From Phaeotremella fagi (taxonomy: Eukaryota; Basidiomycota; Tremellomycetes; Tremellales; Phaeotremellaceae): a stretch of DNA of 64,000 nucleotides. A program made the translations under genes and the position numbers. Position 1 is the first letter of the stretch; each line of letters begins with the position of its first letter. The DNA is taken from assembly GCA_001599715.1 (NCBI GenBank), contig BCHU01000011.1:744001-808000 (forward strand), written 5' to 3'. Positions 1-64,000 of this stretch are shown here, one piece after another. The notes below the pieces were generated by a model. It saw only the letters and a program-made list of their open reading frames with translations. It did not search any database and had not been told where the DNA came from.

Positions 1-363
1 AGGAGCAGGATCTTGATCACCTTCTTCGAAATCCCCAAAATCACCGAATCCATCTTCATCAGCAACAGCTACAGCAGCCGATTCATCGAAATCATCAAAA
101 TCGTCAAACCCGTCGTCGTCGCCTCCCCCTCCAACTGGTGGTAGGATACTACTTATGACATGTTCTGATTCAGATCTCTGATCTTCCAGGGAGGTGGTTT
201 CGAATTCTGGGAGGATGGGGGAAGCGGTTTTCAGATTCGATGGTTGTTTGGGCGATGTTGGGTTTGGCGGTGAGGTTGGGGGAGTTGGTTTGGTTGTTTG
301 AGTGGGTTTGGGGGATGGGGGTGCGTCTGCCCATGGGTCTTGTTCTGGTTCTTGTTGTTCCAT
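1..363 (-). CDS. Acidic, Pro-rich protein with FGDF motifs, possible clathrin/AP-1 accessory factor (3' end missing)
   Basis: The ATG lies at 363 on the minus strand and the frame stays open to the window edge, so only the first 121 residues are seen. The N-terminus carries a DPWADAP motif, then a Pro/Thr-rich linker, then an acidic stretch with repeated Asp-Phe pairs (DDFDDFDES near residues 92-100 and FGDFGDFEEGD near 108-118). Repeated FGDF-type motifs next to a W-acidic motif are typical of aftiphilin/Laa2-like proteins that bind the AP-1 gamma ear and clathrin, which is the basis for the suggestion. The segment is low in complexity, so other endocytic or Golgi trafficking factors remain possible. 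It is transcribed away from the DUF3072 gene at 789, sharing a short divergent promoter region. Confidence 0.45.
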   Translation of the reverse strand, partial: MEQQEPEQDPWADAPPSPKPTQTTKPTPPTSPPNPTSPKQPSNLKTASPILPEFETTSLEDQRSESEHVISSILPPVGGGGDDDGFDDFDDFDESAAVAVADEDGFGDFGDFEEGDQDPAP

Positions 364-788
364 TGTGGTGGTATTGTTGTTTCTTTCTTTTGAATTGTAT
401 GTAACTTTAGAGGTATCAGCAGTCGCGTGGTTGGTGATCTATTATCTTAAATGGTCCTCCCAGTTTAGCCTTCATTACGCTTGGTGGAGGTCGTCCAGTC
501 CAGTCAACCTCAATTTGAGAGGGTATATAACCATCGATCGCGATTGATTTTCTTTTCTTCTTTTACTTTCATCTTCATCCAACAAAGCAAATAATAACCA
601 CTATCAAGTATCAACCAATCTATTCATTTCACCTCTATCACACCTTATAACAAATCCACAGTCGATCACTCATACTCCACAACAAGTTGAATTATCACTC
701 AACTTCCACATCACCAAGTACTACAGGTAAGTCAGCTTCTCTGTCGACATGTACTGATCGAAGCTGAAAGTGATTTAGTATCATAACC
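364..788. promoter_or_regulatory. Divergent promoter region with probable 5'-UTR intron
   Basis: This 425-nt gap separates two divergent genes. On the plus strand a canonical intron (GTAAGT at 727, AG at 777-778, 52 nt) sits just ahead of the ATG at 789, so the plus-strand gene probably has a spliced leader. Pyrimidine-rich tracts around 545-720 look like a fungal 5' UTR. No other gene is visible. Confidence 0.5.
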
Positions 789-1772
789 ATGTCAAACAAA
801 ACAGAACAACCTCCCCACTCTCACACCGCTGTCATGGTACCCACTCCATCCGCTGTTGATCAACCATCAACATCCAACCCATCAACCTCTTCAGAACCAC
901 AAAATGATAAAGTCAACGCCAAAAAAGATGATAGAGATATGATCGAAAATATTGATGAGAAATTAAACTCCAACTCGGAAGATAACGTTGATGACAACAA
1001 GAAAGCTGGTGATAAACGTAAACTCGATGGGGAAGAGGTTGATGGTTCAGGGTTGAAACAAACTACGTTAGATGGTATCATCGAAATCCAATCTGATGAA
1101 ATACAAAAATCATCAAATGGTCATACTTCCCAAATTAAGAACTCGGTCGAGAAGATTGGAGAGAAGAATGATCAACCTGTTCTTAAGAAAGCTAGAAGAT
1201 CTTTGGAAAACGGGTAAGTCTATCACAATTTTTTGACGAGGTGATACTGAATTAACTTACTTAGATCCGAGTCGGGTAAACGTGAATCTACCAACAACGG
1301 TAGCACCGAGACTGTCATCAACAATGGGAAAAATGGTCATGATTCAAATTCCAATGGTAATGGTACTCCTGAAGCTCAAAATGGTGATCATCAAACCCAT
1401 CATTCAAATTCAAACGGTACCCATAACTCCACAAACAATGATCACAAAGAAGAAACTAATGGTAATACCAATCACAACAATGTTACTTCAAACAAAACCA
1501 ATGAAAACGATCAAGATATCGACGATACAAGCAAATCTGACGACAATGGTATCAACACAGCTCCCAACGGTAAAACCCAAACCACACCAGCTGATAGTGA
1601 TCACCTCAATCATCCAGAAAACTGGACAACAGGTGACGAGCCAGCTACCGAAAAACAAAAAGCTTTTATTTCAGTTTTGGAAAAACAAAAAGGTGTTGGT
1701 GGGGATGTCGATCCAAGTGAATTGGGGAAGAGTGAAGCCAGTGAGAAGATTAATGAATTGAAGAATCTTTAG
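789..1772 (+). CDS. DUF3072-domain protein with long Asn/Ser/Asp-rich disordered region
   Basis: There are two coding exons, 789-1213 and 1265-1772, joined by a 51-nt GTAAGT...AG intron, giving 310 residues. The first 250 or so residues are low complexity: Ser/Pro/Thr, then Asp/Glu/Lys, then Asn/Gly/His-rich. The last 55 residues are the only ordered part. They read NHPENWTTGDEPATEKQKAF, then an acidic loop, then a helix containing SEASEKINELKNL. This matches DUF3072 as I remember it (W-x-TGDEPMT-x-xQ, then LTKAEAS-x-xI-x-xL). Its biochemical role is unknown. Joining the exons is needed because the domain lies in exon 2 and that exon's own frame has no suitable start. A spliced 5' UTR is likely. 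Confidence 0.75.
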
Positions 1773-1984
1773 GTGGTTAGAATATCGAGGAAAGGGTGAG
1801 ATGTGTAGTTAACTTTTGAGGAAGATATATCAGTGCAGATGACAATTCAGCGGGGGTTTGACGAAGATGGATCAATTATGGTGTAGCGAAGATTCAGAAG
1901 AACAGAAGTTAAACAGATACAAACCATCATGATTTTATTTATTGTAGCATATATGCATTTTTTACTCATGTCACTAAAAGTAGC

Positions 1985-3597
1985 TTATCGTCTTCTATCT
2001 CTGTCTCTATCCCTTTCTCTATCACGCTCACGATCTCTATCTCTCCTATCATCCCTATCCCTCCCACCCCTCTCCCTCTCCCTATCACGCTCACGCTCCC
2101 GATCCCGTCTCTCATCCCTATACCGATCCTCTTTCCTCCTATTTCTATCTTTATCACGTCGAGGACTCCTCTCCCTATGTCGATCACGACTATCCTTTTC
2201 GTCGAATATCATTCCATATCCACCGTTACCATTTCCATTACCATTACCATTACCATTACTTCTAGAAAAATTTTCAGTCTGTTGATAATGGTCACGACCC
2301 CCACCACCGCCTCTGGATGATCCTCCACGTCCACCACCGCGCCCACCTCTCCCGCGAGTTGAGGTAAATTGGCCATTAATCTTCGCTACTGATTGAGAGA
2401 AATCTACCCATATTCGACTATTCCTCATGTTTAGTTTTCTGTGCATAATGATAGGTAATGAATCACACTTACCGATCGTCGACTAAAACGTTTTGCATTT
2501 TGAAATAAGCCTACATAACAGTTCTTCAGTATCATGCAAAATCAAAAGAAGGTACGAAGAAAACCCACCTGCTCAGCCGATTCTCTCTCATCAAACTCAA
2601 TGAAAGCGTATTGCAAACTATCCCCAGTTTTCTTATCCCGCACAACCTCACAACTCAGAATCTTGCCGAACCTCGAAAAAATCAATTCAAGATCTTCGTC
2701 CATAGTAACTGGATTCAATTTACACACGAACAAGATGTTCTCTGGTGGTCTGACAGCTGCGAAGGGTAGATCACCTATCATCTCTAGGGTGAGGGCTGAA
2801 GCTGAGGCGGCGGTTTTACGTCGTATTTCTTCTTTTTGGTCTTCGGGGATTTCGGCTGTTGGATCTTCTTCATCGGAGATTCTGACTATTGTTGAGAGAT
2901 GGTGGTCGGGGGGTTTTATTGGTGATTGTGGGATTTCTATTAGGTTTGGTGGATCTTCGAATGGGTCCTCTGTGTTGTGTTAGTATCGTCTATACCTGTA
3001 ATGAGCCGAAGAACATACCAAGAATTTCCACATGACGTATTCTAATGTCTTGCAACGGTCTACCCTCCTTGTCCAAATAAGCTTCATTGATTTTATCAAG
3101 AGTCTCAAACCCTTCTATAACATGTCCGAAAACCGCATGTTTCCCATCAAGATATTCGATCGAATCAGCTAGAGTAACGAAGAACTGACTTCCACATCCA
3201 GCTGGTGAAGTTGGTGAAACAGCCATGGAGACTGTACCCTTTTTAACATGTTTCAACGAATTCAATATCTCTGGTTGAAAATATCTGGCGGGTTTCGGTG
3301 TGGAGGATGAAGGTTGTGATAAGTTGTATAGATATGATTCGAGGGATTCTCCACCTGTCCCTGTTGCTGATGGATCTCCTGTTTGAGCGATGAAATCTTT
3401 TGAGACTTGGGAGATTAGGTTAGTTAGGAAGTCTAGATTGGAGATCTGAATTGACATGACTTACCGTTGAAGAAAGCGTTTAAGTTGTAATACTTTATTT
3501 TACATAGTTTGAGGAAATTTTTACAAGTTGTTGGACATTTATCGACTTGGAGATCTATTACTAACTCCCCCAAGGAGGTTTCTAGCATTACTGACAT
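1985..3597 (-). CDS. CYP6: PPIL4/Cyp6-type cyclophilin with RRM and Arg/Asp-rich tail
   Basis: Five coding exons on the minus strand (3597-3465, 3405-3019, 2969-2569, 2510-2473, 2417-1985) give 463 residues. Residues 1 to about 170 form the cyclophilin domain (starts [51 protein letters not shown]). Residues about 235-320 form an RRM ([39 protein letters not shown]). The tail is RGG-rich, then (GN)n, then a long Arg/Asp/Ser-rich stretch. The order and spacing match PPIL4, a nuclear spliceosome-associated peptidyl-prolyl isomerase. The 3' end of intron 1 was placed at the CCCAAG acceptor (3406) because only that restores PPIL4 spacing ([14 protein letters not shown]). The tail is encoded by simple Arg/Asp codon repeats and is much longer than in the animal protein. 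Confidence 0.92.
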
Positions 3598-3883
3598 CTT
3601 GACGTGGGTGGTAGATGGAAGATAGTAGAGAATAGAGGTATAAGATGTAGAGAGACTCGAAGTAAAAACATTGAGCCCCGCAACCCCAACGCCACAGTGA
3701 CTATATCTCCGAATGACCGACACCACCTACTCGCCACTTTGCTGTGTTGGTGCTGTTGCTAAAGCTTATTTTTAGATAGATCCACTCCTACTTCTTCTTT
3801 CTTTCCAACTCCAATCGTTTATTCGATTCGATCCTGTCCTCTGAATACTCTTGAAATCAATCGCATCGTACACTCACTCCATC

Positions 3884-4920
3884 ATGAAGTTATCTCTAGC
3901 CGTATTGGCAAGTCTTGGTAAGTTCCCAATCTCACATTAGTCATCGTTCACCCTCCGCAGTCACTGACACGTTCACTCCCTTCTAGCCATCGGTGTATCA
4001 GCAACACCCATCAGAATCATCACAACACCCAGTGAAGGTCTCGAAAATGTCAAATGGTTCGCCAACCCAGTCGGTGAAAAGCATGAAGCCTCAGTCTTGA
4101 AGGTCACCACCAATTCATCACCATGTCACAAGGGAAAGTTCAACAAAGGAGCTTCATCAATGTTACCTGGTCCAATCGGTGCCCTTCTCTCAAAATTCGG
4201 TATCACCCACAAAGCTCATCGTATGGATGAAAACATCGTCGACTCAGCTATCGAGTCTCATCACCATTTATTCGACGCTCTTCGTGAACATATGAAGGAG
4301 ACTGAGGGTAAAATTATCCCACTTATGGAAGGTGGTATGATCAGGATCACACCTATCATGAATGGTGAAGCTTTCGCTCAACCCGATGAAGTTGAGGAGG
4401 AACAAGATAAACACAGACAACATGGTCATCACAAACATGAACATGAACACGAAGGAAAAGTTCACGTTCACGGTCATCACCACGGTCATCATAGATTCCA
4501 CAAGGCTCATACCTTTGGTCATCGGTAAGTACAATATCTCTTACAGAACTATTGAAGTTATTTGACTGACCCCAAACCAGTCTCCACCGAGCTCTCGGTA
4601 GTCTCTCATCAGGCGAAGCTCTCGTCATGGCATTCGTCCTAGGTGCAGGACTCGGTTCCATCCTCCATTTCTTCTTCATGATCCTCCTCCTCACTCTCAG
4701 AAGAGTCCGCGGTGGATCAGGAATGACTTGTGCTCAACGTCGTCAAGCTCGTCAAGAAGCTCGAAGAGCTAGACGTGCCGCCAGGCTCGGTGGTGCTGTC
4801 AGACTCGACGGCGAGGAACACGTTGCTGTTCCTGAGAAAGTTGAGGTTCAGACTGAAACTGAAGTTTTACCTAGTTACGAGGAAGGCGAAACTGCTAGAC
4901 TCGTTGTTGAGAAGGCTTAG
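3884..4920 (+). CDS. Secretory-pathway single-pass membrane protein with His-rich segment
   Basis: Three exons (3884-3917, 3987-4524, 4581-4920) encode 303 residues. The first exon supplies a signal peptide (MKLSLAVLASL, continued by AIGVSATP). The middle contains a luminal helical region and then a dense His/Glu stretch around residues 165-192 (HGHHKHEHEHEG, HGHHHGHHRFHK). Next comes one hydrophobic segment (MAFVLGAGLGSILHFFFMIL), an Arg-rich stop-transfer, and an acidic cytosolic tail with a PSYEE motif. The PSYEE motif resembles a PY-like site for Rsp5-type ligases, which is inference. Clustered His suggests binding of divalent metal. I do not recognise a family. The small first exon is needed for the signal peptide. 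Confidence 0.8.
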
Positions 4921-5583
4921 TTGGATTGATACTTTGCTCATCAATCGACTTTACTTTACTTGATAGGAGGTGGTTTCGATACAGTCGAGGTGGTTTGATT
5001 AGTTGAGGATGATGTATTTACAGTATGTAGTTTGTAGTCACTTTTATTGCGTGTCATGTCTGTATGTATCGCAGTATCAAAAAATTGGTGATCTGTTATT
5101 GCTGCTCCAGTCTTCGATCGTATCTATATTGGTGTGCGAAGAACCCGATTAATTGCATTATGGTTCTAATCTTGATATTCCACCCGAACCGCTGACCCTC
5201 ACGAAAGGCGTATATATGCTGTTTCAATCACTACTTGCCCTTGAGTTTACGAAAACAACGACAGATCTGCAGATTTCAGAGGGGAGGGTGATTGCCTGAT
5301 TCCTCAATTTCATCGTACATCCATGACTGAGACGATTGTGAAGTCGATCCTTTCGACTGGACTACATTAAACATCCTTATTACATTTATGTCCTTTGTTT
5401 CTGGAATTTGATCAAGGTAGAAGAACGAAGGCGTAGGAAGTCAAGAGTGAATAAAAGCTCTCAGCGCTTCTTCCCGTGTCTCTCTCTTTTAATTTGCCTC
5501 TACCAATAAATAATCTCAAACTCATACAACCAATTCCAATCATCGACTGACTACCAACATTCCCTGACAAACAACTACACAAG
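4921..5583. other. Intergenic, 3' UTR and promoter of the next gene
   Basis: This stretch holds no convincing ORF or RNA gene. It should contain the 3' UTR of the membrane protein, the promoter of the gene at 5584 and a pyrimidine-rich leader just before its ATG. Confidence 0.5.
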
Positions 5584-6801
5584 ATGTCTACTTGCAGTTA
5601 TTTCTTCGAAGACGGCTTCAGAAATGTTATCGACGCCGACTCAATCGGTATAACCTGGAATACAAGAATCGTAGTCACCAACCAAGAAACCGGGAAACAT
5701 ACTATCGTCGCCGCCACTAATCATTTTCCATCTTACCTCATGGAACAGCAAGACCTTGAAGCTCTAGGTCAAGTAGAATTTAGTCATCAGTCAGTATTCG
5801 ATTTTGTTCCAGAATACGAAGCCAGTGCAGACTTCTTATCTGAAAACAGAGACCGTCTTTTGAAAATCCTTTCAGGTTTAGTCATGAGTTCTTTCATTAT
5901 TGATAGTTGTCTTCAGAATATGTTAGGTGATGGCTTGAATCTCAAACAACGGAACGAGGTTTGGCACGAATCGATCTACAGAATCACTCACAAGCTATCA
6001 AGCAATAGACAGACATTCAGAAAAGAACTACTTTTAAGATACGAAGAATATTTCCCTGATGATTCGGAAAAAGTCTATATCTTGATTCAACATCCTGATG
6101 GTCAGACTTATGGAAACGGTTACGCCTCCAGAATTGCAGGACATGAGTTTTTATCAGAAGATCAATTATTAGAACTGGTCGAAATTTATCATTCTAAGAT
6201 GAACAAATTTCGAAAACTAGAAAAGACAGCCGCTCTCTTGGACTGTACTTTCAACGACGCTCAAGCCTCTCTCGATTGTGTTCCTTGTTTGGAAGAATTG
6301 GTAAGTGTATTCATACTTTACAGTACACCATCGTTCTGATTGACTACTGAATAGATCAATAAATCTTTGCTGATGAGGTTGGGCCCGGAGGGTATGTGTT
6401 CTGAGTTTTTCGAATCAGTCGAGGGATCTATGTGAATGGGAGTGGGTGACAAAGGTGTGAAAGAAGATATTGACTCGTTTTGATTATTTTTTGTACATAC
6501 ATGCAAACATTGCTTTGCCTTCGTTGACTCAACTACAGTTGTCCAGTGTGGCGGCAACAAGTCAAATGTACAAGTACTTGTACAATCCGATGGCAATCCC
6601 TTCATCGTTCCATTGTACGATAGGAAGTCTCGGTATAGTGTCATTGCACAACTAGAGACATCTGTCGGGAAAAGGGGGTTTCGAGCAGAAGGCTTCGGAG
6701 AAGACATTTGGACTCAGTTCCAAAAAGTGAGGCAACGGATTATCTTTTCTCTCTTCTTTACAACCATTTTTCGCCACCAACAATTTTCAACCTTCAACTA
6801 A
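5584..6801 (+). CDS. Unrecognised protein, three exons, next to a tandem family
   Basis: Exons 5584-6300, 6355-6391 and 6539-6801 give 338 residues. The frame is kept across a 54-nt and a 147-nt intron. I recognise no domain. The N-terminal part has beta-like strands (GITWNTRIVVTNQETGKH), then helices around residues 90-165, then a KVYILIQHPDGQTY strand. Exon 3 begins VVQCGGNKSNVQVLVQSDG and includes a conserved-looking FGEDIWTQFQKV stretch. The last 25 or so codons are Phe/Thr/Gln-rich and overlap what looks like the pyrimidine-rich leader of the next gene. The stop is only 31 nt before that gene's ATG, so the true C-terminus may differ. A relationship to the four paralogs downstream is not evident. 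Confidence 0.6.
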
Positions 6802-6832
6802 TCTTTATTCAAATCATTTCATCAAAGTCAGA

Positions 6833-7375
6833 ATGAGCAATAGTAGTACGACCGTCAATACCGACACTCCCACCTACAAAGATCTACCGAATGATTATGT
6901 CGTCTCAAAAGCCTCTAAAGAATTATGGAAAGAGCTTCCAGTACTACAAGACATTTTCGGTGATTCAGACAAATTCGAATGGGATGGCAAGGAGACTCTT
7001 GTTTTCACCAAAAGAACCGATCCGTCTTTCCTCGTCATCTCAGTCCTAAGCAAACAATCAGAAGATTCAGTCGATGAAGTCTTTCCCGATCATCTCGAAA
7101 TGGAATATCACATGACTAGATGGTTCAACGAAGAAAAAGAGATCAAGTCATTCGGGACAAAATTTTTGGCTCCCCCAAACTCATCTTCTGCGGTAATCTC
7201 CAAAGTAGTCAAATTATCGGTAGCTGTTGCTTCAGCGACTTCAACACTTGAGGGACTAGACGATCTTTCGAAAAGAGCTAGAAGAGAAGTACTTTTGTGG
7301 CTGAAAAAGGATGAGGCCAATTCAGTACTTTCTGAGATTGGTCGAGAAACTGTAAATTCTAGCTTGTATAAATAG
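6833..7375 (+). CDS. Tandem family member 1 (180 aa, unknown function)
   Basis: Single-exon gene, first of four head-to-tail paralogs. It shares the family pattern: an opening YVVSKASKELWKEL (position of YTVFxxFDDLW in members 3 and 4), then LVFTKRTDPSFLVISVLSKQ around residues 55-74, then a C-terminal signature LWLKKDEANSVLSEIGRETVNSSLY. There is no signal peptide, no membrane segment and no catalytic motif I know. It is highly diverged from its neighbours (roughly a quarter to a third identity by eye), yet length and signature positions are kept, which argues for purifying selection on a fold. It begins 31 nt after the stop of the preceding gene. Confidence 0.8.
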   Translation: MSNSSTTVNTDTPTYKDLPNDYVVSKASKELWKELPVLQDIFGDSDKFEWDGKETLVFTKRTDPSFLVISVLSKQSEDSVDEVFPDHLEMEYHMTRWFNEEKEIKSFGTKFLAPPNSSSAVISKVVKLSVAVASATSTLEGLDDLSKRARREVLLWLKKDEANSVLSEIGRETVNSSLYK

Positions 7376-7814
7376 TGGTATTGGCTCTTTACATAGTCGT
7401 TTAAGTTCTGTTGTTTATATATTTGGAGAGAGAATGCATAGAAGGTATTTACTTTCGTCACGGGATTTATGCACTTGAAAGCTTTTGGATGGGATTATTA
7501 TAATCATGCAAGTATTGATATTTTATTATCATGGCAGGATATCAGGGGTTTCTCTTTTCCCGAAGAATGTCAGTGCGTCGGGAATGGGGTTGGCAATCGG
7601 CATATGTGTCTCATAATAAACGGTCTGAGTAGTCCATCAAGGACTTACATCCATTGTTCCATGTCTTCGTAGGCTCCAACTACGTATATGTTTTGAGAAA
7701 GTTGAGCCAGAAAAGATAGTCCTCGTCTTCTTGGGAGACTTCTCTTTATAACGTCCAATTTCTATCTTTTGCCACCAAACATATTCCTCTACAACGACAA
7801 AATAATAACTTACA
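7376..7814. other. Intergenic spacer between family members 1 and 2
   Basis: This 439-nt gap holds a 3' UTR and a promoter. A short frame at 7469-7672 lacks any family signature and was not accepted as a gene. Confidence 0.5.
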
Positions 7815-8357
7815 ATGAGTGAAATCGTCGCTGAACCCATCGAAGGATCGGCTTGTAAATCCCTACCATATGGTTACATCGTTGCTACCAGTTTTGAAGA
7901 TTTATACGCTGAATTGTCAATTTCAAAAGAGTACTTTGACGGGGCTGAGAAATGGGTTGAAGGAGAATTGCTTTTGTTCACGAAACGTGAGGATCCTTCA
8001 GTTCTTATCGCTTCTGGTCTATCCAAACAAAAAGAAGATTCACCATACTTGGCAAGATATCCAGACATGCTGAGTCAAGAAACTGGGGTGTTCTTTCACT
8101 TCACGGAGTCAAAAATTTGGAAACCATACATAACGCAAGGTCTTCTCCAACCTGGTTTTCCTTCTGAGTTAGTTTCTGAAGGAATGAGAACCCTTCTTCC
8201 TATGTTTTTTCAAGCATTGGACGACCCGTCTGATGATTTGGACATCAAGGCGAAGGATTCTATTCTTCACTGGCTTCAGACTGATGAGGCTAGAATGATC
8301 ACCTCTTATGTTGGCCAGGAAACTGTTAAATCTTCTCTGTGGTCCGGTGGTCAGTAG
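7815..8357 (+). CDS. Tandem family member 2 (180 aa, unknown function)
   Basis: Single-exon paralog. Aligned landmarks are YIVATSFEDLYAELSISKEYF near residues 21-41, LLLFTKREDPSVLIASGLSK near 53-72, then a ARYPDML segment shared with member 3, and HWLQTDEARMITSYVGQET plus SSLW at the C-terminus. It is closest in its C-terminal signature to member 3. Same size and strand as its neighbours with its own intergenic spacer, so independent transcription is likely. No known domain is visible, and I see no sign of decay. Confidence 0.82.
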   Translation: MSEIVAEPIEGSACKSLPYGYIVATSFEDLYAELSISKEYFDGAEKWVEGELLLFTKREDPSVLIASGLSKQKEDSPYLARYPDMLSQETGVFFHFTESKIWKPYITQGLLQPGFPSELVSEGMRTLLPMFFQALDDPSDDLDIKAKDSILHWLQTDEARMITSYVGQETVKSSLWSGGQ

Positions 8358-8701
8358 TAGAGAAATGGGTAGGGGAGGGAAAGTGATATTCGTTGGGTAG
8401 AAAGTGTTATCAAAGGGGATGAATTGAATTTGAATTGGTTAGTGACGAAATGATGCAAATGCGTATGATACTTTGATCTGCTTGAACCACTAGTGTCCCT
8501 TGACACAAGTCCACAATCGCCTTCGCCTCCTGGGCTTTTTCTCTCTCTCTCTTTGATCACTCCAATCTTTCCTTGGTTTAAAGTCGGACACACTCTTCAC
8601 CTTTTCATGAATCAAACTCATCTTCATTTGAAATATCCTCTTTCCCCTTCGACCTCCTCATATCGACATCAACTACCTGAAATCACCTCATAAATATACA
8701 A
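8358..8701. other. Intergenic spacer between family members 2 and 3
   Basis: This 344-nt gap is pyrimidine-rich in its second half (a CT-repeat run near 8540-8552), as expected for a fungal leader. No gene is seen. Confidence 0.5.
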
Positions 8702-9277
8702 ATGAGTGCCACTACCAGAAAAACTGAAAAATCATTAGATAAGACAATCGGTAATTACACAGTATTCAACGAATTCGACGATCTATGGGAAAAATGTCCA
8801 GAACACAAGAGATACCTATTTCCAACTCAAAAAGAATTCCCCTCCGGAGGGGAGTACAACATCTTCACCAAAGAAACGGATCCAACAGTCATCATAGTCT
8901 CGAGATTATCAAAGCCACCAGAGGATTTCAAACTATCTGAACGATACCCCGATCGATATCCCGATCGATTACTGCTGCAAATGGGAGCTATTTACGCCTT
9001 CCTCGACGCCGAAGAAATCAGACTTCACATTATAGATACTCTTGTTGCTCGTCGTTCCACCGAGATATTGATTAGTGATCTCAAATACGTGCTGACTAAG
9101 AGGGTTTCCGCCTTTCTCAGTAACGATTCTGATGAGTTAAATGTTAGGGCTGGAAAACTTTCTCTTGCGTGGTTCGAAACTGAGGAGGCGAGAACTGTAT
9201 TTTCTTATATAGTTGAAGAGACCCTTCGGTCGAAGATATGGGAAAAACAAGAAGGGGGAGTTTCCGAAAGCTCTTGA
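8702..9277 (+). CDS. Tandem family member 3 (191 aa, unknown function)
   Basis: Single-exon paralog and the clearest pair with member 4: both have a GxYTVFxxFDDLW opening, a GEYNxFxKETDPTV core (residues about 51-64) followed by IIVSRLSKPPED, and the C-terminal LAWFETEEARTVFSYIVEET with a terminal W. It is slightly longer because of a C-terminal extension and an in-frame 12-nt duplication that repeats RYPD (around 8940-8970). No membrane segment or known active-site motif is visible. Expression and function cannot be told from sequence. Confidence 0.82.
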   Translation: MSATTRKTEKSLDKTIGNYTVFNEFDDLWEKCPEHKRYLFPTQKEFPSGGEYNIFTKETDPTVIIVSRLSKPPEDFKLSERYPDRYPDRLLLQMGAIYAFLDAEEIRLHIIDTLVARRSTEILISDLKYVLTKRVSAFLSNDSDELNVRAGKLSLAWFETEEARTVFSYIVEETLRSKIWEKQEGGVSESS

Positions 9278-9591
9278 GTAAGAAAGTTGGTTGTGGATGA
9301 AAGTAGTTTCTTCAAAATATTTTGTACAGTAGTGAATGATTAGCTATATCTGTTCACCTTTTCCGGCTGGGATCACCCCTCCTATATGCAGAAAAGACAC
9401 GTTGCAGTACTAGATACTACGTATGGTTGTCGGTGTTATCCCTCAACGTCAGGAGAAGCCCCTCTAACCCTATCCTTTGTTTTATGTATCAATTCACGAA
9501 CAATTCATTACTCGTCTGATTTGCCATCACCCTCTTCCTCCTTCTTTTTCTCTTCCTACCAATCACTTTAATCAGATATTCACTAAACACG
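9278..9591. other. Intergenic spacer between family members 3 and 4
   Basis: This 314-nt gap ends in a pyrimidine-rich leader ahead of the ATG at 9592. The short frame at 9386-9571 shows no family signature. Confidence 0.5.
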
Positions 9592-10143
9592 ATGAGTACC
9601 AATCATTCAACAGGAGGGACCGAGGAATCAAAAGGTATCAGATTAGGTGATTATACGGTATTCAAGAGTTTCGACGATTTATGGTCAGAAATGCCTCACC
9701 ACAAATGTTTTCTGGGTAAAATCGAAAAACAATTCACCAAAGAAGGAGAATACAATTTGTTCGTCAAAGAAACAGACCCAACGGTCCTCATTGTATCTCA
9801 ACTCACCGAACCACCTCAATATTCATCATTTCATCGCGATGTAATCCCCGGCAGCTTAATTGTAAACATGGCTCCGGTATACTATTTCGCAGGCTGCGAC
9901 GAGGTTCGCGCTTATCTTTATGATTTTGAAGTCGGCGGCTGTGGTTCTGTGTATGAACTTACTGGGGCGATTAGAGAGCAGCTAATTGATGGCTATGGTT
10001 GTCTTTTTAGTCAAGCCACTGATGAGATCCGTGCTATTGCTGGGAAGGCTACTCTGGGTTGGTTGAAGACTGAGGAGTCTGAATTGGTACTTTCGTTTAT
10101 TGCTGAAGAGATTACTCTTTCTAGTTTTTGGCAGAGAGAATAG
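9592..10143 (+). CDS. Tandem family member 4 (183 aa, unknown function)
   Basis: Single-exon paralog, last of the array. Landmarks are YTVFKSFDDLWSEMPHHK, GEYNLFVKETDPTVLIVSQL and LGWLKTEESELVLSFIAEE with terminal SSFW. It differs from member 3 mainly in the middle (residues 75-135), where a Gly/Tyr-rich segment (VGGCGSVYELTGAIREQL) replaces the RYPD region. This suggests the central part is the fast-evolving portion while the two ends hold the fold. No known domain is recognised. Confidence 0.82.
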   Translation: MSTNHSTGGTEESKGIRLGDYTVFKSFDDLWSEMPHHKCFLGKIEKQFTKEGEYNLFVKETDPTVLIVSQLTEPPQYSSFHRDVIPGSLIVNMAPVYYFAGCDEVRAYLYDFEVGGCGSVYELTGAIREQLIDGYGCLFSQATDEIRAIAGKATLGWLKTEESELVLSFIAEEITLSSFWQRE

Positions 10144-10825
10144 TGCTCGTAGTAGTTACAAGTAGAGATAAAGGCTGCTCGAAAGAATCGTGAATGTATG
10201 AACGATGACCCAAGAGCTACTAGCAGTACTATATGTCAATATCATCATTCAGCATGCGCTGGTCAGCATTTTGGTGGTCCATTCTGACTGATCGGAGTCT
10301 TTTCTTCCCTTTCTCTAGGTTTGAAACAAATTTACCGATCCTTTGATGGATGCGGTAAAAGGTCTTTACCTAAGCCACAAGGATTATTTATGAAATACCG
10401 AAAGATTCATTGAATCTGTCAAGTTTGGTTGTACGTGTGGGAATAGAAGTCCTTTTCCTCAAACGATTTCAAACACCTGATAAATCGATTAGATACGATC
10501 GACAAGTCGGTTATCGTTTATCAAGCCAACCAAGAAAAGATCAATGATAATTACTGCTCGTCTTTTGGATCTTTCTTTACCTGATGAGTTTGAATGTATT
10601 ACCCAAGGTCGGTTTCGTTGTTGATTTTGATTCCTTGGATGGATAGATCTCCGTGATGATCATGACCCTGACATGATAGAAAGTTCAAGTGGTTCCAGAG
10701 CCTACGTAGTGAAAGAGTGAAGATTAGTCCACCTAGTTTTCCAAATACATATTAAAATTAAATATCGTTATAATCCACTTCTGAAGATCTGTTTAAAGAT
10801 TATGCATCATGAATGAAAACTATTG
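10144..10825. other. Intergenic, no gene seen
   Basis: This 680-nt stretch separates the last paralog from the 3' end of the bL35m gene on the opposite strand. I looked for ORFs, tRNA-like boxes and repeats and found nothing I could support. Confidence 0.4.
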
Positions 10826-11295
10826 TTAAGCGTATGGTAGTAATTTCGATAAAGTCTTGCCCTAAATTTGAAAAATTAGAACCTCTCAGATGAATCAATA
10901 CGCATCGACCTACCTGCGTCTTCGTTGCATATACCGTCTTGCCTAATCTATTTATCCTAGAAGCTGAAAATCCAGTATTTAAATGTTGTTTCCCAGCTTG
11001 TGACTATGAAGTAAATTAGTTGAAGAGAAGCTGCTCCATTAAATATATGACATACACGTTTGAACTAGAAAGATGAGTCAGTGAAATGATTCTTCAAGAT
11101 GGAATCACTTACCAAACCACCACCTGTTAATCTGAATCTCTTTTTGGTACCAGAATGGGTTTTCAATTTTTGGATTATTTGAGAAGTTGAGAAATTTGAT
11201 TGATGGATTAGATATTGAGGTAGAGAGAGGGGTATTATTGATGGACCTGCTATTGGGGAGGTTAATCGTAGAGCTGATTGTAGGAGAGTAAGCAT
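10826..11295 (-). CDS. MRPL35: Mitochondrial large-subunit ribosomal protein bL35m
   Basis: Four coding exons (11295-11113, 11064-11056, 11003-10914, 10861-10826) encode 105 residues. A positively charged mitochondrial presequence (MLTLLQSALRLTS...) is followed by the bL35 core: KLKTHSGTKKRFRLTGGG, then FKR, then QAGKQHLNTGFSASRINRL. The second exon is only 9 nt (TTCAAACGT, coding Phe-Lys-Arg). Without it the conserved FKR link in the bL35 core is lost and no other splice choice keeps the frame. The final exon adds GKTLSKLLPYA. It is divergent from histone H4. Confidence 0.88.
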
Positions 11296-11456
11296 GGTGA
11301 TGTGATGTAATGTGATGGTAGAAGAAGATTATCTTAAGCTTGTTCTTGTTCTTTACTGAGCAACTTCGAAGAGAATGACGTGTAATAAATCAATATAAGT
11401 GTTATCAGGTTCCGTTGTTTGTGTTTTGTACGTAAGTGAGTGTGACTGGACTAAGC

Positions 11457-11464
11457 TATATAAG
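11457..11464 (+). promoter_or_regulatory. TATA box of histone H4 gene
   Basis: TATATAAG lies upstream of a short leader and a probable 5'-UTR intron (GTAAGT at 11539, AG at 11645). It is the only good TATA match in the H4 upstream region. Confidence 0.55.
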
Positions 11465-11690
11465 CTAATTCAATCTCATCCCACCTTGTTCTTTCTTACT
11501 TTCATTTTTCAATCCATTCAAATAGATTATTATCTATCGTAAGTATCCGTTCACTCCAGTTCTTCCAGCTCAATCCTCCTCGAAGCATCACACTTCTTTA
11601 CTCCCATCACATTACTGCATATCATTTACTGATCCAACTCTTCAGCACTCGCTCTTTACCTCTCTAATCAACTTTAAATAAATCAATACA

Positions 11691-12492
<802 letters not shown>

Positions 12493-13602
12493 ACGGTATC
12501 GTTTCGTTGAAACAAGATTTTTTGGTTTTGTATTTTGAGATCGGTCCAGATTATCTTTTTCTTCCGTAGTCCTATCTTCTTCTTATTGGGTGACCCTTTG
12601 AGGGTTACCCTTGACTCCTGAGTTGGTATTTCGTTTTTCGCTTTTAGCTTTTAGTATGACCGATGAGATGTAGTTCGTCGAGGTGGAATGGGGTTTTGAT
12701 AGCCACGCTCTCGTGCCCCCGATGTCGTACCCTGCAGACCTAGATTGAATGATGTCTTGATCCCTTAACTGCAGCTGAGGGATATTTGGTACAGCGCTGA
12801 CGCCCACGACTGACTGGGTTCATCTGAAAACGCAATCTTAATTGAAACTACCTTGTGGCACATAGCATTTTTAGGGTGGAGGTAGTATAGGTCTTTCAGT
12901 GCGGGTAATTAACTCCACAACTGCCTACGTAAGAAGACTACAGTTGAGTCAGCGTAAATTTAGAGATCCGCGCCTCAGAATAAACATCTAAATTGGGAGA
13001 TGGTGTAAACCAAAATGGCACCCGTTTGAGTTGAAGGAGTTTTTTACGGCCACTCTTGAATTCCTATGCCATATGGATACCAAGATCCCATTTCATCTGC
13101 TTATAAGAATGGAGTTATTCTGATTGACTTTGGTTGAAGGTCCTATACGGGTAGAGTATCAGAATATGCATAGGAGATGGATTGAGATGCATACAATGGA
13201 TGATATCGGGATAATTATAAATTACCACTTTGGGTAAGTAGTTGAAACGCTCGTCCCCTCTTTACCTGGTCTCCTATACATACATCCTTCATTCAATCTT
13301 CAATCAACAACAATAACTATTCCTTGCTTTTCTTTATTCAATACATAAATCATATACACTCTTTTAGGTGACACTCAACAGTCTACCCTATCTATTTAGA
13401 AGAAGACGATACCAACTCAATCGGCCGAAGTGTATCACACCACACCATCACTACCCCACTCAAAGGAATCACTAAATCATTCAACGCACACACCTCGTTT
13501 TTTGAGACCTGACAACCATTATCAGAAAGCTTCTTTCCTTTTTCTCTTATCTTTCACATTCTTCTTATTCCATTTACATTCATTTTATATTTACATTTCA
13601 TC
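12493..13602. other. Long intergenic region between H4 and CDC14
   Basis: About 1.1 kb with no ORF I would accept. The first 300 nt should include the H4 3' end. Positions 13250-13600 are pyrimidine-rich and probably hold the CDC14 leader. The middle (12640-13150) is unexplained. Confidence 0.4.
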
Positions 13603-16228
13603 ATGTCTCGAACCCGTCCAACATCTTTGTTACTTCGCCCAACCCCATCAAAACCGATACGTGGTGAACCAACTTCATCACCAACACTTACATACAAAGA
13701 TCGACACAAAACGTTCCCTAATCATGTAGCTCTTTTCAACGATCGTTTGATCTTCACCACCTTAACTCCTAAAGAAGTTAGTTCTCATTTACGTATCCCA
13801 TATGTTCATCCTACCAATGACAAAGTCTGTCATTTGTTTACCTGTAAGTTGGTTGACAAGTCTTTTTGGTCACTTTCATCATTCAACTCTGAGTGTGTGT
13901 GTTGACTCACTTTTAGTGGATGAACAAATGATTTATTCAAAATTCGCTGAAGATTATGGACCATTGAATCTGTCAATGACTTTCGAAGCTTGTATGGCAA
14001 TCTACGAGATTCTTCATGTGAGTTAAATCTCCTGAAGTAAGAATGTTCAACTCACAGAATTCGGTGACAGGATAAAAAATTGAAAGACAAGTGTATTTGT
14101 CTCTATACTTGTCCAGATATTCAAATGACTGCCAATATGGCTTTAATGGTTGCACTCTTCTTTGTGAGTTAGCTGCCAATCGAGAAACAAAAAGCTAACT
14201 AAGCCACTAGCTCATCGTACACGGTGAATCCCCTTGGGGTGCTTTCGCTCCTATAGCCAAATTTGCTGTTATGCCGTTTAGAGATGCAGGCATGGCTCAG
14301 ATGGATTATGGTATAACTATACAAGTAAGTCATGTCGATTTTGATCTTGTTATACTGATCTGATTGTTAGGACTGTCTGTATGGAATGGACAAGGCGATA
14401 AAACATCGTTTAATTGATTTGGAAAACTTTGATTCAGAAGTTTACAAGTATTACGAAACAGTCCCGTAAGTCAAACACCACATCAGAACAAGACTTGATT
14501 TCTAATGGATAACAGAAATGGTGATCTGAACGTCCTTGGTCCATTCATTCCCTTCGCCTCACCATTCGAAAAGAGTTGGCAGAGAGCAATAGAAAAAGCT
14601 ACGGTGGTGATGAAATTACCTAACGGGAAGGAACAGAAGGTGGTGAAACCATTTGTTGCACCTCCGTTCTCGGGCGCTACTCCTCCTCATAGATTCTCAT
14701 CGGTTCTTGAGGTATTTGAGAAGGAACATGTGGGAGTCGTTGTTAGGTTGAATGAAGAATTGTAAGTCTTATTTCGGATATTTCACTGACTTGTCGTAGA
14801 TATGACAAAAGACACTTTTTGAAACGAGGAATCGATCATGGTAGGTTGAATCAATTGTACTACACGATGCCGTTACTGATATCACTAGTTGATATGTATT
14901 TCGATGATGGCAGTAATCCTTCAGACGACATTGTCAGAGATTTCATCAAACTAGCAGATGAAGTTATTGGTCACGGTAGAAAAGTTGCTGTTCATTGTAA
15001 AGCTGGTTTAGGACGTACTGGGGTCCTGATTGGAGGTACGTCACTGAAATAAATCCACTCTGACGTTCAGCATACTTGATTTATAAATACCAATTCTCCG
15101 CACAAGAGGTAATAGCGTTCATGAGAATTGTTAGACCAGGAATGGTAGTCGGTCCTCAACAACAATATATGACCATGAATCAGATGAAGTGGTGTGGATG
15201 GGTAGGTGAATCAGAAAGGAAAAGGCTCATCTGTTAAGGCTGTTCACGACCAAATTCTTCGTGACATGAAAGAGAATCACACCGAGTTCAACCCACTGGC
15301 AACACCGCCACTTGGTGACAAACCATTACTCACACCCCCGGCTGAGACGTCAAGCACGATTCCATCGGTACTGCTACCACAAGTATCCCTTCGATCAAGA
15401 CGCCAACAAAGTTCTGCACCCATTCTCCATTCACCTGTTAGAAGCAATTGCGACGCTGTTGGTCAACCTCGTAAAACTCCAATGACAATGAGAACTATTA
15501 ATACTTCGACACCGGAGAACTTGGATATCAATGTTGAACCTTCAAGTCCTACGCCGACTAGATTTTCTGTCCGGAACGAGGTTTACAGAGATACCCTTGA
15601 ACCACCATCTTCTAGTTTCCCAGTTTCACCAGATGGATCTCTCCGTGGAACAAAGAGAGGTGCCAGAGAACGTACACCTCTTACCACCTATCCTTCTAAC
15701 ATCACAGTGGATTCATCCTCCTCACCACGTGAGATCCACTCGACAACACTCGGTTCTCCAATCCACGGTTTATTCAACATTAGTACTACATCTCTTGTAA
15801 TCGATGAAAGACCTAGTAAAAGACGTCCACAAATGGTTATTGATCCTCCAACTCGACCTATCTCCCCCGAAACAGGTTTGAGTTCACCACCACCAAGTCG
15901 TGAAACCACTCCCATCGAGACATACCCATCAAGTAATCAAATTCATTCTCCAGATCTTCGCGAAGTTCAATCACTCTCCCCATCACGTATTCCTCGACGT
16001 GGAATCTCACCCGTTCGCTCAGACTCAGTCCAAACTCCACGACGAGTTTTAACAAACTCAACAGAGAACCATCGATCGAATCTCGTCTCATCTAAAACCA
16101 ATGTTGGTACTCCGACCAGAAGGGTTGAAGTTGAAGATGATAGAAGGACTCCTAGAAGATTGATTACTACGCCTAAATTCGCTACTGATCTTTGGGGTCA
16201 TATTGGTAGATTGGGAGGATCAAGTTGA
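13603..16228 (+). CDS. CDC14: CDC14-type dual-specificity protein phosphatase
   Basis: Ten exons (13603-13843, 13917-14017, 14071-14163, 14211-14324, 14371-14465, 14516-14761, 14800-14840, 14889-15035, 15071-15201, 15239-16228) give 732 residues. The N-terminal structural domain covers about residues 20-185 and the catalytic domain about 200-395. The active-site loop is HCKAGLGRTG with Cys347 as nucleophile and Arg353, followed by the Cdc14-specific MRIVRPGMVVGPQQQYM. The last 330 residues are disordered, Ser/Thr/Pro-rich, with many SP/TP sites and repeated TPRR or TPTRR motifs, which fits cell-cycle phospho-regulation of a mitotic-exit phosphatase. The last intron is only 37 nt. It is required to stay in frame after the MKWCGW stretch (see findings). 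Confidence 0.93.
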
Positions 16229-17091
16229 TGGTGGTAGGTTGTTCAATCCGACTAAAACATGTACCAAATACTGAGATTCTAGATTAGTAATTTCCCACCG
16301 ACCATTAAAACATCACCATTTTAGATTCCTATTTATGTTCATGTTCAAAACGACACCTTCACGTTCTTTACGGTTTTTAACGATTTCATGGTATATACTC
16401 TCATTTCAGTTCATGTTTATAGAATTTAGGGATGGAAATTTTGGTTGGGTCAACTTCACGTTTTTGTTTATAATTCATGATTTGGTATTTTTATTCTTCA
16501 CTCGTTACAAGTCTATCGATAGTTTCTAGAACATGTATTCTTTATGACCAATCAGTGGATCATATTTGGATATGGTGATTTCGAGTTGCACTGTTAGTGA
16601 GTGCCACATTGCACAATACTACAACTTTCTCGCTCCTCCTTTCTGTGTGCTTGTCTCCCATCATCGTCTTGAAATTGGAAAAGAAGACCACAAGTCATAC
16701 ATTGGTTGCAAAATTATTTCTTGCGGAGGTTGAATGGCTTCCCACGTAAGGACTGCTCTTTGGCAGAGACATCTTTGAGAGGTTTCCGAGAGTGAATTAT
16801 TTTTGAAAAGAGATGTACAGTAAGTCGCTTTTCATGTCGAATATCTCTTGAGAAGGGTGTATGAGAATTCTTACTCAGTCGAATGTCTGCAGTACATAAA
16901 AACGTATTGTTTATGTGGGGGCTCGCCGAAGGTTCAAATAAAAATACAAGCTAGCATTACTAGCACTGTATTCATAATGTGTAAACCTCATTTCTCTTGG
17001 GATTGCATTCTTTCTATGTACAAGCATATCAACAGTTATCATTTTCGAGCTTTACATCTTCATTCCCAAGCACAGTACCTCCAAATCTCCT
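16229..17091. other. Convergent intergenic region
   Basis: This 860-nt stretch lies between two converging genes. A short open frame at 16335-16529 is most likely 3' UTR. No repeat or RNA gene was recognised. Confidence 0.4.
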
Positions 17092-17571
17092 TTAACCTTT
17101 GTTCTCACTCTCAACCTCTTTATCAGTGTCAACCCCTTTATCAGTGTTTGAGGAGAAAATGATCTCCATCTTTTTGGAAAGTTGTGAAAGTACCAAGACG
17201 CTGTCTATGAGTCCATTCTTCCTCTTTATACCATCTTGACGGTAGAGAATCGTTGTGACAGGCGAGCCTCCCCCGAAAACATCATATCGATAGGTTTCAT
17301 ACATGTATTTCAGGCAATCCTGAATATGATCTGCAGAAGGTTTGATGCTGTCAATATAGTCATCGATGGCCAAGTGTTCCTTCCCAACGACTTTAGCGGA
17401 GATGCTGGTTTCCTCTGTTTCTGAGTCTGGTTTGAATTCGAAAGAGAAGGGAAAGCGCTCATGAGTAGCGACATGAACAATCTCTTTGGTGGTGGTGTCT
17501 TGGTGGGAAGTTACTTGCCATTCATAGTCGATTGGCGACCATGAGGATGAACTGTTTTCGGGATTTGACAT
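17092..17571 (-). CDS. Unrecognised small protein (159 aa)
   Basis: Single-exon frame with a good start context. The product is hydrophilic and non-secreted. It has alternating beta-like segments (YEWQVTSHQDTTTKEIVHVATH), a FPFSFEFKPDSETEE motif, a helix (ADHIQDCLKYMYETYRYDVF), then GGGSPVTTILYR and a Ser/Leu strand SVLVLSQLSKKMEIIFSS. I know no family. It resembles other small cytosolic orphan proteins in this window in size and composition. Together with the gene at 18542 it forms a small island of lineage-restricted genes between CDC14 and SHR3. Confidence 0.6.
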   Translation of the reverse strand: MSNPENSSSSWSPIDYEWQVTSHQDTTTKEIVHVATHERFPFSFEFKPDSETEETSISAKVVGKEHLAIDDYIDSIKPSADHIQDCLKYMYETYRYDVFGGGSPVTTILYRQDGIKRKNGLIDSVLVLSQLSKKMEIIFSSNTDKGVDTDKEVESENKG

Positions 17572-18541
17572 TCTGGTAAGATAAAGGGTGCTACAGTATC
17601 AAATGTATTGAATTATTCGTGGTGGCAAATACGAATTGTGGGAATGAGAAATGAACAGCAACGTTTTCATTTACTTTGTATCAAACCTCTGTGAAGAAAG
17701 AAGGCGAAATGATGAGAAAGGAGCTGTTCGGGGTAAAACAGAATCGGGATTTCTCAGAATCAGCAAAGTCTGTTTGAATGAGTCATCATGCAGATCGGCC
17801 TAAATTAGTTGTCAAATCCTTTCATAGGCTTTACGGATTTACATGTTTTCTCCTTTTCTAGTTGTTTCGGCTTAAAGATCCTTGGTCCGTCGGCCTCAAA
17901 CATGATTGACGTAGTAGGAGCTCCCTTGTCGTCTTCGTCTTCATCACCAGCGTGAACAGACGCCGCTTCTGATCACTGTCTCCCCCCATCCACCAGAAGC
18001 GGTTCAGTTTTAGAGATCTGAGATCTGATGAATGAATTCCCAAATACTCTCGTTTGTCCTCACCTTTTTCTTGCACAGTTTGATCATTGGTACAGTAACA
18101 ATTAACCTTGATTAGAACAGTAATTTTGTTCGATTAGAGTCAAATCAACATCACCGTCATGAATATTCCTCAAAAGAGTTGAAACTTTGGTTACAGTATA
18201 TCTATAGTACAGATACATTGTAGAAGAGTCTTGTTTTTACAAAGTTTGTCTCTATTTAGGATTGTAATCATCGATCTGGGTTGACTCGATGAATGTAGCC
18301 ACCCTCGACGATTGAGACATATGGCCAAAATCGTTGTTCAGATTTCGAGATCGAGTGTGGGATGAAAAGTTTCGTGGGAGACATGTCCGTCACTGCTTTG
18401 TTTTATGGTGTTAAAGAAAAATTCGAAAGCAGAAATATGTGATAGAGAATTACTGAAAATACTGCATGATCTTAAGAAAGTATGTACAAAAAAACTTGAA
18501 TAACGAACAAAGACTATCTACTGTATCCTAGCATACACTGA
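17572..18541. other. Intergenic between two small orphan genes
   Basis: Nearly 1 kb. A 72-codon frame at 17858-18076 on the minus strand was seen but has no recognisable content. No tRNA or repeat was found. Confidence 0.4.
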
Positions 18542-18976
18542 TCACGTCGGTCTGATAAACTCGGCGAGGTCGTAAAGCTTTACCCGAATACTATTATCCT
18601 CCCAGAAGTCTATACTTTTTTCTCCCTTGGCTAAGAGGAACAAGTTCTTAGAGGTATCTGTATCAAATACCCCCATCCTTTTGAGGTAGACATCATCGCT
18701 CATTTTAGAGAAGTGGAACTGATTTGTGATAGCGTCGTAGATGATGGTATTCTGTTTTGATTTCCCTAGGCTTATATAACCCCCTAAACATGAAGCTTGA
18801 ACCTCGAAATATTCTTCAACTTCCCAATTTTTCTGATTTTCTTCACTTTCGATAGAAGTAAATTGATGAGATTCAAGGAAATTATTTTCTTTGAGTCGTT
18901 CGATGATTGCGCTGCACGTCCCAGCACCTTTGTCGTCTTCTTTACCGACAATGGTGGGGAGTTGATCTGATGACAT
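18542..18976 (-). CDS. Unrecognised small protein (144 aa)
   Basis: Single-exon frame starting MSSDQLPTIVGKEDDKGAG. The body has strand-rich segments (VEEYFEVQASCLGGYISLG, NTIIYDAITNQFHFSKM) and ends VKLYDLAEFIRPT. No signal peptide or membrane helix. No family is recognised. It is divergent from SHR3, sharing about 520 nt of upstream DNA. It is called as a gene because of its length, even codon use and clear fold-like alternation, but expression evidence would be needed. Confidence 0.55.
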   Translation of the reverse strand: MSSDQLPTIVGKEDDKGAGTCSAIIERLKENNFLESHQFTSIESEENQKNWEVEEYFEVQASCLGGYISLGKSKQNTIIYDAITNQFHFSKMSDDVYLKRMGVFDTDTSKNLFLLAKGEKSIDFWEDNSIRVKLYDLAEFIRPT

Positions 18977-19495
18977 GCTGGTTTATTATTTGAAAGTTTT
19001 GTCGAGTGGCGAGAAAAGATCAAAGTAAAGAGAATAAAGAGAAAATATAGTAATTTTGGAAATGGATATATTTTATACACCTATGAAAGGTGAAAGGAAC
19101 GATGGATGACCATATTTCGAGCTTTGAAAGAGTGCCATTTTTGCCTACGGCGTACCTGCCACCGAGGTCTTCACATAAAAATCCTCACTTTTGGTGTTGA
19201 GTACGCTTCTAGAAAGTTTATGGCATGGTAGAAGGATAGTGTCCTCGAATGTTTTGAATTTTCGTGCACTGTGGACTGAAAGGTGAATAAACGAATGCTT
19301 TGATTGCATATCTTACCGCACCACATGCGATTTTCCTTATCTACCACCCAAGGTGTGATTTTAAACGGGACTTAACCGATCGCTCAATCGGGAAGGTTAA
19401 AGTAAAAGCAATCTTCATCACATTCCTCAACCTTCATTCTTTCCTTCTTCATTCTAAACATTATATTCATCAGTTAACAAATACAAAAGATAAAG
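18977..19495. promoter_or_regulatory. Divergent promoter region, orphan gene and SHR3
   Basis: The 519-nt shared upstream region. The SHR3 side ends in a pyrimidine-rich leader. No specific operator is claimed. Confidence 0.4.
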
Positions 19496-20326
19496 ATGGG
19501 TTTCACTCAATCAATAGTAACTGGTTCATGTGCTTTCTTATTAGGAATGGTATTCGTTTGTCAAGTTGTAAGTCAAAATCACATTCATTCCCATCTTATC
19601 GCGTAATCCCAATCCACAAATCTAACTCAGTCCTAGGTCGACATCCCACTCCTCTATATGCCAGTCACGGATCAAGCTATCCAAAACGCTTATGCATTCT
19701 ATGAAATCTGGTATGAAGCTCCAGGCGCTGTCAAGGTAAGGTCGCATATAGCGTTTCCTACCTCGATTACTGATGTTGTTTCACAGGCTTTGTTCCACGT
19801 TGCTTTGGCTTTACCTATGATCGCTATCTTGATCAAACTTCATAAATGGAACGAATCAGCCATGTTCTTCGATGGATCTTGTGTTGGTGAGTACCATTTG
19901 CTGCTGAACACGCGTACATGTCAATGAAGCTGACTTTTCAAAACTAGCTCTCCAATTAGCAGTCATCGTTCTTTACCTCACCGTCCACATTCAATCCCTA
20001 CGTACATTCTGTAAGTAATCTTATCGCACCAACCCCAGAACGAAACAATGGCTTACAAAAACGGAACAGTACCAGAATCAACTACCGTTACTTCCTTCTC
20101 AATTCTACCACCTCCAACACCCCGTGAAACCGCCCCAACTGAATTTGAGAAAGTTGAAGCAGTTAGAGTCATGGCTGCTGCTAACGCTCTCGTTGGAATG
20201 TTGTTAATCGGTATCCTCGGTATGCAAGCTGGACAGGAATATGCTAGAAAAACCGAAGAGAGGGAGCAGAGGGAGATCGATAAGAGATTGGCTGCTGAGG
20301 CTGGAGAGGGTAAGAAGGATAAATAG
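19496..20326 (+). CDS. SHR3: SHR3-type ER chaperone for amino-acid permeases
   Basis: Five exons (19496-19567, 19637-19735, 19787-19886, 19948-20010, 20070-20326) encode 196 residues with four hydrophobic segments: IVTGSCAFLLGMVFVCQV, then ALFHVALALPMIAILIKLHK, ALQLAVIVLYLTVHI and ALVGMLLIGILGMQ. The first loop has PLLYMPVTDQAI, typical of Shr3. The charged C-terminus is Lys/Glu-rich with a KKDK end. Shr3 prevents aggregation of amino-acid permeases and aids their COPII packaging. The acceptor of the last intron was set at 20069 because nearer AGs at 20038 and 20075 both create a TAA, so the in-frame ATG at 20048 is intronic. Confidence 0.88.
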
Positions 20327-20528
20327 ATTGGAGATGGGGAATGGTCAGATGATTGGGAGGAAGTGTTGGAATTGGGTTGCAGTGATTGGCAAGATATAAT
20401 GGAAAGATTATGTTGGTGATTAATGTGGATTAGTTGATGTTTACATATTTAATACAGACGAGGTGTGACTATGCTACAAAATTTTTGGAACAAAGAATAT
20501 TCGTTGATTTCGACAAACAAGCCTTCGA

Positions 20529-21783
20529 CTAGACTCTGAACAGATGTACCTCCTCATCCCATGCGCAAGAAGCTATAAGACCAGGATCGAACAATGCCCA
20601 TGTAGCTCCCATGACGAATTCAGTGTGATCGTTATGAACGTTGAGGGGTTGTAAATTCTTGGTTGACCATCTGGCGCTGATCAGTGAATTGTAGTGAGAT
20701 CAATAATTAATGGACTTACGTTCTACAGGTCATATCGTATGAAGTAGACAGTAAAACATCACCATGATGAGGTGACCATCTACGTTTTCATTAGTAACAT
20801 TCACTTCCAGCATTCCGATCACTCACTGGACCTTCCTAGTAGCTAAAGTATGACCAACGATATCCCCTAATCGTCTACCAACTCTAACGTCCCACAAAGA
20901 AATTCCATTCTTGGAAGCAGCAGCGACAACACCTTGTTCATATTTGTTCCAATCGACATCCAGAACTTCAACCCCACCCCCGAGTTGAATGGTTGAAACT
21001 GGTAATTCATTGTTTGATCTCATGTCGTAGACGTTGATTTCACCATTCGATCCACCTGATAATATCAAATTCGGGGTGTGGGGCGAGAATTTCGTTGAAT
21101 AGATTTGGGCGTTGGTTCGTATTGTTTTCAATGATGTCTGACGACTGGTTGACCACTGGACTTTTGGTCAGAATGAATGTTATCTTTGTTTTAATATCGC
21201 ACTTACAATTTTAATCGTGTGATCCCAACTCCCGGTTACGAATGTATCTTTTTGGATGTTGTTCCAATCCACACTCATTATTTCAGCTGAATGTTCATGC
21301 CATGATTGAATGGGTAGACCCTACATGAGGTCAGTCGACGACATCTATGGAAGTCTACTTGATTGGTTGATGATTTACCTCTAGGGTTACATCGAAAAGA
21401 CGTAGAGCACCGTTACCACAAGCAGCGAGTACTTGATTTCTGGAACAAATCAGTCTTGAGAAGTTATTTCATTTGATCAAAAAATCGAACCCTACTCATG
21501 AGCTTCATTCCATGCAACATCATAAACACAATCTTGGGTATCGAACCTAAGTAATGATTCAACATTAAGACTTAATGTCAAACAATATACATCCATACCA
21601 TTTAACAACCCTCAGACCACCTTGACCAAACTGCAAGAAATGCAATCTTCCATTCCCAACTAAACCGAAATTCGCACCTGAAGCCACTGCTATTCTATCT
21701 TCGAAAAACGGTGAGAAGCAGATATTGTGATGAGCGAATTTTGGGGTTTTGATTTTTAGGATTTGTTGATTGTTTGATATCAT
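20529..21783 (-). CDS. PEX7: Peroxin 7, PTS2 receptor (WD40)
   Basis: Seven exons (21783-21599, 21546-21496, 21439-21379, 21320-21207, 21155-20827, 20779-20720, 20670-20529) give 313 residues, the usual Pex7 length, forming a single WD40 propeller. The N-terminal Pex7 hallmark is present: FAHHNICFSPFFEDRIAVAS, then FGLVGNGRLHFLQ. Later blades include DVAWNE, SWHEHSAEIMSVDW, GSWDHTIKIW and DVDWNKYEQGVVAAASKNGI, and the C-terminus keeps GATWALFDPGLIASCAWDEE. Pex7 binds N-terminal PTS2 peptides and brings enzymes such as thiolase into peroxisomes. All phases join cleanly. Confidence 0.93.
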
Positions 21784-21989
21784 TGTTTCAATGCATGCTG
21801 GTGTTGTGTAAGTGTATAGTGTATGATGAGAAGCAAAAAGTGACCTTACACCATAAACGCGTTTTGGTTTTGCCTTTAGCTGGAATCAAAATAAGTTAAG
21901 AGATATTTGTTGTTGACATTGAATTTCATCTTTCACTTTCATTCTCTCATATTTATTATCAATCATATTTGTTCTTTTGAACATACATA

Positions 21990-24652
21990 ATGCCCCCTTC
22001 ACCAGGGAGGATACATTCACTACCAGGCAAGTCTATTCGTACTCATCAACCCCAGTTGAGAAAATGAGCTAATCGTCACCTTACCTCATCTATTTATCTT
22101 CTAACGCGTTCAACTACTTTTACGAACACAGTCAAAGTCCTCTACAGCATTGATACATCTTCACAATCCTACCTTACGATACTTAACGACAAACAAGACG
22201 TTTACGTTCATCCAAATACATTCGCTCAAAGTTCGGATGATAATCAAGCTTCGTTAGGGAGTTGTAGTTTGAAAGCTATAGCTCAAGGAATATGTTTTGC
22301 CAGGTAGGTTTATTTCAGTCTACCCTGCAGTATTCTTTTTCTGATTTTTTGATCACGATAGTCCCGAATGCGTGCCCAATTCCTCCTCACTAGATTTCTC
22401 AGTTTACAATCTCGACCCATCAATTCGACCAGGTCGTGTGGTCAGAGCCTTCCCCAACCAATCAACAGAGAACTCAGAGTTGTCATGGACAGGAAAAGGT
22501 TTCCTATCATGGATACTAGAGGAAGAGAATTCAGGAAGATCATTGATAAAAGGAAGGATAGTTCGTGAATTTGAATTTTCACCTATCAATTTCATCTCGT
22601 CAGGCGGATTGGAAGGTTTAATGGCTGCAGCCAACGCTGCTTCGGCTTCTCAATCTTCTGCTCCAAGGATTGGTTCTTCAGCTTCCAACGGTCGGAGAGA
22701 AGATACTGATGGGAAAGGTTGGGGCTTGGAGGTTGCTATCACGTTAAGACAATTGGGTGTTAATGGGAAATCAGACTTTGCTCGTAGAGCGGCTTTTGAG
22801 GAAATGCTGTTGAAAGGTAAACCTGATGAAGTTGGTTCTGTTACAACTACGACTACTTCTTTACCTGCGAGAACGAATTTCAATCTGGGTTCAGCTTCGA
22901 ATTCTCAACAAGCTCCTAGAATTTCGGTTTCTTCAACACCAGCCCCGCCAACAGCGATACCAGTTCGTCCACAACCTCATCAAACTTCATCTTTCACCAC
23001 CAACCCTTCATCCGATTCCTCACGTCCAAACTCATACGCACATTCAAACGGTAATATCAGACCAAGTTCATCATCTGGACCATCGACAAATTCTAATCGT
23101 CCAATGTCTGCTCCTAAAATCCAGAATTCGTCAGCACCAGTATCTATATCCTCCGATGATTCACAGTCAACAACACGACCTGAACAACGTAAATCTTCCA
23201 TCGCTACCGATCCAATACCGTCTCTTCCGATCAAGAAAGATCCTATACCTCGGAAATCTACACCACCTCCTCAAGCTCGTCAAACAAATGGAAAAACTCC
23301 TCCACCTCCTTCACCATCCCATGCAGCACTCACGGCACTCCTTCGATCTGAAGGTAAATTATCCCCAGAAGTCGTAAAACAACTATGTAGCAATCCGGCT
23401 CTACTCCGATTATTCAAACAAGTCCCAGCATCAGCTGGACCATTATCTTCACTTCGTCAACAATCTTCTTCTTCCAATTCATCTTCAGCAGCTGCTACAC
23501 CGACAATAGAGCAGTCATCTTCAGTACCTTCAACTGATATTTCTAAACCTTCACCTGCGGTTGATACCCCAACACCATCAAATACTACACCGATCCAAAC
23601 AGGCGGACCGTCGGAATCTTCAACAGGTAATCTCTGTTATAACTGTGGAACGACTGAATCAGATTGTTGGAGAACGAAACGATTGAAAGATGGTACCCAG
23701 GGTAAAGTTTGTAATGGTAAGTGCAATATCCTCAGTTGAGTATCTGAGATTAACCAATACCCTTCCAGCATGTGGTCTATATTTCAATAAACATAAACGA
23801 ATGAGACCAAAGGAATTATGGGGTCAACAACATATCGAAGAATCCAAACCCCCTATTAACACCCATACACAATCTCAACCCTCCCAAAACCCCCCTGTTG
23901 GTGTTCGATCTTCACCAAGAAGGAATCGACAGCAGGCACCATTAGAACCACCCTTGGATAACTCACCGCGTAAAAAGCAGAAGACTGGGGGGTCAGCATC
24001 GAAAAATTCCATACCGCATCCTTCACCTAGGATGGCGACTCGTGCTTCAGCCCGGGTTGAGGGTGATACGGAAGGTATAAGAAGACTTTTCAGTGATGAT
24101 TTGAAACCTGTCACCAACGGTAACGCTAATGGATCGACTCATGAAAACGGGGTCAATCTCAGTAACGGTAATAACAATCTTCATCAGAAAGCGGTAAACA
24201 ATAATCAAAATCTTCAAGTTGATTTGAATATGAACATGAACGATCCATTCGGATTTTCACCTCAATCGATGTTCGGTACTTCGCCTGCTGTACCAATTCC
24301 ACTTGGACCTAATCATATGATAAATCCTTTACCAAATAACAGCAACAACGGCACTAACAATTTCAATGCAGAAACCAACAATAACGAGATAATGGATTTC
24401 AACAACTTAATCGCAGAATACAGTAATCCAGATGGTGGAATCGATCTAGATGCGTTATTAGGCTTAACGTCAGGATCAGGCTTGAATGCTGATGGTGGAG
24501 GTTCGAATTTGAATGGTGATTTCAATCTTGATCTGAGTGGATTGGGAACTATTGATGATGGTGGATTCAATAATCAGGATTTAATGGATTTGCTGGCAGG
24601 GTTTGAATCTCATTCTAACACTAGTCAATCTCAGGTTGGGAATGGGGAGTAA
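21990..24652 (+). CDS. GATA-type zinc finger protein with Ams2/Spt21-like N-terminus
   Basis: Four exons (21990-22026, 22132-22303, 22362-23716, 23769-24652) encode 815 residues. Intron 1 begins GCAAGT, a GC-AG intron. The N-terminus (VKVLYSIDTSSQSYLTIL, then CSLKAIAQGICFARSPECVP, then WTGKGFLSWIL near residue 110) resembles the Spt21/Ams2 N-terminal domain. The zinc finger is C495-X2-C498-X21-C520-X2-C523 (CYNCG, CWRTK, GKVCNACGLYFNKHKRMRP), with a longer loop than the usual 17-18. The rest is Ser/Pro- then Asn/Gly-rich with acidic patches. In fission yeast Ams2 is a GATA factor for histone gene transcription, so a histone-gene regulator is a reasonable inference. A generic GATA factor is the alternative. 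Confidence 0.8.
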
Positions 24653-24926
24653 CGATTTGAAGGGTTTTTGATTACAGTTTGGCATGCGTTTCTCTTCTCT
24701 TTACAAGTTAGTTAGTTTTATTCGTTTTGTTTCTGGTTCAAGTTGCTCTGGTTATATATTTATATTATTTATTAGTGATAGATCCTTTCGTTAAATGTAT
24801 CTATAAGATTTAGTCAAAAACATATACTAAACGATACATCGTCCATGATATCCACCAAAAAAAGGATATCTGTTACATAAGTTGAATACGGGTATAAGAA
24901 TGAGATTTTGCCAATGAGATTGAGTT

Positions 24927-26560
24927 CTAGACGAATCTCTTCCAAGCGTGTTTTTCGTAATCTTTGATCTTGTTTGTTCGACGTTTTGGTCTGAGTAGGA
25001 TTAAAGTCAGTCATGACGACGATGGAGTTTGACGTCCGCAACTTACTGAACTGGAACTCTTGGTTCGACCAATGCACGTTTCTGTAGTGACAGGAAACGA
25101 TCTTTGAATAAATTACCTTCGGGCTGATGAGAAAGTTAGTAAATCTCCACCAGAAGAAAGAACAAATACCCACCTTGACTTGTCTCAAAGACTCGGCCAA
25201 ATCCTCACCAAGCTGTACAGTAACATCACCACTCTTAACCCTATGTTTCCCAATTTTCTCACCCCCCTCAAACCCAATTTTCTCCCGTTCAATCCTAGCC
25301 AACTCCCTCGTCCTTCGATTCCTCTCCATAACCTCCAATTTCTCTTTAACACTAATCTCCAATTCAGGAACTCTAGAAATACTTTTGATCAATTTTCTGT
25401 TGATCTCTTCTAATTTGTTTAACCGTTTGATCTCTTTCTGTTTGGCTTTTTTGTTACGTTGAGATTGGGTTTTACGTTTTGGTTGGGTTTTCCTGATGAA
25501 ACCTTCTTCCTTGGTTTCGTTGTCTTTGTCGTCTTCGGAGTCTTCTTCACCTGAACCTATTTTGATTCCTTCAACGTATTCCTCTTGGGCGTCCCAAGCT
25601 TCTTTTCTGGCTTTGACGACGTTACCCAACAATCTCTGTCTCTCCTCGTCTCTATCCTCTCTCGATAATTTGTTTAATTCTTCTTCAACAGCTAAATCGA
25701 TTAATTTACGATGAGATTCTTCAGTTGGGTTATACGAGATTCCAGTCTCTGGTAATTCGTTTCCACGTCCTTTAGCGACTTGTTCTGTGAGATACAAATT
25801 TCTTTGTCGCTGAATAGTGATCGGTACTTTGGGTTGAGCTTTTATGATACCTTCAGAACCGAAATCCTCTTTAGTGACTGAAACATTCGAAGTGGGTTTT
25901 GACCAAGGATCAATCAATCCTTCAGAAGATTTTGTTGGTACGACAACAACATCGGTAGGTAACAGTTTACCGTCATCATCGGTCGTAGCTCGACGTGCTA
26001 CTTTACGTAGACGTTCACGTTCGTTTGAAGAGATTTTGGTCTTTCGACCTGGTTTGGGAACCGCTTGTAATCTTGATGTCAAGGATGGAACTGCAGATCT
26101 CTCGGCTAGGACTGCGAGTGATCGAAGGGGTTTATGAGCTTTTCTTAGACGTTGAGCGACTGGGATTGTTAATCAGTAAATGATGCAATCAATTTTAGGA
26201 TATCACCCACCCTCAACATCACCAACTGTGTCGATAGTGAAAAGTTGTCCGTCAGGTTTTTCAGAAAATTTACCACTGTACGGGGTTAGAGCATATATTG
26301 AGAGGAGATAATGTAATATATACTTACCCAGTGACCCTCTCTTCTTCTCTAGCAACCTCCAAAGCCTCCTCTTCAGCAGTGATATCGACGTTTTTCCTCC
26401 AAGCTTTCTTCCCTTTCCTAGAGGTCTGCTTGAGTTGAGAGGGTGCACCACGAGCTGGTGCCGTTGAAGTAGTTGGGGTTGCTGTTGGAATAGATTTATC
26501 GTATGGTTTCGCTTTTGTCTTTGAAGATGAAGCCTTGGTTTGACGTGCTATTGGTGCCAT
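24927..26560 (-). CDS. NOP53: Ribosome biogenesis protein NOP53
   Basis: Five exons (26560-26328, 26275-26211, 26159-25174, 25123-25047, 24990-24927) give 474 residues, highly charged. Landmarks of the Nop53/GLTSCR2 family are RKGKKAWRKNVD near residue 50, QLFTIDTVGD near 90, a middle ETGISYNPTEESHRKL block, long Lys/Glu helices, and a C-terminal KRRTNKIKDYEKHAWKRFV. Nop53 acts late in 60S pre-ribosome maturation and recruits the exosome helicase Mtr4. An upstream in-frame ATG at 26614 would add 18 residues, but the ATG at 26560 (MAPIARQ) fits better. The extreme C-terminus needs exons 4 and 5. Confidence 0.88.
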
Positions 26561-26762
26561 GGTGATGATATGATAATATGATATATGGTATGAAGAACTA
26601 ATTCTATCCCACATCCCACTACCAAAATCAAAACTTCAAAATCAAGCCGAATTCAACTTTTTTTATTTATTTTTCATGATTATTTCTAATTTATCCCATA
26701 TCACCTCCAATGCATTCTCGAAATCTCAAATTCACGATTTAACTATATCGACACAGCCAAAA

Positions 26763-28640
26763 ATGTCCTATCTAATAAGGCAAACCACCACAAAGATATC
26801 GACCTCAGTATCGACACCAATACTCTCCTCCTCGTCGTCGTCTTCTAGATCTTTTCAGACTTTAGCACCAGCTTTTGCAGCTGTCAAAAAAGGTAATTAC
26901 CTAAAATATATTTATGAGCACACGTTAATGACACTTTTCGCTAGGTGCTAAACCCCCACCTAAAAAGAAAGCTCAAGGTAGTTTCTCCAAGAAATCTCAA
27001 GCAAAAACTGGAGCTGGAGCTGGGAGCGGTGAATCAAGTGGGAATAAGGTGATTTCTTCGGCACTTCCAATAAATTTCTATTGTTGACCATTTTATATTC
27101 TTCTAGTCGAGCGGTTTGAATTTACGATACTCCTCGGCAAACGATCAACCTGATCTCAGTGATCTAATAGAGTTAAGACCTGTAGGTTGGAAAGATCTGG
27201 CGGAATGAAACTAGACTGATACCCATGGATATAGGAAAATTATACTGTTGACAATGTCGGCAAACCTACAGTGTTTCCTCGAAGGAATTTTGAGCAGCTA
27301 AGGAAATTCGGACTACCATCTAGAGTGGAGAAGGATGTCAGTTATGTTTTGGTTTTTCAGACTGACAAGACAAACTGACACGAATGTAGCTTGCAATTGG
27401 AACTCCTACTTCTGTCATTCGAAAATCTACCCTAGAGGTTGTTGAGAAATTAAACAAAGCTTCGCAAGGATCTAGCAAAAATTCTAGATATGTCATCAGT
27501 CAGTCACTCAGCTGCTTTCATTGAGCATTAATTGACCATACTATAGCTGGAGAAAGAGGGACAGGAAAATCCTCAATACTTTTACAAAACGTCACCTACT
27601 GTCTCGAAAAAGGTTGGATAGTGATCTACATCCCTAAAGGTCAGTTTCCCACTTGTCTTCACCATAACAAAATAACTGATAAAACCTCAACCCAAAACAG
27701 CAAGTCAATGGATAGATTCATCATCTTCCTACGCCTACGATCCAACTTCCAAAACCTTCCATCAACCCCAAATAGCCACCAAAATCCTAGACGATCTCTT
27801 AACAACGAACAACGAAAGGATATCGAAAGTAAAGCTACCTTCTGAAATCCAATTTTCCGGGAGATCTTTCTCGAGCGAGACGAGTTTGAAAGAATTGATT
27901 GAATTCGGATTGAGAGATGAGAGCGTTTCTGTTGATTGTTTGGAGAACGTCTTGAAAGTTTTAAGTGAACAAACTGAGTAAGTTGAGGTTCAATTTATTA
28001 ACTCAAGAAAGTATAACTGAACCCGTTTATGGTAGATACCCAATCCTATTCGCCATTGACGAAGTCCAATCCCTCTTCCAAAAATCAACCTACCACACAT
28101 CAAACTCCACCCCACTCGAAGCATACGACCTCTCAACCCCAAAACTAGCCTTGGACTATCTAACAGGTCGAAAACAATTCGTGAGTCCCCCCACCCCCTC
28201 TCAAAACCTAAACTGAAAACAGAATCTCTAGAAAAAAGGTTCAATCCTAACTGCCCTCTCCTACACTCAAACACCATACCTACCCCCGAAAACCCTATTA
28301 AAAGCTTTGAAGCAATCTACCAATCTCCCCATTCACCCCCAAGAACCTGTTGACGAGATCCATGCAAAGAATTATAATTCTGAATTAAAGGTTATAGAGG
28401 TACCTCGGAAAATGGATTTGAAAGAGGCTCAAGGGGTTTTCGAACTTTGGGTTAAAAGAGGTTGGTCACCTAGTCGTAAGTCGAGGTCGTCCTCTTACCA
28501 GTTTTTACCATTACTGACATTTTTTTTTTATAGGATCGGACGAACTTTTCTTTTCTACTTATTTGACTTCTTCCGGTAATCCACAAGAATTCGTTAGAGG
28601 TTTAAATAATACTCATCAGGCTTTCAACGTCCATCTGTAG
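26763..28640 (+). CDS. RSM23: Mitochondrial small-subunit ribosomal protein mS29 (DAP3)
   Basis: Ten exons (26763-26892, 26945-27048, 27107-27181, 27235-27336, 27390-27498, 27547-27639, 27701-27977, 28036-28180, 28232-28475, 28534-28640) give 461 residues. The first 40 form a Ser/Arg-rich mitochondrial presequence. A Walker A motif GERGTGKSS (residues 175-183) and a Walker B-like ILFAIDEVQSLF follow, as in DAP3, a GTP-binding protein of the mitoribosome small subunit. YLTSSGNPQEFVRG near the C-terminus is also family-typical. Three donors in this gene read GTCAGT rather than GTAAGT or GTGAGT, which makes automatic models error-prone. Confidence 0.9.
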
Positions 28641-29103
28641 ATTGGGTTCAAGGTTGAGTTGGAATTATCAATACAGGTCTTTTATTTTCTGGTATTTCTT
28701 TACTTGTCTAGAATGCATCAACATCTTCATATCATTCTTCATATGCAAATAAATACTCGGAATCTCATGATTCGCTTCCTTTGCTATACTGCAGCATTAC
28801 CGTTGAGGCATTTTTCCAAAAATCTTAAAAAGATTGCAATTGATTGCTGACTGCCCATTGCCAGCAAGTCCTGATTATCACCGTGCAAATTTTTCATTCA
28901 TTTCGTTCAACAAACACGGAAAAGGAAGGAGGGGAAAAGGGAAAGGGGAAGGGGAAAAGTAAGGACTGTATATATATAAAAAAATATTTTGTTATCAATA
29001 AAGAAAAAAAGGGGGAAACAGAAAATATTTAAACCAAAAAAACAAACCGAAATTTTCTTTCTCTTGGGTTCTACAACTTGGAGATTTGATTTGGAGAGCT
29101 TTC
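28641..29103. other. Convergent 3' region between mS29 and actin
   Basis: 463 nt between two 3' ends. It includes a purine-rich run (about 28918-28960) and A/T-rich stretches that probably hold both polyadenylation regions. No gene is seen. Confidence 0.45.
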
Positions 29104-30625
<1,522 letters not shown>

Positions 30626-31502
30626 TTTAATTATTTATCTCTACAGAGATGGGGAGAACAGAGTTAGTGCTTTATTTCGTATGTTGGGAGTGAGAAAGAA
30701 GTGACAAGTGATAGTAAAGCTGTGCAAGGCTATGTCAAGCGTAGCCAGCGTCTCAACCCGACGGTAAAGTGGGGATTGGAGATGGTGGTATGATGATGGA
30801 TGTTGAATAAGTGGGAGATGAAGAGGATGGAATGGTGTACAGGCTATACAATGGAGGGGAGAATGAAGTACGATGAAGGATTGAGAGGATGGAATGGATC
30901 GAAAGATTGTCCAAACTCAACATCTTTCAACCGACGACAAATGCAACGGAGCGATGCATCCATCGTCAAGAGACAAAAGAAGAGGTGCTATCGTACAAGA
31001 AAGGTCTATCCATCGTCGAGGATGACAAGAGAGACGTTGGCAGTGATATCGAAGAAGGATGAGAGATGAAGAGATACAAGATAGTAATCTGTTGGTCGTG
31101 GGGGAATGATACCTTTGGTGGGTTGGAACGAAGAAGGGGGAATGGAAGAGAAGAGAGATGAAAGAGGAGACAGACTTACAGAGTAAGAGATTAGTTAGGG
31201 TGGTGATGAGTGTTGTCTGAAGAGAAGTATATCAAGAATGAATGATATATAAGAATAGAATGAACAGAATAGATAGAATGTGAATAGATAGGGATGCTGG
31301 GTGCTCCTGGTGCTGCTGCTCGAGCGGTGACGCTGCCCTAGGTTTAAAGCGAGCCATTCACTATTCGGCGTTATAATTTGTGGCACTTGTTAACTTGAAT
31401 CCACGTTAATGACGCTTACGCGCTGAGTGGTCCACTTAGAAGCTACTCAACATTCATTCAACCATTCACCACCATCCATCTACCATCTACCATCTATCCA
31501 CC
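30626..31502. promoter_or_regulatory. Divergent promoter region, ACT1 and RPN10
   Basis: About 880 nt shared upstream of two strongly expressed housekeeping genes. It is purine-rich on the plus strand (GA-rich runs near 30790-31190), meaning CT-rich on the actin strand, as is common in strong fungal promoters. Frames inside it (for example 30800-31069) are low complexity and not taken as genes. Confidence 0.5.
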
Positions 31503-32887
31503 ATGCCTCTAGAATCATGTATGCTCGTGTAAGTTGAGACAAGAATGACTGACGTATCAATCAACTGACAACCCCCTCTCCAGTCTCGATAACTCTGAAT
31601 ATATGAGGTAGGTTCTTCATTGGCTCGTCTAGCAGTCTCCAAATCACTCACCTACACCTTACCAACAGGAATGGAGACTACACTCCAACAAGAATGCAAG
31701 CTCAAGCTCAAGCCGTCTCAACAGTCTTCACAGCTAAAACTGATTCAAATCCAGAATCAGCTGTTGGATTAATGACAATGGCAGGCAAAGCGTAAGTCGT
31801 TTCGTTCAATCCATCAATCAATATCCAATTAAAAACTCAATTACATCCTCACAGTCCAAACCTACTAGTCACACCTACCAACGACATCGGAAAACTCTTA
31901 TCAGCATTATCGAAATCCTCAATAGGTGGTTTATCAGATTTACAAACTTCAGTCCAAATAGCTCAACTCGCACTTAAACATCGTGAAAACAAGAATCAAA
32001 GACAGAGAATCGTGGTTTTCGTCGGTTCACCGTTGAACGATTCTAAAGAATCTTTGGAGAAATTGGGTAAACGTTTACGAAAGAATAACGTTTTGATTGA
32101 TGTTGTTACTTTTGGTGAAGAGGGGATGGAGAATGATGAGAAATTGAATGCTTTGATTGATGGTGCTGGTGGTGGGGAGTCGTGAGTCGAGTCTATTTAC
32201 ATAACGATAAACAACCTAATCTTAAACTTTCAATCAATAGTCACCTAGTCTCTGTCCCACCTGGTCCACATCTTTTATCTGACGTTATAGCATCTTCACC
32301 TATCCTCTTCGATCCTGAAAGACCTAACGCAGCAGGAGGGGAAGGAGACGACGAATTTGGAGGAGAGCTGGATCCCAACATGGATCCAGAGTTGGCAATG
32401 GTGAGTGTCTCAACTTGATGATTATCTCCCGTGTTTAAGCTGACCCTCCAACCCCCAGGCAATCCGAATGTCTCTCCAAGAAGCCGCCGAAGCAGCAGCC
32501 AGAACAGCACCCCCAACCGCAGTCGCCGAATCATCCACCTCAACCGCACCTCCAACCTCATCCATCCCGCCAATCGAATCCCCAATATCAGCAACTCTCC
32601 CATCAGGACTAACGGAACCACTGAAAAACGCCAACGACCCAACGATCCCAGCTGCATCCGGTGATTCAACCGACGACATACTTCTAGAAGACGATGAAGA
32701 GGATGAAGAAGAAATGATGAGAAGAGCAATCGCACTTTCAAGAGGTGAAAATCCTGATGACGATGATGACGTTTTGATGGCTGAGGATGAGGGGGATGAG
32801 GATGAGGATGAGGAGACGGCTATTGCTAGAGCTATTGCTATGAGTTTAGAGGAGAGTAAGGAGGATGAGAATAAGGAGAAGAAGTAG
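31503..32887 (+). CDS. RPN10: 26S proteasome ubiquitin receptor RPN10
   Basis: Six exons (31503-31528, 31584-31607, 31669-31791, 31855-32181, 32241-32400, 32459-32887) encode 362 residues. The N-terminal VWA domain ([36 protein letters not shown]) docks to the regulatory particle. Three UIM-like helices follow in an acidic C-terminus: [30 protein letters not shown] and [16 protein letters not shown]. These bind polyubiquitin. Budding yeast Rpn10 has one UIM and human PSMD4 has two, so three is above the usual number. The second exon is only 24 nt. Confidence 0.95.
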
Positions 32888-33108
32888 GGTGCGGGGGAGG
32901 GGTGAGATTTGGTATCATTGGAAGCAAGATAGATGCATGTAATTATCACGATTGGCTGTAATGTTTGATATCATTTGATTGCAAGAATCGTTCATATCAA
33001 CAAGTGTTCGGCTATAACGGGGTAACGGATGCCGTAACGAAGACACAATTGCGAACTAAACGGTCATTGATAATACCATCCTAAAAGCGAAGTCATAAAC
33101 CCACAAGA

Positions 33109-34127
33109 ATGATAATGAGATCAGCAAGAGGCCTAAGAGTAAGAGTGAGAGGACTGAAAATATTGGAAAGAAGGATGATCCAAACGACGTCTTTGAACCA
33201 AGATGAAAAATTGAACGTACGTCACCTAGAATCAAAAGCTTTAACAGACCTCCAGGAGCTCTTATCGAAATTCAAAGATCCAACTTCGATGTATCACATT
33301 GCCGAAGGTGAGATTGGACCTTCATCTCCAGATGATCATTCGACCTCGAGACCGCCTAAATTTCAATCTCATCACATCATCAATCCCCAAACTATAAACC
33401 CGGACATAGACTCTAGACAAATTGGATTAACACATTTCAAAAATTCTGGATATGGCTCGAGGGGGATGTTAGAATGGCCTATAGCATGGGGTGATTCAGA
33501 TATGTTCCAGTAAGTCAACTCGTCTTCCACTCCCTCTTGAATTATGTTTTCATGGTACAAACCCATTCGGTAGACACGTCAACAACGTCAAGATACTTGG
33601 GTATTTCGAATCGGCCCGTATAAAATTCTTCGAATCTTTCAGAGAGACCACGTTGATTTCGACATCTCAAGTTGATGATATTCTCGTATGTCCCCTAGCA
33701 CCATTTTGGTGTTGCTTTGTTGACGGTGTATTGTTTTAGTTTGGTCGTAAAACTGGTATTATACTGAAAGAGGTTTCAATCAAATATAAAGCACCTATTA
33801 CATATCCTGATACAGTACGTTATATCACCCGAAAACTGATATCGTACTGAGCCCATTCACTTAGTTGTTGATAACTTCCAAACCATATGACATTAATCAA
33901 GAACGTTCATCCTTCAAAATCTCACATTTAGCTTGGTCAATGAAAGATAAAAGGGTTGTAGCTACTTCTGATAGGTAGGTCTTCCCTGCATTGGTGCATT
34001 CAACACAAGACTGAAGAATACACCCGACAGTACTATCGTAATGTATGATTACGATTTGAAAAAGAAGGGAATCATGTCGAATGAATTTAAGGAGATGTTG
34101 GAAGTTTGTAGTAGGTTAGAGGAATGA
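33109..34127 (+). CDS. Mitochondrial hotdog-fold (4HBT-type) acyl-CoA thioesterase
   Basis: Five exons (33109-33509, 33574-33685, 33740-33814, 33865-33974, 34031-34127) give 264 residues. The N-terminus MIMRSARGLRVRVRGLK is Arg-rich without acids, a likely mitochondrial presequence. The hotdog signature WGDSDMFQHVNNVKILGYFE spans the first splice junction. The conserved Asp and the HVNN helix match the 4-hydroxybenzoyl-CoA thioesterase (YbgC/FcbJ) type. Later strands KTGIILKEVSIKYKAPITYP and FKISHLAWSMKDKRVVATSD fit the sheet. Substrate unknown; fungal relatives are annotated as thioesterase-like proteins. Confidence 0.85.
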
Positions 34128-35158
34128 GATGCAGCATCACCGGTGCAGAGTCTCCCTTCAGGATATGTTTGCATCATATAAAACAGGTCCAAATCTTATC
34201 TATGAAGTTCATTACCTGCTTCAATGACAGATTCATGAACGTGATTACTCAACTTGTCCTGATCGTTCATCCGTTGCCGCTGAATTCCTGATATAACTTA
34301 AGTAACTGATAATTAAATCCAACTGATTCCCAACCACCGAGACATTTGAAGAAGGTTACCAACCTTGATCGAGACTAACCGATAACAGTAATAAATGGTA
34401 GGTTACTGAAAGTCAAGTTTCTGTGTAAGAAAAGTTGCTGTGACTCCAGTGCTCCACGTATCGTGTCTCGGTGTTTGACAAGGTGGAACTGTAGTCTTCA
34501 TGCTCGAGTTATTCTTAGAACCTACACTTGGCCAAGCTGGATGTTCAAGCCTACATCCTCCGTGCTATCTTGACCCACCACCAAGTATTCTGTTACTTCG
34601 CCCTGATCATCCAGGAACACAACCAAAAGAGGCACCTACAAAAACTCTAAAAATCCACCGCCACATTACCGAACGCGACTGATTATTCATCAGGACCGTT
34701 TAAAAGAGGCGTCCTATTCCAACGGCAGGAAATAAACAGTCAACAAAGATCACGATGGTGAAGCGTAAATGCACGTTAACTACTCCAATATAAATGTCTC
34801 GGAACTGACTCATTCAAATTTCTTTCTTTTCTTTTCAACTTATTCTTCTTCAAGTCTTTAGGCCAACTTTGACGTCTTGAAGTTTACGTGAGGTGGTACC
34901 TGATTAACATTTTTAACTTCTCGTGAGTTATTGTTCTTTCGAGTCCTTTCCACCGTTATTCTACTTCTCGTGAAAAAGAGGATTCATTGGTCGTCTTTTC
35001 TTTCTCTTTCGTTTTCCATTACATTTGATTGTTGATCAATCTTTCTTTAGAGGTACTGGTACTTCCCAAAATCACACTCTTTTACACGCTCACTCTTTGA
35101 ACCATTCTTAACGACCTTGGACAATTACAAAATAAAACGAAAAAACAATAACGACAAA
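34128..35158. other. Long intergenic region upstream of the WSC gene
   Basis: About 1 kb. A short frame at 34500-34682 is not convincing. From 34800 to 35158 the sequence is pyrimidine-rich and probably holds the promoter and a long leader of the secreted protein gene. Confidence 0.4.
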
Positions 35159-38100
35159 ATGCGTGTCACACTTCTAATCAGTCTCCTACCGTTCCTCGCA
35201 TCTTCCAATGCCTATTTCATCCTTTCCCAACCAATTCTGGAGGTAACCCGATTGGATCCGTGAGTTATCCCTACCACCTATGTCGATTGACACTAAATTG
35301 ATATGGAATATAGGATCGTTAACCCAGGATCTATCTCTTCTCATGTACATACCATAGCTGGTGGATCTAATTTCAACAAACAAATGACCTATAGTTCAAT
35401 GCGTCAAGGGTCATGTACCACCGCTCCAGTTACAGTTGATCTCTCAAATTACTGGATTCCACAATTATACTACTACGATCCAGTCGCTGTCACCTATCAA
35501 GCCATATCAGCTAATTACATGAACGCGTATTACTTGGTAAGAAAAGGATCATCAGGTATCGTCCAAGCCTTCCCAGACGGATTACGAATGATCAGCGGGA
35601 ACCCCAATCGACGAACGTTCAACAGCTCCGATCCCGAATCCCAAGCTATCTCCTACGTCTGTCTAGATTATTCAGGTTCCCATTCAGGTGATCCAGCTTG
35701 GGCCCAACGAAATAATTTCTTTGAACATAATTGTCCACAGGGGATGAGGGCTCAAGTCAATTTCCCACCTTGTTGGGACGGCGTTAATCTCGATTCATCG
35801 GATCATCAATCCCATATGGCCTGGCCTTCTGGTGGAGTCGATGGTGGTGATTGTCCTTCCACTCATCCGGTTCATCTAGTTTCTCTGTTCTACGAATTCA
35901 TCTTTCCAGTTCAGAATTTCCCTTATAACAACGGTAGTATCACTTGGTAAGTGAAATGACTTTTCAGCCTGAGTGGTCAATATTGACGCTTGATCGTTTT
36001 TAGGGTTTGGGCAAACGGTGATACCACTGGATACGGACTTCACGCAGATTTCGTCAACGGATGGCCATCATTGATAAACGGTAGTAATGTCCTTCAAGAC
36101 GCTATCAACCAATGTGACTCCAATAACGGTGTTGGAGGTGAACTTCAAAATTGTCCACCACTAGCTCCTTATTACAACACCAACGCCGGTTCAGCCTGTC
36201 GACCTCAAAACGATTTAGTCAACGAAGACGTCGGTTTGGGTCATACCATCACCCAACTACCAGGTGATAATCCACTTTGGGTCGGTAACGGATCAAAACC
36301 AACTATCGCGGGTTATGTTGAACCCAACACCACCTTCACCGATTTCAAATCAGTCGTCCCTGCTGGATACAACGATGTTGGTTGTATTCAAGACGTCTCA
36401 TCTAGAGCTTTGACTGGCGCAATGATGGTTAGCAGTGGTATGACTAGAGCAGTCTGTGTGGCATTCTGTCAATCTAAAGGATTCCCTCTCGCAGCTATCG
36501 AATACGGTAGTGAATGTTATTGTGATGATCAAATGAGGAATGGTGCTTCCAACACCACCCTTCTGGATCCATCACAATGTTCAATGTCGTGCGCTAACAA
36601 CACCTACGAAACATGTGGTGGAAGTTGGACGATGGAATTGTTCAACAACCCTTCAATGTACGCTTCCGCCACTGCTGCGCTATCAGTGATTCCAGCTGGA
36701 TACGTCGATGTCGGTTGTATAGCTGAAGGACCTAATGGTCGGGCACTCACTGGAGCTTCTTTCAGTAACAGCAACATGACTCGAGGCGCTTGTGTTTCTT
36801 GGTGTCAATCTAGAGGTTTCCCTTTAGCAGGTGTCGAATATTCATCTCAATGTTTCTGCGATAATCAAATGAGGAACGGTGCTTCCAACACCACTTTGTT
36901 GGACCCTTCAAAATGTGGTATGACATGTGCGAACAACACATTCGAGAAATGTGGTGGTTCGTCAACATTGGAATTATTCAACAACATCAACATGTACACT
37001 GTCCCAGTTCAAGTCAATTTTACCGCTTCAACTTCAGTTATACCTTCAGGATACAGTGACACTGGATGTATAGCAGAGGGACCATCCGGAAGAGCTTTAA
37101 CAGCAGCATCGACAAGTAACGCCAACATGACTCGTGGAGTTTGTGTTTCCTACTGCGCCTCTCTTGGATATCCTTTAGCAGGTGTTGAATACAGTCGCGA
37201 ATGCTACTGTGATTTCCAAATGCGAAACGGAGCTTCCAACACGACTTTACTACCATCTTCAAAATGTTCTATTCCATGTGCTAACAACACGGCAGAATTC
37301 TGTGGTGGTTCAAGTACACTTGAATTATTCACTAACCCCTCCCTCTTCCCTGCTCCAATCACTTTACCAACAGGTTGGACATCGAACGGATGTATGACAG
37401 AATCTTCAAGTGGTCGTGCGCTCTCTCAATATTCTTTCACTTCTAGTTCAATGACACAAAATCTTTGTGTTTCGACTTGCGCTGGTAAAGGATACAAATA
37501 CGCCGGTGTCGAATATTCAAGTGAATGTTATTGTGGAAACTCTTTCAATACTGGTTCGGTCGCTGCGGCTAGTACTGATTGTAACATGCTTTGTAGTGGT
37601 GATAGAACTAGTGTTTGTGGTGCTGGAGGTAGATTGACTACTTTTGTCAATACACTCTCGGTTTCGTCTTCGTCTTCGTCAATTGTTTCATCCTCTTCTG
37701 CTTCTTCATCTTCATCGGTTTCCTCTTCAAAACCAGTCTCTTCATCCATCTCTACATCCGCCGTATCATCATCATCATCATCATCGTCATCGTCGTCATC
37801 ATCATCATCTGCCAGTACAACAAGCTCATCAACCACACCCTCAACTTCCTCAGCAGCGGTCGCAGCAGCAATAGGTTGTTTCACAGATTCACAACCTCGT
37901 CTCTTGAACGGAACTTCGTCTTCAGGTTCAACAATGACCAATCAACTCTGTATCTCTACATGCGCACAACAAGGTTACGCTTATGCAGGAACGGAGTACA
38001 CTCAGGTAAGTCATCCTTTCTTTCCGTCCCGATCTATATTTGAAAATCCTTGTTAACGTAATAATAGGAATGTTATTGTGGTAACTACTTAAACAAAGCT

Positions 38101-38277
38101 GCTCAAATCTCAAAAACTTCTTGTAGCATGGCTTGTACAGGTGATTCAACTCAGATGTGTGGTGGGAACTGGGCACTCAGCGTTTCTTCAACTGGTGTTG
38201 GGAAACCTGTTAGTTATGGTACGACACCCAATGGAGTTTCTAGAAGATCTAGAAAACCTAGGTTCAATCGTGTTTGA
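35159..38277 (+). CDS. Secreted DUF1996 protein with five WSC domains
   Basis: Four exons (35159-35259, 35314-35946, 36004-38005, 38068-38277) encode 981 residues. A signal peptide (MRVTLLISLLPFLASSNAY) leads into a DUF1996 domain (about 30-395; RLDPIVNPG across the first splice, SSHVHTIAGG, VNFPPCWDGVNLD). Five WSC domains follow. The first three, near residues 430-720, are very alike, each with MRNGASNTTLL and six to eight Cys. The fourth ends with Cys-Gly-Ala-Gly-Gly. A 60-residue poly-Ser linker separates the fifth. WSC modules bind wall polysaccharide, so an extracellular or wall role is likely. There is no GPI-like hydrophobic tail; the C-terminus is basic. Confidence 0.92.
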
Positions 38278-38556
38278 TTTTTTTAGAAGTTAGAAATATA
38301 GTGGACTTTATTTGAATACGTTTCTTTCTCTTTGATACCGTGTCTTATATACCTTTTTTCGTTTTGTTATGTCAATTATGAATTTTTGTGAGAAGAAAAG
38401 CAGCATTGCAATTGTCCGCATTAATCGTTGGCTATAGAGCGATAATCAAAGTGGAGACTAAAGCTTGCTGAATGGTAATAAAATACATAAACCCGTCGTT
38501 TTATGACTTCCCAACGCGTCAATCAAATTCTCACACATAGACTTCACTTAGCAATC

Positions 38557-39418
38557 TCAAATATTAGCTTCCCAACTAACACCACATCCACATGCACCAC
38601 CCTGTTTAGCTTGAGGATTATTTTGAATTTTGAAAGACGAGCCGATCAATTCCGTTCCGTAATGTAACGTTGATCCTGTATTTTGTGTTAGCTAGCATTC
38701 ATTTTCTACAAATGGAAATAGAAGCTAACCTTTTAACAAACCCAATGAAACCAGATCGACGATCACTGGTATAGATTGAACACCATCTGGTAAGAAGATA
38801 CTACAAGTTCAGGTCAGTTTTCGGTGGTGAATGGAATGCATCGTTATAAACCCACTAATCATCAACACCCCTTTCTTCAGTTAATGCCATGGTATACTGG
38901 TATCCATGACAACCACCAGATTCCACACCGATACGTAAAGCTAAAGGTGAATTCGCTATCGTATCGGATGGTTCACGAGCAGTGATAGTAGTTAATTGCT
39001 GCACAATTCGTTAGATAATATCCTAACTAAGGAGCGACATCTGACTCACATTAACAGCATCAGGGGTCAATATTATAGAAGCCTCTTCTTCAGGTATTAA
39101 CTTGATATCGTCATCGAAGAATCCTTCTGATTTAATCTTTTCTAAAGACGGCGGTATAACCTTCAATTTCCTTTGTGTCGATGTGTTTAATGGTGGAGGG
39201 GGAGTTGAAGTCGATGGCGTTGAAAGGGTGCTTGCGTACCTTCGATTATTCAACTTGGGTATTGATTGTTTTAATGGGAATGATGGTGATTGAAATGAAA
39301 TTGATGAAATCGATTTATGACCTATCAAGATCCTTGGATGAGTCAGATGTTTCGAGAATGAAATAGGGGGAAGTGAATGGAGGATTGTTTTGGAGGATGA
39401 AGCGATCTTTGAAGCCAT
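38557..39418 (-). CDS. ISA2: Mitochondrial iron-sulfur assembly protein ISA2
   Basis: Four exons (39418-39050, 38998-38856, 38800-38730, 38675-38557) give 233 residues. A long Ser/Pro/Arg-rich mitochondrial presequence is followed by the A-type domain starting IILTPDAVNQLTTIT. Metal-binding Cys are C153 (GVESGGCHGYQY) and C223/C225 (GACGCGVSW). LKGSTLHYGTELIGSSFKI matches Isa2 rather than Isa1. It works with Isa1 and Iba57 to make [4Fe-4S] clusters for aconitase-type enzymes and radical-SAM proteins. The donor of intron 3 is GTTAGC, a weak site. Confidence 0.92.
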
Positions 39419-39846
39419 TGTTAGTCACCGATGTTCTTCTATGATTTACGTCTATAGTCTATGATCTGAGTGTGATGTCGATATCTATAGTAAAATTGGA
39501 TGATGGTAAGTGATGAACAGCGGAAATTGTCGAAGGCAAAAGCGAAGACGAGTTCCGAGCTGTTGCGACTGCCACGTGGTAGCTGTCTGTGGCACTTTTT
39601 GCTCCCGCGACTCAATTACTTTTTGTACTTGTAACCTTTTGCCGACGATCCTGCCATGCCGACATGAATACGCAACAGTCTTTGAAGACCGAGGTTAAGA
39701 TTGGTTTACGTCCATTCTCTCCCCGATTAATACGCAAACGTATTTGTTATGGAATACAAGCCGAATAGTAAACCACTGAGTTTGAATTGAACAGAAACAG
39801 TGTCAGCCGATGCGTAAGCTTATCGGCGTCTTTCACGATGGAAAGG

Positions 39847-39853
39847 TATAAAA
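39847..39853 (+). promoter_or_regulatory. TATA box
   Basis: TATAAAA about 88 nt upstream of the ATG at 39935, well placed for that gene. Confidence 0.5.
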
Positions 39854-39934
39854 GGTAAAGAGAAAAGATCATCTTGATCAGTCTCTCATCATCACTTAAT
39901 CTTTTCTCAAACCACAACACATTAAAGAATAATA

Positions 39935-41067
39935 ATGCAACCAACACCAAACCAACTTCACGGACATAAATGGTGGGCACCACCTTCGTTCCACTACTCC
40001 ATAAGAAGTGGTATGACCTATCCAACCGGTGGACACATTCCACCCGAGGCTTTGGGTAACGCTTCGCACGCAGCTGGTAACATGGCCACTGGAGCTGCGT
40101 CAGCTATGGAATCTCAAGCTGCTCATTTCGCTTCTCCAGCTGCTGGTGGAGCTGCAGGCGGTGGCGGTGGCGGTATACCACCAAGAGGAGGAGTTTGGAG
40201 TCATCATTATCAAGCTGAATTCCCTCGTTATTATCATAGAGCTATGCGTCGTAGGATGTTCGCCTCTAGACTTCTTTGGGTGAGTAGTTTCCGTTCATCT
40301 CATTTAAGTTGTACTGACTAACATGTTTAAGTTCGGTATAGGTATCGGTGCAGCCACTTGGTATATCCGCGGTAAAGAACATCGAGAACAACGATTCATC
40401 GAGAACAACAACAACAACGGATCATTCTTCACTCCAAACACCCGTTCACCATGTCGATCATATCCACCCCCAAATAATCACACCATCAACTCCCAATTCC
40501 AATCTCAACCACAACTAAATCCCTCACCCGCAGTTTTGAACGAATCATCACCAATTCTATCAGCAGTCTCTCAAATTGAACAACCCCAAGAGAATCCGGT
40601 GATCGCTGAACAAAGAGAAGAGAGACGAAGACATTGGGGTTGGGGCGGTAGACATCGTGCACGAAGAGATGAAGCTGCTGTCGTCACAGCCACTCCAACT
40701 TCCATCGAACCTGAGAATAAATCCCAATCGGAATCAATAGACGAAGTGGCGAAAATCCGTGAAGCCGTTGAAAAGCTTTGGGACGAAAGAAGGAAAGAAG
40801 CTCAATCGGCTCAAGACCGAGCTACTGAGAAGGTTAGTTTTTCTAATCTCAGTGGGATGAAATTGGAATGCTCATATTTTATCTTAATCGTTTAGGCTAG
40901 AGATTACGCACGTGAGAAACTAGAAACTCTTAGTTTGGCCGTTGACACTCTTCGCGAGGTAGGTTTGTGATTTCTTTAGGGGGAAAGTGCTTTTGACTGA
41001 TGTTGAACATTATTAGTCTTTGAAACGGGAGGAAAGAAAGAATAACGAGAGTAAAAAACTCGTTTAG
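39935..41067 (+). CDS. Predicted single-pass membrane protein with C-terminal coiled coil
   Basis: Four exons (39935-40279, 40332-40832, 40896-40958, 41017-41067) encode 319 residues. The N-terminal 100 residues contain HKWWAPPSFHYSIRSGMTYP and a Gly/Ala-rich stretch. A hydrophobic segment spans the first splice (FASRLLW joined to FGIGIGAATWYIRG). An Asn/Pro/Ser-rich linker and an Arg/Trp patch (RRRHWGWGGRHRARRD) follow. The C-terminal 80 residues are charged and helical with a heptad feel (VAKIREAVEKLWDERRKEAQ, KLETLSLAVDTLRESLKREE). I know no family. An anchored tether, for example on mitochondrial or ER membrane, is possible but unproven. Confidence 0.7.
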
Positions 41068-41271
41068 TGTGAAATTTCAAATAGAATTCTGTGTTCCCAT
41101 AGTATCATGCATTGCTCGAACAAAAAGTCAACGTGTACTGCATCTCAGAAGCAAATACTCTAATTTCTATTTTGCATTGAGCCAAGGGCAACGGACGATC
41201 AATCAACTAAAAGATAAAAACTGAAATCTACATAAACCACAACCACCCCTTCGAACCTGAAACCAAATGAT

Positions 41272-43120
41272 CTAAAGTACATATCTAAATTCTGGTCTGT
41301 TTTTATCGGTCAAATCAACAAAGTTATCTGGACTATCGATGACGGGAGTATCGGTATGCCCTTCAAGAGCTGCAGCAGTCTTCTCATCTTCTGAAGTACC
41401 AGTTCGTTGAGATGGTACAGCTGATGGACTTGGACCTAAAGCGTCTCTTCTGGAGTTCTCACGAGCGAATAGAACTCTAAGAACTAAGGAGGCGACGATG
41501 GTGAATACCATAGCTACGATCACTGAGATCCAAGTTGATCTGTATTTGACAGTGACTTCTTGTGAGAATACAAGACTGTGAGAGGAAAGTGAGTTAGTTA
41601 TGGATGATGAAGTGTCCGAGTTTTAACTCACTATGCAGCTGCAATGTTTCCAACATTGTAACCGATAAAGATTGCACCAGAGGTAACAGCTTTCTTGGTG
41701 GTACCAGCTACGTTGGCTGAAGCGATGGTAAGGAGTAAAACGTATGGTGCACCGAAACTAGCGACAAGGTAGTAACCGAAAAGTGGGACACCTCTTGGAT
41801 CCCAAGGAGCAAGCCATAAGATAAGAGCACCAACGATGATGGGAATACAGGTAACTGGGAGGATCTGTACAGATGTTAGCTATTATAGAAGGGACATTGC
41901 TAGGAGGACATACATAAGTTCTGATGTTCTTGTAACGATCAGCGAAGAAGGTTGCAATGTAAATGAAAACACAGGTGAAAGCTCCTCCAGGAATTTGGAG
42001 GGCGATAGATTGAAGTGAAGTGTAACCGAAAGTTGCGATAATACGAGCACCAAAAGCAGTGACTGAACCGTTACAAATCTAATAATGTGTTGGTCAGTAT
42101 ATTTTAACTTTGAAAAAAGTCGTGTGACAACGTACATAGATAGAAGCACCTAGTAAAAGGTAGATCCATGTTTTGATGTCAAGCAAAGCCTCGACGAATT
42201 GGGAAGAGGAGAACTTTTGTCTATCTTTGCCCCAAGGGTTTTCTTCGAATCGACGAATAAGAAGTGCTTTCTCGTCAGCATTGAAGTATCTACCTGGTTG
42301 AAGTGGTGATTCAGGTAAGAAGAAGAGGATAACGAATGACCAAGCGATGGTGACTGAACCTGCGAAAAGGTACATGTATTTCCATGGGTGTAAAGCACCA
42401 CCTGCAGATCCAAGACCGTAATTCAAAGCACCTGAGATCATGGAGAAGATCTATTGACAAGTCAGTTTCGATCAAACTATTCAAGTTTGTCATCAGCGAC
42501 TTACACCTGTAGCTGAATACCAGATACCTAGACGTTTAGCTTGTTCATATGGTTTATACCATAAACAAGTGATAGCGATGAAAGCAGGTGAGACGGCACT
42601 TTCCATCAAACCGAGGAAAACACGTTGAGCAACCAAACCCTCATAGTTTGTAACGACGACTGTGAGGATACAGACCACACCCCAAAGGAAGACAACGAGA
42701 GCAGCGGCTTTAGCAAGGGGCACACGAGCAAAGATCAATGCCATAGGTAGAACAGCTACGATGTATCCATAGTAGAACTATGGACAGTGTTAGATCGAGA
42801 ACTGGATGGATAACAGAGGGGAAGACTTACGGCGGCAGTAGCAGTTGAATATCTGGTAGTAACAGTAACACCGTTAACGACTTCAGATAAACCTAAATCT
42901 GCAATAATACCGAAGACAGATGCAGAACCTAAGACAGCTTTGTCATAGAATTGAAGACCCAAAGTGATGGTAAGGATTGGCATAACTAAACGAAGTGAAA
43001 TCAGGGATCGGATCACAAGATCAAGTTCACACCATGTTAAAACATACGTATTAAATCCAATTTCCATACCAAAGCCCTCTCGGCTTTACGCAAAGTTTCT
43101 AAATCTTTTGAGCTGTCCAT
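41272..43120 (-). CDS. MFS anion:cation symporter (Dal5/allantoate permease type)
   Basis: Seven exons (43120-43048, 42985-42831, 42777-42505, 42450-42136, 42078-41914, 41864-41632, 41575-41272) give 505 residues, the usual size of the family. Twelve hydrophobic segments can be traced. Family marks are LQFYDKAVLGSASVFGI in TM1, QRVFLGLMESAVSPAFIAIT in TM4-5, LPESPLQPGRYFNADEKALL in the central loop, and IFIGYNVGNIAAAYLVFSQE late. Dal5-family members carry allantoate, nicotinate, pantothenate, biotin or small carboxylates. The acidic C-terminal tail may be a regulatory site. It shares a 1-kb promoter with the oxygenase gene at 44153. Confidence 0.9.
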
Positions 43121-44152
43121 TTTTTTAGTTTCTAAATAAATGGGAAAATGAAAATGGGAATTAGGGGACGGGAAAAGAACAAGAAATCGTGGGATTCCAA
43201 AGTAGATATTATACCTTCACCGATATCTCTCCCAGATACGTCTGACAAATACGGTCTATCGTATCGCGACAGCTAACGTGCTCAAGAATAGGATATTTGT
43301 TATCCGGAGGTGTTGATTGAGTGATAAGCTCGATGAGTGTTTATGGTTATTTGTTATTGTTTTCGGAGGAGAATCAAGAGATCCGGATGATAAGTATTTT
43401 ATGAAAATCAAGTGAGGTTTTCTGAAAAATAATGTAGGTTTTTCATACTTCGGATGCCGGAGCTCCTTGTTCAGATTCCAAGATCGCGCAATCTGAGATC
43501 TTGGTCCGTGTGGCGGCATTCCAGTACATTGGCAAGTTCAGTGGAGGGGTGTCTAAGTTTACCTGTCAAGGATTCTCTCTAGAACGCTTAAAACTCGTCA
43601 GAATGCACAGGAGGAGTCAATATACCAGAAAAAGTCAACCTATAATCTTATCCACTGACGATATCTCATGATTTTTAACCTTGGACTGAAAACTTAGGCT
43701 GTGGTGAGACCTAAATACTAGTTCTTTATTTTTCGTAGCTCAGTCCACTTTATGTAGTTCCAATTCAGAAAATGAGTTCTCAACGACGTAAACTGAAATC
43801 CATTACGAAAAATGGAATTTATTGGAGATTTATGCAATTCTTTTGGCTGGATGTGCAAAATCGTCAGTGGGTAACAGCTCCGACAAACGCCTCCGTTATC
43901 TTAGTTTTCAGCTCCGAGTCAAGTCGCGGTAAGAACATCATGATGTGCTTTGTCTGTTTCGGAAGAACAGATAGACAGCTCAGCTGAAAAAGATTGGTCT
44001 TCGGAGGCGGAGGTCATGCAGTAGCATATGTGTTTGTTGTATTCAACGTATCTTCATACAAAAGATACATAAGAGACGATTCTTTGCTGATTTGACGAAC
44101 ACAATAACCCAAATCCAAATCCAAATCTACCGTAGAAATCAAAACATCCACA
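43121..44152. promoter_or_regulatory. Shared divergent promoter, transporter and oxygenase
   Basis: About 1 kb between two divergent genes. A 71-codon frame at 43772-43987 is not accepted. The region is long for this compact genome, consistent with regulated transcription, possibly by the nearby Zn2Cys6 factor. A conserved CGG-type site was not identified with confidence. Confidence 0.4.
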
Positions 44153-45482
44153 ATGGCCATCGCACCAATTCCAAAATGGGATCGACCTGAACCCACCAAA
44201 GTCCCACTCAACTATGCAGACCTCACCAACATCGATCTATCATTATTCAACACTGAAGAAGGTAAACTTGAGCTAGTCGAGACTATCCGACATGCACTTA
44301 CCGACGTTGGATTTTGGATCGTCACTGGGACCACGTTCTCTGAAGAGGAGATCGAACAACAATTCGCTATCGGTCAAGCATTCTATAACCAACCTCTTGA
44401 AGAGAGAAACTCCAACAAAGCTGATCTAGCCAACGGTGGTTATTTCGGTTATCGAGGTGTAAGTCTACCTTACCCCCGTTGTTCTATTTGGTGTACTAAC
44501 AAGAGAACTAGGCTTGGGAACGTACGATCAACGGAACCGATGTCCTAGATAACATGGAATTAGTCAATCTACCAAAATATTCCAAAGATTACGTCGATGC
44601 CCCCCGTCATCAAATTTTCAAAGATCACGAAGAAATCATCGCCAACTTCCATCGAAGATGTTGGCACGACGTTGCTCGACCTTTATTCGTTCTTTTCGCA
44701 CTCGCTTTAGAACTTCCTGAGAACTATTTCGTTGAGAGACATGAATATGATCAACCAAGTCAAGATCATTTACGTTATGTAGGTCATAGGTCGGATTTGA
44801 CTTTGAGAACTCTTGCTGATGTCTGATGTAGATGATGTACCATCCAAGATCAAAGGAGGAAGATGCAAAATGTAACAATCTTTGGTCATGGGCTCACACA
44901 GGTAGGTCGATCAACAACTAATAGAACTCAACTAATAACCTTTCAACAGATTACGGATCCCTCACTCTACTATTCTCACAAACAGTTTCCGGTCTACAAG
45001 TCAAAATGCCAAACGGCGAATACAAAGATATCAAACCCCTTAAAGGCTCTATCGTAGTCAACGTCGCCGACACCCTAAGTTTCATGACCAAAGGTTACCT
45101 CAAATCGACGATACACAGGGTAACAAGACCACCAGCAGATCAAGATCATATCCAGTAAGTCCGAATCTTCATCACCTCTCCTCATTTCTTATTTCAGTAA
45201 CTGATGGACATTTCTAGTCGTGTTGGTGTAATCTACGGTTGTAGACCTAACGACGACGTTCCAGTCGTAGTCGCTCCTTCCCCACTGTTGGAGAGATTAG
45301 GGATGATAACATCGGACGAAACTAAGATCACGTCAGAAACAGCTACTGCAGCTGATTACGTCGCATCAAGAGTTAAAGCCGTACATGCCTCCTCTACATA
45401 TGGTGCTGCACCCGGTACTAAATTCAAATACAAGGATTTAGAGATTATTGAAAATCACGCTGACGCTGGTGTTTCCATTTAA
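44153..45482 (+). CDS. 2-oxoglutarate/Fe(II) oxygenase (isopenicillin N synthase-like)
   Basis: Five exons (44153-44458, 44512-44778, 44832-44901, 44950-45154, 45218-45482) give 370 residues. An N-terminal DIOX_N domain (ALTDVGFWIVTG; FGYRGAWERTING) precedes the double-stranded beta-helix. The iron ligands are H213 and D215 (WSWAHTDYGSLTLLF, across a splice) and H270 (KSTIHRVTRPP), with R284 (HRVGVIYG) likely to hold 2-oxoglutarate. Fungal members oxidise small metabolites such as pyrimidines, purines or flavonoid-like compounds. Substrate cannot be told here. Its divergent transporter neighbour and convergent Zn2Cys6 regulator suggest a catabolic role. Confidence 0.92.
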
Positions 45483-45815
45483 GGATTTTCTGTCATGAGT
45501 TTCCGTGGGGTTTACGAGGTGGATTGTTTTAGTTTATTGCTTTTTGTATAGAAGTTAGAATGCAGTTGTTACATCAATGTTACTGTTTGCAGCGGAGTTT
45601 ACCAAATGATGGTACATGTAGTAATGCTAGACCCTACAAATGTACATGAAATGCCTTACAACGTTTTTAATGATATCGTCACTCCTAACATTTGATGTAG
45701 CATCCATAATCTAGTACATCCGTACCAATGCAATGTTTCTACAAACCATCCGCCGCCATACCATCAAAAGGTGGAAACATGAAGGTCGAAACGCACTAAC
45801 AGCCAAATATATTAA
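45483..45815. other. Convergent 3' region
   Basis: 333 nt between the 3' ends of the oxygenase and the regulator. Nothing else is seen. Confidence 0.45.
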
Positions 45816-48736
45816 TCAACATTGTCCACCTCCATATTCATAAAAACCAACACTCACCGCTTCCCAATCAGGAGTAGAAATGCCCGCAACACGCCCATCA
45901 TCATCGTTACCCCCGAGGTTATTCATTTCAGATCCCATGAAACTATTGAAATACATTCCGTTATTCTGATTATTATTGACCGAAGATAACGGTTGGATAG
46001 GAAGAGTAACATTATAATTACCATTTGGATTCAGTAGAATTGAACTGTTGTTGTTGTTATTCCTGGTAACAGAATTTGGTATTCCGGAGACGATATTGAC
46101 ATTAACGTTGTTCGATGCTGTGTTATTTAAAGGAACGATATTGGGAACTGTCGTAATTGTCGTGATACCATCTTCATCATCAGTCGAACCACCAAGAATA
46201 ACCGTTCCAGGTGGTAAATCTTTAATTTCTCTTGCTGCTTGTCTAGTAGCTACAAGTACACCCCCTCTAGGATGAGATGGATCACGAAGGAACGTTACAC
46301 CTGAGATAGACGTTTCTGGTAATTTATTCAATACTCCTGGAGTTGGGTTCAATCCCCTGACTCCTTCGAAAGATTGACCGATTTTGGGATCTTGCGCAGC
46401 GGTGTGGAGTAGGGAGATGATTTCAAGTTGCTGTTATATCGGTCAATCAATAGGCCTTGAATGAGAAATGCAGAACTTACCGCCCGTTGCATTGGCATAT
46501 GACCCTCAGGCAACCTAGCAGTCCATCGGTCCATAACCCCTCGTCTCAACTTGTCCAACATCAAGACACCATCCCATTCCTTCCGTCTAGCCCAGGTATG
46601 ATACTGCACCAAAGCACATAATCCCAGTGCGTATGGTCCAGGGAAAAGAAAATCAGCCAACTCCTCTTGATTTGCCGACCATTCTATAGACATTTTCGAC
46701 GCGGCCATGATTTCCGACCAAACGGAAAGATCTAAATTTAGGGTGATGTTGTTTGGACAAATGAAAGACCAGCGCATGAACGGTCGATATGTAAGGATGA
46801 GGATCGAAGTGTAGTACAAGTGTAGTAAACCTACAACGCTTCACGTTCAGTCATATGTCGTTGTAATCTCGATCAAAACATACCTGCGGGTAAACTACTC
46901 CACAATCCAGAAGCTTTCAGACGACCAGGCAGATTTTCCTTCCAATCTCGAAGATCCTCAGCGATCTGAAGCAACTCTTGATTTTTGGTTTGCCTGATAC
47001 CTTCAGGACCATATATTGCGCCTAACACTCGTCCTAAAATGTTGGTCAACCCAACCAGATTATCGAAGAAATCGTTGGGTTCAGGCTGATAAACTCTTTT
47101 TGAGGATGACTGCGGCGTTAGTGTGGGACTCGCTGGAGGTTTGCCTAGAGATGATGAATGACGAGGTACGGAATAGATTGGTCGCATGCCTGTTCGCGTT
47201 GCGTTCCTTTTAGAGGTGTGAGTTAGGGTGCAATGACGTTTGGTGCGTAACTCACCATTGGTCAATGACGATAGCACTTTGCCATATTCTGACATCTGCC
47301 TCGTTCTGACTGGATGTCGCTTTTGCTCTGTCCATACCAAGATCTTGAGCCTATATTTTGGTTTGTCAGTTTAAGCTTTCAAGAACTCAATCGATCGAGA
47401 ACGAGCTCACCATTCTGATAGCTGCAGCCAGTCTTGTCCTCGCAACGTTCACCGGGGCCGCATTACCTGCTTGCATAGCCAGTTCATCAACCAAAGCAAC
47501 GACCAGCAGAATTTGTACGTTTTGTCGGTTAGGGTTACTGAGTGTGTCTAAAGGATACTACTGTCAGTCTATGTTATCTCACAAATAGAAGATCAAAACT
47601 TGCCTTGCTCGTAAATTTCCTTCCTAATGATAAACCGTAAAGTCTCGAAAATTTCCTTTGGACAATTTCGACGTCCAGCCGCAACTCCAGCTAATGCATG
47701 GACAAGTAATGGCGACGCCTCTGCCATATCATCTCGTGTAACTATTGGTATCATAGGACAAACGTGAACTAAATAGGTTTCCACCAATCGACTGACTACT
47801 TCACTCCATGAATCCGAGGTTAAAGCCTCTACCACTGGAACAGCTGGTGATCGATTATGTGAGGATGAGTTTGGATTACTTGTAATTAACATGAAGCCAT
47901 CACCGGAATTCGGTGGTGTTTGATACATGGACAAACAGTTTTCTGCATCGTAAGTCGTCAAGATGGATAGGGGCAATGTGGGTGTTGAGTGTAGAATGAA
48001 CGATAACGCTGTAGGTCCTGTTGAGTTGTATTAGCTCCCTTTGATCACAGACAAGAGTCTTAGGTTTACCTTCTCTTCTGACACTGGTGTTCAATACGGC
48101 TGCAGGTGTTGTAATTTCACTGATTGTTGTTGCGACATCACTACTCCTCCCAGCTTGAACTCCATGTCCATTCGATGGGCTAGGACTTCGTTCCGATTGT
48201 TCGTCTTCGTCCAAATCATTATCACCTGACGGGTAATCACTAGTCCTAGGTGTATTCCTTCGACTACTCGACTCAATCGCTGGAGTGGAACCTTCTTTCG
48301 GCTCTAATCCTTTTCGTATCCTCTTCGTACGTGAAACTGTGATTGGCAAGTCGAAAGTACATGATAGCGAAGCGTTGAGACATGATTTACATGTGTCTCT
48401 TGATCTAGATGTCGGTTCGCATCTGGATAGATAAGTATCAACTTTATCATTACCAGTTTATTGACTTACTTCACTTTCTGAAATTGGATGGTTGATCAGT
48501 TACAGAGCGTAGAAGCAATGGTGATTCAGACGCACCTTTGTACGACATCTATCACAAGCTTGTAGATTCTTTGGTCCATCGACTTTCCTCTTACTCTTCT
48601 CTCTCCCATTTGGTGTCGAGGAAGATTCACCATTCGACGCTCTGTGAGATTGATTAGGTGAGACTGGACGGCTGAGTTGATTTGATGGACCAGGTTCTGA
48701 AAGATCTGTAATAGTTGTGTTTTGTGAACGGGACAT
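45816..48736 (-). CDS. Zn(II)2Cys6 fungal transcription factor
   Basis: Nine exons (48736-48536, 48477-48470, 48422-48070, 48017-47604, 47547-47411, 47350-47256, 47206-46884, 46830-46481, 46430-45816) give 831 residues. The DNA-binding domain is complete only with the 8-nt second exon: CDRCRTK plus KVKC, then CKSCLNASLSC, the six-Cys fungal cluster. A middle homology region (VSRLVETYLVHVCPMIPIVT, then TRLAAAIRMAQDLGMD) and an Asn/Gly-rich tail follow. The donor of intron 4 reads GCAAGT (47603), a second GC-AG intron in this window. Upstream neighbours suggest it could control the adjacent transporter and oxygenase. Confidence 0.9.
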
Positions 48737-49417
48737 GATCGATAAGTATACGAGGATCAGTACATTTTAAGATGATGCTATTCAAAGTGATAAGATATTT
48801 AAAATGTCAACAACAGCTGAAGTCAACTTTAACGTTTCTTATCATTGATAAGCTTCGGAACTGATTACAGTATGATTAGCTTTCACTAAATACACGTAAT
48901 ATGAGACGAGATCTATGATTATTTTTTAAGTTCTCCCAATAATCCCACATGCATGTCATTTCCGTTCCAGATGGATCCTCAGCTCCCAAGCTAACAAGGG
49001 AAAGAACAAAGAACAATGAATAATGACGATTACGATCACTTGCCGCAGGGCGCAAACCGAAAACCAAGACCGTCTGCCAAGCGCCAAGCGCCAAGAAATT
49101 CAAGAATCAAGAACCGAGGTCTTGGTTAGGCCCCACATGAATGCACTCAACAAGTACTTAATCTTTTTCCGCTGGAGGAATTGCGTTGGTAGAAATTAAA
49201 TTTAACTTGAGGTTGATTCATAAATAATCAAATGCCAAGATGTTCGGTATGATAGGATTCGTTAGGTGTCAACTGCGGACCGAGGTTAGTTTCTTGGCAT
49301 CATAGACGATGATAAGCAAATTCGATGAGGTGATGGTATATATAAGTCGGGTTCTGCTTGGTGAACAGGGGTTCTTCCCTTCTTCTTCTTTATACAGAAG
49401 ATCGTCTATAGTTCAAC
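48737..49417. promoter_or_regulatory. Divergent promoter region, regulator and ENA ATPase
   Basis: About 680 nt. On the ENA side a TATATATAAG at 49337-49346 lies about 72 nt before the ATG, as expected for a stress-inducible gene. Nothing else was recognised. Confidence 0.5.
49337..49346 (+). promoter_or_regulatory. TATA box of ENA-type ATPase gene
   Basis: TATATATAAG 72 nt upstream of the start codon at 49418. It is the only strong TATA match there. Confidence 0.6.
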
Positions 49418-52400
49418 ATGACTAACGAGTATAATAACGAGAAACCGTACAACTTACCTCACATCACCACCACATCTACATCAACAACTCTTCGACCAGA
49501 AGATCATCATCCCAAATCTAAAGAGGGTACAGATCAAGCTGAGATCGAAACACCTCTCAATGCTCATACTCAAACCTCCAAGACTTTGATTCAAGTCTTG
49601 GAAACTGACCCAAACATCGGTCTTTCAGAAGATGAAGTCGAAAAACGTCGAGTAATCTATGGCGAGAATCGACTGAAGGAGGTGAAAGGAGTCAGCGCTA
49701 TCAAGATAGTGGCAAGGCAAGTTGGTAATGCCATGACCTTGATTCTGAGTGAGTAAATCATGAGTTTGCTCTTTAGTGGATCACTCATACTCCAACTTAG
49801 TCGCCGCTATGGCCGTTTCTTTCGGTACAATGGATTGGATCAGTGGTGGAGTCATCGCTGCCCTTGTGATCCTCAATGTCGTAGTCGGTACCATAACCGA
49901 ATGGCAAGCTGAAAAGGTGAGTTCCTAACCACCAAATAGAATCCAAAGCTGACTTCATTAACAGACGGTGGCCAATCTCGAATCAGTTGGTGCACCTTCA
50001 GCTACAGTTATTCGTCATTCATCATCCACCTCTCCTAAAACACCTCAAACCAAAACTATACCTGTGGAACAACTGGTTCCAGGCGATATCATCGTTCTAG
50101 TCAACGGTGACATCGTTCCTGCAGATGGTCGAGTTATAGATGGTCATTTGAGTGGATTGGAAGCAGACGAGAGTATGTTGACAGGAGAGAGTTTACCTGT
50201 AGCTAAACAATCCGAGGCAATCGACGAAGAGGATTGTCCGATTGGGTGAGTCTCTTTTATGACTTCCAAAAATCAGGCTAATAGTCCAAAACAGGGACCG
50301 TATCAATCTGGTATACTCTGGATCACAAATTACCAAAGGCAGAGCTAGAGTCGTCGTCTTTGCCACGGGCATGAAAACTGAAATGGGAAAGATCGCAGAA
50401 GCACTGTCAAAGAAAGCTGAAAGATCGGAAAAAGGATTTGCTGCCTTTTGGTGGAAATTCAAAGTGATCTTGGGTGTTGCCGATACCACTCCTCTTCAGA
50501 TCAAGTGAGTTTACCCCAATTCAATTTTGGTCAAGTGCTGAGAAACCCAGATTGAACAAGCTGGCATATACCTTACTTGGAGCTGCTGTGGTCATCGCCA
50601 TCATAGTCGTAGCTTCTACTGGATTCCGATATGTTCCTCTCAGTATCGCAACTTACGCCGTTGCCGCTGCTGTATCAATTCTTCCGGCTAGTTTGATCGC
50701 TGTCGTATCTCTTACATTGGCAAGGGCATCGACGGATTTGGCCAGCAGAAATGCTTTGGTTCGAAGAATGGATGCCATCGAGGGATTAGCTGGGGTTGAG
50801 AACGTTTGCAGTGATAAGGTAGCTACATTTGATTCCCTCCTTTAAAGTTGTTCTGACATTATTCTAGACGGGAACACTGACAGTCGGTCGTATGGTCGTC
50901 AGAAAATTCTGGACTCCAACCAAAACTGACGATGAAGAAGTACCTTCATCAGAACCAGGACAAGGACAAGGATACGCTCTTGAAACAGGTAGTGACCCAT
51001 TCTATCCTCGTGGTGAAGTCCGTCTAGTCGAAATCAAACCAGAAGGAGAAACCGAACAACTCGATTTGAATCGTGCCAAACGATCCAAAACTCAAGACGA
51101 AGTTGATGCCATGGACTTTGTGATTCATAACGACGATTTCGAAGACGAACTACGTGAATTAGCACTATGTGCTGGATTGTGTAATCAAGCTACTCTATCT
51201 CGACCTAACGAATCAGAACCTTGGGAAGCTCATGGTGACCCAACAGAAATAGCTTTACAAGTCGCAGCTCATAAGATGGGTTACGGTAAACCATTCCTCA
51301 CACACGCCAGACAACATCATCACGAAGAACGACGCGGTAGTTTCGTTCATCCTATTGGATTAGGTCTTGGCGGTCACTACGAACAAGTCATCGAACATCC
51401 TTTCGATTCCACCGTCAAAAGAATGTCAATAGGTTATCTCTTCCATCCAAATGATCAATCTTCATCTCATGTCATCTGTTTCCTCAAAGGTGCAGTCGAA
51501 CGTGTACTCGACGGTTGTACCACCATAAACGGTGTACCAATAACTGAAAAGGATACCAACTTGATTTTGAATAAAATGGATATCCTAGCCGCTCAAGGAT
51601 TAAGAGTATTGGCACTTTCCTCCAAACGTGTTTCATCAGAGAGTATCCAAGAACTGAAATCGACCGAACGTAGTGACTTCGAAACTGGATTCAATTTCTT
51701 GGGCTTAGCAGGTATTTTCGATCCACCAAGAAAGGAATCAGCAGGAGCTGTGGCCGATTGTTTCAGAGCGGGAATCACTCCAAGAATGCTCACAGGTGAT
51801 CACCCATCTACAGCAACAGCCATTGCCTTATCTATCGGTATCCTCGATAAAACATATCCTGCAAGTTCAGTGATGACAGGCCAAGAATTTGATAAACTCT
51901 CCAACGATCAGATTGACGCTCTCAAAGATCTACCACTGGTCGTGGCAAGATGCGCACCCGAAACGAAGGTTAGGATGGTGGACGCTATTCATCGAAGGGG
52001 TCAGAAAACTATCATGACAGGTGATGGGGTTAACGATTCGCCTGCTCTCAAAAGAGCTGATGTCGGTGTGGCTATGGGCTCAGGAAGTGATGTGGCTAAA
52101 CAAGCTGCTAGGATCGTTCTGGCTGATGATAACTTCGCAACTATCATTAGGGCTTTGAGGAAAGGTAGATCGGTTTTCAAGAATTTATCGAAATTCCTGT
52201 TGGTGAGTTCACAGTACCAGATTATGCTATATCTACTGGGCTAACATTATTGAACCAGTATCTACTTTCTGGAAATCTTGCTGAGATCATCGTCTTGATG
52301 ATAGGATTAGCTTTCAAAGATGAGAACGGTCAATCTGTCTTCCCCTTGTCGTAAGTATCAAACACCTAAAATTCAAGTCATTGAACTAACCAAAATTCTC

Positions 52401-53318
52401 AGACCCGTTGCAGCACTTTGGATCAACACCCTCTCAGCCGGACCTCCAGCTCTAGTAAGTCCCTTCCCCCTAAGTCAAAAATTACACCGACTAATCTTTA
52501 AAAGGCTCTTGGATTAGAACCAACAGCCCTTGACGCAATGGACCTACCTCCAACAGCCTTCCACCAAATCTTCACCTTGGAATTCTACGCCGATCTAATC
52601 TTTTACGGGTTTTTGATGGGTGCTCTGAGGTGAGTCTACGTTGATCGCCATTCCAGAATCAAGCTGACTGGCGTATTTAGTTTGGTTAACTTCGTCATCG
52701 TTTTATGGGGTTATTTCCCCGTAAGTCCCAATTCCATTCATTTATTAGTTATTTTTTTCTAATAGTTATTTTGTAGGGTGATCTTGGACAATTCTGTAAC
52801 GACGGAGATTCAGCAATCTGTTCACCAGTCTTCCAAGCTCGAGGAACATGTTTCGCAACCCTAGTCATCATCTTGTAAGTGTTCACATTACTTCTTCATA
52901 CGGCATGAACTAACTTACCGACTTTACCTCGTAGAATGATCCATTCCCTCGAATGCAAACATTTCACTAAAGGACTCCTTCAAATCAATCTCCGCGACAA
53001 CAAGATTTTACTTTGGTGTTCGGTGGTATTGGTCTTAGCCACCTTCCCAGTCATCTACATTCCAACTATTAACAACGACGTTTTCCTTGTAGGATCACTG
53101 GAATGGGAATGGGGAATCGTGGTATGTCCATCCCCTTGAGCAAAAATGTATTCGAATACTGATTTCGTGTCTAGTTCGGTATGATCATTGTTTATCTAGC
53201 TGCTACCGAGTTATACAAATATATCAAGAGGGTACTGTTTAGACGAAGTTCTCGTAATCAGATGGTCCGAGGTGGTGGTGACAAAACTCTTAGGATGGAG
53301 AATACCATCGCTGTATGA
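49418..53318 (+). CDS. ENA1: ENA-type sodium/potassium efflux P-type ATPase
   Basis: Thirteen exons (49418-49748, 49801-49916, 49965-50245, 50295-50504, 50551-50818, 50868-52202, 52259-52350, 52403-52454, 52505-52629, 52681-52720, 52777-52874, 52935-53121, 53175-53318) give 1092 residues, the ENA size. Motifs are the cation-ATPase N-domain ([13 protein letters not shown]), TGES in the actuator ([11 protein letters not shown]), the phosphorylation loop CSDKTGT with D401 (across a splice), and the hinge [20 protein letters not shown]. Membrane segment 4 has SILPASL. The C-terminal helices (NKDVF-like [17 protein letters not shown]) match type IID pumps. ENA pumps export Na+ or K+ at alkaline pH and high salt. 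Confidence 0.92.
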
Positions 53319-53513
53319 AAACACCATATGTGGAATCAGAAGGTTGTATCTGGACAAAAATTATAGAGGATAGTTTAAAATCTGAAAGAATTAATAAACG
53401 TAGATAATATTGAAAATGCAGCCATATAATTGAAAGGCATACCAATACATGACGAAAGCTACAAAACAACGAAATCTCTCACACAACAAGATCAAATCAA
53501 AAACATAACAAAT

Positions 53514-56184
53514 CTACTTCTCATTCTCCGCCAGACTCTTCTCAACCCAATCCTCCATTCTATGTAAACCACCTTTCCCCAAACCCTTGAACTCATGCCT
53601 ACCAAGACTCCCACCTCTTCTATAACCACCCTCAACCTCCCAACAGGTGCTCATCAAAGTTGGTTCGTATCCGTGCCAAGCTACGTCTCTGACTGTATGA
53701 TTTAGACCGTAGCCGTACGAATCGTAGGTTGGTTGAGTGTTCGTATTGGGTCGATAGGCTTCGGCTGCTGAGGGATCCGTGTAGTTTCCTTGATTGTCTC
53801 GAAGAGGGAGTGATTTTGCTCGATCGAGTACTGTGTTTTGGTTAGATTACTTTTCAAATAGGTCTGGGATAGGTTTACCTTGAACAACTAGAAAAGGTGT
53901 TAGTTATTTGTTTCCTGTGTGTTAGAAATCTACTCACCTTGACCGTCCAATGACCAAATATGAATTTTCCCGTCAGCACTAAATGTATACATCAATATAT
54001 TGAGAAAACGTGAATACTCCGACCTACCTTCCAGAATAGATATAACTCTGTCCAGTAGACTCTCTGGGGCTGAAATGACATCTGATAAGCGTTCGTAAAA
54101 CCGAATGACCTCTATAAGTCATAACCGAACAATCCTGGGGATGAGCCAAGTGTCTAGGTCTAGGATATCTTTCATTTCGATCTAATTATGTCAACTAAAA
54201 CTCTTCACATTCAGAATCCAGACTTACAATCATAACTTGGAACACCGTACTTCGACGCAGCATCACGTTCCGTTTCAAATTCAGAATGACTTCTCATTTT
54301 ACGGAGATCATATAATCTCGCAGCTTGGTCTTTGGAGTTGACGACTATGTATCGACCATCTCCTTTGGGTGAGGTATAGGTGATACCTTCGGTAGCACCT
54401 ACTAGTACACCTGATGGTGTATGTGAAGAGAGAGAACGTCGATCCCTAAATGTAAACAATCAGCAAGGTGGTAATGAAGGAAAAGAATCTCGACTCACCA
54501 AATCTTAACATAACCATCATCTGAACCACTGACGAGAATGTTTGTTGAACTTTCATCGGCAAAACAAACGGCGTTGACTAAGATAGTTGTTCAGTTAGGT
54601 TATGATGGTTAAAAAACAACTAACCATCATCGTTATGTCCATCAACACTCAAACTACGTCTCTGCGCCTCAATATCATAGACCATAATATTCCCTCCACC
54701 AGCTCCAGCGACAACCTCCTTCCCGTCAGCTGAGAATCTGATCGACCATATCTAGTTTGATTCAATCAATAAACGTCGCTACGACTAACGATGAACTTAC
54801 TCCAAAACTGTTGCTCCAGGATCTAGCTCCGCGGCCACCGTTATTGCCGAAATCCAACTGAATATGTTCGGAATCGTATTCTGAGGTATAGAGCATATGA
54901 ACCAAAGGTGTTATAGAGGAGTAAATCATTCTGATCGAAGTTAGCCCAGTGTATCAAATGCACAACCTACTTCTCTCCTTTACGATCGCAATCTGCATCA
55001 GTGACTGTCCAAGACCCTTCAACTCCCTGGACAGTCTTGATTTTTTTCAAAGAGGTATCCTCGTTTCGAGCTCCACCTCTGCGCATGGATGAGTAATCAT
55101 CATCCTCATCGTCGTCGTCATAATCTGGACGTCCTCTATCCCTTCTTCCAGCAGATTGCGGTGAAGTTTGTGCAGCGGGTTGATTGGTTTTACGATTTGT
55201 GATTTTGGATTGTTGAGTTGAATACAGATGCAAGGTGAAATATTGGGTGGCGGTGTCTATGGGTAGATCACGATTCAAACGTTGGCAGACATCAGTTGGA
55301 GTAAGGCGTGCGACGGTTTCGAAAGGATGGTTTTATTGGAAGAGATGAGATAGGGGAAAGAGAAGAGGAAGACAGATAAGTTAGGATTCAGCATCGGTTG
55401 TGAAGGAAGCACCCACAGAATACGCCATAGTCAGGACCAGAATATTGTCCAACATAAGGGATACTTGGATAATTAGCGACGACAGTGCCATGAGTATTAG
55501 GAACGGTTGCCTAGAACAATCAATTAGTAAGAAGAACGCATAATGTAAATAACAATGGCATACCCTCGCTACAGGTGGAACATATCCACGACGTCTTCTA
55601 CGATCCGACTCATAACCTCTAGGTCTATTCCAACGACCTTTCAATCTCCAATCCCCGACCGAACCGAATTCACCAGATTTCAACAACTCGACACCCCTAG
55701 GATCAGGACCTTTCTGTGGAGTGTACCATTTCTCAGTTTGTCTATTTCGAGGTGACTCCGTTCTTCGTAATCCAGATCGTAGGATCGCTGGACTAGGTCC
55801 AGATAGTAATCGTGCAAGTAAAGATGTTCTCGCTTGGGCGTCACCGGAATTCCCACCGAATAACGCTGCTAGTTCCAACCATTGATTTTGGGGGATGGCG
55901 CCATCATCTTGTTCACCATCTTCTTCATCTTCTTCTTCATCATCCTCATTGATATTTAAAACGTAGTGAGGTTCACCATCCTCACCTTCTTCATCCTCAT
56001 CGTCCTCTTCATCGTCGTAATCTTCGTCATCGTCATCGATCTCCATTCCATCCTCTATATCAAGATAGAATTCACCGTCATCGGGATCGTCTGCCCAGAT
56101 ATCTTCGTTTTCTTGATCTTCCATTTCTTGGTTTAGTGAATTGTAGAACTCTTCTAGATCTGGATGAGGTTGATTTGAGCTCAT
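53514..56184 (-). CDS. DCAF11/LEC14B-type WD40 protein, probable CUL4-DDB1 substrate receptor
   Basis: Eleven exons (56184-55564, 55510-55417, 55256-54971, 54930-54801, 54751-54625, 54577-54499, 54445-54228, 54181-54028, 53978-53938, 53887-53879, 53830-53514) give 691 residues. The first 130 residues are extremely acidic. Then come YVGQYSGPDYGVF plus YTATQYFTLHLYST, GSWTVTDADCDRKGEKMIYS, and WD blades such as IWSIRFSADGKEVVAGAGGG, LVSGSDDGYVKIWD and IYSGSADGKIHIW. These match DCAF11, which presents substrates to CUL4-DDB1. A 160-nt intron (55416-55257) joins the acidic N-terminus to the propeller. Exon 10 is only 9 nt. A gene finder could split this into two genes. Confidence 0.85.
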
Positions 56185-56427
56185 GTATATGAATGAAAGT
56201 AGATAGGAAAGACCAGATAAGATGTGTAAAGCGATCCTTACTCTACCTGGTGGAGGGTCGCCGTTGACCGAGTGTAAAGTGGAGGGTGAGAAGACAGTGT
56301 GGCGGCATATGATCATACAAGTACGAGCACAGATGGCATTGTCTCAATCAGTTCATACTCTTCAATCCTACATACGAGAACACATAAACTATCACTACCT
56401 CGTTCGAAATCTCCTTACAAAAGTTAT

Positions 56428-57636
56428 CTACAAAAGATGTTTAATGTTGTTGTACAAAGTAGTTTCCAAAGGAATATAATCTCTTCCCGCATAACGTTTA
56501 ATCAATTCGGTAGAAACAGTTCTATCAAGTCCTTGGACCGGTGGATCAGCGATATCAAGATCAGCCGGGAAAGTACGATCAGGATATGTTTTTCTCCAAT
56601 AACCTAAGATCCAATTGATATTGATAGGTTCGTGCCCAGCGGCCCAAAGTCTTTGATGAGTGATATCGCTGGCTAGTAAAGCACCAACATGGACGTAGCC
56701 GACGTCTTCGACGTCAACTAGCCATGCTGATGGTTTGAAGAAGTTTAGGACTCCGTTACCTTCGGTGATACCTTGGAAGAGTGCTGATAGACCTGCAGAA
56801 GTGGAGTAGCGTCCTGGGGCTGGGTTGAATGGTTCACCAAGTACGATGTGGGGTAGAACTGCGTTGACAGCGAATGAAGGCTGTAGTCACAGAAATCAGC
56901 GCCTTGAATTTTGTCAATAAGAGGAGTAACTTACTTTGTTAGTATCGACCCATTCCCATAAGGCTTGTTCAGCTCTTGTCTTGGTTGCAGCGTAAACTCT
57001 AGTCGTCTTGAAAGGATCATCAACAGGTAAACTATAGGCCAATTTGATTGAGTCCTCGTTCCAATCTTTTGTTGAAATCATTGGTCGATCGACACCAAAT
57101 TCAGCAGTGTAGATAGCAACAGTCGATGAGGTGAGGACTGCGGACTTGAAACCTGGTACTTCTGCTGCTTGTTTGATGATATTGGTAGTCATCAAGATGG
57201 CAGTTTCGATAGATTTATCTGGATTTGGGGTACCACCCCAGGCGTTTGAGACATCAAGTGCTAAATGGACCAAACCGGATGTTCCTAGAGGTCCCATATC
57301 AGTCATCGATCACAGTGAAGGTCACAAACTTCACTCACCTTGAAGCGGAGCCTTGTAAGCGTCATTGGCAGTTGGATCCTCGATGACAACAAACTCAATC
57401 AATCCTTCCCCGTATAATTTATCGATCTTCTCCTTGAGAGGTAAAGCTTTTTTGATATCTCGAGTAACACCTCTAACCTTGATACCCTTTGAGGCTAAGA
57501 TACCAGCAACCGAGCTGGAATTCAAGGATCAGCTCAACTCCTTCCAGCGACTTAACGCATTGGATACTTACGAGCCTAAAAGTCCGGTTACGCCGGTTAC
57601 GAGAACGATGTCACCTTTTTGAAGTCTGTCAGTCAT
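56428..57636 (-). CDS. NAD(P)-dependent extended SDR (dihydroflavonol-reductase-like)
   Basis: Four exons (57636-57572, 57514-57339, 57284-56935, 56880-56428) encode 347 residues. The cofactor-binding motif is VTGVTGLLGSSVAGILASKG (G15-x-x-G18-x-x-G21) and RGVTRD follows beta-2. The catalytic Ser lies in AVLTSSTVAIY and the Tyr/Lys pair is YAATK. LFQGITEGNGVLNFF and the C-terminal NWILGYWRKTYPDR fit aldehyde or ketone reductases of the dihydroflavonol-4-reductase/methylglyoxal reductase (Gre2) group. Substrate unknown. A TA-rich run near 57700-57715 lies upstream and may be its TATA element. The acceptor of intron 2 was chosen to restore frame into TSGLVHLALDVS. Confidence 0.88.
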
Positions 57637-58315
57637 TTTATAACTTGATGTAATTTATGGAGAAGGGCGTTGATAGTTAGTAAGAAGAAGTGCTGGGTGC
57701 TATGTATATATATATACATCCTTCACTCATCCTTTCACCTTCCTTCAATGACGCATCCGTATCCGTCCGTATCCATAATCAACTTAAATTGTGATGAGAA
57801 ACGTTGTCAAGGCATGCTATGGTAACAGGACCACGCAATGTAACACTTTAATGGGCTTAGTAATTGATTCCGTCATTCTTGTTTCACACTAAAAACAGAT
57901 TCCGTGACTGCGTTTAGATACGCGCCCGTGGCTATTTGATGATTGCTGTGGATGTTCACACGCCATGGCCGTTACTGACTGCTGGCTCCTCTACACGATC
58001 TGATCCCGTTACATTCCCTTATAAATCTCCGTCATTCTCGGTTCACATGTCGTACATGATCAATCGCATTCTCCTCCTTCCTTCCCACTGTGTTGCTCTC
58101 CATGACGCCTTCAGTCTGAACTTAGAGATCAAGTCGAGCTTCTACCCTTTGGAAAGCTCGGAGTCATCCCCTGAAAGCAGCTTGCATTAATTTTTCGATT
58201 GCTGACCAAAACTTAATTACCTTTTAAAAAACGAATATCTGCTCAATGAATTGGAAACACCACTTGGAAAATGATAACGTGCATCTTATATCATCTGGAC
58301 CATGTCGATACATAT
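57637..58315. other. Intergenic, edge of rearranged locus
   Basis: About 680 nt. Positions 58060-58190 share a loose resemblance to 61660-61790 (GAGATCAAGTC, then a TTCTACC run, then a CTTGCAT block), suggesting a fragment of the duplicated segment. No gene is accepted here. Confidence 0.4.
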
Positions 58316-59755
58316 CTATTTCCATTTCCAACCTGGCACCGGTACCAAAATCGCATCCTCCTGATCTTCCGGCTTTTCTGAGAATGTATAAGCTCTGATC
58401 TCAAGATTATCAAAGTGCTGCATCACGACCTTGGATCAGTTCTACGATACTTTCAGAATTAGAACATAGACTTACTTCTACATCACGATATTTACTACCA
58501 GCTACAATTCTCCTATTCATATTATCGTGACCAAAGACTGTTTCTGATCAATATCTGTCACCAGTATTCTGACTTACGAGCAATTCGCGAGTGTTGATTT
58601 CCTTTTGTCATATCTCGAAGCTGTAATCTTACTGCTCGACCTCGATCTCGATAATTTCTATCGTCATAAATCCCTCCTGTGCTGGCATAATTGTCGTCCA
58701 CATATCTATAATCAAATTCGGATTTTCCATAATTCTTGGTTAACCAATGTTGAAGACTTGGTAGTGGAGACAATGGTATACAACACGCCGTACTGAAGAA
58801 AAGGATACGAAACATGTCAGAGAAATGAAGGCAGAAGGAAGGATTAGATGAGATTCATTCATCGGATCCTACTATACCCAAGAACTTTGACAACTCACTT
58901 TGACACTTCTCTTGCTAAGGGTAGAATAGTTCTTCGGATTTTAAGTTCTTGAGGTAGGAGTCCAAATTCTGTTTGAATAGTTCGACGATTCTGTAGAGGT
59001 CATAATGTCAGATTAATCCTTAGACACGCTGTAACGTAGTATCATTGAGGATTCAAATCCCAGACACTTACTCCAGACGAAGCGACATCGGTTAATTCTT
59101 CACTCCATTCTCTGATCATTTCAGAGTGCTCTCGAAGATAATCGCATCCATCCTTTCCTTCGTCCGTGAGCAAGGTATCGGGTTCTAAAACAATACATGA
59201 ATGTTAGTTGAGTTGGTGAATCTGGGGAATGTTATCGAACTCACCGTCGTAGTTTCTTGTTATGCTAAATGAATTTAATGAATCAGTTTGGAAACCAAGG
59301 GAGATTGTAATCAGCTATCTACTTATGTGTTGCGATACCATGCCTGACTACGAATACCACGGGCTTGTCACAGTTTGTTGTAGAAACCTTGCTTCTAGAG
59401 TAAGTTCCGGAACTATCGGAGATTGTTGACCCTGCACTACTGGAGTTTTTACTGCTAGAGCAAGTTTCGGTACTTCCACGGATTGTTGACTCCGAGCTAC
59501 TGGAATCGTTGCTGCTAGAGCAAGTTTCGGATGTTTTGGAAGTGGAGCAGTTTGTCGGAAGATAGGATTTCAGAGAGGATAAAAGGGAGTTTGAGCGAGA
59601 GCTTGGGTGGTAGCTCGAAAGATAGGTGTCGAGAGAGGTTGGAAGGGAGTGTGACCAATAACTTGGGTAGGAATGGGATCTTGTGCAAGCGGAGTAGTTA
59701 CTTGAAAGATTGGTGCTGGGAGGAGATTGAGGGAGCTTGAGCAATTGGAAGACAT
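58316..59755 (-). CDS. Histidine-phosphatase superfamily (phosphoglycerate-mutase-like) protein with Ser-rich N-terminus; start frame uncertain
   Basis: Exons from 59755 to 59323, then 59264-59245, 59184-59072, 58990-58899, 58792-58578, 58543-58476 and 58417-58316. The catalytic RHG is in VVFVVRHGIATHNITRNYDG, followed by an Arg-containing NRRTIQTEF and GHDNMNRRIVAGSKYRD. This is branch-1 histidine phosphatase. The N-terminal 130 residues are Ser/Thr-rich. The frame carrying RHG has no ATG: the only well-placed ATG, 59755, about 85 nt downstream of a TATATAAG on this strand, is in another frame. No intron in this stretch restores it, so the N-terminus is either frameshifted or starts elsewhere. 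The core exons look intact. Confidence 0.65.
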
Positions 59756-60430
59756 TATATGGGTTTTGAGGTATTTTTGTTTTTTTTTGGAAGGGGTTGT
59801 GATTGGATTTACCTAACAACCCGTGCTATATTGACTGTCTTATATATGCCATTCATACAAAGGCTAGCTAAAATTGACAGTTCCCTTCTTTGAGCGAGTT
59901 TCAGCTGAAGTGTCAGCATCAAACTCGGTCGCCATCCAGAGTTTCGGGTGTTGTTCAAAGGTGCCACAATCAAATGCGCTCTTTGTTATCCTTTCTCTTA
60001 CTGAGAGTGGTTAAACTGACTAAATGGATCTGCATGCATATCTGTTTTAAGACTGTTTCACCTGTATCTAGCCATTATGTCTTGTGAACGACCTCTTCTA
60101 TTCGACACATATCCAGTTTATGGCTAAAAGATGGTACACCTGGTTTGGGAAGTCGTGTGGCAATCTACAAGAGGAAGCGGAGAAAGCTGTCTTGTCGATG
60201 TTGCAGCAAAAAAGCGAGCTCTATTCAACAGGCATGCTTTCTTTCACAAGAAGAAATTGAGTATTGAGACAATCTTTCGTGACGATTCGCTCAGTTTGAT
60301 TCTTGGATAAGTTATGGCGATTGATGTAATCAATGCAAGCATCCATATATTGAGTTTCTCCTCATATCCATATCCATACATCTTAACAAATGTTGGCTCT
60401 CGCCCCCTCCATTCTTTTTGTATTCCTTTT

Positions 60431-60946
60431 TCACCCCTCCAGAAACCCCTTGTCAGTGTTTTTTGACTCTGCACTACTGAAACATTTACTGCCAAAGAAG
60501 GTTTTGAAACTTTTAGAGGTGTGGCAGTTGTTCGGAAAATACGCTTTGATTGAGGATCGAAGGGATTTTGAGCGAGAACCTGAGTTGGGTTTCGAACTTT
60601 TGGGATTGGAGCAGCTGGCCGAAAGATAGTCGTCGAGAGCACCAAAACGGGAGTTTGAGCGAGGACTTGAGTTTATCTTGGACCCTTTGGAGGTGGAGGA
60701 GTTGATCGAGAGATAGTCGTCGAGAGCGGCAAAACGGGAGGTTGAGCGGGGACTTGAGTTTGTTTTGGACCCTTTGGAGGTGGAGGAGTTGATCGAAAGA
60801 TAGTCGTCGAGAGCGGCAAAACGGGAGGTTGAGCGAGGACTTGAGTTTGCTTTAGACCCTTTGGATGTGGAGGAGTTGATCGAGAGATAGTCGTCGAGAG
60901 CGGCAAAACGGGAGTTTGAGCCCAGACTTGAGCGACCGAAAACCAT
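60431..60946 (-). CDS. Truncated duplicate of the phosphatase 5' end: Ser-rich repeat protein without phosphatase domain
   Basis: Open frame of 171 codons from ATG at 60946 (MVFGRSSLGSNSR). It has its own TATA (TATATAAG, plus-strand 61039-61048 read in reverse). It carries four 29-residue repeats of the type SRFAALDDYLSINSSTSKGS and a degenerate fifth, then the SSAES element also found in the neighbouring phosphatase. It then stops at KGFLEG where the upstream flank of the duplication is joined. There is no RHG phosphatase domain. The frame is intact, so it may be expressed, but it could equally be a decaying by-product of the duplication. Confidence 0.5.
   Translation of the reverse strand: MVFGRSSLGSNSRFAALDDYLSINSSTSKGSKANSSPRSTSRFAALDDYLSINSSTSKGSKTNSSPRSTSRFAALDDYLSINSSTSKGSKINSSPRSNSRFGALDDYLSASCSNPKSSKPNSGSRSKSLRSSIKAYFPNNCHTSKSFKTFFGSKCFSSAESKNTDKGFLEG
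60545..60925 (-). repeat. 87-bp tandem repeat, four copies, in coding frame
   Basis: The motif CGTCGAGAGC recurs at 60631, 60718, 60805 and 60892, exactly 87 nt apart. The 87-nt unit codes for 29 residues, preserving frame. Copies 2-4 are almost identical while copy 1 is more diverged, so the array is growing from one end. A related degenerate unit lies in the neighbouring copy near 59570-59660. Confidence 0.85.
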
Positions 60947-61916
60947 TCTGTATTCTTCGAGTGATTTTGTAAGACTTGTGGTTTATTTTGGAGGGGTTGT
61001 GATTGGATTTGCCTATCAATCTACAATACATTGAGTCTCTTATATATGACATTCACAAAGGCTAGGGAAATTTGACAGCTACCTTCTTTTCTTTGAACGA
61101 GTTTCAGCTCAAGTCTCAGCATCAACCACCGTCAACATCCTGTTTCGTGGGTTGCTCAAAGGTGCCACATTGAGTCAACTCCGCCTCTATGTTATCCTTT
61201 CTCTTAACACTGAGAGTGATAAGACTGACTAAATGGATGTGCATACCTGTTTCTTTGTATCTGTTTCACCTGTACCTAGCCATCATGAATTATTTCAAAA
61301 AGGAGGAAGCCGTTCTCTAAAGGACAGGGATTCGAGTTGATGGCTGAAAAGACGGTACACCTGGTTTGAATAGTTGTGTGGCATTTATGACAGGTAGCGG
61401 TCAAAGCATGGTCGAGGTTGGAGCGAGAAGGCCAGTTCCACTCAAATGATATGCATTTCCTCACAAGAAGAAGCTGGATTGAGTACAGAGATAACCTTTC
61501 GTGACTCCCGGCTCAGTATGATTCTGCACTATGTACAGTGGGTAAGTTTGTGGCGAATGATGCAACCAAGGCAAGCCTACATATGTATATCGAGTCTCTC
61601 CTCATATCCATATCCATGCTTCTCAACAAATGTCGACTCTCACCCCTTCCATTCTTTACATTTGTTCTTCATCCCTCCAGCGACTCCTTAATCTACCATC
61701 CTGCATACAACTAGACCGTGAGATCAAGTCTGATTTCTACCTCCTTCGCAATCGAGATATTATCCAAGAGCAGTCCTTGCATCAAACCTGGTCCAGGGTA
61801 GCCACGATGAGGGAAGGGGATGCAAAACTTCTTACTGAGCTGAGAGTGTATCGAAGATGAAGAATCCATTTCATAAATGCTTGAGTTCTGAACTAAAACC
61901 CTCCCATTCCCGTGGA
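60947..61916. other. Upstream flank of truncated copy, duplicated DNA
   Basis: About 970 nt, mostly the second copy of the duplicated segment (see repeat entry). No additional gene is accepted. A 76-codon frame at 61630-61860 shows no known content. Confidence 0.45.
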
Positions 61917-62324
61917 CTAGAGTTTAAGTACAATCAGATTAACGTTTACTGGAGATCTATCTCTAATTGAAAAAGACTCACGGTAATCTACACCTATGAT
62001 TGGAATACCTTCATGTACCTTCTCTGGTCTACTCTTGGAATGAGGAATGATGGAGAAAACGGAGAGTGGATTGGCTTTATGGTAGACATATGTAAAGTGT
62101 TTTAGAAAGATTCGGATATTCGTCTGACCAACATTCCTTGGCTTTGATTTTGGCCCAATTATGTTTCTCTTCTTCATATATACACCCTTGATTTTACTGA
62201 GATCAGCGCTGATCCATAGGTCGGATAGATCATCGAAGAATCTCCATCCGTCCTCATAGGACGTATTGGAAGAGCTGCTGAACTTTTCTTTGAGTTTACG
62301 GAACATTTTTGTTTTTGGGATCAT
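61917..62324 (-). CDS. Small protein, possible distant member of the 6.8-10.1 kb family
   Basis: Single frame of 135 codons, starting MIPKTKMFRKLKEKF (a later Met at residue 7 is also possible). GWRFFDDLSDLWISADLSK lines up with YTVFxxFDDLW of the tandem family, and YVYHKANPLSVFSI lines up with NLFVKETDPTVLIVS: a Lys, then Asp/Asn-Pro, then hydrophobic run. The C-terminal WLxTEEAR block is not seen, so it is either truncated or continues across an intron near the DYRE position. TA-rich DNA lies upstream. The relationship is by eye only. Confidence 0.5.
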   Translation of the reverse strand: MIPKTKMFRKLKEKFSSSSNTSYEDGWRFFDDLSDLWISADLSKIKGVYMKKRNIIGPKSKPRNVGQTNIRIFLKHFTYVYHKANPLSVFSIIPHSKSRPEKVHEGIPIIGVDYRESFSIRDRSPVNVNLIVLKL

Positions 62325-62654
62325 TCGAATTGAAAGGTAGGAAGTTACTTATCACTTGTTGAAAAGTATATATTACGTATATTTATCTGTAGAACGAGAA
62401 GGCAACTACGTTCTGGAAATCATTTCGTTTTCACCGATGAGTAATCAGAAAGAACGTCCGTTGTAACTCCTTTCTGAATACTGAGACTCAATGATTTCTT
62501 CTCTTTTGTCCACTCAATCCATTGTGCAAAATTTCACGACACTCACTGTATATGTAATCCTCTCCCCAACTCCCCTTCTCAATTTTCTTTTTTCAATCAC
62601 ATTTGCCACTTCTCAATCCAATCCCAACAAAAATCCATATCCAAGTAATTCAAG
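62325..62654. promoter_or_regulatory. Divergent promoter region of two small genes
   Basis: 330 nt. It includes a TA-rich run on the minus-strand gene side (62368-62388) and a pyrimidine-rich leader ahead of 62655. Confidence 0.4.
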
Positions 62655-63276
62655 ATGAGTGGAGAGAATACTAATGCTACTATTGAAACTCGTACTATCG
62701 ACGATTTTCACTCAGTAAGTGTGCATTCATCTGTCCCTACTTGTTCACTAACGAAGTGAATGCTAACGATACCTAATTGAAGGAGCTTGAAACGGCTTTC
62801 GAAATCTATAAGAGTAACCTTCTCCAATTCATTCACCTGGCTCCAATAAACAAAATCGACAAATATGATAGAGAAGTTATTAGATCAACCAATTTAGAAA
62901 ACTACAAGAAGCGCAATATCCATGAAACCTTCCATATGGCCAGCAAGTATGTATCCGAAGCGCTAGATTCTGATGAAGCTTGGTTTGAAGAATCAAAAAA
63001 CCTCACTCGAAGCTACATGCACTTTGCCGTTATGAATTCAATCAACTCCAAGTGGGCAGAGAGTGTAGATCATGCTACGGTGAATAGCGTCTTGAACTGG
63101 TATGGGTTTAGAAGAGTTAAAGCAGCGCATGTACTTCGGGCTCAGTGAGTATTTTCATCTCCAACATTCTCTGTTCTGAATACTGTACTGACTTGATGCT
63201 ATCTTTTTCATCTAGGCGTTATGCAAAGGAAGCTGCAGAGACTTGGTTCAGTGTTGTTAATCCTGAACAATCTTGA
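62655..63276 (+). CDS. Unrecognised small helical protein (160 aa)
   Basis: Three exons (62655-62714, 62783-63144, 63216-63276) with frame-keeping introns of 68 and 71 nt. The product begins MSGENTNATIETRTIDDFHS and is mainly alpha-helical (ELETAFEIYKSNLLQFIHLA; FHMASKYVSEALDSDEAWFE; SYMHFAVMNSINSKWAESVD), ending QRYAKEAAETWFSVVNPEQS. There is no signal peptide or membrane helix. No family is recognised. The spliced structure and clean ends make a real gene likely. Confidence 0.7.
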
Positions 63277-63791
63277 TTCTCTGTGTGAGGTTGTAGTTCT
63301 CCGATTAAAAGTTCCGAAACTTTCCAAATGTTCTCGTAGTCGTTTGTGATATGTAGTGTATGTTGTGGGATGGTCCTGATGTATCTCTGTCTGGTGCATG
63401 TTGCTTTCTCTATGATACAGTACATGGTGATACTCCTTAACTTCTGTGCATATGAAGTACCTGCCTGGTTTGATAAGCAGGACGGCGGACTCTATGATGA
63501 CAATTTTCCTTTCATCGCAATGGAAGAGTGTAGAGAAGAAGGCAAAAGAGAGGATAAGTAGGGATGTGATTTCATGTACTCTCATTTTCTTCTTCTTCTT
63601 CTTCTTCTTCTTCTTCTTCTTCTTCACTGTCCGTTTACCAAAATCTCCTATTCAAATCAGTCCCAAGACATAAAACTAGACACATCTCAAAACCAGTATA
63701 ATGTAAACAGATAGCGAGTGGAAAGAAGACTGGTCGAAAGTAAGCTGCATTCATCGTTTAAATCGGACTTATACTAAACCAATCAAAGGCA
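63277..63791. other. Intergenic with microsatellite
   Basis: 515 nt between two orphan genes on the plus strand. It holds the (TTC)13 repeat. Short frames here are artefacts of that repeat or 3' UTR. Confidence 0.45.
63587..63625 (+). repeat. (TTC)13 microsatellite
   Basis: Thirteen uninterrupted TTC units, 39 nt. It generates long poly-Phe or poly-Lys shadow frames on both strands. Confidence 0.95.
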
Positions 63792-64000
63792 ATGTCAGAA
63801 TCAGGCAAAAGACACATGGAAGCTTACATTACCCTTCTTTCTGATACAGATTATCGACCCCGTATTCATCCAGAACTACAAAAAATCTTTCGAGACACGG
63901 CGTTGAAGACTGAAGGCGCCAGAAACTATTATATCAATTCACTCGAATCAATCCATGATTTTCTGTTACGTTTTGAAGATGAACAACTTCATGAGGAATT
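63792..64000 (+). CDS. Unrecognised protein, 5' part only
   Basis: ATG at 63792, open to the window edge (69 codons). Starts MSESGKRHMEAYITLLSDTD, then RPRIHPELQKIFRDTALKTE and NSLESIHDFLLRFEDEQL. It is hydrophilic and helical, without signal peptide. The 3' part lies outside the window, so nothing can be said on function. It may belong to the same orphan set as the gene at 62655. Confidence 0.5.
   Translation, partial: MSESGKRHMEAYITLLSDTDYRPRIHPELQKIFRDTALKTEGARNYYINSLESIHDFLLRFEDEQLHEE

Follow-up and report, generated by a model that had tools for sequence, protein, structure and literature searches.

A dispersed family of genes without visible introns in Phaeotremella fagi that the sequence libraries searched do not recognise

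The window analysed here is a stretch of 64,000 nucleotides from Phaeotremella fagi (GenBank contig BCHU01000011.1, given below as C11:744001-808000), and the genome searched comprises 22.6 Mb in 24 contigs. The window holds four head-to-tail ORFs, referred to as members 1 to 4 (Table 1). All four start with MS, contain no inner stops, and run in a single frame from ATG to a closing stop; their coordinates, strand, and lengths (180, 180, 191, and 183 codons) are exactly those given in an earlier note on this DNA. Pairwise identity among the four varies from 26 to 40%, with 35% between members 1 and 2. According to searches in the same genome, E-values of the window members against other members range from 1.0e-36 to 7.7e-8, and leave-one-out profiles assign 76–97 bits to each of them, a score equalled by none of 500 shuffles in each case. 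The alignment contains 24 columns invariant in all four members, including the motif residues Y, V, K, DP, S, L, W, E, and S. The exact wording of the signature proposed earlier is too strict, and the motifs are looser across the array: (Y/F)xVxxxFxDLW is found exactly in two of the four members, KxxDPxxxIxSxL in three, and WLxTxEAR in one.

Table 1. Members of the array (window positions) and clusters of the family in the genome (contig positions).
Feature	Position	Strand	Copies	Description
C11w_1 (member 1)	6833..7375	+		180 aa in one open frame with its stop; frame 0 ranks first of six by codon use
C11w_2 (member 2)	7815..8357	+		single-frame ORF, 180 aa; AlphaFold best pLDDT 81.4, pTM 0.80
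C11w_3 (member 3)	8702..9277	+		single-frame ORF, 191 aa; AlphaFold best pLDDT 82.2, pTM 0.79
C11w_4 (member 4)	9592..10143	+		single-frame ORF, 183 aa; most similar to member 3 (40%)
Member 3, residues 91-150	8972..9151	+		longest fast-diverging stretch; block identities 13-23%, AlphaFold secondary structure
Window array	C11:750.7-754.1k		4	profile tally
Second C11 cluster	C11:156.7-158.3k		2	profile tally
C4 cluster	C4:917.0-918.9k		2	profile tally
C8 cluster	C8:225.8-233.3k		6	profile tally
First C13 cluster	C13:285.7-288.6k		3	profile tally
Second C13 cluster	C13:453.4-455.7k		3	profile tally

The array had been described as four-membered, which proves to be an undercount: 20 supported copies are located in six head-to-tail clusters on four contigs, with a single strand used within each cluster. 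Searches with single members connect these places in a chain, in which member 3 leads to C4 and member 1 to C8 and C13, a C8 member leads further to C13:285k and C11:157k, and a C13 member to C13:288k. The copies were tallied with a profile of 17 members against 1874 ORFs of the regions around the clusters, and the total is a lower bound, since the genome search scores only the best candidates. The 17 profile members match their own profile by construction, and their support comes from the leave-one-out test, in which 17 of the 18 members tested score above all 500 shuffles; C4_2 and C8_7 reach just 26–28 bits. The exception is C8_6 (C8:231721-232503), which lies inside the C8 array and keeps the landmarks by eye, yet has only 6.3 bits (8 of 500 shuffles score as high) and 5.8 bits in the 17-member tally. 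Being doubtful, it is excluded from the 20 copies and included in the 18-sequence alignment, the tree, and the member-wise tests.

In seventeen copies an uninterrupted frame of 163–228 codons leads from ATG to stop. Among them, C4_2 has no N-terminal landmark, and an in-frame stop stands immediately upstream of it. The remaining three copies are disrupted or lack a start; they lie outside the 17-member profile, against which they have 61.5, 53.9, and 34.1 plus 20.9 bits. The copy at C11:157.6-158.3k is interrupted by an inner TAA, the reading frame of the copy at C13:288k is disrupted, and no ATG precedes the N-terminal landmark at C13:285.7k. These broken copies represent birth and death of family members. 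Several further candidates were rejected, each with at most 4.5 bits against the 17-member profile: C14:244494 (a dynamin-like ORF by eye), C13:716391, C6:1544824, C6:1339093, and window positions 59519-59740, which are the opposite strand of a Ser-rich ORF (59319-59825, minus strand). Another Ser-rich ORF at 60431-60982 on the minus strand carries tandem repeats with a unit of about SRFAALDDYLSINSSTSKGSK.NSSPRS. Searching the DNA with a pattern for the N-terminal landmark led nowhere, with 445 and 394 hits, whereas the control with the pattern reversed had more (551 and 534).

As for introns, the donor-branch-acceptor pattern is absent inside the ORF in 15 of the 18 members and occurs once or twice in the other three; the check covers the ORFs, and untranslated regions may hold introns. 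According to a study of annotated Cryptococcus genomes (PMC8022950), introns are present in 99.5% of 6795 coding genes, each gene having five to six. Since nearly all coding genes of these relatives bear introns, it is unusual to find so large a family without them, as had been remarked of the four genes. The family probably descends from an intronless founder.

The description of the neighbours as multi-exon is true for the two genes checked: the Nop53 gene of the window is recovered in four tblastn blocks, and in the second gene (35297-38056, plus strand) the DUF1996 domain is divided between two ORFs. The latter gene also has five WSC stretches and probably encodes a wall or surface protein. 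Just upstream of the array lies a 251-codon ORF (5584-6339, plus strand) for which Pfam gives nothing above the cut-off and a genome search at E≤1 finds no second copy. Near the C8 cluster, two single-frame ORFs at C8:215.9-217.7k (L039:950-1486 and L039:2251-2748) look alike by eye and have SLL(I/V)PE(L/F)SDRLS(Y/F)VLF in common; neither has a Pfam match above the cut-off. At C13:450.9-456.9k (L042:5876-8076 and L043:1011-1898), three ORFs that are BTB-like by eye flank three family members, and one of these flanking ORFs has a Pfam BTB match below the cut-off.

The statement that no known domain matches holds for every sequence library searched, the family being recognised by none of Pfam, NCBIfam, PHROGs, PADLOC, and PDB sequences. 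Among the 18 members none reaches a Pfam-A gathering cut-off; 10 families appear at E≤1 (lowest E 0.003), each matched by one member only. NCBIfam and PDB sequences give no match at E≤0.001. In the protein database, the four window members yield 2251 candidates with none at E≤0.001, and six members yield 2380 candidates with none at E≤10, both searches requiring shared 5-residue words. Just 11 of the 153 member pairs have an exact word of this length in common, and the pair of members 1 and 2 is not among them; with 142 pairs lacking one, the silence of the protein database cannot establish lineage restriction. As a control, the Nop53-like ORF of the window retrieves 113 proteins. The named ones at the top come from Tremellomycetes, led by a protein of Tremellales sp. 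Uapishka_1 (51% identity), and many Kwoniella and Cryptococcus species follow lower down. This places the host in or near the Tremellales, as a fungus whose own proteins the database lacks. The database is thus rich in this class, so close relatives of the family look absent from it, and distant ones may be present. Judged by titles and the opening parts of abstracts, the literature matches listed hold no description of the family. Placement of all members in a known family by profile and structure searches had been named as a result that would refute the earlier reading; in the libraries covered here such searches placed them in none. Regarding the suggestion of an undescribed system, the family itself is demonstrated, but the word system is too strong.

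Divergence is distributed unevenly along the proteins. Taking 15-residue blocks of the window array in the numbering of member 3, residues 46-75 are the slowest (49–50% mean pairwise identity), residues 151-180 have 37–43%, and residues 91-150 have 13–23%. The view that the genes diverged in the middle is correct in that the last-named region is the longest fast stretch, but identity is low, too, at residues 31-45 (24%), and it falls to 0% in the C-terminal tail (181-191). In the 8 pairs examined, 54–74% of aligned residues differ. NG86 estimates of dN are 0.48–0.86 versus dS of 1.17–2.44 in the 6 pairs where dS is defined; dS is undefined in the other two, which have dN of 0.73 and 0.92. Since dS is near saturation, a dN lower than dS tests constraint only weakly, and positive selection is not inferable from these values. 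By codon use, the reading frame scores best in 15 of the 18 members, and another frame does so in three.

The tree of the 18 sequences is weakly resolved, with 2 of 15 inner branches well supported. The cluster label nevertheless requires 7 changes versus a shuffled mean of 10.1, and 0 of 200 shuffles are as low. None of the groups C8, C13b, and C4 forms one branch; they require 4, 2, and 2 label changes, respectively. Head-to-tail copies in all six clusters together with the nonrandom cluster label favour tandem duplication of DNA for the later copies. Thus, local duplication after an older dispersal fits better than repeated retroposition, on a tree that is itself weak. Old duplication with a retained fold, as proposed earlier, is supported by the low identity of members and by the similar element order in two structural models.

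These AlphaFold models, of members 2 and 3, share the main element order, and the predicted alpha/beta fold is one and the same in both; for member 3, two of the five models were poor (pLDDT 60.0 and 57.8). Residues 91-150 of the member 3 model correspond to most of the last two strands, the long helix, and the beginning of the helix that follows. Foldseek against the PDB reports no match at E≤0.001.

None of the 18 members has a 19-residue hydropathy window above 1.4, and pI is 4.3–6.0 in 17 of them and 8.4 in one, so by sequence the family proteins look soluble and mostly acidic. Near the N-terminus, 11-residue maxima are at most 1.0 in 16 of 18 members, with 1.4 for C8_3 and 1.76 for C4_2, values that reflect hydropathy only and are not signal-peptide predictions. 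The reading preferred here, with a probability of roughly 0.4, is that the dispersed copies, amplified in tandem, encode small, soluble, diversifying proteins that bind partners inside the cell, each with a constant scaffold and a variable centre. The N-terminal hairpin with its helices and the C-terminal helices (the 'WL' region) would form the scaffold, and the last two strands with the long helix (residues 91-150) would be a putative variable binding face. By analogy with other expanded adaptor and recognition families, each copy may bind a different partner, in which case duplication would widen the repertoire of bound molecules. We infer that a constant N- and C-terminal frame, a variable centre, old tandem copies, and broken copies fit such a repertoire.

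Expanded F-box, BTB, and MATH adaptor families likewise comprise many tandem, fast-diverging soluble copies in which a constant scaffold is combined with a variable recognition part. These adaptors have a linker domain that binds cullin or SKP1. The family described here differs in that none of the BTB, F-box, and MATH Pfam domains is matched at E≤1 in the 18 members, and the likeness concerns the way of life only. The fast centre may also be relaxed rather than a binding face, and an ordinary diverged enzyme or adaptor is possible.

The first alternative to binding proteins of this kind, which appears somewhat unlikely, is that the family belongs to a known fold superfamily (Mog1/PsbP-like, p32/Mam33-like, or another antiparallel-sheet fold), has an ordinary cellular role, and has diverged so far that its sequence no longer reveals the kinship. 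Mog1/PsbP-like proteins, whose sheet is antiparallel, are small alpha/beta proteins as the family members are predicted to be, and several such chains occur among the weak structure matches. As for p32/Mam33, of which Mam33 is mitochondrial, rmsd is near 5 and no sequence match is found.

An improbable explanation is that the copies are genetic-conflict genes (incompatibility, antiviral, or drive) diversifying against a moving opponent. They are clustered, fast-changing, and in some cases disrupted, and BTB-like genes flank one C13 cluster. However, matches to a profile of the BTB-like ORFs occur at one cluster only of the regions searched, with only about 3 kb covered at two clusters, and PADLOC, a library of anti-phage systems only, has no match at E≤0.001, its one weak match being ThsA (E 0.0066) in 1 of 18 members. 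In fungi, spore killers and drivers such as wtf and Spok are defined by killing with rescue in a cross.

Slightly more doubtful still is that the family was domesticated from a virus or mobile element or acquired from bacteria, an origin that would explain the lack of introns. Levivirus coat proteins align structurally with rmsd of about 4–6 over about 90–104 residues and have no sequence match; unrelated folds reach a Z similar to theirs. Against such an origin, member 3 has no match at E≤0.001 in BFVD, no better than E=4 among phage records, and none among bacterial, archaeal, and viral contigs, where the scan detects close relatives only; PHROGs likewise gives nothing at E≤0.001, the best match being an unnamed family (E 0.0017) in 1 of 18 members. 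That the open frames are unexpressed remnants, no longer or never genes, is suggested by the three broken copies but very hard to credit, given 17 copies that stay open despite their residue differences and the predominant preference for the coding frame.

Returning to the binding-protein reading, its boldest extension is a new intracellular recognition repertoire of Tremellales-like fungi, with one new alpha/beta fold, intronless head-to-tail clusters, and a central binding face diversifying against changing partners (other individuals, viruses, or selfish elements), which we regard as a long shot. Families that expand and diverge fast often signal lineage-specific biology. In this case the open genes number at least 17, have no visible introns and no name in any library searched, and lie in a lineage where nearly all annotated genes bear introns. 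The fold, possibly new, is worth solving; the origin and persistence of intronless genes in the Tremellales-like group can be studied on a clean example; and the members are candidates for roles in recognition or conflict.
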